Of a stretch of DNA of 64,000 bases, positions 1-64,000 are shown in pieces. The DNA lies in contig OY757017.1 in NCBI GenBank assembly GCA_963580285.1, positions 13,156,538 to 13,220,537 of the forward strand. Reading direction: 5' to 3'. The stretch comes from Lucinisca nassula (Eukaryota > Mollusca > Bivalvia > Lucinida > Lucinidae). The notes beneath the pieces were generated by a model that was not told the origin of the DNA, did not search any database, and was given only the letters and a program-made list of their open reading frames with translations. Positions within the stretch are counted from its first letter, which is position 1. The number at the start of each line of letters is the position of its first letter. Made by a program: the position numbers and the translations under genes.

Positions 1-53
1 TGAAACGTTTGACAAGAGGCGTGAGATTCGATACAGCATGGAAAGCGAAATTT

Positions 54-195
54 CATTACGAAAACATGCCTATACAAACACATTGTAACCTTTTTCACCG
101 AAAAATGAATATTCTGAGATGAAAAATTGTCCAGTTTTACTATGTAAAAGTGGGGTTCAAGGGGGTCAAAATTATATTGGTGTGGTTTCGTGATG
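54..195. repeat. Hairpin MITE family A, copy without core
   Basis: Both ends match the family A termini (CATTACGAAAACA at the left, TTTCGTGATG at the right), with the usual GGGGTTCAAGGGGGTCAAAA stretch before the right end. The central palindrome found in other copies (GAACCGCCTC and its complement) is missing, so this is an internal deletion derivative. Confidence 0.7.
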
Positions 196-344
196 AGACC
201 CGAAAAGACTCGTTGCCACAGAAAATCTCCACAGCACTACCAATTATTGGCCATCTATCCAAGATGAACAACAAATGTCGGAGTCTAACTGTTAGTCTTC
301 TTTTGCTCCAGCATTTCAGTGGTTTCCAGTAGTTTCCTCGCCCT

Positions 345-2035
345 GTGGTTGTTTGATTGCACGACCCGCAGAAAAAGCAACCGACTGATGTCGGTTTTTT
401 CTAAGAGTGCCCTAAAATCACCGTGTCATTCTGTCATTCGGTCAATCCGTCAGTCTGTCAGTCTGTCATTCTGTCTGTCCGTCCGTAACCCGTTTGTGAA
501 AATTGGTGATAGTGACTTAACCGCTTGGAATATTTAAACAATTTTTGGCATACTGATAGATATCAATGAGATCTAACCAATGAATTTACGAAATATTACA
601 TTCCATTTAGTATAGCCTCGCCGAGGCGAAAAATGTGAAAATTTTCGAACATTTTTGAACTGCTTCTCCTCGGAAACCGTTGGGCCGATTGAAGTCATAT
701 TTCATATGTAGCCTCTATGGGATGGGGGAAACCAAAATTTGCTCATTGGGTCAAGGTCACATGACCAAAATGGCCGCCAAGCCATATATGGTTTGTCTGT
801 CTGTCCGTCCGTAACCCGTAAGTGCAAATTGGTAATAGTGACTTAACCGCTTGGAATATTTAAACAATTTTTAGCATACTGATAGATATCAATGAGATCT
901 AACCAATGAACTTGCGAAATATTACATTCCATTTAGTATAGCCTCGCCGAGGCGAAAAATGTGAAAATTTTCGAACTGCTTCTCCTCGGAAACCGTTGGG
1001 CCGATTGAAGTCAAATTTCATATGGAGCCTCTATGGGATAGGGAAACCAAAATTTGCTCATAGGGTCCAGGTCACAAGACCAAAATGGGCGCCAAGCCAT
1101 ATATGGTCAAAATCCTTCAAAAATAGTCTTCTCCAGAACCACTGGGCAGATTTCCACGAAACTTGATAAATAGCATCTGGGATGTAGGCCTATCAAAAAT
1201 TGCTAAAATGGTGACCCTGGGTTGACCTTGACCTTCTTTGGGTCCGTCCGTAACCCGTTTGTGAAAATTGGTGATAGTGACTTAACCGCTTGGAATATTT
1301 AAACAATTTTTGGCATACTGATAGATATCAATGAGATCTAACCAATGAACTTACGAAATATTACATTCCATTTAGTTTGCCTCGCCGAGGCGAAAAATGT
1401 GAAAATTTTCGAACATTTTTGAACTGCTTCTCCTCGGAAACCGTTGGGCCGATTGAAGTCAAATTTCATATGGAGCCTCTATGGGATGGGGGAAACCAAA
1501 ATTTGCTCATGGGGTCAAGGTCACATGACCAAAATGGCCGTCAAGCCATATATGGTTTGTCTGTCTGTCCGTCCGTAACCCGTTTGTGAAAATTGGTGAT
1601 AGTGACTTAACCGCTTGGAATATTTAAACAATTTTTGGCATACTGATAGATATCAATGAGATCTAACCAATGAACTTGCAAAATATTACATTCCATTTAG
1701 TATAGCTTCGCCGAGGCGAAAAATGTGAAAATTTTCGAACTGCTTCTCCTCGGAAACCGTTGGGCCGATTGAAATCAAATTTCATATGGAGCCTGTATGG
1801 GATGGGGGAAACCTAAAAATTGCTCATGGGGTCCAGGACACATGACCAAAATGGCCGCCAAGCCATATATGGTCTGTCTATCTGTCCGTCCGTAACCCGT
1901 TTGTGAAAATTGGTGATAGTGACTTAACCGCTTGGAATATTTAAACAATTTTTTGCATACTGATAAATATCAATGAGATCTTATCAATGAACTTGCAAAA
2001 TATTACATTCCATTTAGTACAGCCTCAAACTTTGA
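345..2035. repeat. Tandem array, ~325-bp unit, about five copies
   Basis: The marker GTCCGTAACCCG starts near 479, 805, 1246, 1570 and 1889, giving spacings of 326, 441, 324 and 319 bases. The 441-base unit holds an extra ~115 bases (about 1105-1240) with a GACCTTGACCTT-type stretch. Each unit contains the short palindrome CCTCGCCGAGGCG and the segment ACATGACCAAAATGGCCGCC. Open frames here are by-products of the repeat. No gene is seen. Confidence 0.85.
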
Positions 2036-2221
2036 CACATATGCTTTTGTGTTGGATTTTATCCTGCAAACGATTCAGAATACAGTACTAAAGTATAAGA
2101 TATATTTTTGCTCCTTACGATAAGGCGCATTTATTGGGGGAACCGTTTTATGTCCAGGTCACATGACCAAAATGGCCGCCATACCCATATATGCTAACAC
2201 TCATAAAGCTAAAAGCATCCG

Positions 2222-2655
2222 GCGGGTCGTGCACTTCAGCTGAAGCACTGGTTTTCGTAGATGTTGCACTGATGAGTGAGGAGGCCTTCATGCGGACTGA
2301 ACAAATTATTTGTCTAAATCGCGACGGAGATAAGGGCGAGGATTCTGGCCACGTAAAATCGATTTAAGCCCTCCATCCCCACCCCCATTTGAATTCGTTT
2401 CACTGACCGTTCCAAGGCGGTTCTTCTGTCGTGGTTTATTACTGTTATGGCTTGTCTTGAGTGTGTGTATCACTTGTATTATTTTGTTTTGGATAGCCAA
2501 TTGGCCATTTTGTGGAAAGTAACTGTCCTTTCGGCTTTCTGCTGGTGATGTTTCCATTAGGGTCTAGCTGTTTCATGTTTGTGTTTCTTTCCCTTGGTAT
2601 CTCTGATGGGAGCTGCCGGTTAATTGTATCGATTCCTGATCATTGCCTTCACTTC
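2222..2655 (+). repeat. Dispersed repeat N, partial copy
   Basis: Shares segments with copies near 6858, 24140, 36967 and 57428: GATGTTGCACTGATGAG, AAAATCGATTTAAGCCC, CACTGACCGTTCCAAGGCGG, GGCCATTTTGTGG and GATTCCTGATCATTGCC. No protein is supported. The function and class of N are unknown; it behaves as an old interspersed repeat that often hosts younger insertions. Confidence 0.75.
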
Positions 2656-2951
2656 TTTTTTGATTTTTTTTATGTAACAATTTAGTCCTTGTAAAACATT
2701 AAGAGAAAAGCCAGTTTCTAGCTTGCCTCATAATTGAGTTCTTGATTAATGATTGGACATGTGATACTTTAAACTGTTGTTTGAAGACAGAAGGAGATAA
2801 GGTAACATGTTAGCACGGTCTGTAATGCAAAAATTTCAGATAATTTTATCCTGTAATTATAACATTCCGTTTGACGAGAACTTCCTCCCTACTCAACCTT
2901 TTCCGTCGCTTGAGAATTTGTCGAAAGAAAGAAAAACTTTAATGTTCTGAT
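2656..2951. other. No recognisable feature
   Basis: AT-rich sequence between repeat N and a MITE. No gene, RNA or repeat shared with the rest of the window was seen. Confidence 0.5.
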
Positions 2952-3370
2952 CATTACGATAAGACATCCGAGCGACAAGATGCATTTTTTTCACATCTTC
3001 AAATGACTACTTCTCCGATGAATATTTGTGATATTTTTCGTATTTATACTCCCAACATTACAGACTTTCGGATGAGTCTTTAAACCGAGGTCCCGTCTCC
3101 GTATGACCTAAGCTGTTGGTGGGACGTAAATCTCAAACACTCACTCACTCCCAACATAGGTTGTGGGTGCTCGTTAGAACCGCCTCATTGAGACGGTTCT
3201 AACGAATACCCACAACCTAAGTAAATGAGGCGGTTCTAACGAGTATCCGGCCACAACCTGAGTCTGGGAGCAAGGACAAGAAAAATAATGTATACCCCTG
3301 CCAGCCACAGTTTTCTCTATATAAACAGGGGTTAAGAGGGGTGTTAAAATCACGGACTTGATATCGTGAT
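2952..3370. repeat. Hairpin MITE family B
   Basis: Runs from CATTACGATAAGACATCC to ATATCGTGAT. The palindromic core is at 3155-3255 and is partly duplicated: three GAACCGCCTC/GAGGCGGTTC arms rather than two. About 65 bases near 3085-3150 look like an insertion before the core. Confidence 0.75.
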
Positions 3371-3580
3371 AAAATTTACCTTTGAATGAGGGTGAATAGT
3401 CCTGAAGTTCGTACCACGTATGTCATTTTTATGCAACGGGCGACTGGTGAAAATTTCGCTGTTCCACTGGCCATCGTGTTGTCTTTAAAACGCTCTCCTT
3501 AGGAAAAGAGGCCCTTACCTTGTCCCCTACTTTGTATCTATAACTGACATACGGTACCTTGTCTCTGGGCTTTTCGGGAA

Positions 3581-3891
3581 TTTGTTTGTTAGATTTGAGG
3601 TTTAACGTCCCCGTCAACACTGTAAAGGTCATTATTGAGACGTTGCTTCCAATTTTGTGGGACTTTTACCCGACATTGAGATGAAATGACATCTCAAGCC
3701 CTGTCGCCCAATGAAACCAATACGGTTTATTAGCATGGACGGTCCGACTCGCACCGCGGTTCCTGGACAGACTTAGATCCGCTAAGCGGTTTACCAGTAC
3801 TAGTGTGCGGGCCGGATTCAGCTCTGCGTAGAGCATCATGCAGCCCATATATTTCTTCAAGCCCTTATGGGCGGGGGGGGGGGGCTTTTCG
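3581..3891 (-). mobile_element. SINE-like retroposon M with 14-bp target duplication
   Basis: Copy of the ~300-bp family M in reverse: the tail TTTGTTTGTTAGATTTGAGG is at the left and the head (CAGCCCATATATTTCTTCAA) at the right. It is flanked by direct repeats GGGCTTTTCGGGAA at 3567-3580 and 3892-3905, the mark of target-primed insertion. A run of about 12 G sits near the head. No coding capacity. Confidence 0.85.
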
Positions 3892-3989
3892 GGAAGAGCG
3901 TTATATTCTAACTTCCACTGATACACCTCATCTTACGTAAGACGGATTTTGCTTCATTCTGCGATGGTGTGTGTTTGTTTGATTTGGGG

Positions 3990-4300
3990 TATAACACTGT
4001 TTAGGTTATTTTGAGACGTTGCTTCCGCTTTTGTGGGACTTTTACCCGACATTGAGCTGAAATGACATCTCAAGCCCTGCCGCCTAATGTAACTAAAAGG
4101 GTTTATACAGAAAGTACCTGCATGGACTCTCCGATGCGCATCACTTTGCCTGGGCACCACTTTAGACCTTCTCAGCAGTTTACCAGTACTCATGTGCGGT
4201 AGGTTTCAGCTCGGCAGTTTACCAGTACTCATGTGCGGTAGGTTTCAGCTCTGCGTGGAAGCACCGTCCAGCCCAAACTATTTCTCCAAGTCCCGACGGT
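3990..4300 (-). mobile_element. SINE-like retroposon M, diverged copy
   Basis: Shares ACGTTGCTTCC, TTTTGTGGGACTTTTACCCG and CAGTTTACCAGTACT with other M copies but is more diverged. The segment CAGTTTACCAGTACTCATGTG is tandemly doubled near 4177-4250. No target duplication found. Confidence 0.7.
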
Positions 4301-4705
4301 CAGGCGTGTACTGCGATGGAGTGGCTAAAACTATCGGTCAAGGTTGCCATATGAACAGTTTCATTTTATTGGGCACTGGTGATTTGCTGCTTTTGCAAAT
4401 ACATTTGTGAAAGAAATTTAGAAGCTCATAAGTGAAAAATACTGAATTGGAAGATTTATCAAAATAAGTCAAGATTTTTTTTTTCAAATAGCCTACTTGT
4501 TGGCTTTAAGTAGCTATGCATTAACTAAGCTTTTGTTTGAGAAACACTTTATCAACCAGCCGGTCTTGAACATAGACCGAGATATGGGTACATATTTGTA
4601 AATGGAAATATGCAAAGTATCTTATTTGCATATTCGTGAATATTAGTTTTTCTGTATTTTGTTTGACAAAGAAAAAAATTAACATTTCTCAGCCTATAAC
4701 CAAAA
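4301..4705. other. No recognisable feature
   Basis: AT-rich spacer between an M copy and a mariner-type MITE. Nothing gene-like was seen on either strand. Confidence 0.4.
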
Positions 4706-4918
4706 TACAGTAAAATTCCTATATTAAGACCACCTTTGGGACTGTTCAAAAGTGGTCTTTAAGACCACTTTTGAACAGTCCCAAAGGTGGTCCCTTATTT
4801 GGAGACACCGGGTGAAGACAACATAAAGAAGGAAGAACAACGGAAATTTTCTCAATGAACTTTTAAAGGCAGGTTTAGTCTTAATTTTAAGTGGTTTTAA
4901 TAGTGGAATTTTACTGTA
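4706..4918. mobile_element. Mariner-type MITE with TA duplication
   Basis: Bounded by TA dinucleotides. The ends TACAGTAAAATTCC and GGAATTTTACTGTA are inverted repeats. Inside is a near-perfect hairpin of AAGACCACTTTTGAACAGTC and its complement at about 4720-4795. About 210 bases and non-coding. Confidence 0.85.
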
Positions 4919-5027
4919 TATCACAAAAATGTGCGCGATCTGTGAAGTTGTTTTATGTTGGAGTTCCGTTCCCTATGGTGTCTTGGATGGGGTGTCTTAA
5001 TTGGCTTCACTTCTATTTTCATGCGTA

Positions 5028-5503
5028 AAAAGTCTCCCTGCCCTACATCATAGTGTAGTTTATATTTTCTTGTCCTTTGGGATCATTGATTCCATTGCTA
5101 AATTTTGAAAATATATGAGGGTCACTGATGAGGCCTCATTGGCCGAAACTAGCTAGTCTGGCCAAGAAAACATGTACACTCCATGTTTTCCAGTTCTGTG
5201 GTGAACTTCTTGCTTCCAAAGGATAACCCTTTCTAGAACATTTTTAACGTCACTACAGCTGGTGTCTGGGAATGTGTGGCGGCCGTAAAAAGTCTCCCTG
5301 TCCTACATCATAGTGTAGTTTATATTTTCTTGTCCTTTGGGATCAATGATTCCATTGCTGAATTTTGAAAATATATGAGGGTCACTGATGAGGCCTCATT
5401 GGCCGAAACTAGCTAGCCTGGCCCAGAAAACATGTACACTCCATGTTTTCCAGTTCTGTGGTGTATTCCTTTCTTCCAAAGGATAACCCTTTCTAGAACA
5501 TAT
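5028..5503 (-). repeat. Repeat L, two tandem ~260-bp units
   Basis: AAAAAGTCTCCCTG recurs about 260 bases apart. Each unit contains GAGGCCTCATTGGCCGAAAC, CATGTACACTCCATGTTTTC and AAAGGATAACCCTTTCTAG. The same unit, inverted, forms the array at 36358-36928 and single copies near 19727 and 26455. Confidence 0.8.
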
Positions 5504-5759
5504 TCATAGTATATGTACAAAAAGATTTTAATATTTTTGTTCTGCTTAAAACGGTGCCTACCATAACGCCTTTCTGACATTTCTTCTTTGTATTATAAAG
5601 ATTTTTGACCAATATCATCACACCCAATGTAAACCAGATGAGAAAAAAAGAGAATTTATTTTTAATGTAAAACTTTAACATAAAATCATAAGTACTTAAG
5701 TACCGCGTGGCCACGTAAAATCGATTCAAGTCCAAAGACTCGGAAAAAAAAAGATGACC

Positions 5760-6035
5760 CATCACGATAACATGTCCGTGTAATGAAGCCCTCTCTAAAC
5801 CCCTCTTTATACAGAGGAAAGTGGGGTTTACGGGGGTATACATTATCGGCCTTATTTTTGCTCAAACCATAGACTGTGGGTACTCGTTAGAACAGCCTCA
5901 TTTAGGCAGTTCTAACGAGCACCAACAATCTATGTTGAAAGCAGAAATAAGAAAGATGTTACAGTTTTATCCTATTATTTGTTATTTCTGACACCATGAA
6001 ACACGTCATTATTTCACATGGACACGCCCAACAGT
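5760..6035. repeat. Hairpin MITE family B
   Basis: Starts CATCACGATAACATGTCCGTG. Core GTACTCGTTAGAACAGCCTC and its partner lie near 5876-5935. The right end is diverged (TTATTTCACATGGACACG). Confidence 0.7.
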
Positions 6036-6044
6036 CACAAATCG

Positions 6045-6150
6045 CAAGGGCAACGTCAAATTAACGTCGGTGCAACGTCACATCGTTGCACCGACGTTGA
6101 TGTGACGTTACATAAATCTTATAACGTTGTAACGACGTTGATGTGACGTT
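6045..6150. repeat. Short AACGTC-rich hairpin MITE
   Basis: Repeated complementary GGTGCAACGTCAC and GTGACGTT motifs form an imperfect palindrome of about 100 bases. It looks like the small AACGTTG-type MITEs common in invertebrates. Confidence 0.6.
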
Positions 6151-6450
6151 CGAAAATTGAACTGCATCTTTTGTTTTTTAAAAACCTAATTTTTGAGCAT
6201 CGATAAAAAACACTTTTTCATGGGTCTTTGTCATTTCCGTGTTGTTTTTACAGTTTGCAGTATTCATTCTGAAGCTTACTGTTAAAATATGGCATAAATG
6301 TCTACTCATTACGTTTTTAGGCGTAAATAATAAAATTAACATTTTTTTCGAATTTTTCATGCATGGCTGCACATCCACTGAAAGCATTGGTAGACCTAAA
6401 ACCTCAATTCTGGAAACTGAAACCAGTGCTCAAACTTGTTTACAGTTGTT

Positions 6451-6632
6451 AGGCAAAGCGGTGCGAGTCGGATCGTCCATGCTTATAAACCCTATTGGTT
6501 TAATTGGGTGACAGGGCTTGAGATGTCATTACATCTCAATGTCGGGTAAAAGTCCCACAGAATTGGAAGCAGCGTCTCCAAAATGACCGATATTGTTGGC
6601 GGGGACGTTAAACCTCAAATCAAACAAACACA
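6451..6632 (+). mobile_element. SINE-like retroposon M, 5'-truncated
   Basis: Contains the 3' half of M in direct orientation (GACAGGGCTTGAGATGTCAT, then GGGGACGTTAAACCTCAAA and a CAAACAAACA tail). The head is missing, as expected from incomplete reverse transcription. Confidence 0.75.
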
Positions 6633-6857
6633 ATCTTCCTTCCCCACTAACAGTCTTAATAGCCTCGTAGATTCGTAGTCTTTTTTTAAATTCCCGCTTA
6701 ACCGTCCAACTATGATCTCTAGGTCAAGGTCACCAACTTAGAATTTTCATGTTGAAGCTTTGCAACAGAAAATGAAGACAACTATCAGGAGTCAATACAA
6801 TAACCTCATACCCAGTATTCACGACACCAAATCGGAAAGGCGCAGCAAAAACCACTT
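6633..6857. other. No recognisable feature
   Basis: Spacer containing a GGTCAAGGTCACC motif. No gene or repeat boundary identified. Confidence 0.4.
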
Positions 6858-7090
6858 GGTCGGGCCCCTCTGAGTCTAACTGTTGGTTTTCTTTTGCTCT
6901 AGCAATTCTATTGTTGTGTGCTATCGAGTCCTCAACCTTGTTTCATGTCTGTAGTTTTTTTTATTTGTATGTTCTCGGAGATGTTACACTGATGAGTTAG
7001 GAAGCCTTCATGCGGACTAAACAAAATTAGTGTATACCGCGACAGAAGTAAGGGCAAGGATTATGGCCATGTAAAATCGATTTAAGCCCC
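6858..7090 (+). repeat. Repeat N, left part (split by the 6.1-kb element)
   Basis: Carries the N segments GAGTCTAACTGTTGG, GAGATGTTACACTGATGAG and AAAATCGATTTAAGCCCC, then stops at the element boundary. The remainder of N resumes at 13186. The final AGCCCC (7085-7090) is repeated at 13186-13191 as the target duplication. Confidence 0.9.
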
Positions 7091-7694
7091 AGTAGTATAG
7101 GGGGGCGGTATGGGGACAAAATTATGGGGACAAAATTATGGGGACATTTTGCTGTTTTTGATGTCCCCATAATCCCCATAATTTTGTCCCCATACCGCCC
7201 CCGCTTGATGTAAGCTTGAGTAGGCTAGATTGGGACTTGGGTGGTCGGTAGTGTGTTAGCTGGATACCTTCAGAAATGGACTTAGTGTTTGTGTGGTTTG
7301 ATTTTGTCCCTATAAATTTTCAGTTTTTGAAATTTATAGGGACAAAATCTTTTGACTAAGCCTGAAAATGACTTCGTGTTTGTGTGGTTTGACTTTGTCC
7401 CTATAAATTTGATGTCCCGGAAATTTATAGGGACAAAGCCTTTGACTAAGTCTGAAAATAACTTAGTTTTTTGGTGTTCTTGCAAGTAGATCCATGTGAT
7501 TGTGTCAATTGCCTTTGTCCCTATAAATTTGATGTTTGGTGAAATTATAGGGACAGACGTGTGACTTTGTCCCTATAAATTTGATGTCCCGGAAATTTAT
7601 AGGGACAAAGCCTTTGACTAAGTCTGAAAATGACTTAGTTTTTTGTGATAAACTTTCAAGAGGTCCAGGGATACCACAAGATGACATTATGTTG
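7091..7694 (+). repeat. Left 604-bp terminal inverted repeat
   Basis: Reads as the exact reverse complement of 12582-13185. The outer part (about 7101-7201) folds back on itself: GGGGGCGGTATGGGGAC near 7101 is complemented by GTCCCCATACCGCCCCC near 7200. The inner part (about 7300-7615) repeats TTTGTCCCTATAAATTT and its complement about eight times in facing pairs. Short frames inside are not believable genes. Confidence 0.95.
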
Positions 7695-7945
7695 TTCTTG
7701 TATCTCAAGACTTCATAGTGTCATGCTTATATATTGAGGCTATCTAGTAGCAAGTTTCTATGAGAAATAAAAAATCTTGTATCTCAAGACTTTATATTTC
7801 TTCATCAATAGAAACTTGACTGTCAAGCGTCAAGTGGTTTGGCAAATATATTGAGGCTTGATAGTAGCAAACTTCTGGATATAGATCTTGTATCTCAAGA
7901 TCTATTTTCCATTCATTAGTTTGACTATGAAGCGTCAATGGATGT
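7695..7945. repeat. Short direct repeats beside the left TIR
   Basis: CTTGTATCTCAAGA occurs three times (near 7698, 7773 and 7887), accompanied by AAACTT-type and TGAAGCGTCAA segments, giving a degenerate repeat of roughly 75-115 bases. It lies just inside the TIR, downstream of the gene cluster. Its role is unknown. Confidence 0.6.
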
Positions 7946-8034
7946 TATTTCTAGCCATCTCAAGTTTACATACTACTACCTCTTCGAAATGAAGAGGGGT
8001 GAAAAGACAAGAAAGATTGGTGAACAGTTTTAAC

Positions 8035-8040
8035 TTTATT
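8035..8040 (-). terminator. Polyadenylation signal for the zinc-finger gene
   Basis: AATAAA on the minus strand about 75 bases past the stop codon at 8117. It is the only such hexamer in a sensible position. Confidence 0.5.
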
Positions 8041-8116
8041 TGCCCCGCTAACTAACTTAATTACGATGAACAGAGGATTAGGACCGTCCCTCTGTCCTCG
8101 TTTACAATTTGAAACC

Positions 8117-8827
8117 TTAACGTTGTTGTGAAATTGGTTTTAATAATGTCTTTTGATTTGTCTGTGGCACAGTCTCTTCTTCCTCGTCATAGGTAGGTGA
8201 ATCATATTCATCCAGTGTCTTCTCAAAGAGAAATCTGCGTTTCTTGATGGCACAGTCCATGGATTCGTCTGCATCGTAATCTTTCTCCTCCCTCAGTCGT
8301 TTTGCTGTGCTTATGATTTTCTTATGCACTGGATCTTTCTTCAGTGCTTCTGAATATCCAACCAATGTTCTGTAGAAGTTTACAAGCCCCTGTGTATATC
8401 TTGGTTTGAGTTCCTCATATGCCAAATTTTCAGCAGCTTCTGTGTCGATATCAGTATGTTCTGCCAAAGCTTCTTCCACGGTCTCATTGAATGTATCTTG
8501 TAAGGTTTCCTGGGTTTTCATAACCATTCGATCCCACGGTCTGTACTTAGATTTCATTTTTTTCTTTTTGGGTATCTCAACTTCGTCATCACTATCATCT
8601 TCTTCGGTGTATTCTTCAGAATCATTGGTATAGTCATATTTTCCAAATATATCTTCTCCTTTTCCCAAATTATAGCGTGGGCTTGAAGACGCTACACTTT
8701 CTTCGTCATCTGACATATCTGTTTTATCCTCTTTACAAACACCACTGGATCTATGTCTTCTCAAACTGTCAGATCTTGCAAACTCTCGAAAACACTTATG
8801 GCATTGATATCTCCCCATGGATGTCAA
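8117..8827 (-). CDS. Single zinc-finger (CCHC type) protein of the TIR element, 236 aa
   Basis: Last of three minus-strand genes in the 6.1-kb element. Residues 8-30 form one finger, Cys-X2-Cys-X12-His-X5-Cys, where a Cys replaces the last His of a C2H2 finger. Residues 34-90 are acidic and serine-rich, followed by a basic patch (PKKKKMKSK) that could be a nuclear signal. A helical, charged region with LKKDPVHKK follows, and the C-terminus is acidic. No enzyme motif is seen. A DNA- or packaging-related role is inference only. Position 8827 is used as the start; the second Met (residue 4, at 8818) is also possible because the TATA box is only ~34 bases upstream and would leave a very short leader. 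From memory, similar single-finger proteins occur beside relatives of the 285-aa protein in other invertebrate genomes; this needs a search. Confidence 0.85.
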   Translation of the reverse strand: MTSMGRYQCHKCFREFARSDSLRRHRSSGVCKEDKTDMSDDEESVASSSPRYNLGKGEDIFGKYDYTNDSEEYTEEDDSDDEVEIPKKKKMKSKYRPWDRMVMKTQETLQDTFNETVEEALAEHTDIDTEAAENLAYEELKPRYTQGLVNFYRTLVGYSEALKKDPVHKKIISTAKRLREEKDYDADESMDCAIKKRRFLFEKTLDEYDSPTYDEEEETVPQTNQKTLLKPISQQR

Positions 8828-8841
8828 ATAATGAACTGATT

Positions 8842-8847
8842 TTTATT
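8842..8847 (-). terminator. Polyadenylation signal for the basic-protein gene
   Basis: AATAAA on the minus strand, 40 bases beyond the stop codon at 8887. It lies between the next gene's TATA box and its start codon, so the end of one transcription unit overlaps the start of the next. Confidence 0.6.
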
Positions 8848-8860
8848 CAGTCTTGTCATT

Positions 8861-8869
8861 CCTTTTATA
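8861..8869 (-). promoter_or_regulatory. TATA box of the zinc-finger gene
   Basis: TATAAAAGG on the minus strand, ~34 bases before the ATG at 8827. A strong match to the eukaryotic TATA consensus. Confidence 0.65.
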
Positions 8870-8886
8870 CTCTTCCACAAAACTTT

Positions 8887-9276
8887 CTAACTTTCTGCAC
8901 AATTTTCTGCAACTGTCTGTGACTGTTTGTCTTCACTTTTTCTTTTACGCTTGATATTCTTTAGTGGTAAAGACGTAGGTCTCCTGGGAGTATCAGGCCA
9001 GTGTTGTTTCATTTTTCTTCTTGGTTCAGCCAGACGACGTCTTTTCGGATGTCTTGTTTTCGCAAGTTGTTGGATTTCTGCGTTACATATTTTGCAGAAT
9101 CTGGAGGGCCGTCCTTCCCTGAGCTTATTGCTGAGAACTGTGTTCAGTCTTTTCATCAAGTACCGCATCTGTCCATAACTTGTTTCGTATTTACTAGGGT
9201 TTTGTGTCACTGGTAACTTTTTGCATTTGACCATCTTTTTGCAGGATGTTTTTGTCTGTTTCTCTGAACTAACCAT
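8887..9276 (-). CDS. Small, highly basic protein of the TIR element, 129 aa
   Basis: Middle gene of the cluster, 42 bases after the 285-aa gene and 59 bases before the zinc-finger gene. It is rich in Lys and Arg throughout, with clusters HPKRRRLAEPRRK and KNIKRKRKSE, and one Cys pair (CKIC). There is no signal peptide or membrane segment. The composition resembles nucleic-acid condensing or virion core proteins, but no family was recognised. The start ATG lies ~54 bases downstream of a TATA box. Nuclear localisation is likely from the basic clusters (inference). Confidence 0.75.
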   Translation of the reverse strand: MVSSEKQTKTSCKKMVKCKKLPVTQNPSKYETSYGQMRYLMKRLNTVLSNKLREGRPSRFCKICNAEIQQLAKTRHPKRRRLAEPRRKMKQHWPDTPRRPTSLPLKNIKRKRKSEDKQSQTVAENCAES

Positions 9277-9318
9277 CTTATTTCCTTTCAGGAGTCTGAT
9301 AAACTGACAAAGTTAGTA

Positions 9319-10176
9319 TTAATGCAGAGTATTTATATCATGTTGAAAAAACTGTTTGTGTCTAAAGTGTAATTTAACCAAAGATTTTCCAGTCATAAAA
9401 GGTACACTTTTACCAGTGGCTGTTTTTATGCTGATATGAACTTGGTCAATGAAAGATTTGGCTACTGGCACATAGTGCAAATTTTTTAGTTCTGTATGAA
9501 AATAAGTAGAATACTTGGTATGATTAAATGGAACAATTCTCAAAATCGGTGCCTTCACATCACCAACATTTGTAAAATCTGCAATATCTGAATATATGAA
9601 AAACGTATCATGTGGAGCATTAAAAATAAATGAATCTTTTTCATTCCCAATAGGTTTTCCGAATAGAGAAGGATTGAGTCCTAATAACTTTCCAAACTCT
9701 TTGGAAAATTGTAACCTAGTTTGTCTTTCATCTTGACAAATTATTTTCATGCGTTTAGAATTTTCATCAAACACAACTCCAATGCCAACATTTACATGTT
9801 CTAATAATCCGTTCTCAAACGCATTGATAGAAGATTGCATTTCTTGTGCCAAATGACTGGGAGAAACATAATTGCCAGGTGGAATGATCAGTTTAACTTT
9901 GTCACATGCATTAGTATTTCTACACATTTCAGTGACATTTTCGAAACCGTGTCTTCTTATGTAGCTTGGATCAAGAAAAACCAAATAGAAAAAGTTATTT
10001 TCTTCACTGATGTTCAGCACTTGTGCTGAAGTCATAATTTCTACTAATGCAACTTCCCAGTTTTCTTCATTGATATTAATTGGATGATCTAGTCTCGCCG
10101 TAAAACTGTTTTGTTTGTTTGTTGGAAAAATGTCCAAGGAACTGTCACTTAGCAGTGTAAGGTAGAAGTCGTTCAT
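9319..10176 (-). CDS. Conserved-looking 285-aa protein of the TIR element, function unknown
   Basis: First and longest gene of the cluster. The N-terminus reads FYLTLLSDSS, then a hydrophobic/polar alternating region with NWEVALVEIM near residues 40-50. The rest looks beta-rich, with segments KLIIPPGNYVSP, LQFSKEFGKLLGLN and VHISIKTATGK. There is no signal peptide, transmembrane helix or catalytic motif. I recall proteins with this FYLTL...WEVAL.EI start as uncharacterised proteins of cnidarian, arthropod and mollusc genomes linked to virus-like elements, but could not check this. A structural (virion-associated) role is possible but unproven. The frame is intact and a TATA box lies 56 bases upstream. 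Confidence 0.88.
   Translation of the reverse strand: MNDFYLTLLSDSSLDIFPTNKQNSFTARLDHPININEENWEVALVEIMTSAQVLNISEENNFFYLVFLDPSYIRRHGFENVTEMCRNTNACDKVKLIIPPGNYVSPSHLAQEMQSSINAFENGLLEHVNVGIGVVFDENSKRMKIICQDERQTRLQFSKEFGKLLGLNPSLFGKPIGNEKDSFIFNAPHDTFFIYSDIADFTNVGDVKAPILRIVPFNHTKYSTYFHTELKNLHYVPVAKSFIDQVHISIKTATGKSVPFMTGKSLVKLHFRHKQFFQHDINTLH
9330..9337 (-). promoter_or_regulatory. TATA box of the basic-protein gene
   Basis: TATAAATA on the minus strand ~54 bases before the ATG at 9276. It lies inside the 3' end of the upstream gene's coding region. Confidence 0.6.
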
Positions 10177-10231
10177 TATTCAGGTGTGGCGTCTGATCGG
10201 GGCCCACAATGTTTAACAATGTCCCGCTGAA

Positions 10232-10241
10232 TATTTATATA
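10232..10241 (-). promoter_or_regulatory. TATA box of the 285-aa gene
   Basis: TATATAAATA on the minus strand, about 56 bases before the ATG at 10176. With the two boxes downstream it shows one promoter per gene. Confidence 0.65.
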
Positions 10242-10244
10242 CTT

Positions 10245-11337
10245 TCTTTTCCACAGAATGACAGTGTTTCAGTTGTGCATTTCAGTCATTTCTTAAGCAA
10301 CACAAATTTAAAGTTACAATTATTATTCAATATCGTTATAAAAAAGTTAGTTTTCTTTTTTCTTACTATTTATAATTATCGGAAAACCAATCTTTTTTTT
10401 CCGGGAATTGGCTACTTTCAAATTCAATGGACAAAAATCGCTATTGATCGATTTTCGGAAAATCCAATGACCTGACATTTAATGGGAATGCGGTACCTTC
10501 GATATATATTCATAGTTTGTTAGTTATGGCGATACTAATAAGAAAATGATAAAGTAAATAACCAAAGTTATATCTAGAGCCCCCTTAAGAACATGATTTA
10601 GCGTTTAAAACGCCTTTATAAATATCCACTCTGAGCATTTTGTCTTATTGGGTTTTTCCCAATAGGAATTCTCAAAATAGTAACAGATAAAAAATGATAA
10701 AAAATCAGTATCATTTTGCTATTTGTAGCTCAAATGGGATCAAATATTTTTTTTCGAAAAAAATATAATACAAGCTTATAAATTTATGCATCACTCATAG
10801 AACATAGTCTTTCTTTTCTTAAATTTAAAACAAAAATTTTCATTTGGAAATTCATCAAAACCATTTTCTTATCAAATTGGTTTGGGGTAGACTATATATA
10901 CAAAGTGGTTTCTTGTTACAAACAGGCTAGTGCTCTAGCTTACTGGTGCATGGTTTGTGATTATTGCATTGCGTGTTTTTCCGGCTTGGTCCAAAGATGC
11001 GAGATTATCGAATATATGCTTAAACAGAGTAGAAGGTAGCTACGCTCAGGCTACTTTAAGGGGATCCACGGACATTGGAAAGCCTCCGCTCTGGGAATCA
11101 CTCTGGTCCATAGAGACATTCAGGTGGTTCTAAAGTGTATTCGAGATAATCTCAAATCGCCAGGAGTCCCAAGTTGCAGGGAAACCCATTAATGCAATTC
11201 ACAACCACACTAGGGAGGTTGTTTGCCATCAGAGGTGGCATCTAATTCTCTTGTTCTTTTTTCCCATAAACAGCTTGGTCCTACCAAAGTTATCTTAAGT
11301 TATATACCTGCCACCGGCCAGGTAATAAGAGTCAAAT
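10245..11337. other. Non-coding part of the TIR element
   Basis: No frame longer than about 90 codons and none convincing. The first 600 bases are AT-rich. The rest (about 10930-11290) has balanced composition and no internal repeats, so an untranslated RNA or a control region is possible. Nothing here was recognised. Confidence 0.5.
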
Positions 11338-12440
11338 TGTTCCATGTGTAGATGTGGACGTGTGGAATCTCCGCATTGTGGATCCACATTCTCCGCATCA
11401 CATCCACATTGGGCATTTCAAGCTGAGTCTTAGAAGCCAGAAAGGCCTGGTTGCAATATTGCCGAATGTATAGATGTGGACATGTGGAATCTCCACATTG
11501 TGGATCCACATTCTCCACATTACATCCACATTACATCCACAATTTCAATGTGGAGATGTAGAGGTTCCACAATTTCGATGTGGAGGTTACACAATTTGAA
11601 TGTGTAGATGTGGACGTGTGGAATCTCCACTTTGTGGATCCGCATTCTCCACATCACATCCACAATGAGTATTTTAAGCTGAGTCTTAGAAGCCAGAAAG
11701 GCCTTGTTGCAATATAGCCGAATGTGTAGATGTGGACATGTGGAATCTTCACATTGTGGATCCACATTCTCCACATTACATCCACATTACATCCACAATT
11801 TCAATGTGGAGATGTGGAGGTTCCACAATTTCTATGTGGAGGTTACACAATTTCAATGTGTAGATGTGGACGTGTGGAATCTCCACTTTGTGGATCCACA
11901 TTCTCCACATCACATCCACAATGAGTATTTTAAGCTGAGTCTTAGAAGCCAGAAAGGCCTGGTTGCAAAATTGCCGAATGTGTAGATGTGGACATGTGGA
12001 ATCTCCACATTGTGGATCCACATTCTCCACATTACATCCACATTTGCTCCACATTACCTCCACAATTTCAATGTGGAGATGTGGAGGTTCCACAATTTCA
12101 ATGTGGAGGTTCCACAATTTCAATGTGTAGATGTGGACGTGTGGAATCTCCACTTTGTGGATCCACATTCTCCACATCACATCCACATAGAGCATTTTAA
12201 TCTGAGACTTAGAAGCAAGAAAGGCCTGGTTGCAAAATTGTCGAATGTGTAGATGTGGACATGTGGAATCTCCACATTGTGGATCCACATTCTCCACATT
12301 ACATCCACATTTGCTCCACATTACCTCCACAATTTCAATGTGGAGATGTGGAGGTTCCACAATTTCAAAGTGGAGGTTCCACAATTTCAATGTGGAGATG
12401 TGGAGATTATACATTTGTGATGTGGAGATGTGGCAGTGAA
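11338..12440. repeat. Satellite inside the TIR element (TGTGGA-rich)
   Basis: About eight half-units of alternating ~120 and ~137 bases, marked by GATGTGGACATGTGGAATCT or its GATGTGGACGTG variant near 11350, 11472, 11609, 11728, 11864, 11984, 12130 and 12249. Units also share AAGCCAGAAAGGCCTGGTTG. CCACATT and its complement AATGTGG recur in facing orientation, so the DNA can fold extensively. Both strands stay open for up to ~210 codons because of the repeat, not because of a gene. Confidence 0.9.
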
Positions 12441-12472
12441 GAGACCATTATATTACATACAAAATATATCTA

Positions 12473-12545
12473 GGCACTTTAGCTCAGTTGGTAGAGCACC
12501 TGTCTGATAAGCAGGAGGTCATAGGTTCGAGCCCTATTCGTGCCA
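12473..12545 (+). tRNA. tRNA-Ile (anticodon GAU)-like gene inside the TIR element
   Basis: The 73-base cloverleaf is complete: D arm GCTC-AGTTGGTA-GAGC, anticodon stem CCTGT/GCAGG with loop CTGATAA (anticodon GAT), variable loop AGGTC, T arm ATAGG-TTCGAGC-CCTAT and discriminator A. Box A (TAGCTCAGTTGG) and box B (GGTTCGAGCCC) are good. The acceptor stem pairs at five of seven positions; the two inner pairs (T-C, T-T) do not match, so activity is uncertain. Animal nuclear genomes mostly decode Ile with AAU and UAU anticodons, so GAU is unusual. It has no SINE body after it, unlike the other tRNA-like heads here. Confidence 0.75.
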
Positions 12546-12581
12546 AACATTTTTTTCAATTTTAAGTTATTTCCAAAAGGC

Positions 12582-13185
12582 CAACATAATGTCATCTTGT
12601 GGTATCCCTGGACCTCTTGAAAGTTTATCACAAAAAACTAAGTCATTTTCAGACTTAGTCAAAGGCTTTGTCCCTATAAATTTCCGGGACATCAAATTTA
12701 TAGGGACAAAGTCACACGTCTGTCCCTATAATTTCACCAAACATCAAATTTATAGGGACAAAGGCAATTGACACAATCACATGGATCTACTTGCAAGAAC
12801 ACCAAAAAACTAAGTTATTTTCAGACTTAGTCAAAGGCTTTGTCCCTATAAATTTCCGGGACATCAAATTTATAGGGACAAAGTCAAACCACACAAACAC
12901 GAAGTCATTTTCAGGCTTAGTCAAAAGATTTTGTCCCTATAAATTTCAAAAACTGAAAATTTATAGGGACAAAATCAAACCACACAAACACTAAGTCCAT
13001 TTCTGAAGGTATCCAGCTAACACACTACCGACCACCCAAGTCCCAATCTAGCCTACTCAAGCTTACATCAAGCGGGGGCGGTATGGGGACAAAATTATGG
13101 GGATTATGGGGACATCAAAAACAGCAAAATGTCCCCATAATTTTGTCCCCATAATTTTGTCCCCATACCGCCCCCCTATACTACT
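12582..13185 (-). repeat. Right 604-bp terminal inverted repeat
   Basis: Exact reverse complement of 7091-7694 as far as read, including all the facing TTTGTCCCTATAAATTT motifs and the terminal fold-back. Lack of divergence indicates recent insertion or ongoing homogenisation. Confidence 0.95.
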
Positions 13186-13470
13186 AGCCCCCCCATTGGA
13201 ATTCTTTCTACTGACCGTTCCAAGGCGATTCTTCTGTGGCGGTTTATTTATGTTGTTGTTTGTTACTTACTGTGTGTATCACTTGTGTCTTTTATTTTGG
13301 ATGGCCATTTGGCCATTTTGTGGGAAAGTAACTGTCCTTATGGCCTTCCTTTGTTTAGGTTTCCATTATGGTCTGGTCGCTTCATATTTGTGTTTCTTTC
13401 CCTTTGGTGTCTTTGATGGGTGGAGTAAGTTAAATGTATCGATTCCTGATCTCTGTTTTACTTCTACGTT
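13186..13470 (+). repeat. Repeat N, right part
   Basis: Starts with the duplicated AGCCCC, then continues repeat N (GGAATTCTTTC, CTGACCGTTCCAAGGCG, TGGCCATTTTGTGGGAAAG, GATTCCTGATC). Joined to 6858-7090 it makes one copy of N. Confidence 0.9.
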
Positions 13471-13507
13471 TCACCTTAACTGAAACATCATAATTATGCA
13501 GAAACAC

Positions 13508-13722
13508 AAAAGGGCTATTCTTTCCCACAAAATGGCCAAACGACTTTTCTTTCCCACAAAATGGCCAAACGACTATTCTTTCCCACAAAATGGCCAAATG
13601 ACTATTCTTTCCCACAAAATGGTCAAACGACTATTCTTTCCCACAAAATGGCCAAACGACTATTCTTTCCCACAAAATGGCCAAACGACTATTCTTTCAC
13701 ACACAATGGCCAAACGACTATC
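13508..13722. repeat. 29-bp minisatellite derived from repeat N
   Basis: About seven units containing CTTTCCCACAAAATGGCCAA. This is the complement of an internal piece of repeat N (GGCCATTTTGTGGGAAAG), so the array grew from an inverted N fragment. Confidence 0.85.
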
Positions 13723-13828
13723 TAAATTAAAAGCTATATTATCTTTATAAATATACTTAGGGACTTTAAAACGCACCACTGTATAGCATGCAATTCTAAG
13801 CGCTTTACCAGTACTCGTGTGCAGTCGG

Positions 13829-14109
13829 CATCACGTGAACAAGTCAGTGAAATGAAGACCCCACTAAACCCCATTTTATATAGAGAAAACTGGGGTTAAC
13901 GGGGGGTATTGATTATTTTTCTTATTTCTGCTCCAAGACATAGGTTGTGGGTACTCGTTAGAACCGCCTCATAGAGGCGGTTCTAACGAGCACACACAAC
14001 CTATGTTATGAGCATTTGTAAGAAAAATATCACAGATTTTCATCAGAAAACTAGCCATTTTGGAGATGAGAAAAAATGCACTATATCGTACGGGTGAGTT
14101 ATCGTAATC
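13829..14109. repeat. Hairpin MITE family B
   Basis: From CATCACGTGAACAAGTC to TGAGTTATCGTAATC. Core arms GTACTCGTTAGAACCGCCTC and complement near 13950-13990. Directly followed by a family A copy. Confidence 0.85.
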
Positions 14110-14150
14110 GGTTTCAGCTCTGCGAGGAAGCAGCATGCAGCCAGAAATGC

Positions 14151-14436
14151 CATTACGAAAACACGCCTATACCAATACATTGTAACCTTCATCGCCGAAA
14201 AAAATGAAAATTTTTTGATGAAAAATTGTGATATTTTTCTTTTTTTCTGCTTAGAATATAAATTGTGGGTACTCGTTAGAACCGCCTCGACGAGGCGGTT
14301 CTTACGAGTTCCCACAATCTATATCTTAGAGCAGATCGAGATATGAAAAATAAGGTTATCCCCTACAAACCCAAGTTTTACTATACAAAAGTGGGGTCCA
14401 AGGGGGTAAAAATTATATAGGCGTGTTTTCGTGATG
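14151..14436. repeat. Hairpin MITE family A
   Basis: From CATTACGAAAACACGCC to GGCGTGTTTTCGTGATG: terminal inverted repeats of about 20 bases. Central palindrome at about 14262-14325 with flanking CTGCTTAGAATATA-type arms. Non-coding. Confidence 0.9.
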
Positions 14437-15351
14437 CTTAGTAGACTGTTAGAAAGAGACAATGAAAGAAGCGATAAGTAAGTCGACTTAAATGTGGTTA
14501 GTTAATTGTTTGAGATGAGGAAACAGGTTGCAACAAGATTGTTAGTTAAAAAGAAGGAAAGAAATTGGTTGATAGACTGTTCAACAGAAAGAAAGAAAGA
14601 AATGGGTTGATACACATTTAGTTAGAAGGAAAGAAATGGTTTAATAGACTGTTAACTAGGTTAACTAGAGAGAAAGAAATAAGTGGTTAAATTACGTGTA
14701 AATTAAAGAAAAGGAAAGTCATGGGTAAACAGGTCATTAATTAGAGAAAGAAAAGAAATGGATTAATAGAGAGAAGAAAAAAGTGTTTAGTAGAGTGTTC
14801 GTTAGAGAGAAGGAAAACGTTAGTTACTGGACTGTCAGTTGAAAAGAACGTTTTTGGTAGACTGTTAATCAGAGAAAAAGGAAATAAACGGGTTAATAGA
14901 CTTTTACTTAGAGAGAAGGTAAGAAATGGTTAATAAACTATTAGTTGGGGAGAAGGAAAGAAGTGATTAGACTATGTAAGAGAGAAGTGATAAGCAGGCT
15001 GAGTTTCGAGAAAGAAAGAAGCTGTTAGTAATTTGTAAGTTAGATTGAAATGGTTAGCAGACTGTTTGAGAGATGAGGTTGAGGGCTTAGTTTCGAGAAA
15101 GAAAGAAGCTGTTAGCAGATTGTTAGTTAAAAGGAGTTATTAGTAGACTGTTAATTAGAGAGAAGGAAATGGATAATGGTCATTAGAGAGAATGTTAGAA
15201 GTGGTTAGTAAACTGTTAGTTAGAGAGAAAGTAAGAAGTGATTAGACTAAATTTGAGAAGTTATCGGTAGACTGTAAGTTTTGAGAAAACAAATTTTAGT
15301 AGACTGTAATTAGAGTGAAGTTATAGGTAGATGGTAAGAGAGGTGGGGTTT
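14437..15351. repeat. Degenerate minisatellite S (TAGACTGTTAGTTAGAGAGAA)
   Basis: Loose repeats of roughly 35-50 bases built from GACTGTTAGTTAGAG and AGAAGGAAAGAA. The same satellite continues at 15714-15914 and 17189-17679, so two later insertions split it. Confidence 0.8.
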
Positions 15352-15713
15352 TATCATATGACGTCGCGTCTGAGAGTGTTATAACGCCATGCAATATTTT
15401 CGATAATCCACTAGTGGATTAAATATGCAAATTAGCTAGATACGTTCCTTAACGTTACATGTACGATGTCCTTAACGGCGTCGCGTTTACTAATGGCGGA
15501 ATATTGACAATTTTGTAAACAATCGTGAATAAAATGCGTTTTAAATGCCATATGATAAATAGAATCTTGCATTCGTGCTCATGTATTATTGAATTTATTA
15601 AACTCGTTGAAGAAAAGGGATAACATGCTCGGCAAAGCCTCGCATGTTATCCCTTTTCCTCAACTCGTTTAATAAATTCAATAATACATGAGCACTCATG
15701 TAAGATCCTCTAT
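15352..15713 (+). mobile_element. Hairpin-ended MITE K
   Basis: Body from TTATCATATGACGTCGCG to GCCATATGATAAATAGAATC (inverted ATCATATGACG-type ends). A perfect-looking long hairpin follows: GAGCACTCATGTAAGATC at the right, arms CATGTATTATTGAATTTATT and complement, loop GCTCGGCAAAGCCTCGC. An inverted copy lies at 53190-53550. Inserted within satellite S. Confidence 0.85.
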
Positions 15714-15914
15714 ATAAGTGAAAGAGAAGCGATTGGTAGACTGTAGAATGAAGTGGTCAGCAGGCTGAGTTAGAGAGATGGAAATTGGTGGTATGTAAAC
15801 TGTAAGCTAGAGAGAAATGATTAGTGGACTGTTGGTGCGAGAGGAGGAAAGGCGTGGTGCGAGATAATTGGAAAGAAAAGTTGTGGTTCGCAGATAGTTA
15901 GATGCAGAGAAGGA
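15714..15914. repeat. Minisatellite S, second piece
   Basis: Same AGACTGT and GAGAGAAGGAAA motifs as 14437-15351. It lies between MITE K and the tandem-core element. Confidence 0.7.
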
Positions 15915-17188
15915 AACACGATGACCATGATGGTCCTATTTCGCTAACCTGACTTATGCGTTTTACATACCAAATACTCAAGTTTCATACGGTAGATGCT
16001 TTAAGCCTATTTAAATTTTATATTAATGAATTTAGCCACAGGGTTATAATTTGAACATTCTTGGTAGAGACCCGCCAGGTGTACCTATGTACGAAATATC
16101 AAAGGCCTAGCTTTTCTGTAACAGACAAGAAGATGGTTTTTTATACTTTTTCATTTATTACCTTTGTCTATGTAAAATACTTAACAATCTTGGCAGAAGT
16201 TCACAAGATAAAGGTGTATACCAAATAGCAAACACCAGGGCCTTCTGGTTCAGGCAAGAATATTTTTTAAAGTTTTCTTTCTATGTAAAAAATGTAGGCC
16301 CCTAGGCTGGGCCATATTTGGCCTCAGGGCTATAACTTGAACAATCCTGGTAGAGGTCTACCAGACGAAGCTGTGTACCAAATATCAAAGACTTCTGGTT
16401 TCAGACAACAAGATTTTTAAAGCGTTTCGCTATTTAACTCTATGTAAAACATGTGGCCCCTTAGACGGAGCATTATTTGGCCACAGGGTTATAAATTGAA
16501 CAACCCTGATAGAGGTCCACTAGACGAAGCTGTTTACAAAATATCAAAGGCCTGTGTCTTCCGGTTTTAGACAAGAAGATAAGGTTTCCCCCTCGTTATC
16601 CTATGTAAAGTCAGTGGGACCCGGTGCGGGGACATTTTTGGCCCAAGGGCTATAATTTGAACAATCTTGGTAGACGTTTAAGAGAAGAAGATTTTTAAAG
16701 GTTTCTCCTATATAAGCCTGTTCAAAACCAGTGGGCCCCAGCGCAGGGCCAATTTTGCCCCAGGGCTATAATTTGAACAATCTTGGTTAAGGTCCATTTA
16801 TAGATGAAGCTTAATACCAAAAATCAAAGACCTGGGCCTTCTGGTTTCAGACAAGATTTTTAAAGGTTTTCTCTGGATAAGCCTATGTAAAACCAGTGGG
16901 TCCCGGTACGGGGCCATTTTTGGTCCCAGGTCTTTAATTTGAACAATCTTGGTAGAGGTCCACTAGATAAAGCTTCTTACCAAAGACCTTGGCCTTCCGT
17001 TTTCAGATAAGATTTGTCTTTCTTTCCAATTGTCGTTGCTATGATAACCAGAGTTCTGCATGGACCGGATAGAAATCTGATTAGTAGTTTAGGAGATGTC
17101 GTTTAAAGGAGTTGTGGCCGAACGGACATCGACGACGGGCGAGTACTGATCACAATAGCTCTCTTCGGATAAAGTGAGCTAAAGAAAA
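15915..17188 (+). mobile_element. Tandem-core element E, copy 1
   Basis: Starts with a GACCATGATGGTCCTATTTCG segment and ends ...GGATAAAGTGAGCTAAAG. The core is about seven ~155-base units with TTTGAACAATCTTGG, AAATATCAAAGACCTGG and TTCTGGTTTCAGACAAGAAG. Copy 2 (32429-34963) has the same start, core and end. A fixed left end, a variable tandem core and a fixed right end is the plan of bivalve pearl/HINE-type non-autonomous elements (inference). Satellite S flanks both sides, so this is a clean insertion. Confidence 0.8.
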
Positions 17189-17679
17189 AGGGTGGCAAGA
17201 AATTTGTAATTAGAGAGTTTCGTTAACGAAAAATGATTAATTAGGTAGCAACTAAGAACGACTGGAAGAAGTTAGGTAGATAGTAATTAATCGGCAGAAA
17301 GTAAATGGGTGACTGTTAGTAGGTGAGGTTAGTAGTGTTAGTTAGAAATAAATTATTACCTGTCATAATTAGGGAAAGGAACAGAGAAAAAGTATATTAA
17401 ATTTACAGGAGGAAAGTTAAATAGAGAAAAGGAAAGAAATGGGTTAACAGACTTTGCGTTAGAAAGAAGGATTTGACTCAGTCTGAGAAAAGTTGGCAAC
17501 ATAGTTAGAAGAAGTGAAATATTTTTATTTAAGTGTAAATAGACTATATGTCTGCTTATGTCACTTCTTTCTTTTCTACTCTACTAACCAATTCTTTCAG
17601 TCCATTATAATTAAAAAGGAAAGAAATAATTAATAAAGATATTAAAGAAGCGGTTAGCAGACATTTAGTTCCGTACACA
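17189..17679. repeat. Minisatellite S, third piece
   Basis: GTTAGTAGGTGAGGTTAG, AGAAAGAAATGGGTTAA and similar motifs continue the satellite interrupted at 15914. Confidence 0.7.
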
Positions 17680-18050
17680 TATTACGAAAACACGCCTATA
17701 CAAATACATTGTAGTTCTTTTCGCCAGAAAAAGGAAACTTTTAAAATTATTTTTTTAATACTTTTCTTATCTCTGCTCAAAATATAGATTGTGGGTACAC
17801 GTTGGAACCGCCTCGATGATCGAGGCGGTTCTAACGAGTACCTACTATCTATATTTTAGAGCAGAAATTATTTCTGCTCAAAATGTAGATTGTGGGTACA
17901 CGTTAGAACTGCCTCGATAAGGCGGTTCTAACGAGTAGCCACTATCTATATTTTAGAGCAGAAATAATAACAAAAGCAATTGTGCTCTTGTAAACCTAGT
18001 TTTACTATATACAAGTTAGGTACAAGATTATTTAGTGTGTTTTCGTGATG
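17680..18050. repeat. Hairpin MITE family A with doubled core
   Basis: From CATATTACGAAAACACGCC to TTTCGTGATG. The palindrome occurs twice, near 17785-17850 and 17880-17955, separated by AGCAGAAATTATTTCTGCTC. Confidence 0.85.
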
Positions 18051-18650
18051 TAGAGAAAAGAATCTACCATTAACGACTCCTCACAGAGGAAATCGCTTGA
18101 ATAGTAAGCAATATGCTTTCGTTCTTCACACAGGAGAATTTCATGCGTGGTTCTATATCCAAGCAACTGCCGGACTTGTTCGGGAATGTGCCCGTCGAAG
18201 TCCCGCCTTGTGCCGGATAATACGATGGTTACCCACAGTATATACACATATATTGTATAACTTGAAAGTTAAATGGAGGGGGTATAACGTGTTTCACAAT
18301 AGAAAAATAGGCACTCCTGTTTTCTTTGTAAAGAAGGCTAAATGTCTCTTGTCTGATCACATCAGAATTTTAATTTTCTATGCATCTCATTTGATCAAAT
18401 TAAAATCTTATTGCCCTACTCAAAAAATTTCTATTAAGATGATTTCAAAAATGTTCATCCAAACAGCTCACAAGAAAAGGATTGAATGATGTCCCTTTTT
18501 AATGATATTTATAGAAGGAAAGTGTTGAGCCACGTCATGGGAAACTGTTTACCATTGGCTAGGATTATCCGCGCAAATACATCAGAATCTTTTCGATCAC
18601 TGCTATGATAGTACAGTACCTCTGTATATACTGTAAAATTTCGCTGTTAA
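18051..18650. other. Unassigned low-repeat stretch with an open minus-strand frame
   Basis: Few matches to other parts of the window. A minus-strand frame of about 70 codons (18247-18032) includes RRDFDGHIPEQVRQLLGY and is not obviously repeat-derived, but no family, splice-site pair or start context supports a gene. It could be a decayed element or an isolated exon; confidence is low. Confidence 0.3.
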
Positions 18651-18934
18651 CATCACGCTAACAAGTCCGTGAAATGAACACCCCCTTACACCCCACTTTA
18701 CATTGAGAAAACTGGGGTTTAGTGGGGTATAGATTATTTTCATTATTTCTGCTCATAGGCATAGGTTGTGGGTACTCGTTAGAACCGCCTCATTGAGGCG
18801 ATTCTAACGAGTACCCACAACCTATGTTTGAAGTAAAAATAATAAATATATCACAGATTTTCTTCAGAAAAGTAGCCATTTTGGAAATGTGAAAAAATGC
18901 ACTATGTCGCACGGGTATGTTGAATAGCGTAATG
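18651..18934. repeat. Hairpin MITE family B
   Basis: From CATCACGCTAACAAGTCCG to TATGTTGAATAGCGTAATG. Core near 18770-18825. The subterminal CACTATGTCGCACGGG is typical of the B right end. Confidence 0.85.
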
Positions 18935-19260
18935 AGACCACCTAAAATTAAGACAAAATCTGCTAATAAAAGGTTCTTGAAGAGGTTTCAATTATTCTTT
19001 CTTTGTATTTCTACACCCACTGTCTCCTAATGAGAGACCACCTTTGGCACCCACAACCTACGTTTGGATCAAAGAAATAGGCTGTGGTTGGTCTCTATAT
19101 AGAAGACATTGGGTGTAGAAAGTACAAAGAAAGAAACGTTTTGAGCACCCTCGACCTATGTTTGGAGCAAAAATAAGAATACTATCACACATAGTCGTCA
19201 GAAAAATGTCCGTTTTGACATTAAAATGCACTGTGCCTAACGGATGTGTTATGTCGCCAG
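18935..19260. repeat. Decayed MITE-related sequence
   Basis: Inverted segments (AGAGACCACCTTTGG; TTGGTCTCTATATAGAAGAC) surround ACCTATGTTTGGAGCAAAAATAA, then a B-like right end (AAATGCACTGTGCCTAACGG). Probably a B copy invaded by another hairpin element. Confidence 0.5.
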
Positions 19261-19409
19261 AATCTTTGCTGGGTGCCTATGTGATCAGTTCCCGTTTCTC
19301 GTGAATAGACTCATCTCTGGTCAGAAACATATGCTGTTGACAGCGCCCCAACCATCGGGGCTTAGAGAAATAGATTGGGTTGAATGGTGCTTCCGCGCAG
19401 AGCTGAAAC

Positions 19410-19696
19410 CATCACGAAAACAAGCCTATATAATTTTTACCCCTCGAACCCCACTTTTATATAGTAAATCTGAGGTTTGCAGGGGTAAACCTTATTTTTC
19501 TTATTTCTGCTCTAAGATATAGATTGTGGGTACTCGTTAGAACCGCCTCGATGAGGCGGTTCTAACGAATACCCACAATCTATATTTTGAGCAGAAATAA
19601 GAAAAATATCACAATTTTTCATCTGAAAATTTTGCATTTTTTTCGGCGATAAATGTGTCAATGTATTTGTATACATGTAGGCATGTTTTCGTAATG
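19410..19696. repeat. Hairpin MITE family A
   Basis: From CATCACGAAAACAAGCC to GCATGTTTTCGTAATG. Core near 19525-19590 with a GAACCGCCTCGATGAGGCGG centre. Preceded by a fragment of SINE M (19340-19409). Confidence 0.9.
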
Positions 19697-19726
19697 CGAA
19701 CGAACTTGAGTACCGGCAAACCGCTT

Positions 19727-19935
19727 AGGTCTAATATGTTGTTGAAAGAGTTATCCTTTGGAAGCAAAGAATACACCACAGAACTGGAAAACATGTTTCT
19801 TGACCAAATAGCTAGTTTCGGCCAATTAGGCCTCTTCAGTGACCCTCAGATATTTTTAAAATTCAACAATGGAATCAATGATCCCAAAGGACAAGAAAAT
19901 ATATAAACTATACCATGATGTAGGGCAGGAAAAGC
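19727..19935 (+). repeat. Repeat L, single copy
   Basis: AAGAGTTATCCTTTGGAAGC, GGCCAATTAGGCCTC and AAACTATACCATGATGTAGG match the unit at 36358-36928. Confidence 0.75.
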
Positions 19936-19941
19936 AGTGCG

Positions 19942-20148
19942 AGTCGGACTGCTCCTTAAACCTAGACAGTTACTTTCCCACAAAATGTTCAATTGGTTAG
20001 CCAAAACAAAAAGATATAAGCTCAAAGAAAAAACAAACAACAAAAACAAACCGCGAACCGCCTTGTAAACGGTCAGTGAAAACAGTTTCACTGAGGGTGG
20101 GGGCCTAAATCGATTTTTACGCGGCCACAATCCTCGTTCTAACCTATT
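19942..20148 (-). repeat. Repeat N, partial inverted copy
   Basis: Complement of N: CAGTTACTTTCCCACAAAAT, GTTAGCCAAAACAAAA, ACGGTCAGTGAAA, CTAAATCGATTTTACGCGG. Confidence 0.75.
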
Positions 20149-20152
20149 AAAT

Positions 20153-20392
20153 GGGCCCCGTCAAGCGATGTTGGTACTTATCGCCTATGCGAGCAGCGAA
20201 GGTTCAGGCGAGCCTGCGCATCCGCGCAGTCTCGCCAGAACCTTCGCTGCTCACTCATACAAGCAGTGGGTCAAGAGGAACCTTAAGACAGAAAGCCATA
20301 TCCCTGGCCCCTCTGAATGGTTGGGCATGCGCAGTTAAAATTTGTCATGACGGAATGCTCGAAGACACAAATTCGCTTGGCGGGGCTCAAAT
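20153..20392. mobile_element. Hairpin element U, copy 1
   Basis: Begins GGGCCCCGTCAAGC and contains a strong hairpin (GCGAGCAGCGAAGGTTC and its complement, ~20186-20254). It ends near CAAATTCGCTTGGCGGGGCTC. A second copy interrupts a family A MITE at 25717-25938, which shows that U is mobile. Non-coding. Confidence 0.8.
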
Positions 20393-20569
20393 ATAGAATA
20401 CATAGGGCTTTACAGGGGTGTACACTATTTTCGTAGTTCTGCTCAATGGCATAGGTCGTGGGTATTCGTTACGGTTTAAGCGAGCGCCCACAATTTTAGC
20501 CAGCGCACGACAAGACCTGCAATAAGACATGTGCGCCCAACGAAGACTCAGATCAGCCTATGTATCCGA

Positions 20570-20844
20570 GCAGTCCATACAAATACATTGCCACCTTTAT
20601 CGCGGTAAAAATGAAAATTTTATGATGTAAAATTGTGATATTTTTCATATTTTTGCTCAAAATATAGATTGTGGGAGCTCGTTAGAACCGCCTCGTCGAG
20701 GCGGTTCTTACGAGTACCCACAATTTATATTTTAGAGCAGAAATAAGAAAAATAAGGTATACCCCCCCCCCCTCGAAAATTCCAGTTTTACTATAAAACT
20801 GGGGTTCAAGTGGGTCAAAATTATATAGGCGTGTTTTCGTTATG
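20570..20844. repeat. Hairpin MITE family A, left end lost
   Basis: Starts within the element (CATACAAATACATTGCC) and ends GCGTGTTTTCGTTATG. Core near 20665-20730. Confidence 0.85.
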
Positions 20845-21007
20845 CTGATCAGAGTCTTCGTTGTGTGCTATAAGGATAGCTAAGGGCCCAATGCTCCCCA
20901 TGCCGCAAGAGAAGTCTCTGGTTTGACTATATGTATGCGCAGGTTGATCTGAGTATTGGCTGGGCGCACATGTCTTATTGTAAATAAGGAAACATAAAAC
21001 AACTTTT

Positions 21008-21596
21008 ATCGGCCGACTTCGACTCGAACCAAAGTTCCTACTATAGTAGATTCGAGAGACATGCGCAATTGCATTACCAGTCGAACACCCATGGTAGCTG
21101 TCTTGGTAGATTGCCTTGGAAACAAAATGGCTGCTTTGTTATATTTTCTAAAAATTTGATATTCATTAGATCATTATTCATCACCTTTTCGGAACTTTAC
21201 ATGCTTGTTAAAGTCTGAAATTAATTATTCTGTTAAAAATATTGGACATGCGGAATATGAAAATATGAAATTTAAAACTTATTTACATCATAAGTTCATG
21301 TTCGAACACATGAAAAGAAGCTGACTCTATCTAGAATATGAAAGATTTTTACATAAATTGAAATGTTTTATTTCTGGAACAGTCAGAAGTGTTAAGTTTT
21401 TCTGTCGATGTGATTGCAATTAGACGTGATCTCGCGAAAATCTCACATCCGCCATCTTGCTACCAAACTAACCCTACCCCAGCCTATGGTTCACTTTGGT
21501 ATATTTTACGACATCACTTTGGTAGCTACTATCGATGTTCGGGTGTAGTTTTAGTAACTATAGTAGGAACTTTGGTTCGAGTCGAAGTCGGCCGAT
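21008..21596. mobile_element. ~590-bp TIR element
   Basis: Inverted ends ATCGGCCGACTTCGACTCG at the left and CGAGTCGAAGTCGGCCGAT at the right extend to about 40 bases, including CTACTATAGTA. The left ~170 bases recur, inverted, at 42410-42590 as a solo end. No coding frame. The target duplication is unclear. Confidence 0.8.
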
Positions 21597-21839
21597 CAAT
21601 CTCAGGTTTGGAGACAAAAATTCCCTATATCACAATGTAGTGTTATCATACCCATGAAAAGTGCCACTTACACTTAACATTGATTTTCGTAAATAGCATA
21701 TGGACATTTACAATAACGTTGAATTATTGGCAATGTTATTGTATATGCGAAATTTGATCGAAATTCATCAATTTTCACAGAACATTCAAGGACACCAACA
21801 CTGCTGGAAAATGGCGTACTCCTAAAGCTCAACTTTGTT

Positions 21840-22219
21840 TTGTTTTTCCATTCCCTCTGCAATGGAAGCGACTTTTCGTCTTTACAACCATAGTGGAGAC
21901 ATAACCAGGGATAAAAAAATATTTGCTTTTTGTGCGATTCGAACCCACGCACAGATGCGGTGACGTCGCCTAGCACTACAGTGGCCGACGTCCTTACCTA
22001 GTGCGCCACTATAGTGCTCATATAGTGCATATAAGGCTGTCCGGCACTCTGTATATAGGGTTTTACTTTGTTTTGTTTTTCTGGGATTATGATTGATTCC
22101 CACAGCAATGGAAACGACTTTTCGTCTATACAACCATAGTGGAGACATAACCAGGGATAAATAAATATTTGCTTTTTGTGCGATTCGAACCCGCGCACAG
22201 ATGCGGCGACGTCGCCTAC

Positions 22220-22246
<27 letters not shown>
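21840..22246 (-). mobile_element. Two tRNA-headed SINE copies in tandem
   Basis: Both contain, on the minus strand, a box-B-like GGTTCGAATCGCAC and an upstream tRNA-like head (GTGGCGCACTAGGTAAGGAC). Both share the segment GACTTTTCGTCTATACAACC or its near copy, then GTGGAGACATAACCAGGG. The right copy is cut by an A-run at 22220-22246. The head is a tRNA relic, not a working tRNA. Confidence 0.65.
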
Positions 22247-22250
<4 letters not shown>

Positions 22251-22275
22251 AAGCTCAACCCAAGCGAGTTATTGT

Positions 22276-22576
22276 TTTGTTTGTTTGATTTGAGGTTTAA
22301 CGTCCCCGTCAACACTGTAAAGGTCATTTTGGAGACGTTGCCTCCAATTTTGTGGGACTTTTACCCGACACTGAGATGAAATGACATCTCAAGCCCTGTC
22401 GCCCAATGAAACCAATAGGGTTTATTAGCATGGACGGTCCGCCTCGCACCGTGGTTCCTTGACAGGCTTGGATCCTCTAAGCGGTTTACCAGTACTAGTG
22501 TGCGGGCCGGATTCAGCTCTGCGTGGAAGCATCATGCAGCCCATATATTTCTTCAAGCCCCTATGGGCGGGGGCCA
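22276..22576 (-). mobile_element. SINE-like retroposon M with 10-bp target duplication
   Basis: Full-length M in reverse, flanked by GAGTTATTGT at 22266-22275 and 22577-22586. Tail GTTTGTTTGATTTGAGG (complement of the CAAACAAAC tail) is at the left. Young, with few differences from the copies at 3581 and 38967. Confidence 0.88.
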
Positions 22577-22821
22577 GAGTTATTGTCAATATCGATGTAC
22601 AATGTATAGGTGAAATATTATTGAAATTCACCAATTCTTTCTGAAGACATTTTATAAGTATTGTAAATATCAAAATGTATTTTGACGAAAAACAGTCACT
22701 TCGCGCGACACAATCAAGGGCGCATACTCTTATATTAGCCGGGACACAGCATTGCCTACAATTTACATGTGCATCGACCTCACATCCATATAATCTGACA
22801 AGAGGCTTCTTTTGCTGCCTG

Positions 22822-23100
22822 CATTATGAAAACACGCCTATTCAAATATATTGGTAAAATTTTACCACCAAAAAAAATTTTTTTTTCAGATAAAAATCCT
22901 GATATCTTTCATATTTCTGCTCAAAACATAGATTGTGGGTACTTGTTAGAACCGCCTCGGTGAGGCGGTTTTAACGAGTACCCACAATCTATGTTTTAGC
23001 AGAAATAAGAAAAATACAGTTAACCCCTATAAACCCGAGTTTTACTATATAAAAATAGGGTTTAAGGGGGTCATAATTATATAGGCATGTTTTCGTGATG
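22822..23100. repeat. Hairpin MITE family A
   Basis: From CATTATGAAAACACGCC to GGCATGTTTTCGTGATG. Core near 22935-23000 with centre CCTCGGTGAGG. Confidence 0.9.
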
Positions 23101-23424
23101 TGAAAGAGCATTGGGTCCTCAGCTATCTTTAAAGCGCAAAACGAAGACTCTGATCAGACTGCGCCAGACAGATCTGAGTCTTTGCTGGGTACACAATGTT
23201 AATTATAGGAAATGCTGTGCTCCGGCTTATATATCCATCTTCTGGTACGGAGTCATTCACATATGGCAAGGCTTAGGTGTACTGCTAAATTTAGAATTTA
23301 ATAACACAAAAGAGACCCATGGGCCACTGTGCTCGTCAGAGCTCAGGGGTGTGGGGCACTGTGAACTGGCAACCATTTATTTCATTAACTATGGAAGCCC
23401 TGCGCCCAAGGGTGCTACAGATAA

Positions 23425-23560
23425 ATTAGGCGGTTCTAACGAGCACCAACAAGCTATGTTTGCAGTATATATAAGCAAAATATCACGAATTTTCATCATA
23501 AAAGTAACCATTTTTGAGATGTGAAAAATGCACTATGTCGCATGGGTGTGTTATCGTAAC
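23425..23560. repeat. MITE family B, right half only
   Basis: Half of the core (AGGCGGTTCTAACGAGCACC) followed by the B right end (CACTATGTCGCATGGGTGTG). Confidence 0.7.
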
Positions 23561-23694
23561 TGCGCAAAACCTCTCTCATGATTTTTGTGATCATTCATTT
23601 CTTAACAAACAGTTTGTCTCCCAAGATTTCGAAATACTATAAGTATTGTTTTACACAGATATATCCTCCATTCACAATCTCTTGTTTCATGCTA

Positions 23695-23935
23695 ACCCTT
23701 TTTGTGCCAAATGGAATTTTCCTCTGTATATATAGCAGGAGTCCACTTCGAATTTTAGGGGTGTCAGGTTGTGTTTTCTTCAAAAGTAAAAAAAAATATT
23801 TGAAAAATGGTTGAACATTTAGCAAAGAGTGGAGGCCCTGATCAGACGCCGCGTTCTGCGGCGTCTGATCTGGGCCTTCACTGTTTGACAGGGTACCCGT
23901 TTAGGGGTTTCTGGTACTGAATGGGTTTATGTTCC
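23695..23935. repeat. Hairpin element C2
   Basis: Backbone GTGCCAAATGGAATTTTCC ... GGTACTGAATGGGTT, with a perfect central hairpin GCCCTGATCAGACGCCGCG and its complement at ~23836-23876. A diverged copy lies at 47050-47275. Confidence 0.8.
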
Positions 23936-24139
23936 GTCGCACCTTAATATGACTCCAAATGAAATTCGATATATTTATGATAGCTTATTGTCTTTCTCTG
24001 CTGAGAACATTCTATTTCTGTACAAATTAATTTTCTTTTACATTATACTGAGTAATATGACATGAAATATATGCTGATGTATTGGCATCGTGTAAACAGG
24101 TCGTGAAGTGCTCGATATGAAAAACCCAACTTTAACTGC

Positions 24140-24608
24140 TTGTTTTCTTTTGCTCCAGCATTTCAGTGGTTTCTTGCTGTCGAGTCCTCAACGTTGTTTC
24201 ATCTCTGTGTTTTTTTTATTTATTTTTTTTTTGTTCTCGGAGATGTTGCCCAATGAGTTAGGAGGACTGAACAAATTAGTTGTCTAAATCGCGACGGAAG
24301 TAAGGGCGAGGATTGCGGCCGCGTAAAAACGATTTCACTGACCGTTCCAAGGCGGTTCTTCAGTCGTGGTTATTTTTTATTTTTGTTATGGTTTGTCTTT
24401 GGGTGTGTGTATCGCTTATATTATTTTTCGTTTTGGATAGTCAATAAGCCATTTCGTGGAAAAGTGACTGTTCTTTTGGCTTTCCGCTATTGGTGTTTCC
24501 ATTAGGGTCTAGTAATTTCTTTTTTGTGTTTCCTTCCCTTTGGTGTCTCTGAAGGGAGCTGTGGGTTAATTGTATCGATTCCTGATCATTGCCTTCACTT
24601 CTATTCTA
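24140..24608 (+). repeat. Repeat N
   Basis: Carries most N landmarks: GCTTGTTTTCTTTTGCTCC, GTCGAGTCCTCAACG, TTCTCGGAGATGTTGC, CACTGACCGTTCCAAGGCGG, GATTCCTGATCATTGCC. Confidence 0.8.
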
Positions 24609-24800
24609 TACTCGTATATGAAAAAGTGAGGTTAACCAGAGTGAATATTACTTTGCTTTTTTATGCTCTAAGACATACACCTTGAGAACTCGTTAAAACA
24701 ATCTCATTGAGGCGCTAACAAGTACCCATGTGTGTGCCCAAAGACATACACCTTGAGTTATCATTAAACCGCCTCAACGTGTTTGCCCATGTGCATAACC
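24609..24800. repeat. Degenerate MITE B fragments
   Basis: AGACATACACCTTGAG occurs twice next to degraded halves of the palindromic core (AACTCGTTAAAACAATCTC; CATTAAACCGCCTC). Confidence 0.5.
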
Positions 24801-24897
24801 TCCGGGGCAGAAAATATTTATAAATCAATAATTGCGAGCGCTCATACTTCTATAATTTCGCTGTTGTCGAACCGCCCCTTGGGCACTCCGGTTGGTA

Positions 24898-25144
24898 ACA
24901 GCACGATAACAAGTCCGTGAAACAAAACCCCCTCTAAACCCCACTTTATATAGAGAAAAGTGGGGTTTACGGTCTGCCTTATTTTTGCTCAAAAACATAG
25001 ATTGTGGGTACTCGTGAGGCGGTTTTAACGCCTCATTTAGGCGTTCTCTAACGAGCACGCAGAATCTATGCTGAAAGCAGAAATCATGTAATTTCTGACA
25101 CCATGTTGGACGCCATTATTTCACACGGACATGTTTTCCTAATG
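24898..25144. repeat. Hairpin MITE family B
   Basis: From GCACGATAACAAGTCCGTG to GGACATGTTTTCCTAATG. Core near 25008-25065, with the left arm shortened. Confidence 0.8.
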
Positions 25145-25189
25145 ATATTGGTCCCATAAGGACTCCGGTTGGTACGAGTTTCAATAATC

Positions 25190-25504
25190 GGCCCCGATAG
25201 CTCAGTTGGTAGAGTGTCCGCTCCGTGGAACGGGAGGTCACGGGTTCGATCCCGGGCCGCGACATACCAAAGTGGTTTACAATGGTACTAGCTGCTCCTC
25301 GCTTGGCACTCAGATTTGCGGGGTAGAGCTAGGACTGGTCGATTCAGTGTCAGGATAATGTGACCGGGTGTGGTATCATGTAATGTGTCTGGGACATGAT
25401 ACTTCAGTGAGGCAGCACTATAAAAGTGAGCATTGAGTTTCCTGTCGCAACCAGACAACGTCGTGATATGACTGAAAAATTGTTGAAAGCGACGTTAAAC
25501 CCGA

Positions 25505-25508
<4 letters not shown>
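25190..25508 (+). mobile_element. tRNA-derived V-SINE-like element, copy 1
   Basis: tRNA head with box A (GATAGCTCAGTTGGTAGAG) and box B (GGTTCGATCCC), a body of about 230 bases, and the tail GAAAGCGACGTTAAACCCG. A CA microsatellite (25507-25569) follows. The plan matches V-SINE/RUDI elements of molluscs. The flank CAATAA occurs on both sides (25182-25187; near 25567), a possible short target duplication. Three inverted copies lie at 35172, 39610 and 40764. Confidence 0.85.

Positions 25509-25569
<61 letters not shown>
25507..25569. repeat. CA microsatellite at the SINE tail
   Basis: About 30 CA units directly after the SINE tail. Confidence 0.95.
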
Positions 25570-25571
<2 letters not shown>

Positions 25572-25662
25572 AAGGGGGGTTCAATGAAATCTGAAATTCA
25601 GCTGTTTAAAATCGATAGTAATTACCTCATTTCATTTTACACAACAACACTTTTACCAATAA

Positions 25663-26168
25663 CATCACGAAAAAATGCCTATATAATTTTGACCCCCTTG
25701 AACCCCACTTTTATATGGGTCCCGTCAAGCAATTTTGGTACTTATCGCCTATGCGAGCAGCGAAGGTTCAGGCGAGCCTGCGCATCCGCGCAGTCTCGCC
25801 AGAACCTTCGCTGCTCGCTCATACAAGCAGTGAATCAAGAGGAACCTTTAGACAGAAAGCCATATCCCTGGCCCCTCTGAATGGCTGGGCATTTGTCATG
25901 ACGGAATGCTCAAGACACAAATTCGCTTGGCGGAGCTCATATAGTAAAACTGGTGTTTAACAGAGGTAAACTTTATTTTTCTTATTTCTGTTCTAAAACA
26001 AAGATTGTGGGTACTCTTTAGAACCGCCTCGATGGGGCTGTTCTGACGAGTGCCGCAATCTATGTTTAGAGCAGAAATAAGAAAAATATCGCATTTTTTC
26101 ATCTTAAAATTCTTGATTTTTCGGCGGTAAAATTTAGACTGTATTTGTATAGGCGTGTTTTCGTAATG
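25663..26168. repeat. MITE family A interrupted by element U
   Basis: From CATCACGAAAAAATGCC to GGCGTGTTTTCGTAATG. At 25717-25938 the sequence switches to element U (see the 20153 entry) and then resumes family A at AGTAAAACTGG. The core near 26005-26065 is eroded (CTCGATGGGGCTG). Confidence 0.85.
25717..25938. mobile_element. Hairpin element U, copy 2
   Basis: Begins GGGTCCCGTCAAGC; hairpin GCGAGCAGCGAAGGTTC with complement near 25800. ATAT-type sequence flanks both sides. Nested in a family A MITE. Confidence 0.8.
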
Positions 26169-26935
26169 AATGAAAATGCTTTTTAAAGATCATGCTGAGG
26201 CATCATAGCTTACCAAAAATGATATTATATTATCTCAAAGATGAAATAAAGGACAAAAAATCGAATCGAGTTATGTCCTTGAAACTTTATGTTTCCAGTA
26301 GTGCATACGGTATAAAGCCCATTATATCGTTCATTAACTCGGAATTACTTACTTTATGCGCACCCCTGCTCATCGGGGCTTGGAGAAATAGATTGGGCTG
26401 CTTGGTGCTTCCGCGCAGAGCTGAAACCAACCGAATTTGAGTATTGGTAAACCGCTTATAAGAAGGTCAAATGTGTTCTAGAAAGGGTTATCCTTTGGAA
26501 GCAAATAATACACTGCAGAACTGGAAACATATGAAGTGTACATGTTTTTGGGGCCAGACTAGCTAGTTTCGGCCAATTAGGAGATTAGGCCTCATCAAGT
26601 CTGCCCAGGCAAAGTGGTGCGAGTCGGACCGTTCCTGAAACACTAAGCGTTAGTGCTTAGGATGTCATTTCATCTAAAGCTCGGAAGCAATGTCTCCAAA
26701 ATGACATAAATAGGGTTGACAAGGACGTAAATAAGTTCTGAACAGGTAGATCCTTTGGAAGCAAAGAATACACCAAATAAACGAAAATAGCAGACTCGGT
26801 TTCATTGAGTCTGTGAAACCTCCAAATAAACATACTCACTTTATTCAAAGGAAAATATGTTATAGAGTAACCGGGTTGTAAATCTCCCGAGCGTTCCTCC
26901 TTAGACATTAGCTTCACATGCTACAAATAGAAATG
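26169..26935. other. Mosaic of repeat fragments, no gene seen
   Basis: Holds a fragment of SINE M (about 26360-26440), a partial repeat L (26455-26620), another M fragment (26600-26740) and unassigned AT-rich DNA. Confidence 0.55.
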
Positions 26936-27955
26936 CTTCCATAGGACACGGACGCCCCCGCCTGAAAATATGTTGATGTTAGTATTTGACCTTTGACTTC
27001 TAAGTATGACATTGACCTTACAAGTACGGACCTGGGTCTTGCGTAAAACGAATTGTCTCATGATGGTTAATATTCTGAAAAGTAGTTTCCAAATCCATCC
27101 AGTAAAAACAAAGATATTGAACGGACACAAGAAAAACACTTTTCTTTACCTTTGACCTCTAAGTATGACCTTGCCATTTGACATACCAACCTGGGTCTTG
27201 CGTATGACACATCCACTCATGATGATTAACATTTCTATCAATTAATTTGAAAATCCTTTCAGAATAACATGTACCTTTGACCTCTAGGTATGACCTTGAT
27301 CTTGGACATACCACTCTGGGTCTTGAGCACGACACATCGTCTCATGATGGTTAATATTTCTGTCAAGTAATTTCAAAATCCATCGAGAAATAAGAAATTT
27401 ATTAACTGTAAGATTCTGACCTTTTTTAATATTGGCCCCTATATACGACCTTGACCTTGGAGGTACCGACCTGGGTTTTATGTAAGACAGATCATCTCAT
27501 GATGGCGAACATTTCTGCCAAGTAATTTCCAAATCCATCCAGATATAAGAAAGTTATTGACCGTGTTTAAATTTTTACACTTTTTTTTACCTTTGACATA
27601 TAAGTACGACCTTGACCTCGGAGGTACGGATCTGGTTTTCGCGCACGACACAGCGCCTCATAATGGTTAACATTTCTGCCAATTAATTTCAAAATCCATC
27701 CAACAATAAGAAAGTTATTGACCGTGTTTAAGTTTCGGACCCTTTTTTTAACTTTGACCTCTAAGCACTTTGACCTTGGAGGTACGGACCTGGATTTTGC
27801 GCGCAACACATCGTCTTATAATGGTTAACATCTGCAAAGTAATTTCAAAATCCATCCAGAAATAAAAATGTTTTTGACTGCGTTTAAGTTTCGGATTGAC
27901 GGACAGGGGCAACGCTATGTCCGTACACCATTCTTCGAATGGCGGGAGCATAAAA
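26936..27955 (+). mobile_element. Tandem-core element D
   Basis: Left end CCATAGGACACGGACGCCCC. Core of about six ~150-base units with TTTGACCTCTAAGTATGACC, GACCTGGGTCTTGCG, CTCATGATGGTTAA and AAATCCATCCAG. Right end CGACCATTCTTCGAATGG-like with GGCGGGAGCATAAAA. Same general plan as elements E and F. Frames within are repeat artefacts. Confidence 0.75.
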
Positions 27956-28282
27956 ACACATTTCGGTGAAGTAATTGTCATTAAATTTGAGAAATGGGCT
28001 AAATATCAAATAAATTTTACTTCAAAATTTGACGATTTTCTAATTTTAATTCAGAATAAATACCACCTTGTTTGATTTGACTGGTGTGGGCATATAGTGT
28101 GGGCTAGGGCCTGCTAATCGGAGCTGAAAAGATAATCGATTATCAGTCCTGTCGTTAATAGATTAGTAATCGCTAAGGTTTTGTGTCATAATTTTACCTG
28201 TCTGGCTTTCTGTCTGATCATGACTCTTACCATATGTTCCACTTAACCATATGTATACTTGAACATACAGGCCTGAGCAAAC
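27956..28282. other. No recognisable feature
   Basis: AT-rich sequence with several TCGATTA motifs. Nothing shared with other regions was seen. Confidence 0.4.
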
Positions 28283-28331
28283 AGTGTAGACCCAGATGAG
28301 ACGTCTCATCAGGGTCTGCACTGTTTGTCAC
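28283..28331. repeat. Short hairpin of family C
   Basis: CAAACAGTGTAGACCCAGAT faces ATCAGGGTCTGCACTGTTTG with centre GAGACGTCTC. Only the hairpin core is present. Confidence 0.75.
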
Positions 28332-28479
28332 TCATCCAGCTATTTTAGGCACAAGTTTGGGTAGTAAATTGTACCAGTCAAGTAATCGATTAAAAGCAAA
28401 TCAGATATGATAATCATTTTTGTGGAATTTATCGATCGATTAATCGATAATACAATTAATCGTGTCAGCCTTAGTGAGG

Positions 28480-29129
28480 GCGTGCCATCCCTATATGCAA
28501 GTTTGTACCATAACTCGTTAATGAAGCTCATATGGTTTTTGCGAGATGGATTCTTACATAAGGTTGAACGCTACGGTTTACCAGTTGACAAAGTCATTGA
28601 ACCATAAAATGTAGATCAAGGTTATATAAAAGTTACCATCTTTAGATGCAAGTTTGTAACGAGCACCATTAATGAAGCTCTTTCTGTTCTTCAGAAATGG
28701 ACTCTTACATTAGAGTGAACATTCGGACAGTCAGTCAACCCTGAAATGTGGGACAAGGCCAAATATAGATGCTTCCATTAAAGTTGCCATACCTAGATGC
28801 AAGATTGTATCAAGTGTCTTTAACGAAGCTCTTATAATTCTTGAGAAATGGACTCTTTAATTTGGGTAAGCGGTAGCCGGTTTGACGCAATAATTAACAA
28901 AATCAGTGAAACATGAAATGTTGGTTAAGTTCAAATATGGATTCTTGCATTAAAGCTGCCATACATGGATGCAAGAGTGTACCGAGTATCATAAATGAAG
29001 CTCTTAAACACTTGATGATGGATTCTTACATTTGGGAAAACGCTAGAATTGATGCAATAATTTACGAAGCCAGTGAACCACGAAATTTAGGTCAAAGTCA
29101 AATTTTGACTTTTGCATTAAAGTTGCGAT
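28480..29129 (+). repeat. Tandem array D2, ~150-bp units, first part
   Basis: About four units carrying ATGCAAGTTTGTACC-like, TTAATGAAGCTC and GAAATGGACTCTTACAT segments. The array continues after a MITE at 29477-29612 and recurs in part at 38215-38570. Confidence 0.8.
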
Positions 29130-29476
29130 CCCACGAACTTCAATGGCTCGATCACCTTTGGGACCTCGAAAATCTGTTCGTGCAGGGGTAGTTCGAGCCA
29201 CTGAAGTTACTGTCAGGAGGCATAACGAGATACTTTTAGACATCTTTTCGGTGTTCTTTAATGAATATGTATGCTCTGTGTACTCATTAGAATCGCCTCA
29301 TCGAGGCGATTCTAATGAGTACAAACAGCATGCATTTGCAAGATAAAAGACTAAAATCTCCTTAATTATCCCCCACTATTTCTTATGTAGAGGATTTCGC
29401 TAGGGGCTCAAAAATGGGTTCGACTCATCCATGGTAAACGAGCAATCGGTGTTCGAGCCATCGAAGTTCTACTGTA
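29130..29476. mobile_element. Mariner-type MITE G with the shared palindromic core
   Basis: Ends GAACTTCAATGGCTCGA and TCGAAGTTCTACTGTA are inverted repeats; the right end shows the CAGT/TA pattern of Tc1/mariner elements. The central palindrome is GTACTCATTAGAATCGCCTC and its complement, a CpG-decayed version of the core found in families A and B. Inserted in array D2. Second copy at 41288-41612. Confidence 0.85.
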
Positions 29477-29612
29477 CAAGTTTGTACCAAGTATCATTAA
29501 TGAGGCCCTTATAGGTCTGGAGAAATGGACTCTTACATAAGGGTGAACACTAGGATGAAAGCATATGTTGACGAACGGACGAATAAATGGACGGAAAGGC
29601 GGACTCCTATAT
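29477..29612 (+). repeat. Array D2, end part
   Basis: Continues the D2 unit (AAGTTTGTACCAAGTATCAT) and ends with GGACGAATAAATGGACGG. Confidence 0.75.
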
Positions 29613-30062
29613 GGTAGCATTACACTAAATACTGGGAGGTACCGGGTTTTATCACTTTGGGACAGAGCTTTTAGTTGCGTTCTAAATACCAGACTTGCTT
29701 CCATTGGATATATATCCCATGTTTTATTTCAATGTGAGAAAATGATAGGTATAAGGGACTAAAATGATGCATGTTTTATAAATATATCTGCAAGCTCAAA
29801 GAAATTTTTGCTGATTTTATATGGTCACCCCTCCTTTAAAAATGTTGGTTTTATTTAATCCGTTCTAGCAGGTAAACAAACATGGCTGACTGTAACTTGA
29901 AAATGAGCCGAACAACATGTGGATTTTTTCTCATTAACTTGTTGGGCTAGGATGGCTCTATAAACAAGTAAGGTTTGAAAAGTTTTGTATGTGTAGTTTT
30001 TGTGGGAGCAGGTAAAAGGTTACTATTGTCGCCTATGGAAAACATTTAGTGGAAAGCTCCCT
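29613..30062 (+). repeat. 450-bp direct duplicate, copy 1
   Basis: From TAGCATTACACTAAATACTG to GTGGAAAGCTCCC, almost identical to 30983-31432; the only difference noticed is a few bases near TTAATCCGTTCTAGC versus TTACTTTGTTCCAGC. No TG...CA ends or primer-binding site, so LTRs are not supported. Confidence 0.9.
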
Positions 30063-30982
30063 ATAGCAAAAGTAGACCACTATCCTGTTTTCAGTCATTA
30101 CATACTATTTCCACACATTTGTAGGTTCTGTCCAATTCTGTTTCATAAAATGTATCCTCATGGCATGTATTTTGCCATAGATGCTGTAAAAAATGTGATG
30201 GTAATGCTAATTTAGGTCTAACTGGATGTATTTGATGAAATTTTGCCTCTGACCTATGTTCTTGGGAGGGGGGGGGGGGGTACTTTGAAGCCATGTAAAT
30301 CAGTTTTTATTGATGTGTTTGGAAAGGTGACTTGCAGTAATTGTATTTGCACAAACACAAGAAAGAATCAACTCCATCTGGAATATAAGTGTAAGTTTTC
30401 ATGGCACTAGGACTATGTCTCAAACCAAAGCAAAACTTCAAAATTGTCTCTCCGAACAGCCCGCTGCAATATCCGGATAAGTTTTCTCATCCGTTTTAAG
30501 TTCTATTTCATTGTATTCATGTAAAAGGATGTGGACAGATATATTCAGCTATTCCTCATGGCATTAAGGCATTTATTAACATTTTCTTGGCATTTTTGTC
30601 CTGAAAATATCCTCAAAATGCCATTTTTACTATAAATAGGGGGTGCAGGTGTGAAAATAGCCATAAAAATGAGTATTGGTGCTATTTAGGCATAATTCTG
30701 TGCATTTTAGGATTGAATTGTTCCAAAGACATTGGAGAAGAACCACTGATGCAAGCCGGTGTCTGGGGGTTCCATTCCAGAAAGAGATAAACTTTTGCGC
30801 CTTTCAAAAACTATGGTTTGTTCGGCTTTCATTGTTGAATCTGAAAGCGACAACATTTTCGCAAACTTGAAAGATTCTGTGTGACTGAACTTTTATTATG
30901 CATGACTAAATTATTACATATGACCTAAATTTCTATTTGGCAATTCTTTTGATGCAACATAAAGAAAATAAGGGTTTGGTAT
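30063..30982. other. Spacer between the 450-bp duplicates
   Basis: About 920 bases without a convincing frame. Includes a run of about 12 G near 30268. Nothing recognised. Confidence 0.5.
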
Positions 30983-31432
30983 AGGTAGCATTACACTAAA
31001 TACTGGGAGGTACCGGGTTTTATCACTTTGGGACAGAGCTTTTAGTTGCGTTCTAAATACCAGACTTGCTTCCATTGGATATATATCCCATGTTTTATTT
31101 CAATGTGAGAAAATGATAGGTATAAGGGACTAAAATGATGCATGTTTTATAAATATATCTGCAAGCTCAAAGAAATTTTTGCTGATTTTATATGGTCACC
31201 CCTCCTTTAAAAATGTTGGTTTTATTTACTTTGTTCCAGCAGGTAAACAAACATGGCTGACTGTAACTTGAAAATGAGCCGAACAACATGTGGATTTTTT
31301 CTCATTAACTTGTTGGGCTAGGATGGCTCTATAAACAAGTAAGGTTTGAAAAGTTTTGTATGTGTAGTTTTTGTGGGAGCAGGTAAAAGGTTACTATTGT
31401 CGCCTATGGAAAACATTTAGTGGAAAGCTCCC
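30983..31432 (+). repeat. 450-bp direct duplicate, copy 2
   Basis: Partner of 29613-30062, same orientation, 1,370 bases apart. Confidence 0.9.
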
Positions 31433-31501
31433 ATATCGCGCAATGGTTACAGCATGCATGACAAATAGTAGTCCTGATATTTTCACAGTGTGAAAACATT
31501 T

Positions 31502-31700
31502 CATTACGATATCAAACTCGTGCGACATAGTGTATTTTTTTCACATCACCCAAATGGCCATTTTTCTGATGAAAATCCTTCACATTTTTCTTATAAATAC
31601 TGCAAACATAGGTTGTGGGTGCTCGTTAGAACCGCCTCAGTGAGGCGGTTCTAACGAATGCCCACAACCTATGTCTTGGAGCACTTGATGCTTTCCATAG
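31502..31700. repeat. Hairpin MITE family B, truncated
   Basis: Starts CATTACGATATCAAACTCG and continues TGCGACATAGTG. Core near 31608-31675. The outer right end is missing. Confidence 0.75.
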
Positions 31701-31741
31701 TCTGAAAATCTCATTTTTATTGCCCCGCCTGCTATAAGCAT

Positions 31742-32229
31742 CATCACGATAACAAGTCCGTGAAATGAACACCCCTCTAAACCCCAGTTTATACAGAGAA
31801 AACTGGGGTTTAGAGGGGTACACACTACATTTTGCTTATTTCTGCTCCCAGACATAAGTTGTGGGTACTCGTAAGAACTGCCTCATTGAGGCGGTTCTAA
31901 CGAGTACCCACAACCTATGTTTGGAGTGTTAATAAGAAAATATCACAAATTTTCTTCGGAAAAGTAGCCATTTTGGGGAAAGGTTCATATCTTGAAAATT
32001 AATTGATCATAATGTTGAAACTTATATGCATTTTAAAGAAAAGTCTATGTTCAACTTTTGGTCGAAATTTCATCTAGATATGCGAATGTTTAGTACTTTT
32101 ATTCGATTGTCAAAATTTACTTCCGGATTTTTCTCCCAGCTCCCAGCCGTTACTCCCGGGTTTTATACTTTCCCGCCATTTTGGAGATATGAAAGAATGC
32201 ACTAGTCACACGGGTGTGTTTTCGTAATG
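31742..32229. repeat. Hairpin MITE family B with an insertion
   Basis: From CATCACGATAACAAGTCCG to GTGTTTTCGTAATG. Core near 31858-31920. About 185 extra bases (31978-32162) split the AGCCATTTTGG...GGAGATATGAAAGAATGC segment; they contain CGAAATTTCATCTAGATATG and are not otherwise recognised. Confidence 0.8.
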
Positions 32230-32235
32230 TGGCGC

Positions 32236-32428
32236 GACATAGAGAACAGAAGTGAAGGCAACAACCGGGAATCGATACAATTTATCCACACCTCCCGTCA
32301 AAGACACTGAAGAGAAAGAAACACAAAGATTAAATAACTAAGAGCCTAATGGAAACATCAATAGTGGAAAGCCAAAAGGACAGTTACTTTCCCACAAAAT
32401 GGGCATTTGGCTAACCAAATCAAAACAA
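32236..32428 (-). repeat. Repeat N, partial inverted copy
   Basis: Complement of N: GAAGTGAAGGCAA, GGGAATCGATACAATT, CAGTTACTTTCCCACAAAAT. Confidence 0.75.
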
Positions 32429-34963
32429 AAGGGCGAAGATGGCCCTCTATCGCTCACCAGTCACCAGACGATCATAAGCAACGTTTAGAAAACAAGAGTT
32501 GGCATTAGATGTTAGAAATATGAGTCCATCGTTCCCTGTGACAATACACAGCTGATTTGTATGTCACTATTTGGACACCTTGTGGACACTGATATTCGTG
32601 CACACCAGACAAGGAAATCCGTGATTTTACCCTGGGATAGAAATTTATGTTCTGACCCCAAATCGAATATAATCGCGTGTTTGATAAATGCACTGGTTGA
32701 TTACGACCTCGTATGCGCCGTCGTTAAGGTTGGCGTCACAGCACGTTACGTGACGTCACTAAACATTCCTGCAGTGTCAACACAATATGGCGGACGTTGG
32801 TAACCGAAGTGACTGCAGCAATAAAAATCCGCGCTAAGAAATGGAAGGTATGCAAGAAAAAGAATCCAATATGGGTATGAGGGGTGGATAGAAAAACCCG
32901 TCCCTCGAAATCACTGTCCGGCATCACTCGGCAAGCCTCGTGATGCAGGACAGTGTCCCTCGGGACGTATTTTTCCATCCACCCCTCAAACCCATATAAG
33001 ATTCTTATATTCCGATCCTAGTTCACTAGTAGGAGATGCAGCAGCTCAGTCATACTAACAATGCAATACTGGCCCTTCAGACGAGAAAGTTTTTAAAGGT
33101 TTTCCCCATATATATCTATGTAAAACAGGTGGGCCCCAGCGTGGGGGAATATTTTGCCCCAGGGCTATCATTTTGACAATGTTGGCAGACGTCAGCTAGA
33201 TGAAGCTTCAAACCAAACACCAAAGACCTGGGCCTTCTGGTTTCAAACGAAAAGATTTTAAAGGGTTTCTCTCTATAAGCCCATGTAAAACAAGTGGGCC
33301 CCGAGGCGGAGCCAATTTTGGTACCAGGACTATAATATGAAAAATCTTGATAGAGGTCAACTAGATACAACTTTCTACTAAATATCAAAGATCTGTGCCT
33401 TCTGGTTTCAGACAAGAAGATTTTCCCTTTGTAAGTCTAAGTAAAATCGGTTGGCCCGGGGCCTTTTTCGGCCCCAGGACTATAATTTGAACGAATTTGG
33501 TACCAAATATCAACGACTTGGGCCTTCTTGTTTCAGACAGGATGATTTTCAAAGGTTTTCTCTATATAAGTCTATGTAAAACCGGTGGGTCCTGGTGCGG
33601 GGGCATTTTTGCCCAAGGGCTATAATTTTAAAACATCTTGGTAGAGGTCCACTAGATACAACTTCATACCAAATATCAAACAAATGGGCCATCTGGTTTC
33701 AGACAAGAAGATTTTTAAAGGTTTTCCATATGTAAGTCTATGTACAAGCAGTGGGCACCAGCGCAGGGGCATTTTTGCCCCAGGGCTACAGTTCGAACAA
33801 TCTTGGTAGAAGCTTCATACCAAATATCAAACACCTGGGCCATCTGGTTTCAGACAAGAAGAGTTTTAAAAGTTTTTCCAATATAATACTATGTAAACCA
33901 GTGGGCCCCGGTTTCAGACAAGAAAATCTTTGAATTTTTCCCTATGCAAATCTATGTAAATCTGTCGGGCCCCAGAGGTGTAATTTGAACAATCTTGGTA
34001 GAGGTCTAATAGATACAACTTCATACCAAATATCAAACACCTGGGCCATCTGGATTCAGACAGGAAGATTTTTACAGGTTTTTCCAATATAAGTCTACGT
34101 AAAACCAGTGAACCCCAGCGCGGGGGCATTTATGGCCCTAGGGCTATAATTTGAACAATCTTGGTAGAGGTCCACTAGATGAAGCTTCATATCAAAGACC
34201 TGGGCCTTATGGTCTCAGACAGGAAGATTTTTAATAGTTTTCCCTATGTAAGTCTATGTAACCATTGGCCACTAGCACGGGGGCGTTTTTGACCCCGGGG
34301 CTACAATTTGGGCAATCTTGGTAGAGGCCAACTCCATACCAAATATCAAACACTTGGGGCATCTGGTTTCAGACAAGAAGATTTCAAAGGTTTTCCCTAT
34401 ATAAGTCTATGTTAAACCGGTTGGACACAGCACGGGGGCATTTTTGGCCCGAAGGCTATAATTTGAACAATCTTGGTAGAAGTCCAATAGATGAAGCTTC
34501 ATACTAAATATCAAAGACCTGGGCCTTGCGGTTTCAGAGAAGAAGACTTCAAATGTTTCCCTCTATAAGTCTATGTAAAACCGATGGGCCCCGGCGTGGG
34601 GGTATTTTTGGCCCAGGGCTATAATTTGAACAATCTTGGTAGAGGTCCACTAGCTAAAGCTTCGTACCAAATAGCAAACAACTGGGCCTTGCGGTTTCAG
34701 AGAAAATTTTTCTAAGTTTTCATTCAAAAAAAAATCTATTTCTAGGTCCTGTGACCTAGATGTGCAATGGACCGGAACCGTTTGAACAACTTCGAAAGGG
34801 GACCACCTTAGGATAATTACTGTGCTGTTTGGTCAAAATGGGATCAGTGGTTTAGGAGGAGATGTCGTTTGAAGAAATTGTTTACGGACGCACGGACGAC
34901 AGTCCACGGACAAAATGTGACCACAAAAGCTCGCCTCGTCACTATGTGCCAGGTGAGCTAAAA
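32429..34963 (+). mobile_element. Tandem-core element E, copy 2
   Basis: Begins GGGCGAAGATGGCCCTCTAT and ends CACTATGTGCCAGGTGAGCT. The core (about 33060-34720) has ten or so ~165-base units with TATAATTTGAACAATCTTGG, ACCAAATATCAAA and GTTTCAGACAAGAAGATTTT. Element Q is inserted near the left end (about 32560-33010). Same plan as 15915-17188 with more units. Confidence 0.8.
32560..33010 (+). mobile_element. Element Q, copy 1
   Basis: Left part CACACCAGACAAGGAAATCC; middle CACTGGTTGATTACGACCTC; a TGACGTCA-type site (GTGACGTCACT). Right part is a hairpin: GGGTGGATAGAAAAACCCGT with its complement around GGCATCACTCGGCAAGCCTC. Copies at 55600-56262 and, inverted, 56697-57100. Confidence 0.8.
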
Positions 34964-35079
34964 CAAAAAAGACATAAGCGATACACATATTCAAAGATTA
35001 ACTATAACAAAAATAAACCGCAACACGTCAATGAAATTCAATAGTATTTCACTTGGGGGTGGGGGAGGGTGGGGGTAAG

Positions 35080-35171
<92 letters not shown>
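35080..35171. repeat. TG microsatellite at a SINE tail
   Basis: About 45 TG units directly next to the inverted V-SINE tail. Confidence 0.95.
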
Positions 35172-35173
<2 letters not shown>

Positions 35174-35437
35174 TCGGGTTTAACGTCGCTTTCAACAATT
35201 TTTCAGTCATATCACGACGGGGTCTGGTTGCGACAGGGAGCTCAATGTTCACTTTTATAGTGCTGCCTCACTGAAGTATCATGTCCCAGACACATAACAT
35301 GATACCACACCCAGTCTCGCCAAGCGAGGAGCAGCTAGTACCATTTTTAACGACTTTGGTATGTCGCGGCCCGGGATCGAGCCCGAGACCTCCCGTTCCC
35401 CGGAGCGGACACTCTACCAACTGAGGTATCGGGGCCG
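35172..35437 (-). mobile_element. V-SINE-like element, copy 2
   Basis: Inverted copy of the 25190 element: tail CGGGTTTAACGTCGCTTTCA at the left, tRNA-like head GAGCGGACACTCTACCAACTG at the right. About 50 body bases (around CCCAGTCTCGCCAAG) are deleted relative to the other copies. Confidence 0.85.
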
Positions 35438-35479
35438 GTGTGTGTGTGTGTGGGGGGGGAGGGGGGGGGGAGGGGGTAA

Positions 35480-36300
35480 GGAGAACAACATTGAATTTTG
35501 AAACCTAATCGGAATGACTTCTTTAAAGCTTAGAAAAGGCTTTGTGTAGTTTATGAAACCTATAACCCTGATAAAGAAGTTTAGGAGTTAACCATTTATT
35601 ACGAATGTTGAGGTCAGTCACATGACTAGACAATCTGGAAAATCGAAATTATTGCGAAATATAAATGCCATAGGCTGCCGCATGAGGGACATTACCATCC
35701 AAGAATGGAAAATTCACCATCTCAAAAACAAAATCATCCCGTTTATCATTAATTTTGCAGGAAACACACCCATCTACAATATAAAGATGTAAATACAAAA
35801 ACTGGGCCTCGGTATCAGATGATTTTGCTTTTTTAACTGAAGTTCTTGGGGTGGGCGTAAATCTGACTGATCAAACCATCGAAATAGGCCAGTTATCAAT
35901 ATTTAATAAATCATCCAAATATCTAGAAGTCGAGCTAAAGGCTTCAATGACTTCAGATATGTTTTAAACGGCAAGGGAAATCATGAAGTCCATTTCATAT
36001 CAAAACAAGAACAGATCAGCCACAAGGGGTGCACAATTCGTACCTATCGAAATACCCACAATTTGTCTAAGTAGCTTAGTAAAAATCGTTTGTAAATCTT
36101 GTCAAGTAGAAAGTTGAGAGCTTTATACACTTTCTGACATGACCATATTGTATATCTTTTGTACCCGTCAGAAGTGAAAAAGGGATTTCTTACGTTACAT
36201 GGAGATAGAAGGAATCTTCTCAATGAAATGTCCATTCAATTAAATCATTAAGTTTTTCTCTTATAAGATTATGAGGAAGTGTTGAAGTCCGATTTTTTAG
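35480..36300 (-). pseudogene. Penelope-like element reverse transcriptase, decayed
   Basis: Reading the minus strand through stops and frameshifts gives, in order: a YTIWSC motif, KALNFLLDKIYKRF, VGISIGTNCAPLVADLFLF, the catalytic motif as RYLDDLL (35910-35921 encodes YLDD), DKRDDFVFEMVNFPFLDG, AAAYGIYISQ and KLLYQGYRFHKLHKAF. This order is characteristic of Penelope-like reverse transcriptases. At least three in-frame stops are seen. The GIY-YIG endonuclease part and the N-terminus are absent. Such elements make proteins that copy their own RNA; this copy cannot. Confidence 0.82.
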
Positions 36301-36357
36301 CCATCCGTTTGTCAAGCCACCAAATGTGACCACCCTGACATTCATCCTAATTGTCAA

Positions 36358-36928
36358 TATTTTCTGAAAAGGGTTATCCCTTGGATGCAAGAAATACACC
36401 ATAGAACTTGAAAATATGGAGTGTAATGTTTTCTGGGCCAGACTAGGTAGTTTCGGCCATTTAGGCCTCATCAGTGACCCTCAAATATTTTCAAAATTCC
36501 ACAATGAAACCAATGATCCCAAAGGTCAAGAAAATATAAACTACACTATGATGTAGGGCAGGGAAACTTTTTACGGCCGCCACACATTCCCAGACAACAG
36601 CTGTAGTGACGCTAAATATGTTCTGAAAAGGGTTATCCCTTGGAAGCAAGAAATACACCATAGAACTGGAAAATATGGAGTGTACATGTTTTCTGGGCCA
36701 GACTAGCTAGTTTCGGCCATTTAGGCCTCATCAGTGACCCTCAAATATTTTCAAAATTCCACAATGGAACCAATGATCCCAAAGGACAAGAAAATATAAA
36801 CTACACTATGATGTAGGGCAGGGAGACTTTTTACGGCCCCCACACATTCCCAGACAACAGCTGTATTTACGCTAAATATGTAGTGAAAAGGGTTATCCCT
36901 TGGAAGCAAGAAATACACCATAGAACTT
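36358..36928 (+). repeat. Repeat L, 2.2 tandem units of ~260 bp
   Basis: GGGTTATCCC starts at 36371, 36630 and 36890. Units contain GTTTCGGCCATTTAGGCCTC and ACTACACTATGATGTAGGGC and differ at only a few positions. Confidence 0.85.
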
Positions 36929-36966
36929 CTCAAGCATTTCTCAAGAACTATAAGAGCTTCATAAAT

Positions 36967-37097
36967 GATACTTTGGTCGGGCCCCTCGGAGTCTAACTGT
37001 TGGTTTTCTTTTGCTCCACCAATTCTGTTGTTGTATGCTGTCGAGTCCTCAACCTTGTTTCATCTCTATAGTTTTTTGATTTGTATGTTCTCGGAGA
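36967..37097 (+). repeat. Repeat N, left part (split by a LINE)
   Basis: GGGCCCCTCGGAGTCTAACT through TGTATGTTCTCGGAGA. N resumes at 37805. Confidence 0.85.
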
Positions 37098-37804
37098 CAA
37101 TACAATACAATACAATATCTTTTATTTCCAATCATAGACCCTCTCGGGTAGATAAAAAATGTTAAAACATATTATTTGATTTAAAAAAAAAACAACAAAA
37201 AACAATGATGATGATAAGGTGAAATGTATGAATGAGTGAACGAAGCCGACGGCCTATATAGATACATTCAAGAATAAGATTTTTAATGCACATTAGAAGG
37301 TTTATGTCTTTTTTCAAAACAACAATATATATATAGGAACCAAGTGCCATCAAAAGGGACTGGTCTTCTTGTATTAAAATCCATTTACATTTGTCAATAT
37401 TATTTAGACTTGCAAAATTGCTGTTACTGTTTGCGAACTTTTGGAATAGCTTAGCCCTTTCAACATCGTAAAACGAACACTTTACAAGAAATGAACTTCA
37501 TCTTCAATTGCGTTATGATTACAGGATCTGCATAATCTTTCCTCTCTAGTCAAAGACCTTTTTTTTGAATATCTACCGCTTTCAATCAAGAGATTATGAG
37601 CACTAATTCGTAGTTTACATATAGCTTTCCGCAAATTAAATTGTTGTATATTCAAGTATGGTTCTCGACAGAACTCACTTTTCAAGCTAAAATAAAAGTC
37701 AAGCTTTCCATCCAACAATTTCTGTTCCCTTTCATGCCTCCAGAATGATTCAAATTTCTTCATCAAACTCCTTTTAACAATAGCTATCAACTGATTTTCC
37801 CCAA
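37098..37804 (-). mobile_element. 5'-truncated LINE with target duplication
   Basis: A 707-base insertion in repeat N, flanked by GGAGA (37093-37097 and 37805-37809). The plus strand starts with CAATA repeats, i.e. a TATTG-type tail on the minus strand. The coding part on the minus strand resembles the C-terminal tail of LINE reverse transcriptase proteins (see next entry). Confidence 0.85.
37482..37804 (-). pseudogene. C-terminal fragment of a LINE reverse transcriptase protein
   Basis: The frame, open from the truncation point, contains LRKAICKLRISAHNLLIESG, REERLCRSCNHN and AIEDEVHFL. This is the zinc-knuckle-like tail that follows the reverse transcriptase domain in many LINE proteins. 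The catalytic domains were never copied. A stop follows HFL. Non-functional. Confidence 0.8.
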
Positions 37805-38172
37805 GGAGATGTAACACTGATGAGTTAGGAAGCCTTCATGCGGACTAAACAAAATTAGTGTATACCGCGACAGAGTTAAGGGCGAGGATTATGGCCATGT
37901 AAAATCGATTTAAGCCCCCAGTGGAATTCTTTCCACTGACCGTTCCAAGGCGGTTCTTCTGTGGCGGTTTATTTATGTTGTCGTTTGTTACAACTTACTG
38001 TGTGTATCACTTGTGTCTTTTTATTTTGGATGGCCATTTGGCCATTTTGTGGGAAAGTAACTGTCCTTACGGCCATCCTTTCTCTGGTCGCTTCATGTTT
38101 GTGTTTCTTTCCCTTTGGTGTCTTTGGTGGGTGGAGTAAGTTAATTGTATCGATTCCTGATCTTTGTTTTAC
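37805..38172 (+). repeat. Repeat N, right part; contains the empty site
   Basis: Continues N from GGAGATGTAACACTGATGAG to GATTCCTGATCTTTG. Its AAATCGATTTAAGCCCCCAG (about 37902-37921) is the intact counterpart of the site occupied by the 6.1-kb element at 7091. Confidence 0.88.
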
Positions 38173-38214
38173 TTCTACTTTGGTTGAAACTTGCATCTGG
38201 GGATGAAAACAATA

Positions 38215-38570
38215 ATCGAGCATCTATATTTGACCTTGACCTACTTACATGTATTTTGTAAACTATTGCGACCAACCAAGGGATCACCCTAATATTCAAC
38301 TATAACAGCTCCATTAATGACATTTGGTACTAACTTGCATCTATCGATTGTTACTATAATGTAAGCATCCACATTTAACCTTGACCTACATTTCACAGCT
38401 CACTGACTTTGTGAACTGTTGCACCAAACCCAGCTTTCACCCTAATTTTCAAGTTAATTTCTCAAGAACTAATAATACTTGGTACACGCTTGCATCTAGG
38501 AATGGCAACTTTAACTGTTTAATGCAAGTTTCCATGTTTGACCTTGACTACATTTCATAGTTCTGTGGCT
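38215..38570 (+). repeat. Array D2, second locus
   Basis: Two to three diverged units: CTTGCATCTA, CATTTAACCTTGACCTACAT, CTCAAGAACTAATAATACTT. Confidence 0.65.
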
Positions 38571-38639
38571 GTACCCCCACGTACAGGCGCGACATAGCCT
38601 ATGCCGCGAGATACGTGTTTGCTTAGGATCAGTATGCAT

Positions 38640-38875
38640 TGATTTCGTCGTTACAATGCGGGTTTTCTGTCCCGGTTTACTTTTGTGATCGTTCATATTT
38701 GAATGTGTGTACCGCTGACAGTTTTTTGTTTTGGATAGTCAATTTGCCATTTTGTGGGAAAGTAACTGTCCTCTTGGCGTTCCGCTATTGATGATGTTTG
38801 TGTTTCTTTCCCTTTGATGTCTCCGTTAATTGAATCGATTCCTGGCCATTGCCTTCGCTTCTATTTCACTGCTAA
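38640..38875 (+). repeat. Repeat N, partial
   Basis: TTTTGGATAGTCAATTTGCC, TTTTGTGGGAAAGTAACTGT and GATTCCTGGCCATTGCC. Confidence 0.7.
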
Positions 38876-38966
38876 GTATAAAATAAATGTTGCTTATTTT
38901 ACTTCAAACATTGTTTGTTGGTGCTCGTAAGTCACACTGTTGATATCTATGTAAAAGAAGTATTGT

Positions 38967-39262
38967 AGGTTTGATTTGATGTTTAACGTCCCCGTCAGCA
39001 GTGTAAAGGTCATTTTGGAGACGTTGCTTCCAATTTTGTGGGACTTTTACCCGACATTGAGATGAAATGACTTCTCAAGCCCTGTCGCCCAATGAAACCA
39101 ATAGGGTTTATTAGCATGGGCGGTCGGCCTCGCACCGCGGTTCCTGGACAGGCTTAGATCCTCTAAGCTGTTTACCAGTACTAGTGTGCGGGCCGGATTC
39201 AGCTCTGCGTGGAAGCATCATGCAGCCCATATATTTCTTCAAGCCCCTATGGGCGGGGGCTG
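38967..39262 (-). mobile_element. SINE-like retroposon M with long target duplication
   Basis: Inverted M flanked by ATGTAAAAGAAGTATTGT (38949-38966) and the same sequence with one change (39263-39280). This gives both ends of M exactly. Confidence 0.9.
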
Positions 39263-39280
39263 ATGTAAAAGAAGTAATGT

Positions 39281-39593
39281 TTACCCCTGTTTAGCAGGGT
39301 TAAACAGTATATTTGATGGCTAGAATGTAGGTTCATTGGAGTAATACATCCATGCAATGCAAATAAAACCCTTTATATCATTTTGGTCGATTGTTTATCA
39401 ATCGATCCAAAGTTATATAGCGCAGTTAGCTTTTCAATTCGGAAGTCCATGTGACTGACATTGACTTGTCTGAAGATAAGTTAATGTTATTTAAAGAAAA
39501 AAAAAAAAAAAAAACACGCATTGTTCTTATCGATGCGAAAGAGGGTTATGTATAGAATCTGGACAGGAACAATGAGGTTGGCGTGGCAAACAT
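39281..39593. other. No recognisable feature
   Basis: Contains an A-run of 18 near 39500. No gene or shared repeat identified. Confidence 0.4.
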
Positions 39594-39928
39594 TGTGTGT
39601 GTGTGTGTGAATTCGGGTTTAACGTCACTTTCAACAATTTTTCAGTCATATCACGACGGTGTCTGGTTGCGACAGGAAGCTCAATGCTCACTTTTATAGT
39701 GCTGCCTCACTGAAGTATCATGTCCCAGACACATTACATGATACCACACCAAGTCACATTATCCTGACACTGGGTCGACCAGTCCTAGCTCTACCCCGTG
39801 AATCTGAGTGCCAAGCGAGGAGCAGCTAGTACCATTTTTAACGACTTTGGTATGTGGCGGCCCGGGATCGAACCCATGACCTCCCGTTCCCCAGAGCGGA
39901 CACTCTACCAACTGAGCTATCGGGGCCA
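39594..39928 (-). mobile_element. V-SINE-like element, copy 3
   Basis: Inverted full copy: short TG run (39594-39609), tail CGGGTTTAACGTCACTTTCA, head GGTCATGGGTTCGATCCCGG on the minus strand. Confidence 0.88.
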
Positions 39929-39939
39929 GTATGGCAAAC

Positions 39940-40010
39940 ATTGTAGACGCAGATTAGACAATGCTGCAGATTATGCCGTCTGATCAGGGTCTACACGTTT
40001 TGCTGAAAAG
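39940..40010. repeat. Family C hairpin fragment
   Basis: ACATTGTAGACGCAGATTAG faces CTGATCAGGGTCTACACG. Confidence 0.6.
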
Positions 40011-40028
40011 ATAATGGAATTTAAGGCT

Positions 40029-40175
40029 CATCACGCAAACACGCCTATATAATTTTGACCCCGTTGAACCCCGCTTAAATATAGTAAAACTGGGGTTTCC
40101 GGGGGTATTCCTTATTTTTCTTATTTCTGTTCTAAAATATAGATTGTGGGTACTCGTTAGAACCGCCTCGATGAT
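40029..40175. repeat. MITE family A, left half
   Basis: CATCACGCAAACACGCC to AGAACCGCCTCGATGA, then joined to an M tail (GTTGACGGGGACTTTAAACA). The right half is missing. Confidence 0.8.
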
Positions 40176-40304
40176 ACAGTGTTGACGGGGACTTTAAACA
40201 TTAAATCAAACAAACAAAAAATCACTGAGAGTTCTGGTAGATCAATTGTCTCTGAGTGCAGGCTTGGAAAATAGTCCTGACTGAGACTTACATTGTTTCG
40301 TTTA

Positions 40305-40583
40305 CATTACGCAAATACCCCTATACAAATACATTGCCACCTTTATCGCCGAAAAAATGAAAAATTTATGATGAAAAATTGTGATATTTTCTTATTTCTG
40401 CTCCAAATATAGATTGTGGGCACTCGTTAGAACCGCCTCATCGAGGCGGTTCTAACGAGTACCCACAATCTATATTTTAGAGAAGAAATAAGAAAAATAA
40501 GGTATACCCCCGGAAACCCCAGTTTTACTATATAAAAGAGGGATTAAAGGGGGTCAAAACTATATAGGTGTGTTTTCGTAATG
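40305..40583. repeat. Hairpin MITE family A
   Basis: From CATTACGCAAATACCCC to GTGTGTTTTCGTAATG. Core near 40410-40475. Confidence 0.88.
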
Positions 40584-40763
40584 TAAAACTCACTTTATAC
40601 AAAGAAAAGTGTGGTTTACGGGATCACTCCTTATTTTCCTTATTTGTGCTCAAAGCTTAGATTTTGGGTACTCGTTAGAACCGCCTCACTGGGGCAGTTT
40701 CTAACTAGCACCTACAATTAACATTTGACCTAGAAAATAAGAAAAATATCAATCATTTTCATG
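40584..40763. repeat. MITE family B, truncated by a SINE
   Basis: AAACTCACTTTATACAAAGA, core GGTACTCGTTAGAACCGCCT; ends at TCATTTTCATG where the V-SINE begins. Confidence 0.65.
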
Positions 40764-41079
40764 GGTTTAACGTCGCTTTCAACAATTTTTCAGTCATATC
40801 ACGGCGGTGTCTGTTTGCGACAGGGAGCTCAATGCTCACTTTTATAGTGCTGCCTCACTGAAGTATCATGTCCCAGACACATTACATGATACCACACCCA
40901 GTCACATTATCCTGACACTGGGATGACCAGTCCTAGCTCTACCCCGGAAATCTTAGTGCCAAGCGAGGAGCAGCTAGTACCATTTTTAACGACTTTGGTA
41001 TGTCGCCGCCCGGGATCGAACCCGTGACCTCCCGTTCCCCGGAGTGGGCACTCTACCAACTGAGCTATCGGGGCCGGTA
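40764..41079 (-). mobile_element. V-SINE-like element, copy 4
   Basis: Inverted full copy without a microsatellite. Tail GGTTTAACGTCGCTTTCAAC at the left, head ACTGAGCTATCGGGGCCGG at the right. Confidence 0.88.
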
Positions 41080-41248
41080 ATAATAAGATATGATAAACGC
41101 CATTTTAATACATGGATGTGTCATCATAATGACTGAACAAAGGGGCATAGTGTCGAAGCTTCATAAGATGGGGTGCTGATGGATACAAAGTTAAGCAGAA
41201 AGGAGCTCAGCAGAAAGCCAGAGCTAAAACCAGAAAAGCTGAGTACAT

Positions 41249-41670
41249 CATGGAAACACAACTATATAATTTTGAACCCCACATTTATGCAGTCGAACTT
41301 CAATGGCTCGAACATCTTTGGGACCACGAAAATCTGTTTGAGACAGGGGTAGTTCGAGACACAGATGGCTACTAACAGGAGATAAAACTGGGATAATTTT
41401 GGGACATCGGTTCGGTGATCTATGATATAAATGTATGCTTGGTGTACTCATTAGAATCGCCTCATTGAGGCGATTCTAATGAGTTCCCACAGCATACATT
41501 TGCAAGATAAAAGATCCTACATTTTACTCTCCCTATTTCTTACTCAAGAATGGGTTCGACTCAGCCATGATAAACGAGCCATCGGTGTTCGAGTCATCGA
41601 AGTTCTATTGTATGGTAAAACTGTGGTTTGCAAGGGTATGTATTATTTTTCTTACTTTCTTATACCACTT
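41249..41670. repeat. MITE family A split by mariner-type MITE G
   Basis: Left piece CATGGAAACACAACTATATA (41249-41287). It resumes at TGGTAAAACTGTGGTTTGCA (41613 on). The intervening 325 bases are MITE G. Confidence 0.8.
41288..41612. mobile_element. Mariner-type MITE G, copy 2
   Basis: Ends CAGTCGAACTTCAATGG and TCGAAGTTCTATTGTA. Core GTACTCATTAGAATCGCCTC and complement near 41450-41490. Nested in a family A copy. Confidence 0.85.
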
Positions 41671-41698
41671 TCCTAGGGCGAGAATTATGGCAAGGTTA

Positions 41699-41895
41699 AA
41701 TTGATTTAACCCTTATCATGCTGTTCACGACAACCCCTATCTTTGCAAACAGTGTAGTTCAAGATCAGGATCTACACTGTTTGGCATTCAGCTTATGAAT
41801 TTGTAGCAATAAATTACATCAAGTAATTTGATTGGTTGATAGACAGAAATGGGTGTGGCTTAAATGAATATTCAGCAAGACAAGGGTTAAATTGA
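41699..41895. mobile_element. Hairpin element C1, inserted in repeat N
   Basis: Ends CCCTTATCATGCTG and AAGACAAGGG. TTAAATTGATTTAA flanks both sides, within repeat N. The hairpin CAAACAGTGTAG...CTACACTGTTTG is near 41756-41800. The backbone shares GTAATTTGATTGGTTGA and AGAAATGGGTGTGGC with 54655-54860. Confidence 0.8.
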
Positions 41896-42127
41896 TTTAA
41901 GACCCCCAGTGAAATACGTTTTTACCGATTCAAGGCGTTTTTCCTGTCGATGTTTATTTTTGTTATAGTTTGTCTTTGCATGCATGGATTGCTTTTGGAT
42001 AGCCGTTTGGCCATTTTGTGGGAAAGTAACTGTTCTTTTGGCTTTCAGCTTGTGAATTTTTCATCAGGGCTTAGTTATTTCATGTTCATGTTTCTATCCC
42101 TTTGATGTCTCTGATGAGAGGTGTTGG
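41896..42127 (+). repeat. Repeat N, right part
   Basis: AATTGATTTAAGACCCCCAG through TGATGTCTCTGATGAGAGG. The left part lies just before 41699. Confidence 0.75.
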
Positions 42128-42409
42128 GTTTTGTTTGTTTGATTTGAGGTTTAACATCCCCGTCAACACTGTCAAGGTCATTTTGGAGACATTGCTTCCA
42201 ATTTTGTGGGACTTTTACCCGACATTGAGATAAAATGATATCTCAATCCCTGTCGCACAATGAAACCAATAGGGTTTATTAGCATGGATGGTCCGCCTCG
42301 CCACGCGGTTCCTGGACAGGCTTAGATCCTCTAAGCGGTTTACCAGTACTAGTGTGCGGACCGGATTCAGCTCTGCGTGGAAGCCCATATATTTCTTCAA
42401 GCCCCTAGT
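42128..42409 (-). mobile_element. SINE-like retroposon M
   Basis: Inverted copy, head shortened at GAAGCCCATATATTTC. No target duplication identified. Confidence 0.8.
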
Positions 42410-42590
42410 GATGAATAATGATCTAATGAATATCAAATTTTTAGAAAATAAAACAAAGCAGCCATTTTGTTTCCAAGGCAATCTACCAAGACATCTACCA
42501 TGGGTGTTCGACTGGTAATGCAATTGCGCATGCCTCTGGAATCTACTATAGTAGGAACTTTGGTTCGAGTCGAAGTCGGCCTCGATTGTG
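42410..42590. repeat. Solo end of the 21008 TIR element, inverted
   Basis: ATGAATAATGATCTAATGAA, AAAGCAGCCATTTTGTTTCC and GGTTCGAGTCGAAGTCGGCC match 21008-21182 in reverse complement. Confidence 0.8.
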
Positions 42591-42779
42591 GGTAACCGCC
42601 TAGTTGAGCTAGGGGGGGAATGTTGTTACTTCTTCATTTTCTACACTTCCATTCACCTTCCTCTTTCTCCTCTGTCCTTCACATTCATCTCCTCTGCTGT
42701 CTATCATTTTTCTCCCTTTCTCTGGGATACAGCATAAAGTGACCCACATAGGTTGACCCGATGTTAAACCCCAGCACGA

Positions 42780-42945
42780 TCAAATCAACTCTGTGCAATG
42801 AACACCCATGTTTACCCCCTTTTCATCAAGAAAAAAGTGGGGCTTACGGGGATTTTCATTATTTTCCATACTTTTGCTAAAAAAGAGATTATAGGTCAAC
42901 CACCTCAATGAGGCAGTATTTACCCTTAAAACACGAAGAAAAACT
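42780..42945. repeat. MITE family B, decayed left half
   Basis: TGTGCAATGAACACCCATG, GGGGCTTACGGGGATTTT and CAACCACCTCAATGAGGCAG remain of the B pattern. Confidence 0.5.
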
Positions 42946-43150
42946 ACATCTGAAAATGTTGTCTGCTTATGTCGTCTGCTGAATCTTTTTGCAAACTTTT
43001 TAAAAATATTTTTACATACAGGCAAAAAGTGTGGACCCTGATCAGACTGCTCCTAGAGGAGCAGTCTGATCTGGGTCCACACTGTCTGCAAAAATGACTA
43101 AATGTAACCTGCAGACAACAAAGCAGACGACAATTGTCAGGATTGGCATT
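42946..43150. repeat. Hairpin element C3
   Basis: Hairpin AGTGTGGACCCTGATCAGAC and complement with centre TGCTCCTAGAGGAGCA near 43025-43090. Backbone GTCTGCTTATGTCGTCTGCT matches the copy at 63530-63740 in reverse. Confidence 0.8.
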
Positions 43151-43208
43151 TACTGGGTAAAGAGTACCTACAACCTATGTTTTGACTATAAACAAGAAAA
43201 AAATCACA

Positions 43209-43536
43209 TACCGTATTCGCTCTAATTACCGCACCGTGCCCTTAGTTTTTTCAAAATTGTGTCAAAAAATCATGGTGAAAAAACTACCTAATTAGCGCAC
43301 ACTTGATATGAACAAAATAGCTTCTGAGTTGATGGATACTGATATTTAATGGGATGGAAAAGGATACTTAAGTATTGCCTTCACTGTTGAAGAAATAACG
43401 GCAGGTTTTTTATAGATTTATTGTTAGAGCTTCAAGGGGAGGTTACTGTAAAGTGTGCGCTTATGCATTTCCTTTTCAAAAATAGCTTTGGTGTGCACTT
43501 ATAGGAGCATGTGCGGTAATTAGGGCGATTGCGGTA
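43209..43536. mobile_element. Mariner-type MITE with TA duplication
   Basis: Ends TACCGTATTCGCTCTAATTA and TAATTAGGGCGATTGCGGTA. About 328 bases, no coding frame. Confidence 0.85.
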
Positions 43537-43629
43537 TGTTACCCAGAAAATTTATCAGTTTGGAGAATTTTTATGGCAACAGATAAGGCTGGTATTTGGT
43601 GATAAATGAAGGATAAGTAAGTTGCCATA

Positions 43630-44091
43630 TACAGTCCAACCTGTATTAAGCAAGCACCTAAGGGATAACCAAAATGTGCTTGCTTAAGACAGGTGCTTGC
43701 TTAATACAGGTGAAATTTAACACATCTGCCATTTTTTGGGAAGTGAATATCTGCTAGCTTACATTACGCAAACACACCTATACAAATACATTGCCACCTC
43801 AATCGCCGAAAAAATGAAAATTTTAAGATGAAAAATTTTGATATTTTTCTTATTTCTGCTCAAAATATAGATTGCGGACACTCGTTAGAACCGCCTCATT
43901 GAGGCGGTTCTAATGAGTACCCACAATCTATATTTTAGAGCAGAAATAAGAAAAATAAGGTATACCCCCGGATATCCCAGTTTTACTATATAAAAGCGGG
44001 GTTCAAGGGGATCAAAATTATATAGGCGTGTTTTCCTGATGAGACAGGTTGCTTGCTTAATACAGGTGGCCACTAAGACAGGTTTTACTAT
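43630..44091. mobile_element. Mariner-type MITE split by family A
   Basis: Left end TACAGTCCAACCTGTATTAA; internal complementary TGCTTGCTTAATACAGGTG repeats; right end ACAGGTTTTACTATA. A complete family A MITE sits at 43762-44041. Confidence 0.75.
43762..44041. repeat. Hairpin MITE family A
   Basis: From CATTACGCAAACACACC to GGCGTGTTTTCCTGATG. Core near 43873-43935. Confidence 0.9.
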
Positions 44092-44194
44092 ATCTGTTGC
44101 GGTTATTCATCTGAACAACCTTGGCAAGGTGGGTTCAAATCAATAACCACAATTTTTGTTAATTGTCCATAATAGCCTATGTTGTTGGCCACAA

Positions 44195-44489
44195 TGGCTC
44201 CCGCCCATTGGGGCTTGGAGAAATAGATGGGCTGCATGATGCTTCCACGCAGAGCTGAAACCGACCGCACACGAGAACTGGTAAACTGCTTAGAGGATCT
44301 AAGCCTGATCAGGCAAAGCGATGCCAGTCGGACTGTCCATGCTTATAAACCCTATAGGTTTCATTGGGCGACAGGGCTTGAGATGTCATTTCATCTCAAT
44401 GTCGGGTAAAAGTCCCACAAATTTGGAAGCAACGTCTCCAAAATGACCTTTACAGTGTTGACAGGGATGTTAAACCACAAATCAAACAA
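44195..44489 (+). mobile_element. SINE-like retroposon M with 13-bp target duplication
   Basis: Direct orientation: head GGGGCTTGGAGAAATAGATG, tail GACAGGGATGTTAAACCACA. Flanked by TTGTTGGCCACAA at 44182-44194 and 44490-44502. Inserted in a hairpin element that itself received a second SINE at 44559. Confidence 0.9.
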
Positions 44490-44558
44490 TTGTTGGCCAC
44501 AACATAGGTTTTTATGGAGAACTGACAAAAACAGATGTCAATTCTTCATAGAAACCTA

Positions 44559-44865
44559 TATTTGTTTTTGTTTGTATTGGAGTTTAACTGCCCAGTGAAC
44601 ACTATTTTAGGTATCTTTTTGAGCCGGTCAGTTTACCTGTCCACACTTTTCCTGGGACACGTAAGCAGTTAACCAGTACAGTGCACATTCTTTCGCCAGA
44701 AACTGACAAATGCCCTTCTTGAATCAGCGGAAGAGAAAGAATGACCGTAGAAAAGATTTCATGATCAATCTCCTCGAAAGAATGTTGCCTGCCCAGGCAG
44801 GTATTGAACCCGTGTCCTCCTGATCACCAGTCAGACGCGAATCGGATTGGGCTACAGAGGCCGAC
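44559..44865 (-). mobile_element. tRNA-headed SINE with 11-bp target duplication
   Basis: Flanked by ATAGAAACCTA at 44548-44558 and 44866-44876. On the minus strand the head reads GGCCTCTGTAGCCCAATCCG with box B GGGTTCAATACC, and the tail is CAATACAAACAAAAACAAA. The body contains CTTACGTGTCCCAGGAAAAG. A fragment of the same head occurs near 58735-58790. Confidence 0.88.
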
Positions 44866-44969
44866 ATAGAAACCTAAATGTTGCTGGCCAGAAATAAGAG
44901 ATAAAGACAGGCAAAAAAATAAAAAGAATATCCTTTAAATATCACCTCATCTGTTTTTATGAGATAGGA

Positions 44970-45251
44970 CATCATGAAAACACGCCTATACAAATACATT
45001 GTAAACCTTACCACTGAAAAAACGAAAATTTTAAGATGTAAAAATTGTGATATTTTTCTTATTTCTGCTCAAAATACAGATTGTGGATATTCATTAGATC
45101 CGCCTCATCGAGGTGGTTCTAACAAGTACCCACAATCTATATTTTTAAGGCAGAAATAAGAAAAATAAGGTTTACCCCTGCTAACCACAGTTTTACTACA
45201 TTAAAGTGGGGTTCAAGGGGATACAAATTATATAGACGTGTTTTCTTGATG
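44970..45251. repeat. Hairpin MITE family A
   Basis: From CATCATGAAAACACGCC to GACGTGTTTTCTTGATG. Core near 45080-45140, one arm altered. Confidence 0.88.
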
Positions 45252-45403
45252 AGAGAATGCACTTTGTTGCATGGATGTGTTATGGTAATAAATGTTTCAC
45301 TCGTGTACGCAGATGTTCTGAAACACAATCCCTTTATGAAGATGTACTTATGAAACCAATATTATTACAGTTTGTCAGGAAAACCCCTGAATTTGGGATG
45401 TTT

Positions 45404-45802
45404 CATCACATTAACAAGTCAGTGAAATTATTACCAACTTAACCCCACTTCATATAGAGAAAACTGGGGTTACCAGGGGGTATACAGTATTGTTCTTATT
45501 TCTACTCCAAGACATAGGTTGTGGTTGCGGGTACATGTTAGAACCGCCTCGATGAGGTGGTTCTAATGAACACCCACACATAGGTTGTAGGTTTACTTTG
45601 GGTATACATTATTTTTCTTATATCTGCTCCAAGACATAGGTTGTGGGTACTCCTTAGAACCGCCTCAATAAGGCGGTTCTAACAAGCACCCACAACCTAT
45701 GTTAGCAGTATGAATAAGACAAATATCATGGATTTTCATCAAAATAGCCATTTTGGAGATGTGAAAAAATGCACCGTGTCACACAGGTGTGTTATCCTGA
45801 TG
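45404..45802. repeat. Hairpin MITE family B with doubled core
   Basis: From CATCACATTAACAAGTCAG to GTGTGTTATCCTGATG. Core palindromes near 45520-45580 and 45635-45705. Confidence 0.85.
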
Positions 45803-46325
45803 AGTTTTATAAAGATGTACACATGAAACAAATATCATTACAGCTCTGTCAGGGAAAAAAACCTGTGTTTGGGATTTATGAGCAGGTAAAACACAAACCA
45901 GCATGCTCAGCTACACAGACAAGCAAGAGTCTTGAAATTGCACAGCCTGTCAATGTTGAGCGATATGGCCAATTTTGGTTATTGCTCTATAATAAAGCTG
46001 ACTGTTTATTGGTTTTGAAGACACATCTGGTTAATGGTCAACTCTATGTTCTTTAGAAAATCTGTTTTTCATTGGTCATGGCCATGTCTTCAAAACCAAT
46101 AAAAGTCGGCTTCTTTATACAGCACTAACCAAAATTGGCCTTAATACTCAACATTGACAGTTTGTGTAATTTCAAGACCCTTGCTAGTCTGTGTAGCTGA
46201 GATGCCTGGTTTGGATTTTACCTGGTCACAACTCCCAAACACAGGATTTTTTCTTGACAAGCTGTAATGATATTGGTTTCATAAGTACACCTTCATAAAA
46301 CAGTTTTTCTCAGGGCACACTTCAC
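45798..46325. repeat. Large foldback element
   Basis: About 235-base arms: 45800-46035 (AAACAAATATCATTACAGCT, CAGACAAGCAAGAGTCTTGA) is complemented by 46086-46320 (TCAAGACCCTTGCTAGTCTG, AGCTGTAATGATATTGGTTT). A ~95-codon frame in the left arm is a by-product. An arm fragment also lies at 45320-45400. It ends about 30 bases past the poly(A) signal of the VWC gene. Confidence 0.85.
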
Positions 46326-46352
46326 ACTTGATAGAAGAAACAAAAAAGCATT

Positions 46353-46358
46353 TTTATT
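46353..46358 (-). terminator. Polyadenylation signal of the VWC gene
   Basis: AATAAA on the minus strand, ~85 bases past the stop codon at 46442. Confidence 0.55.
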
Positions 46359-46441
46359 TTCTGTTTTTTTTAATCGTCACAGGGTAACATTAAATAACAA
46401 AAAAACAACACCGAGTACCAGCTGGTGTTGTCAGATAAAAC

Positions 46442-46598
46442 TCAAGGAGTTGAGCAAGGTGTTGAGCAGTCTGGTTCCACGTATCCTGCAGGGTACTGGA
46501 GCTGTACATAAGATGGACAGGAAGGCTTGGAACAACACTTGCCAGTAGCTGGTGGTGACATGTGACATACTGAGGGAAGATTACTCCACTTCAAACAT
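46442..46598 (-). CDS. VWC-domain protein, last exon (second half of VWC 2, and stop)
   Basis: Terminal exon of a minus-strand gene. The acceptor is TTTCAG (AG at 46600-46599). The first base completes a Leu codon begun in the exon at 51302, then CLKWSNL...C...GKCCSKPSC, the last five cysteines of a VWC module, followed by PSYVQLQYPAGYVEPDC and a Thr/Pro/Cys tail, TGA at 46444-46442. 157 bases = 1 + 52 codons. VWC modules occur in secreted proteins such as chordin-like BMP binders, collagens and shell matrix proteins. Which of these applies cannot be told from the 3' end alone. The 5' exons lie beyond the window. Confidence 0.9.
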
Positions 46599-46599
46599 C

Positions 46600-46995
46600 T
46601 GAAAGTGAATAAAATTGTGGAGGTGACATACTGACGGGATCTTACTTAACTTCAAATAGCTAGCGGAGGGGAAACATGGTTTACTCAAGGGAAATTACGC
46701 TGCTTCAAATATCTGGAAGAGAATTACAGTGTGGAGGTGACAAGTGACATACAGAAAAGAGACTACTCCACTTCAAACATCTGGAAGAGAATAAAATTGT
46801 GGAAATGACTTGACATATTGAGGGGAGATTACTCCACTTCAAACATCTGGAAGAGAATAAAATTGTGGCGGTGACATGTGACATACTGAGAAGAGATTAC
46901 TCCACTTCAAACATCTGGAAGAGAATAAAATTGTGGAGGTGACATGTGACATACTCAGAAGAGACTACTCCACTTCAAACATCTGGAAGAGAAAA
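46600..46995 (-). repeat. ~68-bp minisatellite of duplicated splice-acceptor/exon sequence
   Basis: CTTCAAACATCTGG or a variant starts at 46650, 46703, 46771, 46837, 46905 and 46973, after the true exon boundary (46589). On the minus strand each unit reads as a pyrimidine-rich TTTTATTCTCTTCCAG acceptor, then ~45 bases equal to the start of the last VWC exon. Spacings are 61, 53, 68, 66, 68 and 68. See findings. Confidence 0.9.
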
Positions 46996-47045
46996 CAAGA
47001 GAGCTAAGATGGCCCTGTGTAGCTCACCCCTGTACCAGATAATGA
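46996..47045 (+). repeat. Left-end fragment of a tandem-core E-type element
   Basis: GCTAAGATGGCCCTGTGTAGC resembles the left ends of the E elements (15915, 32429). No core follows. Confidence 0.5.
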
Positions 47046-47049
47046 TTTA

Positions 47050-47275
47050 ACCCTTTTTTTACCAAATGGAATCTTCCTTCTTATTTATACTAGGAGTCCA
47101 TTTCAAAATTCAGGGGTGACAGATTGGGTTTTCTCCAAAGTTATTTGGAAAATGGCTGAATGTTTTGCATATAGTGTGGACCCTGATCAGATGTCGCGTT
47201 CTGTGGCATATGATCTGGGCCTGCACTGTTTGCAGGTTACCTGTTTCAGGATTTCAGGTACTAAATGGGCTAAAA
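47050..47275. repeat. Hairpin element C2, second copy
   Basis: ACCAAATGGAATCTTCC, TTTTCTCCAAAGTTATTTGG, then AGTGTGGACCCTGATCAGAT facing ATCTGGGCCTGCACTGTTTG, and GGTACTAAATGGG. Confidence 0.8.
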
Positions 47276-47475
47276 GCAATGTTTGGTAAAAAAAAAGGGA
47301 AATTGTGAAGAAAAGCAAGAATGTATGTTTACATGATTGATATAAATATTTTTTCAGATCCTGGGCTCCGGGTTGTCAATATACATGTTTTTCATCAGTT
47401 GAACCAGTTGAACTCCAGGGGTGGGGGGTGGGGGTGCATTTTAAGCCCAAAGGTCTTGCAAAAGGTGCAACAAAA

Positions 47476-49840
47476 AACTAGACAAAAGTGCCCAGTGGGG
47501 CACGTATACCCCCGGCCAGTGCCATCACCTCAGCTGAAAATAGCAATGTCAAAAGCTTCTTTGTATATACAGAACTACAAAGGGAAATAACTCTAAAAGG
47601 CCTGACCCCTTGGCCCTTATTTTCTTTCCCATAATACAACTAGTCATACTGATCATGTTTGCAAAATTTCAAGTTTCTATGTACAGTAGTTATTGAGAAA
47701 TCTTTGGCACAAAATAAAAATATACACTATTAAACAGCAAGAACTACAAAGGGAAATAACTCTAAAAGGCCTGACCCCTTGGCCCTTATTTTCTTTCCCA
47801 CAATACAAGTAGTCATACTGATCATGTGAGCAAAATTTCAAGTTTCTATATGAAGCAGTTCCTGAGATATCTTTGACACAAAATAATTGTTTACGGACAC
47901 AAAGACAGAGAACTACAAAGGGAAATAACTCTAAAAGGCCTGACCCCTTGGCCCTTATTTTCTTTCCCACAATACAACTAGTCATACTGATCATGTTTGC
48001 AAAATTTCAAGTTTCTATGTACAGTAGTTATTGAGAAATCTTTGACACAAAATAAAAATATACACTATTAAACAGCAAGAACTACAAAGGGAAATAACTC
48101 TAAAAGGCCTGACCCCTTGGCCCTTATTTTCTTTCCCACAATACAAGTAGTCATACTGATCATGTTTGCAAAATTTCAAGTTTCTATGTACAGTAGTTAT
48201 TGAGAAATCTTTGACACAAAATAAAAATATACACTATTAAACAGCAAGAACTACAAAGGGAAATAACTCTAAAAGGTCTGACCCCTTGGCCCTTATTTTC
48301 TTTCCCACAATACAAGTAGTCATACTGATCATGTGTGCATAATTTCAAGTTTCTATGTGAAGCAGTTCCTGAGATATCTTTGACACAAAATAATTGTTTA
48401 CGGACAGACAGACGGAAAAGACAAAAACTATATACCCCCATTGCATACTTCGTATGCCGGGGGTATAAATATACACTATTAAACAGCAAGAACTACAAAG
48501 GGAAATAACTCTAAAAGGCCTGACCCCTTGGACCTTATTTTCTTTCCCACAATACAAGTAGTCATACTGATCATGTGTGCAAAATTTCAAGTTTCTATGT
48601 GAAGCAGTTCCTGAGATATCTTTGACACAAAATAATTGTTTACAAAAACTACAAAGGGAAATAACTCTAAAAGGCCTGACCCCTTGGCCCTTATTTTCTT
48701 TCCCACAATACAACTAGTCATACTGATCATGTTTGCAAAATTTCAAGTTTCTATGTACAGTAGTTATTGAGAAATCTTTGACACAAAATAAAAATATACA
48801 CTATTAAACAGCAAGAACTACAAAGGGAAATAACTCTAAAAGGCCTGACCCCCTGGCCCTTATTTTCTTTCCCACAATACAACTAGTCATACTGATCATG
48901 TTTGCAAAATTTCAAGTTTCTGTGTACAGTAGTTATTGAGAAATCTTTACACAAAATAAAAAAATATACACTATTAAACAGCAAGAACTACAAAGGGAAA
49001 TAACTCTAAAAGGCCTGACCCCTTGGCCCTTATTTTCTTTCCCACAATACAAGTAGTCATACTGATCATGTGAGCAAAATTTCAAGTTTCTATATGAAGC
49101 AGTTCCTGAGATATCTTTGACACAAAATAATTGTTTACGGACACAAAGACAGAGAACTACAAAGGGAAATAACTCTAAAAGGCCTGACCCCTTGGCCCTT
49201 ATTTTCTTTCCCACAATACAACTAGTCATACTGATCATGTTTGCAAAATTTCAAGTTTCTATGTACAGTAGTTATTGAGAAATCTTTGACACAAAATAAA
49301 AATATACACTATTAAACAGCAAGAACTACAAAGGGAAATAACTCTAAAAGGCCTGACCCCTTGGCCCTTATTTTCTTTCCCACAATACAAGTAGTCATAC
49401 TGATCATGTGTGCAAAATTTCAAGTTTCTATGTGAAGCAGTTCCTGAGATATCTTTGACACAAAATTTACAAAAACTACAAAGGGAAATAACTCTAAAAG
49501 GCCTGACCCCTTGGCCCTTATTTTCTTTCCCACAATACAAGTAGTCATACTGATCATGTGTGCAAAATTTCAAGTTTCTATGTGAAGCAGTTCCTGAGAT
49601 ATCTTTGACACAAAATTTACAAAAACTACAAAGGGAAATAACTCTAAAAGGCCTGACCCCTTGGCCCTTATTTTCTTTCCCACAATACAAGTAGTCATAC
49701 TGATCATGTGTGCAAAATTTCAAGTTTCTATGTGAAGCAGTTCCTGAGATATCTTTGACACAAAATAATTGTTTACGGACAGACGGAAAAGACAAAAACT
49801 ATATACCCCCATGGCATACTTCGTATGCCGGGGGTATAAT
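47476..49840 (+). mobile_element. Tandem-core element F, about 13 units
   Basis: Left end ACAAAAGTGCCCAGTGGGGC with a CGTATACCCCC stretch. Core of 13 units of ~140-240 bases, each starting ACTACAAAGGGAAATAACTC and containing ACTGATCATGT and CAAAATTTCAAGTTTCTATG. Right end is the palindrome GGCATACTTCGTATGCC with CCGGGGGTATAA; a copy of that end also occurs inside at about 48425-48470, so a second element has fused or recombined in. Minus-strand frames of 100-178 codons are repeat artefacts. Lies in the last intron of the VWC gene. Confidence 0.85.
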
Positions 49841-50540
49841 GAAAGACCTGGTCCAGGTGCTTCTGGTTTCAACCAAGAAGATTTTAGTGGTTTTTCCTAT
49901 ATAAGTCTATGTAAAATGTGTGGGCCCTGGGGCGAGGCCATTTTTTGGCCCCAAGGCTATAATTTGAACAATCGTGGTTGAAGTCCATTGATGAAGCTTC
50001 AGACCAAATATCAAAGACCTGGGCCTTCTGGTTTCAGACAAGAAGATTTTTTAAAGGCTTTCCCTATATAATTCTGTCTAAACCATATGGGCCCTGGGGT
50101 GGGGTCATTTTTGGTGCAAAGGCTATAATTTGAACAATCTTAATAGAGCTGTACAATATAATGCTTCGTACCAAATATCACAGACCTGACCCATTTGGTT
50201 TCAGACAAGAAGATTTTCAAAGGTTTTCTATATACAAATCTCTATGAAACATGTGGGCCCTATGGTGGGGCCATTTTTGGCCCCAAGGCTATAACTTGAA
50301 CAATCTAGATAGAGTTCCACTAGTTGAAGCTTCATACAAAATATCAAAGACCTGGGACAAGAAGATTTATAAAGGTTTTCCCTACATAAGTCTATGTAAA
50401 ACATGTGGGCTCTGGGGCGGGACCTTTTTTGGCCCCAAGGCTATAATTTGAACACTTCATACCAAATTTTAAAGACCCGGAATCTTTCTGCTTTCAGACA
50501 AGGAGATTTTTAAAGGTTTTCTCTATACAAGTCTATGCTA
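49841..50540 (+). repeat. E-type tandem core without ends
   Basis: Four to five ~160-base units with AAGGCTATAATTTGAACAAT, ACCAAATATCAAAGACCTGG and TTTCAGACAAGAAGATTTT. Confidence 0.8.
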
Positions 50541-51075
50541 TTTTAAGGAATATCTTTTCAAGGTAAGGAGGTATGATGGAGATTTGTAAGGATCTTTTAA
50601 TGGTCAGGTGTCATGATTGAGAATTTTATAAAATATCTTTTCAAGGTCAGGAGGTATGATGGAGATTTTTAAGGGATATCTTTTCAAGGTCAGGAGGCAT
50701 GGTGCAGATTATTAAAGAATATTTTTTTTAAGGTCAGGAGGTATGATGGCAATTTTTAAGGGATAGCTTTTCAAGGTCAGGAGGTATGATGGAGAATTTT
50801 AAGGGACATTTTTTAAAGGTCAGGAGGCATGATGGAGATTTTTAAGGAATATCTTTTCAAGGCCAGGAGGTATGACAGAGATTTAAGGTTAGGAAGCGTG
50901 GTGGAGATTTTTTAGGGATTTCTTTTCAACTTCAGGAGGCATTATGGAGAATTTTGAGGTACACATGTATATTTTTTCAAGGTCAGGGGGTTTAAGAGAT
51001 TTCTTTTCAAGATCAGGAGGCATGATGCAGATTTTTAAGGGATATCTTTTCAAGGTCAGGAGGTATGATGGAGAT
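50541..51075. repeat. Minisatellite H, ~55-bp units
   Basis: About ten loose units with TTTTCAAGGTCAGGAGG, TATGATGGAGATTTTTAAGG and GATATC. Confidence 0.85.
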
Positions 51076-51265
51076 TATTTTTCTTATTTCTGCTGAAAAT
51101 CACAAATTCTGGGTACTTGTTAGAATCCCCCCGTCAAGTTCCCACAGTCTATGTTTTGAGCATAAATATGAAAACTATCAGAATTTTTATCAGGAACTGT
51201 TCATTTATTGATTGTAAAATTTTCAATATATTTATATATTTGCATTGGCATGTTTTCATAATATT
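51075..51265. repeat. Eroded hairpin MITE (family A)
   Basis: TTATTTTTCTTATTTCTGCT, a broken core (GGTACTTGTTAGAATCCCCC, GTTCCCACAGTCTATG) and right end GGCATGTTTTCATAAT. Confidence 0.65.
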
Positions 51266-51301
51266 CTGCCACACTTGAAGAGATGAGTAAATGTTGCTTA
51301 C

Positions 51302-51419
51302 AATTCATTACATCTGTATTGTCCTGTTTTTCCATCCACACACTCGCAGCTATATTTACATCCATCCCTCCATTTTTCTCCTTGGTGATAGAACTTGTTA
51401 CCATAGTAACAGGTATTGG
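51302..51419 (-). CDS. VWC-domain protein, exon (first half of VWC 2)
   Basis: 118 bases, acceptor TTTTAG (AG at 51421-51420), donor GTAAGC. It encodes ANTCYYGNKFYHQGEKWRDG then CKYSCECVDGKTGQYRCNEL, i.e. five cysteines with the G.xW and CxC pattern of VWC. The two leading bases complete the Ala codon opened by the exon at 53570, and the two trailing bases start a Leu codon completed by 46598. Same length and phase as the exon at 62760, so the module arose by exon-pair duplication. Confidence 0.92.
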
Positions 51420-51424
51420 CTAAA

Positions 51425-51617
51425 ATATACAGAAATAATAATAATCAACCTTATTTATAGAGGGTGACACATTTAGTAAACTTGGCCCTCTTTTTCCTGG
51501 GTAGTAACCAGTACTAAAAATGTGGATAAAGTCTCTTGCTCAAGAACCTGTGGGGATCAGACTAGCTACCTCTCGATCTCAAATCCAATGCTTTACCACT
51601 GCACAACAGTGCTCCAC
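51425..51617 (-). mobile_element. tRNA-headed SINE
   Basis: On the minus strand: head GCACTGTTGTGCAGTGGTAA with a box-B-like AGTCTGATCCCC, and an AATAATAATAAT-type tail at the left. It sits a few bases inside the intron, next to the acceptor of the exon at 51302. Target duplication not resolved. Confidence 0.65.
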
Positions 51618-51653
51618 AAAAAAAAGTGATGGTAACTTTACTCCATTTCCTTT

Positions 51654-52137
51654 TACCGTAAATTCTCTATTAGAAGCCCATGCTCTAATAAATGCCAACC
51701 CAATGATTTGGATGTTAAAAATGGCAATTGTTTTGGCAATTCTCAGAAAAATACCAGCCTCCAATAAAAAAAAAAAACACTGTACTCCGATGTTGATTGA
51801 TAGGAACTTTTTTGTGACATTGTGAAAGGGTCGGAAGTTAAACAAGTCAAACAAAATGACTTCAGGTTTTACGTATTTGGCCATGTTTGACACAAAATGA
51901 GAAAAACGTTAATGATATTCGGTTTAGTGAAGAAAGGGGAGGTAACTACTTTTCTATTCTAAGACAAGGCTATTGTATCACCAGTCATTTTCTGAGAAAC
52001 AAGAAAGAAAATGAGTGTTTTGGACCGTCGTATGCAATTTGCAGGTTTCTATAGCCTCTAATAAATGCCCACACCCCTCTTCAGGAAAGGTGATGATTCT
52101 AATAAACGCCCGGGCATCTATTAGAGGTTTTACGGTA
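51654..52137. mobile_element. Mariner-type MITE with TA duplication
   Basis: Ends TACCGTAAATTCTCTATTAG and CTATTAGAGGTTTTACGGTA. Internal CTCTAATAAATGCC repeats. About 484 bases, non-coding. Confidence 0.85.
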
Positions 52138-52239
52138 TTTTACATACAAACTAACTGTGCCGAAGTATGCATATACACCAGAACCTCTTTATAACACTGT
52201 TGTTTCTATAATAGTCAGAGCTGGAAAATTCTTCTAAAT

Positions 52240-52504
52240 CATCATGTGAACAAGTCCGCGAGATGAAGACCCCCCTAAACCCCACTTTATAAAGAGAAAA
52301 CTGAAGTTTAAGGGGGTATACATTATTTTTCTTATTTCTGCTCCAGGACATAGGTTGTCGGTACTCGTTAGAACCGCCTCAATGAGGTGGTTCTAACAAG
52401 CACCCACAACCTATGTTTGCAGTAAAAATAAGAAAAATATCAAGGATTGTCAGCAGAAAAGTAGTCATTTTTGCACTATGTCGCAAAGGTGAGTTATCGT
52501 AATG
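52240..52504. repeat. Hairpin MITE family B
   Basis: From CATCATGTGAACAAGTCCG to GGTGAGTTATCGTAATG. Core near 52360-52415. Confidence 0.88.
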
Positions 52505-52609
52505 TTTCACTTATCCGGCATGACCAAGGGCAAGAAGATATTAAATATTTTCACAGGAAAGTGAATAAATTTTAAGTCATCCTCCAAAGTGTTTACTTGT
52601 CATTGCGAG

Positions 52610-52911
52610 TGTTTGTTTGTTTGATTTGAGCTTTAACGTCCCCATCAACACTGTATAGGTCATTTTGTAGATGTTGCTTCCAATTTTGTGGGACTTTTAA
52701 CCGATAATGAGATGAAATGACATCTCAAGCCCTGTCGCCCAATGAAACCAATAGGGTTTATAAGCATGGACTGTCCGACTTGCACGGCTTTGCCTGGGAA
52801 GGCTTAGATGCTCTAAGCGGTTTACCAGTATTCTTGTGCGGCCAGTTTCAGCTCTGTGGAAGCATCATGCAGCCCATCTATTTCTTGAAGCACCAATGAG
52901 CGAGGAGAATA
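52610..52911 (-). mobile_element. SINE-like retroposon M with target duplication
   Basis: Inverted copy flanked by TCATTGCGAG (52600-52609) and TCATTGTGAG (52912-52921), one mismatch. Confidence 0.85.
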
Positions 52912-53189
52912 TCATTGTGAGTCGGAGTGGATGAGTGGAATATTCCAGCACTGTATACAGTAATCCCGCCGCAATTGTTTTTTTAACCCGTGCATCCCCC
53001 ACTGCATGGGGCATGATGAAAAGGATTAAATCTGAGATGACCACGACTACCGCAGATTTGCGCTTATCAGGGAAGGGTCGCCAAGTAATCACCGTTTTTC
53101 GGTGGCATTATTACTAACATAAAATTTATTGTCAGACTTATATGTCTTCAACTTTCAATCCAATTCTCTCATAATGCTTACAAGATATA

Positions 53190-53550
53190 TAGAGGATCTT
53201 ACATGAGTGTTCATGTATTATTGAATTTATTAAACTCGTTGAAGAAAAGGGATAAAATGCGAGGCTCTGCCGAGCATTTTATCCCTTTTCCTCAATGAGT
53301 TTAATAAATTCAATAATACATGAGCACGAATGCAAGATTCTATTTATCATATGACATTTAAAAAGCATATTATTCACGATTGTTTACAAAAATATCAATA
53401 TTCCGCCTTAATAAACACGACGTCGTTAAGGACATCGTACATGTAACGTTACGGGACGTATCTAGCTAATTTGCATATTTAATCCACTAGTGGACTATCG
53501 AAAATATTACATGGCGTTATTACCCTCTCAGACGCGACGTCGTATGATAA
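53190..53550 (-). mobile_element. Hairpin-ended MITE K, inverted copy
   Basis: Reverse of 15352-15713: hairpin arms GTATTATTGAATTTATTAAA with loop GCGAGGCTCTGCCGAGC, then ATTTATCATATGACA ... GACGTCGTATGATAA. Ends ~20 bases before the donor of the exon at 53570. Confidence 0.88.
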
Positions 53551-53569
53551 AGAAATTTTAAAAACTTAC

Positions 53570-53688
53570 CTGTACTTGAGTTATAGTACATCCCTCCTGT
53601 ACCACCTGTGCAGACTGGTTTAGAACAGCACTCACCGGCAGGCTTCTGTAAGGTGCAGCCTGCAGGTAGATTGGACCATAATGGACAT
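53570..53688 (-). CDS. VWC-domain protein, exon (second half of VWC 1)
   Basis: 119 bases, acceptor TTTCAG (AG at 53690-53689), donor GTAAGT. It encodes CPLWSNLPAGC, KPAGECCSKPVC and a GGTGGMYYNSSTG linker. With the exon at 62760 it gives the ten cysteines of one VWC module. Paralogous to the last exon (both CxxWSNL, then C, CCSKP, C). The flanking exons' phases fit exactly. Confidence 0.92.
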
Positions 53689-53794
53689 CTGAAATATTGA
53701 AAGGAATGTCGTAAACACTGGGTGTTTCTGCACAAGTCCTAAGCAATCTTCAGTGGAAATGAATACATGTATATTATCAAAGGAGATATAGAGG

Positions 53795-54222
53795 AACTTA
53801 CACAAGTGGTCATTTCATATGAAATTTATGAAACGAGCTCATCATTTCATATGAAATTTATGAAACAAGCTCATCATTTCATATGAAATTTATGAAACGA
53901 GCTCGTCATTTCATATGAAATTTATGAAACGAGCTCGTCATTTCATATGAAATTTATGAAACGAGCCTTTGGCTCATTTCATAAAGTTCATATGAAATGA
54001 CCAAGGCTCGTTTCATATTTCATATGAAATGACCATGAGTGTATGATTCGGTTTATCATATGACAACTGTAAATTGGATTTTATCGCCTTTAAATTTGAC
54101 AATTTTTTCCACAAAAAAATGCATGGTTGACATCTACATCATCATGACGCTACTTAATCCAGTCATAGTGTTATTACGCATGTGGTCATGTGATTTTTAT
54201 TACATGACGTCATATGATAAGA
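53795..54222. mobile_element. Hairpin-ended MITE J, sister of K
   Basis: Left part is a large hairpin built from ~36-base repeats of CATTTCATATGAAATTTATG and CGAGCTCGTC (53806-54030). The right part starts TTTATCATATGACA and ends ATGACGTCATATGATAAGAC, the same body ends as K. The hairpin sequence is unrelated to that of K. Confidence 0.8.
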
Positions 54223-54327
54223 CTTGTTCCAAAATATTTAGTCTCTCTTATTGTTAATACCTGCTGCCTTTTGCCATTTTCTCCGAAAATAAACCTTACT
54301 ATAAATCAAGCAGAGATAACTCGTTCA

Positions 54328-54553
54328 CGGGCCTCCGTGGCCTAATGGATAAGAGCGCTGTCTCTTAGACATTAGGTCTCTCACCGCCGTGGGTTCGAGC
54401 CTCGCTCTGGTCATGTGTGAGACGTCAAGTTCTGCAACGGAAGGTCAGCTGGTTTTTCTCCGGGTACTCCGGTTTTCGCCCACCTATGATTAACGATCGG
54501 CTTGATATGAGTGAAATAATCTTGAAAGGGCCCTAAAACCAAAATAAAAAAAA
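54328..54553 (+). mobile_element. tRNA-headed SINE with perfect 14-bp target duplication
   Basis: Flanked by AGATAACTCGTTCA at 54314-54327 and 54554-54567. Head GGCCTCCGTGGCCTAATGG with box B GGGTTCGAGCC. The core TTTCTCCGGGTACTCCGG resembles conserved metazoan SINE cores. A-rich tail. Recent insertion in a VWC-gene intron. Confidence 0.93.
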
Positions 54554-54654
54554 AGATAACTCGTTCATACATATTTTGTCTTCTTTAATAAAATGGATCT
54601 ACTCTCAAAGGTAATAATTTGATTCTGAGGAAAAAATGTTTTCCTTTAACCCTT

Positions 54655-54860
54655 ATCCCGCTGAATAATTAATTTAGCCACACCCATTTCTGACTTTGAA
54701 CCAATCAGATTATTTGATGTAATTCATCCCTACAAATTCATAAACTGAATGTCAAACAGTGTAGATCCTGATCAGATGACTTCTTCAGAAGCCATCTGAT
54801 CTGGATCCACACTGTTTGCAAAGATAGAGGTTGTCGTGAACAGCAAGATAAGGGTTAAGA
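54655..54860. mobile_element. Hairpin element C1
   Basis: From AACCCTTATCCCGCTG to AACAGCAAGATAAGGGTT. Hairpin CAAACAGTGTAGATCCTGAT facing ATCTGGATCCACACTGTTTG with a CTTCTTCAGAAG centre. Confidence 0.88.
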
Positions 54861-54894
54861 AGGTCTTTTTTTCAGCAAAATACAATTTACCATA

Positions 54895-55580
54895 CATCAT
54901 GTTAACAAGTCCGTTAAATGAAGACCCCTCTCAACCCACTTTATATAGAGAAAAGTGTGGTTTATTGCGGTATTCATTATTTTCCTTATTTTTGTTCAAA
55001 AATATAGATTGTGGGTACTCGTTAGAACTGCCTCATTAGGCAGTTCTAACAAGCACTCACAATCTATATAGAACGGCCTCATTAGGCGGTTCTAACAAGC
55101 ACTCACAATCTATATAGAACGGCCTCATTAGGCAGTTCTAACAAGCACTCACAATCTATATAGAACGGCCTCATTAGGCGGTTCTAACAAGCACTCACAA
55201 TCTATATAGAACGGCCTCATTAGGCGGTTCTAACAAGCACTCACAATCTATATAGAACGGCCTCGTTAGGCGGTTCTAACAAGCACTCACAATCTATATA
55301 GAACGGCCACGTTAGGCGGTTCTAACAAGCACTCACAATCTATATAGAACGACCTCATTAGGCGGTTCTAACAAGCACTCACAATCCATATAGAACGACC
55401 TCATTAGGCGGTTCTAACAAGCACTCATAATCTATATAGAACAGCCTCATTAGGCGGTTCTAACAAGCACTCACAATCTATATAGAACGGCCTCATTAGG
55501 CAGTTCTAATGAGCACTCACAATCTATATTTGGACGAGAAATAAGAAAAATATCTAACATTTTCATCTGAAAAATATTTC
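54895..55580. repeat. MITE family B with tenfold amplified half-core
   Basis: Left end CATCATGTTAACAAGTCCG, one complete core, then ten further ~46-base units (TATATAGAACGGCCTCATTA, GGCGGTTCTAACAAGCACTC). The right end was displaced by element Q and reappears at 56262-56293. Confidence 0.88.
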
Positions 55581-55599
55581 TTCTAGAGACAAGATAGAC

Positions 55600-56262
55600 A
55601 CCATTTTCTTGCACACCAGAAAAGCAAATCTGTGATTTTACCCTGGGATAGAAATTTAAATCCTGACCCTTGTGTTCCGACCCAAAATGGAATATAATCG
55701 CATGTTTGATAAATGCACTGGTTGATTACGACCTCGTATGGGCCGTCGTTAAGAAATGGAAGGTATGCAAGAAAAAGAATCCAACATGGGTGTGAGGGAT
55801 GGATCCATCCACCCCTCACACCCATATAAAATTCTTATATTCTTGCACACCAGACAAGGAAATCCGTGATTTTACCCTGGGATAGAAATTTATGTTCTGA
55901 CCCTAGTGTTCCAACCCAAAATCGAATATAATCGCATGTTTGATAAATGCACTGGTTGATTACGACCTCATATACGCTGTCATTAAGGTTGACGTCACAG
56001 CAACATCATTAAACATTCCTGAAGTGTCAACACAATATGGCGGATGTTGGTAACCGAAGTGACTGCAGCATTAAAAATCCGCTTTAAGAAATGGAAGGTA
56101 TACAAGAAAAAGAATCCAATATGGGTGTGAGGGGTGGATAGACAAATTCGTCCCTCGGGGATCACTGTCCGGCATCACTCGGCAAGCCTCGTGATGCCGG
56201 ACAGTGTCCCTCGAGACGGATTTTTCCATCCACCCCTCACACCCATAAAAGATTCTTATATT
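55600..56262 (+). mobile_element. Element Q, tandem 1.5 copies
   Basis: A deleted copy (55600-55840) joined to a full one (55841-56262), both starting CACACCAGA and ending CACACCCATA...AGATTCTTATAT. The full copy has the terminal hairpin CCGTCCCTCGGGGATCACTG and complement. Inserted in the family B element above. Confidence 0.82.
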
Positions 56263-56293
56263 AGCGCACATGTACAGGTGTGTTATCGTAATG
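56263..56293. repeat. Displaced right end of the B element
   Basis: GTACAGGTGTGTTATCGTAATG matches the B terminus. Confidence 0.7.
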
Positions 56294-56461
56294 ACACAAG
56301 CACCTATTGTTAATACGGTACCTGCTGCCTTTTACTTTCAGATTATAATTGCATGCTCTAAATTTACTGAATAGTGAGGGTGCTGCTACAGACTATTTGC
56401 AGGCCTCCTAGTGGCCTACTTTGAAAATACAGGTTTTTAAATAGATTCTTCTTACTCAAAA

Positions 56462-57132
56462 CATCAGGTAAACAAGTCTGTGAAATGAACACTCCTCTAA
56501 ACCCCACTTTGTATAGAGAAAACTGGAGTTAACATGGTTAGATATTATTTTCCTTATGTCTGCTCAAAGACATAGATGATGGGTACTCGTTAGAAGCCGG
56601 TTCTAGCGAGCACCCACTGCCTATGTTTGAAGTGTAGCTAAGAAAAATATTAAAAATTTTCATCAGAAAAAATGACCTTTTTCGAGGTATGGAAGAATAA
56701 AAGAATTTTATATGGGTGTGACGGTTGGATAAAAAAATCCGTCCCGAGGATCACTGTCTGGCATCGGAACCCCAAGGGACGGATTCTTCTATCCATCCTT
56801 CAGACCCATATTGGATTCTTTTTCTTGCATACCTTCCATTTCTTAGTGCGGATTATAAATGCTGCAGTCACTTTGGTTACCAACGTCTGCCATATTATGT
56901 TGACACTGCAGGAATATTTAGTGACGTCACGTAACGTGCTGAGAGGTCAACCTTAACGACGGCGCATACAAGGTCCTAATCAACCAGTGCAAATATCAAA
57001 CACGCGATTATATTCGATTTGGGGTCGGAACACCAGGATCAGATTATAAATTTCTATCCCAGGGTAAAATCACAGATTTCCTTGTCTGGTGTGCAAGAAT
57101 GCACTATATTGAACTGATGTGTTATTGTAATG
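56462..57132. repeat. MITE family B split by inverted element Q
   Basis: Left end CATCAGGTAAACAAGTCTG; reduced core near 56575-56625 (GTTAGAAGCCGGTTCTAGCG). Q occupies 56697-57100; right end TGCACTATATTGAACTGATG...TTGTAATG. Confidence 0.8.
56697..57100 (-). mobile_element. Element Q, inverted copy
   Basis: Complement of Q: TTATATGGGTGTGACGG at the left, GATTTCCTTGTCTGGTGTGC at the right. The AAGAA before the left end and at the right end may be a short duplication. Its terminal hairpin is shortened. Confidence 0.82.
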
Positions 57133-57427
57133 ATGTAGGTTATTAAGATGTTTTTCAATAAAAAATGTAGGTCAAAAAAAAGGTTCTTCCAAACTCACAT
57201 AAAGATTTAAAACTCAAGAAAAAAATATTTGATGAATTTTTGTGCCAGATAAAAGTGATCTGAATTTTACAAAGTCTGAGCAAGCGAAATGAGAGTGGGA
57301 AAAATGACAATTTCTTAACACTTTTCATCACTTTTTTGGGATAGAAGGGAATTTTGAAGGAAAGATCGAGTTGATGAAATATATAGTTATTTTAAATGAA
57401 AATACAAGCTTTTTATAGGTTCTAGTA
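57133..57427. other. No recognisable feature
   Basis: AT-rich intron sequence; nothing identified. Confidence 0.4.
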
Positions 57428-57700
57428 ATGTTTAATTTAAACCCCCAAGTGGAATTCTTTTCACTGAGCGTTCCAAGGTGGTTCTTCTGTCGTGGTGGCT
57501 TGTCTTTGTGTGGGTGTATCGCTTATATTATTTTGTTTTGGATAGCCAATTAGCTATTTTGTAGGTTTGGCTTTCCGCTATTGATGTTTCCATTAGGGTC
57601 TAGTTGTTTCATGTTTGTGTTTCTTTCCCTTTGGTATCTCTTATAGGAGCTGTGGGTTAATTGTATCGATTCCTGATCATTGCATTCACTTCTATTTTTA
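57428..57700 (+). repeat. Repeat N, partial
   Basis: AACCCCCAAGTGGAATTCTT, TTTCACTGAGCGTTCCAAGG, GATTCCTGATCATTGC. Confidence 0.78.
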
Positions 57701-57993
57701 ATGTACAAAAAAAAGGTTTTATAGGTCTGACACAAACTTATCTGTTATTATAGGTTTTATAGGTTTTGGTAGGAGGCCTGTTTTTTTTTAAAGTTCATTG
57801 AACCGTGAAATATGGATCAATGCTCACCATGGGCAGGATTGCCACTATCTGATCAAATCTAATTTCCCTGACTTTTCCCTGACTTACTTCACTAATGAAA
57901 ATGCCAAAATCAGATGCCCTAGTCAATCCTGCATAAACAACATTCCCTAGACTTTCCTTGATGGTTGAAAATAATAATTTAACATACTTTTAA

Positions 57994-58534
57994 AGGTGCA
58001 TTATTGAGCTACCGGGTCTCAATTTTTTTTCTTCTGGTTTTTATTTTCAATACGTACTCCTTTGTCATGTGTACACTTTCGGAGCCAAATACAGCTTCAG
58101 AACTTTGAGAAAATGGTCGTTTTCATTCGTGTTTACCCTAAGCTTTGAACATATGTTCGGAATTTCTGTTCTAAAAATAAATCTGTCACTTTACACATAC
58201 ATGGCGACAGTATCGTCTCTGAGTGTCGTTACTTATGACATGGTATTCAGCGTCATATTTCTTCCGATTCAGGCATGGCCTAAGCAAACAAGGCCAAAAA
58301 TGAACGTCGCATAACGTCATATATGGGGATTCTATTTTTGTCACGAACTAAAAATAGATCTAACTAGTGTGCGAAACCTAGTTAGGGAATCCCTCTCAAA
58401 CTCGTTTACCTGTCATCATAATTGTTCGCATTTTTGCATAAAATGCATTCATTTTTATTGTTTTAAAGAAAAATACCGGCTATATGTATTTCATTTTTGG
58501 AAGCATTTTTTCCAGATAGCTCAATAATGCACCT
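57994..58534. mobile_element. 541-bp element flanked by TTAA
   Basis: Inverted ends AGGTGCATTATTGAGCTA and TAGCTCAATAATGCACCT, with TTAA at 57990-57993 and 58535-58538. TTAA targets are typical of piggyBac-type elements, though the terminal bases do not match the usual CCC start. An 81-codon frame inside has no recognisable motif. Confidence 0.85.
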
Positions 58535-58538
58535 TTAA

Positions 58539-58794
58539 GGGGAATTGCCACACCTTCAGGGAAGGCAACTCATGCAGAAGTATTTCTATCTCCCATATCA
58601 ATAGGGGTCAACTTTTAAAGGAGCAAATTCTTTCCTTTAAGAGTAGACCCCTTTTTAGTGGGACTGAGCCTATAGAAAAGTAAACAGGAAGTCCTGAAAG
58701 TTGTCTCCATTTGAAAAATGAATGCCTGATGCTGACCCCAGCAGGTATTGAATCTGCAACCTCCTGATCTTACCTTCTGAGGCCGGCTGAAGGT
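58539..58794. other. Spacer with a tRNA-SINE head fragment
   Basis: AGCAGGTATTGAATCTGCAA and CCTCCTGATC near 58740-58770 match the head of the SINE at 44559. The rest is unassigned. Confidence 0.5.
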
Positions 58795-59060
58795 GGTGTG
58801 TTTGTTTGATTGAATTGAGTTTTAATATCAACACAATTTATGGCATTTTGTAGACAATGCTTCCAATTTTGTGGAACTTTTACCCGAAACTGTGATGAAA
58901 TGACATCTCAAGTCATGTCAATCAATGAAATCGAAAGTGTTTATTTTCATGGATGGTCCAACTTGCACCACTTTTCCTGGGCAGGCTTAGACCTCCTAGG
59001 TGGTTTACCAGTACTTATGTGCGGTCAGTTTCAGCTCTGCATGGAACACGCACCCAACAT
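58795..59060 (-). mobile_element. SINE-like retroposon M, old copy
   Basis: TTTGTTTGATTGAATTGAG, TTTTGTGGAACTTTTACCCG and GTGCGGTCAGTTTCAGCTCT; more diverged than other copies. Confidence 0.7.
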
Positions 59061-59645
59061 ACATGGACTAGTCACTACATATACTGTAAGTGATACTATT
59101 TATCGGAAAAATGCTGTCGTGGCTGAGCCTTAAAATTTTGCAAAATACAGCTTCATTGGTGCATATAACTCTTATTTTAATAAATTTGACTCATTTTATT
59201 TTAAAAAGCAATACTTGAATGTATTGCTTGTAGAAATGTAACATTGTTTTAATGAAAAGTTCAACAGTTTTTGTAAATTTTAACGAGAAACATAGGTACC
59301 TAATATAGGTGTTTTCAGCACTTTTGGCATAAATTTTTCAAGTTTAGAGGTTTTAAGCCGCATTCAACTGTATCAAAATTGACAACTAACATTTAGTTAT
59401 TGACAAAATTAATTTTTGTTGACTATAATTAATTAAAATAGCTGTAAAATCAAGACATGACAACATATTTTCCCAACTCGGTCGGTTACTAGCCCGTGCA
59501 TATTGGGTCCGAGCATGCAAGCATCATGCAGCCTGATCTATATCTCCTAGCCCGGTTGGGCGGGGGCCTCTGAGGCAGGTGTGGTAGAAACAGGAAAGCT
59601 TGGGTTGACCATATCTTGAGATTGTAGCTCTCCTTAGGTTTTTCT
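59061..59645. other. Mostly unassigned, M head fragment at the end
   Basis: AT-rich. Around 59510-59575 a short M head piece (CATGCAAGCATCATGCAGCC) is present. Confidence 0.4.
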
Positions 59646-59649
59646 TTTA

Positions 59650-59740
59650 ACCCTACCTTATCGTGCAGAATATTTAAATTTGCCACACCCATTTCTGACT
59701 ATCAACCAATCAAATTACTTGAAATATTATAGTCATTTAA
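59650..59740. repeat. Hairpin element C1, left part
   Basis: ACCCTACCTTATCGTGC, GCCACACCCATTTCTGACTA and AACCAATCAAATTACTTGA match C1 up to the insertion point. The rest is at 62620-62740. Confidence 0.82.
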
Positions 59741-62619
59741 AGGGGGAGTTCCAGCCTATAGTTAATTTCCATAGGGTTCTGCCCACGCACAGATTTGCAT
59801 GATATTTTGCATAATTAATGCCTGGTAAATGACTATTCATTATTTAGCTATTTCACTCTTATATCTGTTTTCATTATAAATCTGCAATGTTTTGTTTATT
59901 TCCACATCTGAAAATAGGGGTACCCTCAAGCAAGTGTATATATACACAACAACTTCTTATGTTTTGGAGTTATTTTGTCCGCAGGCATCGCTGTAGTCAT
60001 TTGTGATTATTTTTGTATCACATTTGCTATTGTTCAGTTGAAGTTCCATAGACCATGATCAATTTCATATGGAGCAGGCCCCAGATTTCACAACCATAAA
60101 ATCTTTTGGAGTATGTTTGACTTTTAATTTCACATTGTTGCAGTTCTTGTCACCCCATCATTTTAATATGAAAATTGCCCATATATGTGTTGAACATTTT
60201 ATCAAACTTTCTTGAAAATCTGAGACCGGTAACATACTGCATTTGAACATTGAATAGTAGTGGTCAGATTTTAATTTTTTTTCAAACCATTTGTAGATAT
60301 GGTATAACATTTTCAATTGAGAAATTGTTCGCCAATATATATATACACATGAATATATGTACGTTTAACCCTTGATTGTATAATATGAGCTCATTAAATC
60401 AGCATTTGTATCAGATTTGGTACCCTGGGAACACCAAAAACACAATTCATTTTGAGCGTTCATTAACAATTCTATCGGATTTTATTAAAAAAATATATTT
60501 CATTTCTTAACAGGCGTTTTTGCATTTAAAGTAATCTTAAAGCCTGCTGAAGCTTATTATGACAAAGATTGTTGAAATGGCAAGTAAAATAGAAGGTTCT
60601 GTAAACCAGACAATTTCGCTTGACTCTCTGAACTGAAGCAGTCTACTTAAAAAGTTTGAAAAGTCTGATTGTCATACCTGAGTTTGAAAAGTCTGATTGT
60701 CATACCTGAATGGCACAGCTTGCTTGAATGGCCAATAGTAATGATGTTTATTATGGTTGAGCCAGGTATGTCATAACACCACAGACAATATTTTCTGATC
60801 GTTTGGCTCCTTGTATACACAGATTACTGTAGACAAAATGGAAACACAACTGTGTTGGCTCTTTTGTCACTCTAACAATGCCTCCGCAAAATCTGAACTA
60901 AAGCACAAACAAATGTCGCCAGCGGTGTAAATCAGTGTCAAAAAGTTATATTCTTAAATATGACGAGCAAAGGATATATTTGCTATCAGTATTATAGAAA
61001 AATATAAAGCCAACTGTAGATTTTGGCTCAGAAATATGCTAATTGTACAGCTAAAAGCTGATTTACGCCATTTGTAAAAATTGATGAATACAGAGCTAGA
61101 AAACTTAACATAGATGGCAAGTACTGCATAGAGATTACTATAAATGCGAATTGTATTACAACAACTAAATATAAGCTATCAAATGAATTAGTTACAGCAA
61201 CTTGCCTTCCATCTATTTCATTTAGGGAAGTGTATACCAAATGACCCAATGTCAATTTTACAACTAGTTACAGTGTGATTAGCTCTACATTTATTTTGGA
61301 GACAAGGACACTGTAGCTTACACATTTGCAGATGCTATAATGAACCTGGAAAAAATGCAGAAAATGATCTCACAAAACCTTTGTAGGGGGAGCGGAGTGT
61401 GAGTCTCTTTGACCAAGTGATGTAAAAAAAAATTACCAACACATGGACCGATCAATCATTAGAAAAAAAAATCGAAAAACCAGTCTGTTCCTTCACAGTT
61501 GGCAATTTATTGGTTACTGTTTTATTTTAAAGAAGAAAATGACAACAACAAAAATAATTAAAGAAAGAAATAGGAATATGAAAGTAATTTATTAAGCAGA
61601 TTCAATAGGTCATTGCGTATTACTGACATCAAGTGTCCTTGTATTGCAGGGTTTAAAAATATACAGAAAGACCAAATAAAACAGGGTAAAAGATCCACAC
61701 TGTCTTAGTCTTATTGTGCCATAATGTAATATTTTCAGGATTATCATTTTTGCAATACTGTCAACATTAACATTCATTATGAACAGTACATGAATGTATT
61801 TTATTTTTTCTCTTTAAAATGTTTGGATTGAACTTGTATACTTTGCTAATGTATGTTCTCATTTACTTTTTAAAAGTCAAACTAAAATTCCTGTCTGTAA
61901 ACAGTCTTTTTTTATTTATTTTTTTTTTTTGGGGGGGGGGGGGGGGGTTGCCGGGTTGTGTGTGGCCGGGTGGGTGGGAGAGGTTTTATTACATAAATGT
62001 CTATGCTAAGCTTTGTGTGATAAGGTGGCACTAATTGGTCATTAAAAACACAATAAAACTACACTTTCAGGAAATCTTGTCCTCTTATATAGCAAATGAT
62101 TTTAGCACAAAAATAGACCTGAACCCATATCTAGCAATCAAAAACAATGTTACCGGTTTCTGACTTTTTTTTTAATTTGTTTGCTATACAGAGGATATAT
62201 GTGGCCTATTTTATATGCAATATCTTTGGGTGACAAGATCAGTAACACCTCTAATTCTTATGATGAAAATCTCATTTTTTATCAATTTTCATGAAAAGTA
62301 GAAGAAATTTTGTAAATAAATTTATCAGAAAAATTAAAAGACAAAGACACATTTACATTCTTTGTGTTAGATTAATCCTTATTGAGTTCTGTTGCCAATC
62401 AAAGCAACAAAATTTGAAAATAATCATACCTATTGATTTAAGACTGAAAAGTTCACAGGTGTGTATGACCTCTACAGGGGACTACCCCAGGGATCTCTCC
62501 TGAGGCCTAAAGTAATGTATCAAATGAAACAAAGTTATATATATAGTTGATAGTCCTCAAGTAAACAACAACTGAAGTTTCAAGAAAATCTGTGCGTGGG
62601 CAGATTTGGAACTCCCCCT
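59741..62619. mobile_element. 2.9-kb TIR element inserted in C1
   Basis: Inverted ends AGGGGGAGTTCCA (59741) and TGGAACTCCCCCT (62619), then TGCCCACGCACAGATTT and complement a little inside (offset by ~26 bases on the left). TTAA precedes the left end; TTGC follows the right end, so a decayed TTAA target is possible. No frame longer than 75 codons, hence non-autonomous. A G-run near 61930. A direct doubling of GTTTGAAAAGTCTGATTGTC lies near 60650-60700. Confidence 0.8.
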
Positions 62620-62740
62620 TTGCAAACTGAATGACAAACAGTGTAGATCCAGATAAGATGGCTTCTTCAGAAGCCATCTGATCTGGATTTTCACTGTTTG
62701 CAAAGGTAGGAGTTGTCGTGAACAACATGATAAGGTTTAA
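62620..62740. repeat. Hairpin element C1, right part
   Basis: ACTGAATGACAAACAGTGTA, hairpin GATGGCTTCTTCAGAAGCC, and end TCGTGAACAACATGATAAGG. Confidence 0.85.
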
Positions 62741-62759
62741 ATATTTGGGCTCTACTCAC

Positions 62760-62877
62760 AGATCCCGACACCTGTAGAATCCTGTTTTACCATCTTCACA
62801 AGTACAGTTGTACTGGCAGCCATCTTGCCAGGTCTGACCCTCGTTGTAAAGTTTTCCTTTGTAATAACATATGCTGG
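62760..62877 (-). CDS. VWC-domain protein, exon (first half of VWC 1)
   Basis: 118 bases, acceptor TTTCAG (AG at 62879-62878), donor GTGAGT. It encodes SICYYKGKLYNEGQTWQDG then CQYNCTCEDGKTGFYRCRDL: five cysteines in VWC spacing. Splicing to 53688 completes a Leu codon and the module. The preceding exon must end with one base of a split codon and is not in the window. The protein is expected to be secreted, but the signal peptide is out of view. Confidence 0.92.
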
Positions 62878-62939
62878 CTGAAAAGACAGATGCATACACT
62901 TGCATGATAAAGTTGAACTCAAAGTCACACCTTTGTAAC

Positions 62940-63179
62940 CATTACCAAAATAGGCCTATTCAAATACATTGTAAATTTTGTTGCGGAAAAACGAACATTT
63001 TCAGGGGAAAATCTTATTTCTCCACAAAACCTAGAGTGAGGTGGTTCTAAGGAGTACCTACAATCTATGTTTCAGAGCAGAAATAAAAAAAAATAAGGCT
63101 TACCCCTATAAACCCCAGTTTTTACTCTATAAAAGTGGGGTTCAAGGGGGTTAGAATTATATAGGCTATTTTCGTCATG
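62940..63179. repeat. MITE family A with deleted left core arm
   Basis: CATTACCAAAATAGGCC to ATATAGGCTATTTTCGTCATG. Only GAGGTGGTTCTAAGGAG remains of the core. Confidence 0.75.
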
Positions 63180-63184
63180 CCATG

Positions 63185-63515
63185 CATCAGGAAACAAGTC
63201 TGTAAAATGACACCTCCCTAAAAGCCGTTTTATATAGAGAAAACTGGCATTTACGGGGGATACATTAGTTTTCTCATTTCTGCTTCAAGACAAAGGTTGT
63301 GTGTAATCACTAGAACTGCCTCATTGAGGCAGTCCTAATGAGCACCCACAACCTATGTTACATAGGTTGTGCATATTCATTAGAACTGCCTCAATGAGGT
63401 CGTTTTAATGAGCACACACAACCTATGTTTGCAGTGTAAGTAATTAAAATATCATCAAAAAAGTAGCCATTTTGCAGATGTGAAAAAAGGCACTAAATCT
63501 CACATTTAACCTTAA
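63185..63515. repeat. MITE family B with doubled core
   Basis: Left CATCAGGAAACAAGTCTG. Two palindromes (63300-63355 and 63363-63425) with AGAACTGCCTC arms. The right end is eroded after AAAGGCACTAAATCTCAC. Confidence 0.8.
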
Positions 63516-63529
63516 GATGCCAATCACAA

Positions 63530-63740
63530 CAATTGTCGTCTATCAGTTACTTTAAAGTCATTTCTGTAAACAGTGTGGATCCAGATCAGACTGCTCCTAT
63601 AGGAGCAGTCTGATCTGGATCCACACTGTTTGCCTGTATGAAAAAATATTTTTAAATAGTTTGCAAGAAGATTAAGCAGACGACATAAGCAGACGACATT
63701 TGAAGATATATTTTTTCTCGGCATCTTAAGGCTTAATTGA
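63530..63740. repeat. Hairpin element C3
   Basis: AACAGTGTGGATCCAGATCA faces TGATCTGGATCCACACTGTT with centre CTGCTCCTATAGGAGCAG. Backbone AGCAGACGACATAAGCAGAC. Reverse of the copy at 42946. A backbone piece recurs at 63895-63965. Confidence 0.85.
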
Positions 63741-64000
63741 AAATGTGATCTAGACGGGTATTTTAAGCCATTGAGGGTTGACTAAAGCACCAGCCGAGGA
63801 GGCAGGATGAGGTTATCTTTTTCATTTTTATCCTCATTTGAGGCAATACTAAAGAGTACACACAACCCACTGTTTGCCTGTATCGAAAAGGTTGCAAGAA
63901 GATTCAGCAGACGACATAAGCAGAGGACATTTTCAGATGTAGTTTTTCTCAGGATCATAAGGGTTAATGGAAAATGTGTTCGAGGCAGGTAGTTTGAGCC

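What the first reader, a model, noticed from the sequence alone, without database searches (positions are those of the whole stretch)
7091..13185. Recent 6.1-kb virus-like TIR element with a demonstrable empty site
Exact boundaries can be read: 604-bp inverted repeats that look identical, a 6-bp AGCCCC duplication, and a second copy of the host repeat near 37909-37930 without the insertion. It carries only three small genes plus a large non-coding half. The 6-bp duplication, long TIRs and 5'-AG start agree with Polinton/Maverick elements, but all hallmark Polinton genes are missing. It may be a satellite or cargo-only derivative that depends on a full-length relative, or a separate lineage of virus-derived elements. 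The TIRs appear undecayed, so it moved recently.
Basis: partly seen in the sequence, partly recalled or inferred. Interest (0 to 1): 0.92.

Follow-up and report, generated by a model that had tools for sequence, protein, structure and literature searches.

The report
Polinton satellite with own penton
This is one copy of a common 5-7 kb virus-like satellite in an animal genome that lacks the genes to copy or move itself, wears the same ends as 18-kb Polintons in that genome, and keeps its own distinct capsid-corner gene, a tRNA and a candidate structured RNA.

Summary
In detail: 7091-13185, 604-bp perfect inverted repeats, AGCCCC duplication, paralogous empty site at 37805-38181. The genome is an animal's (wnt genes) and holds at least 40 copies of the 2.2-kb gene block at 95% or more. 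Of 26 copies examined, 24 show 6-bp duplications and AGTAGTATAGGG ends. The element's two end modules match 18.6-kb elements at 97-98%; those encode an adenain-like protease and their own penton, so they look like Polintons. "All hallmark genes missing" is wrong: the 285-aa protein is a penton by fold, 44% identical to the long element's and in a separate clade. All three genes show purifying selection (pN/pS 0.21-0.47). So this is an old satellite lineage, not a fresh deletion product. Near-identical cores carry very different repeats, and repeats are shared with 18-kb elements, which points to end exchange with helpers. It also has a strongly folding 160-nt segment, a tandem array, a tRNA-Ile(GAU) and a terminal DNA hairpin. 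Helper polymerase and integrase, mobilisation and packaging were not shown. My open-access searches listed no published description.

The parts
7085..7090 (.). left copy of the 6-bp target duplication AGCCCC
7091..7694 (+). left terminal inverted repeat, 604 bp perfect
7101..7202 (.). terminal DNA hairpin just inside the 10-nt tip (mirrored at 13074-13175)
   Evidence: z -14.2; terminal stem in 28 of 29 ends
7091..8121 (.). left end module shared with the 18.6-kb elements (98.3-98.4%); stops at the zinc-finger gene's stop codon
   Evidence: L005, L006
8117..8827 (-). 236-aa C2H2 zinc-finger protein
   Evidence: intact in 22 of 26 copies, pN/pS 0.469
8887..9276 (-). 129-aa basic protein, function unknown
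   Evidence: intact in 24 of 26 copies, pN/pS 0.209
9319..10176 (-). 285-aa penton (single jelly-roll vertex capsid protein, Polinton PX)
   Evidence: intact in 19 of 26 copies, pN/pS 0.295
10998..11158 (+). candidate structured non-coding RNA, about 160 nt
   Evidence: z -4.1, 0 of 200 shuffles as good; lowest diversity window; no covariation
11340..12404 (.). tandem array, unit 256-267 bp, about 4 copies
12473..12545 (+). tRNA-Ile(GAU) gene
   Evidence: same anticodon in 22 of 26 copies and 3 of 3 long-element ends of that side
12444..13185 (.). right end module shared with the 18.6-kb elements (97.2-97.4%), includes the tRNA
   Evidence: L002, L003, L004
12582..13185 (-). right terminal inverted repeat, 604 bp perfect
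13186..13191 (.). right copy of the 6-bp target duplication AGCCCC
37805..38181 (+). paralogous empty site (host repeat without the insertion)

Best explanation
It is a satellite of Polintons. Shown: a 4.3-kb core of its own (three genes, a candidate structured RNA, a tandem array) sits between end modules that match those of 18-kb Polinton-like elements in the same genome (inverted repeat plus about 420 bp on the left; inverted repeat plus a tRNA block on the right). Inferred: the helper's integrase reads the AGTAGTATAGGG/hairpin ends and inserts the element with a 6-bp duplication, and the helper's protein-primed polymerase copies it from the ends. Inferred: the satellite keeps pace with different helpers by recombining in the shared end modules, after which panhandle pairing during replication copies the new repeat to the other end. 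Inferred, less sure: it is packaged in helper-built capsids, and its own penton, zinc-finger and basic proteins act at the vertex or on packaging so that its 5-7 kb genome is favoured.
For: Shared ends and unrelated interior with 18.6-kb elements. Long elements carry a protease-like gene and their own penton in 29 of 35 intervals. 24 of 26 copies with 6-bp duplications. Penton fold, 44% to the helper's, separate clade. Purifying selection on all three genes. Core/repeat conflict among copies and repeats shared with 18-kb pairs in two further classes, one of them only in part. Largest frame is 285 aa, so no integrase or polymerase fits.
Against: Core and repeat identity still correlate (Spearman 0.48), so part of the repeat diversity may be ordinary descent. 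The third class matches 18-kb elements at 97% over 254 of 454 nt only. The penton lies near the same end and on the same strand as the long element's, so an origin by old internal loss from a Polinton is likely. Nothing shows transcription, particles or packaging.
Confidence: 0.72

Rival explanations
1. It is a recent internal-deletion derivative of the 18.6-kb Polinton, an ordinary non-autonomous copy whose genes are leftovers.
For: Both ends match the long element, and the penton lies near the same end and on the same strand in both.
Against: Penton only 44% identical and in a separate, well-supported clade with relatives from elsewhere; no DNA match over 100 bp inside the end modules of the pieces read; genes mostly intact and under purifying selection.
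Confidence: 0.1
2. The repeats were never exchanged: they simply evolve fast by slippage and palindrome turnover, and the match of some satellites to long elements is shared ancestry.
For: The repeats are internally repetitive; core and repeat identity correlate at Spearman 0.48; the identity measure uses one ungapped-block alignment over the first 450 nt and understates likeness across large indels.
Against: The window's repeat is 99.8-100% identical to that of 18.6-kb elements with unrelated interiors, while copies with cores of 99% carry repeats alike over 60-70%. L036 has a core 99.55% like L024 but a repeat like L038's.
Confidence: 0.1
3. It is a small independent virus or transposon lineage that moves without a helper.
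For: Its genes are conserved, it is abundant and recently active.
Against: No integrase, polymerase, ATPase or major capsid gene fits: the largest frame is 285 aa. Repeats nearly identical to the long elements' beside pentons of 44% are not what independent descent gives.
Confidence: 0.04

Closest known systems
Polinton/Maverick elements (adintovirus-like)
   Same: 6-bp target duplications, long inverted repeats beginning AG, a penton of the PX kind (PMC4028283 passages)
   Different: About one third of the usual length; no polymerase, integrase, ATPase, protease or major capsid gene
Virophages (mavirus, Sputnik) and polinton-like viruses that depend on giant viruses
   Same: Small satellite-like DNA element of the same capsid lineage; penton fold nearest to mavirus penton
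   Different: Virophages carry their own major capsid, ATPase and protease genes; here the presumed helper is a Polinton, not a giant virus, and only the penton is kept
Phage satellites such as P4 with helper P2 (recalled, no call)
   Same: Satellite about one third of the helper's length, helper-matched ends, own genes that act on the helper's capsid
   Different: Animal genome, inverted-repeat ends with 6-bp duplications; no capsid-size gene was shown
Non-autonomous DNA transposons (MITE-like)
   Same: Presumably mobilised in trans through shared terminal repeats
   Different: Conserved protein-coding core under purifying selection
tRNA genes and other ncRNA in polinton-like viruses (PMC12220804 passages)
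   Same: tRNA genes inside such elements are known in protists
   Different: Here a tRNA-Ile(GAU) sits beside the repeat in satellites and long elements of an animal

Membership tests
Polinton/Maverick (autonomous) | 6-bp target duplication | tested here: met
   24 of 26 copies
Polinton/Maverick (autonomous) | long inverted repeats beginning AG | tested here: met
   604 bp, AGTAGTATAGGG
Polinton/Maverick (autonomous) | protein-primed DNA polymerase B | tested here: not met
   largest frame 285 aa; none of the three proteins matches
Polinton/Maverick (autonomous) | RVE integrase | tested here: not met
   no match among the three proteins
Polinton/Maverick (autonomous) | major capsid protein and packaging ATPase | tested here: not met
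   only three frames above 100 aa outside repeats, none matching
Polinton/Maverick (autonomous) | penton (PX) | tested here: met
Polinton/Maverick: the 18-kb relatives | polymerase B and integrase | tested here: inconclusive
   69 best-scored PolB places of 2025 candidates, none in 35 intervals
Polinton/Maverick: the 18-kb relatives | adenain-like protease and penton | tested here: met
   Peptidase_C5 19.4 bits, just under the cut-off of 21.3; penton in 29 of 35 intervals
virophage (Lavidaviridae type) | own major capsid protein, ATPase, protease | tested here: not met
satellite of a DNA virus | sequence ends shared with a fuller relative, interior its own | tested here: met
satellite of a DNA virus | dependence on the helper for copying, movement or packaging | not testable with these tools
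   needs experiment
internal-deletion (MITE-like) derivative | core is a recent remnant of the parent | tested here: not met
   penton 44% and separate clade; most of the parent's interior was not read

The most novel reading that the evidence does not exclude
Animal Polintons support a lineage of true virus satellites that travel in Polinton virions, change helper by swapping ends, and bring their own vertex protein, DNA-binding protein and a structured RNA (by analogy with adenovirus VA RNA, recalled) to redirect the helper's assembly or the host's response. This would be indirect evidence that Polintons form virions in a living animal.
Probability: 0.35. Interest if true: 0.93.

Novelty: new variant of a known kind. 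Interest (0 to 1): 0.8.

Why it matters
Whether animal Polintons still make virus particles is an open question (recalled). A satellite that has kept a capsid-vertex gene under selection for long enough to form its own clade, while wearing whatever ends the local Polintons have, is hard to explain unless Polinton capsids matter to its spread. Many copies in one animal genome, with an empty site, matched 18-kb relatives and several repeat classes, make the question testable. It also suggests how a satellite can follow its helpers: constant core, exchangeable ends.

Tried and rejected
Led nowhere: relatives of the penton or the zinc-finger protein in viral contigs and of the penton in genome contigs: none confirmed. 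PHROGs gave only matches with E 0.08 or worse for the three proteins. Rfam on the non-coding half gave nothing near a family's own cut-off but the tRNA. Covariation for the 160-nt RNA: none; the few changes in other copies mostly break single pairs, so the RNA rests on folding energy and conservation alone; the minus strand of 10990-11340 does not fold better than shuffles. PolB places and penton places never fell within 20 kb of each other, but both lists hold only the best scored.

Considered and rejected: a joined-flank pattern with up to 3 mismatches found no empty site, because the paralogue differs by more; the alignment settles it.

Literature: searches over the open-access library listed no report that by title or start of abstract describes a Polinton satellite or a non-autonomous Polinton with its own penton; only the best rows of each were shown. 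I saw passages of PMC4028283, PMC11071308, PMC10120064 and PMC12220804; other papers as listings only. Subscription papers and Repbase were not searched.
Full report
Observation. The element spans 7091-13185 exactly. Its perfect inverted repeat is 604 bp (609 bp with the extension), flanked by AGCCCC on both sides. The two host flanks, joined with one duplication kept, match 37805-38181 across the junction (397 columns, 89.9%), so the pre-insertion state is visible in the same window. The window lies in a 2.93-Gb assembly with 37 wnt matches over the family cut-off, hence an animal.

Copies. A search with the repeat returned pairs about 6 kb apart and pairs mostly 18.5-19.6 kb apart. A search with the 2.2-kb gene block gave 40 near full-length matches at 95-100%, all that were scored, out of 725 first-look candidates, so 40 is a lower bound. 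I examined 26 copies including the window. 24 of 26 have an exact 6-bp duplication beside matching termini that begin AGTAGTATAGGG, with lengths of 5.0-6.9 kb. L026 and L040 gave no pair of ends.

Long relatives. End pieces of long elements on C5 (both ends), C6, C15 and C19 were read. One end matches window 7091-8121 at 98.3-98.4% (L005, L006). The other matches 13185-12444 at 97.2-97.4%, including the tRNA (L002, L003, L004). Inside these limits no further match over 100 bp was seen. Just inside the left-type end the long element encodes a protein with an adenovirus-endoprotease pattern (Peptidase_C5, 19.4 bits against a cut-off of 21.3; weak matches to the S273R and adenovirus proteases in the PDB, E 0.05-0.3). 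I took 35 intervals between opposite repeats (17.9-41.2 kb, mostly 18-19 kb). A search with a distant penton scored 121 places, most in open frames of 289-304 aa. 29 of the 35 intervals hold one, in nearly all about 4 kb from one end. One was fetched (L042). These are Polinton features. Polymerase B is abundant in the genome (2025 candidates; many scored frames are open over about 1,400 aa), but none of the 69 best-scored places falls in the 35 intervals. So the polymerase and integrase of the matched long elements remain unseen.

The other genes. The 236-aa protein has a C2H2 zinc finger (20.9 bits, below the 25.2 cut-off) and 107 relatives; the finger and the C-terminal region are conserved. 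The 129-aa protein has 3 relatives. Some penton and zinc-finger relatives have the same longest-contig length (470916: P0003 and P0123; 472998: P0019 and P0117; 2196348: P0030 and P0162), and a zinc-finger and a 129-aa relative share 1605 (P0067 and P0174). This suggests that the genes travel together elsewhere (inference from length alone).

Selection. Over all 325 pairs of 26 copies, pN/pS is 0.295 (penton), 0.209 (129 aa) and 0.469 (zinc finger); codons with gaps or stops were dropped. Frames are intact in 19, 24 and 22 of 26 copies. Copies share ancestry, so pairs are not independent.

End exchange. For the 24 copies with defined ends, core identity and repeat identity conflict. The 169 of 276 pairs with core over 98.8% have identical repeat fractions from 0 to 0.996 (median 0.54; best single alignment over the first 450 nt, which understates likeness across indels). 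L036 is 99.55% to L024 in the core with a repeat fraction of 0.13, yet its repeat is 0.964 to L038, whose core is only 97.1%. The two measures still correlate (Spearman 0.48), so exchange is not the whole story. The window's repeat is shared at 99.8-100% with long elements. The repeat of L036 matches both ends of pairs 18.2-18.3 kb apart on C1 and C7 at 97%, and other pairs at 83-97%. That of L024 matches pairs 18.3-19.0 kb apart at 97% over 254 of 454 nt, or 77-81% over nearly the whole. So satellites share repeats with 18-kb elements in two classes clearly and in a third in part.

Terminal hairpin. After a 10-nt tip the window's end can fold into a long DNA hairpin (-52.4 kcal/mol, z -14.2). 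A terminal stem is predicted in 28 of 29 ends: 23 of 24 satellites and 5 of 5 long-element ends, including ends whose sequence differs from the window's; L032 is the miss. The shape is kept while the letters change, as expected of a recognition or repair structure; copying of one arm from the other could give the same picture.

Non-coding half. The stretch 10998-11158 folds far better than shuffles on the + strand (-53.8 against -37.5 kcal/mol, z -4.1, 0 of 200 as good). It contains the least variable 100-bp window of the part of the core analysed, 8122 to about 11250 (0.0042, against 0.047-0.048 at 10722-10921). There is no covariation to prove the structure. All 40 scored genome matches to this stretch are 99-100% (286 candidates). 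A 256-267-bp tandem array follows. The tRNA-Ile(GAU) (63.5 bits) is called with that anticodon in 22 of 26 copies (L023 reads AAU, L012 is unclear, L013 and L039 have none) and in all 3 long-element end pieces of that side. Of 40 scored matches to the tRNA block, 13 lie within 20 kb of a long-element penton. From recall, animals read isoleucine with IAU and UAU tRNAs and lack GAU, which makes this tRNA odd.

Mechanism. The anatomy fits a satellite: helper-matched ends for integration and copying, and a private core. The penton lies near the same end and on the same strand in satellite and long element, so the satellite probably arose long ago from a Polinton by loss of the replication and major capsid genes. 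The step from shared ends to use of helper integrase and polymerase is inference from the known biology of Polintons (recalled, and PMC4028283 passages). Packaging is a further inference, from the selected penton and from a genome size close to one third of the helper's. The retained vertex gene is the strongest hint that capsids matter.

Novelty. In the open-access library I found no description of a Polinton satellite in animals. tRNA genes in polinton-like viruses are known (PMC12220804, passages). The parts are known kinds; the combination is new as far as I could see. I file it as a new variant of a known kind.

Noticed in passing
window 13509-13750: Host minisatellite with a 29-bp unit just outside the right end of the element (family D2).
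   Followed up: no
window 13927-14335: Two 65-nt palindromic repeats, 85% alike, within an 88-bp inverted pair 233 bp apart (D10 and I4).
   Followed up: no
window 48345-49798: Tandemly repeated open frames on the minus strand with a repeated 'FCVKDISGTASHRNLKFCTHDQYDYLYCGKENKGQGVRPFRVISLCS' unit; looks like a coding-looking satellite repeat.
   Followed up: no
L005 2110-3608: Open frame resembling a reverse transcriptase/integrase retroelement beside the 18.6-kb element on C5, outside its right end (by eye, not searched).
   Followed up: no
own genome: Over 2,000 polymerase-B candidates, many of the scored ones in uninterrupted frames of about 1,425 aa: this genome may hold many recently active Polintons of other families.
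   Followed up: partly
window 9319-10176: The window's penton is 285 aa where most other copies read 289 aa; the frame stays open.
   Followed up: yes
L004 2229-2837: Tandem repeat frame in the host flank of the long element on C6.
   Followed up: no
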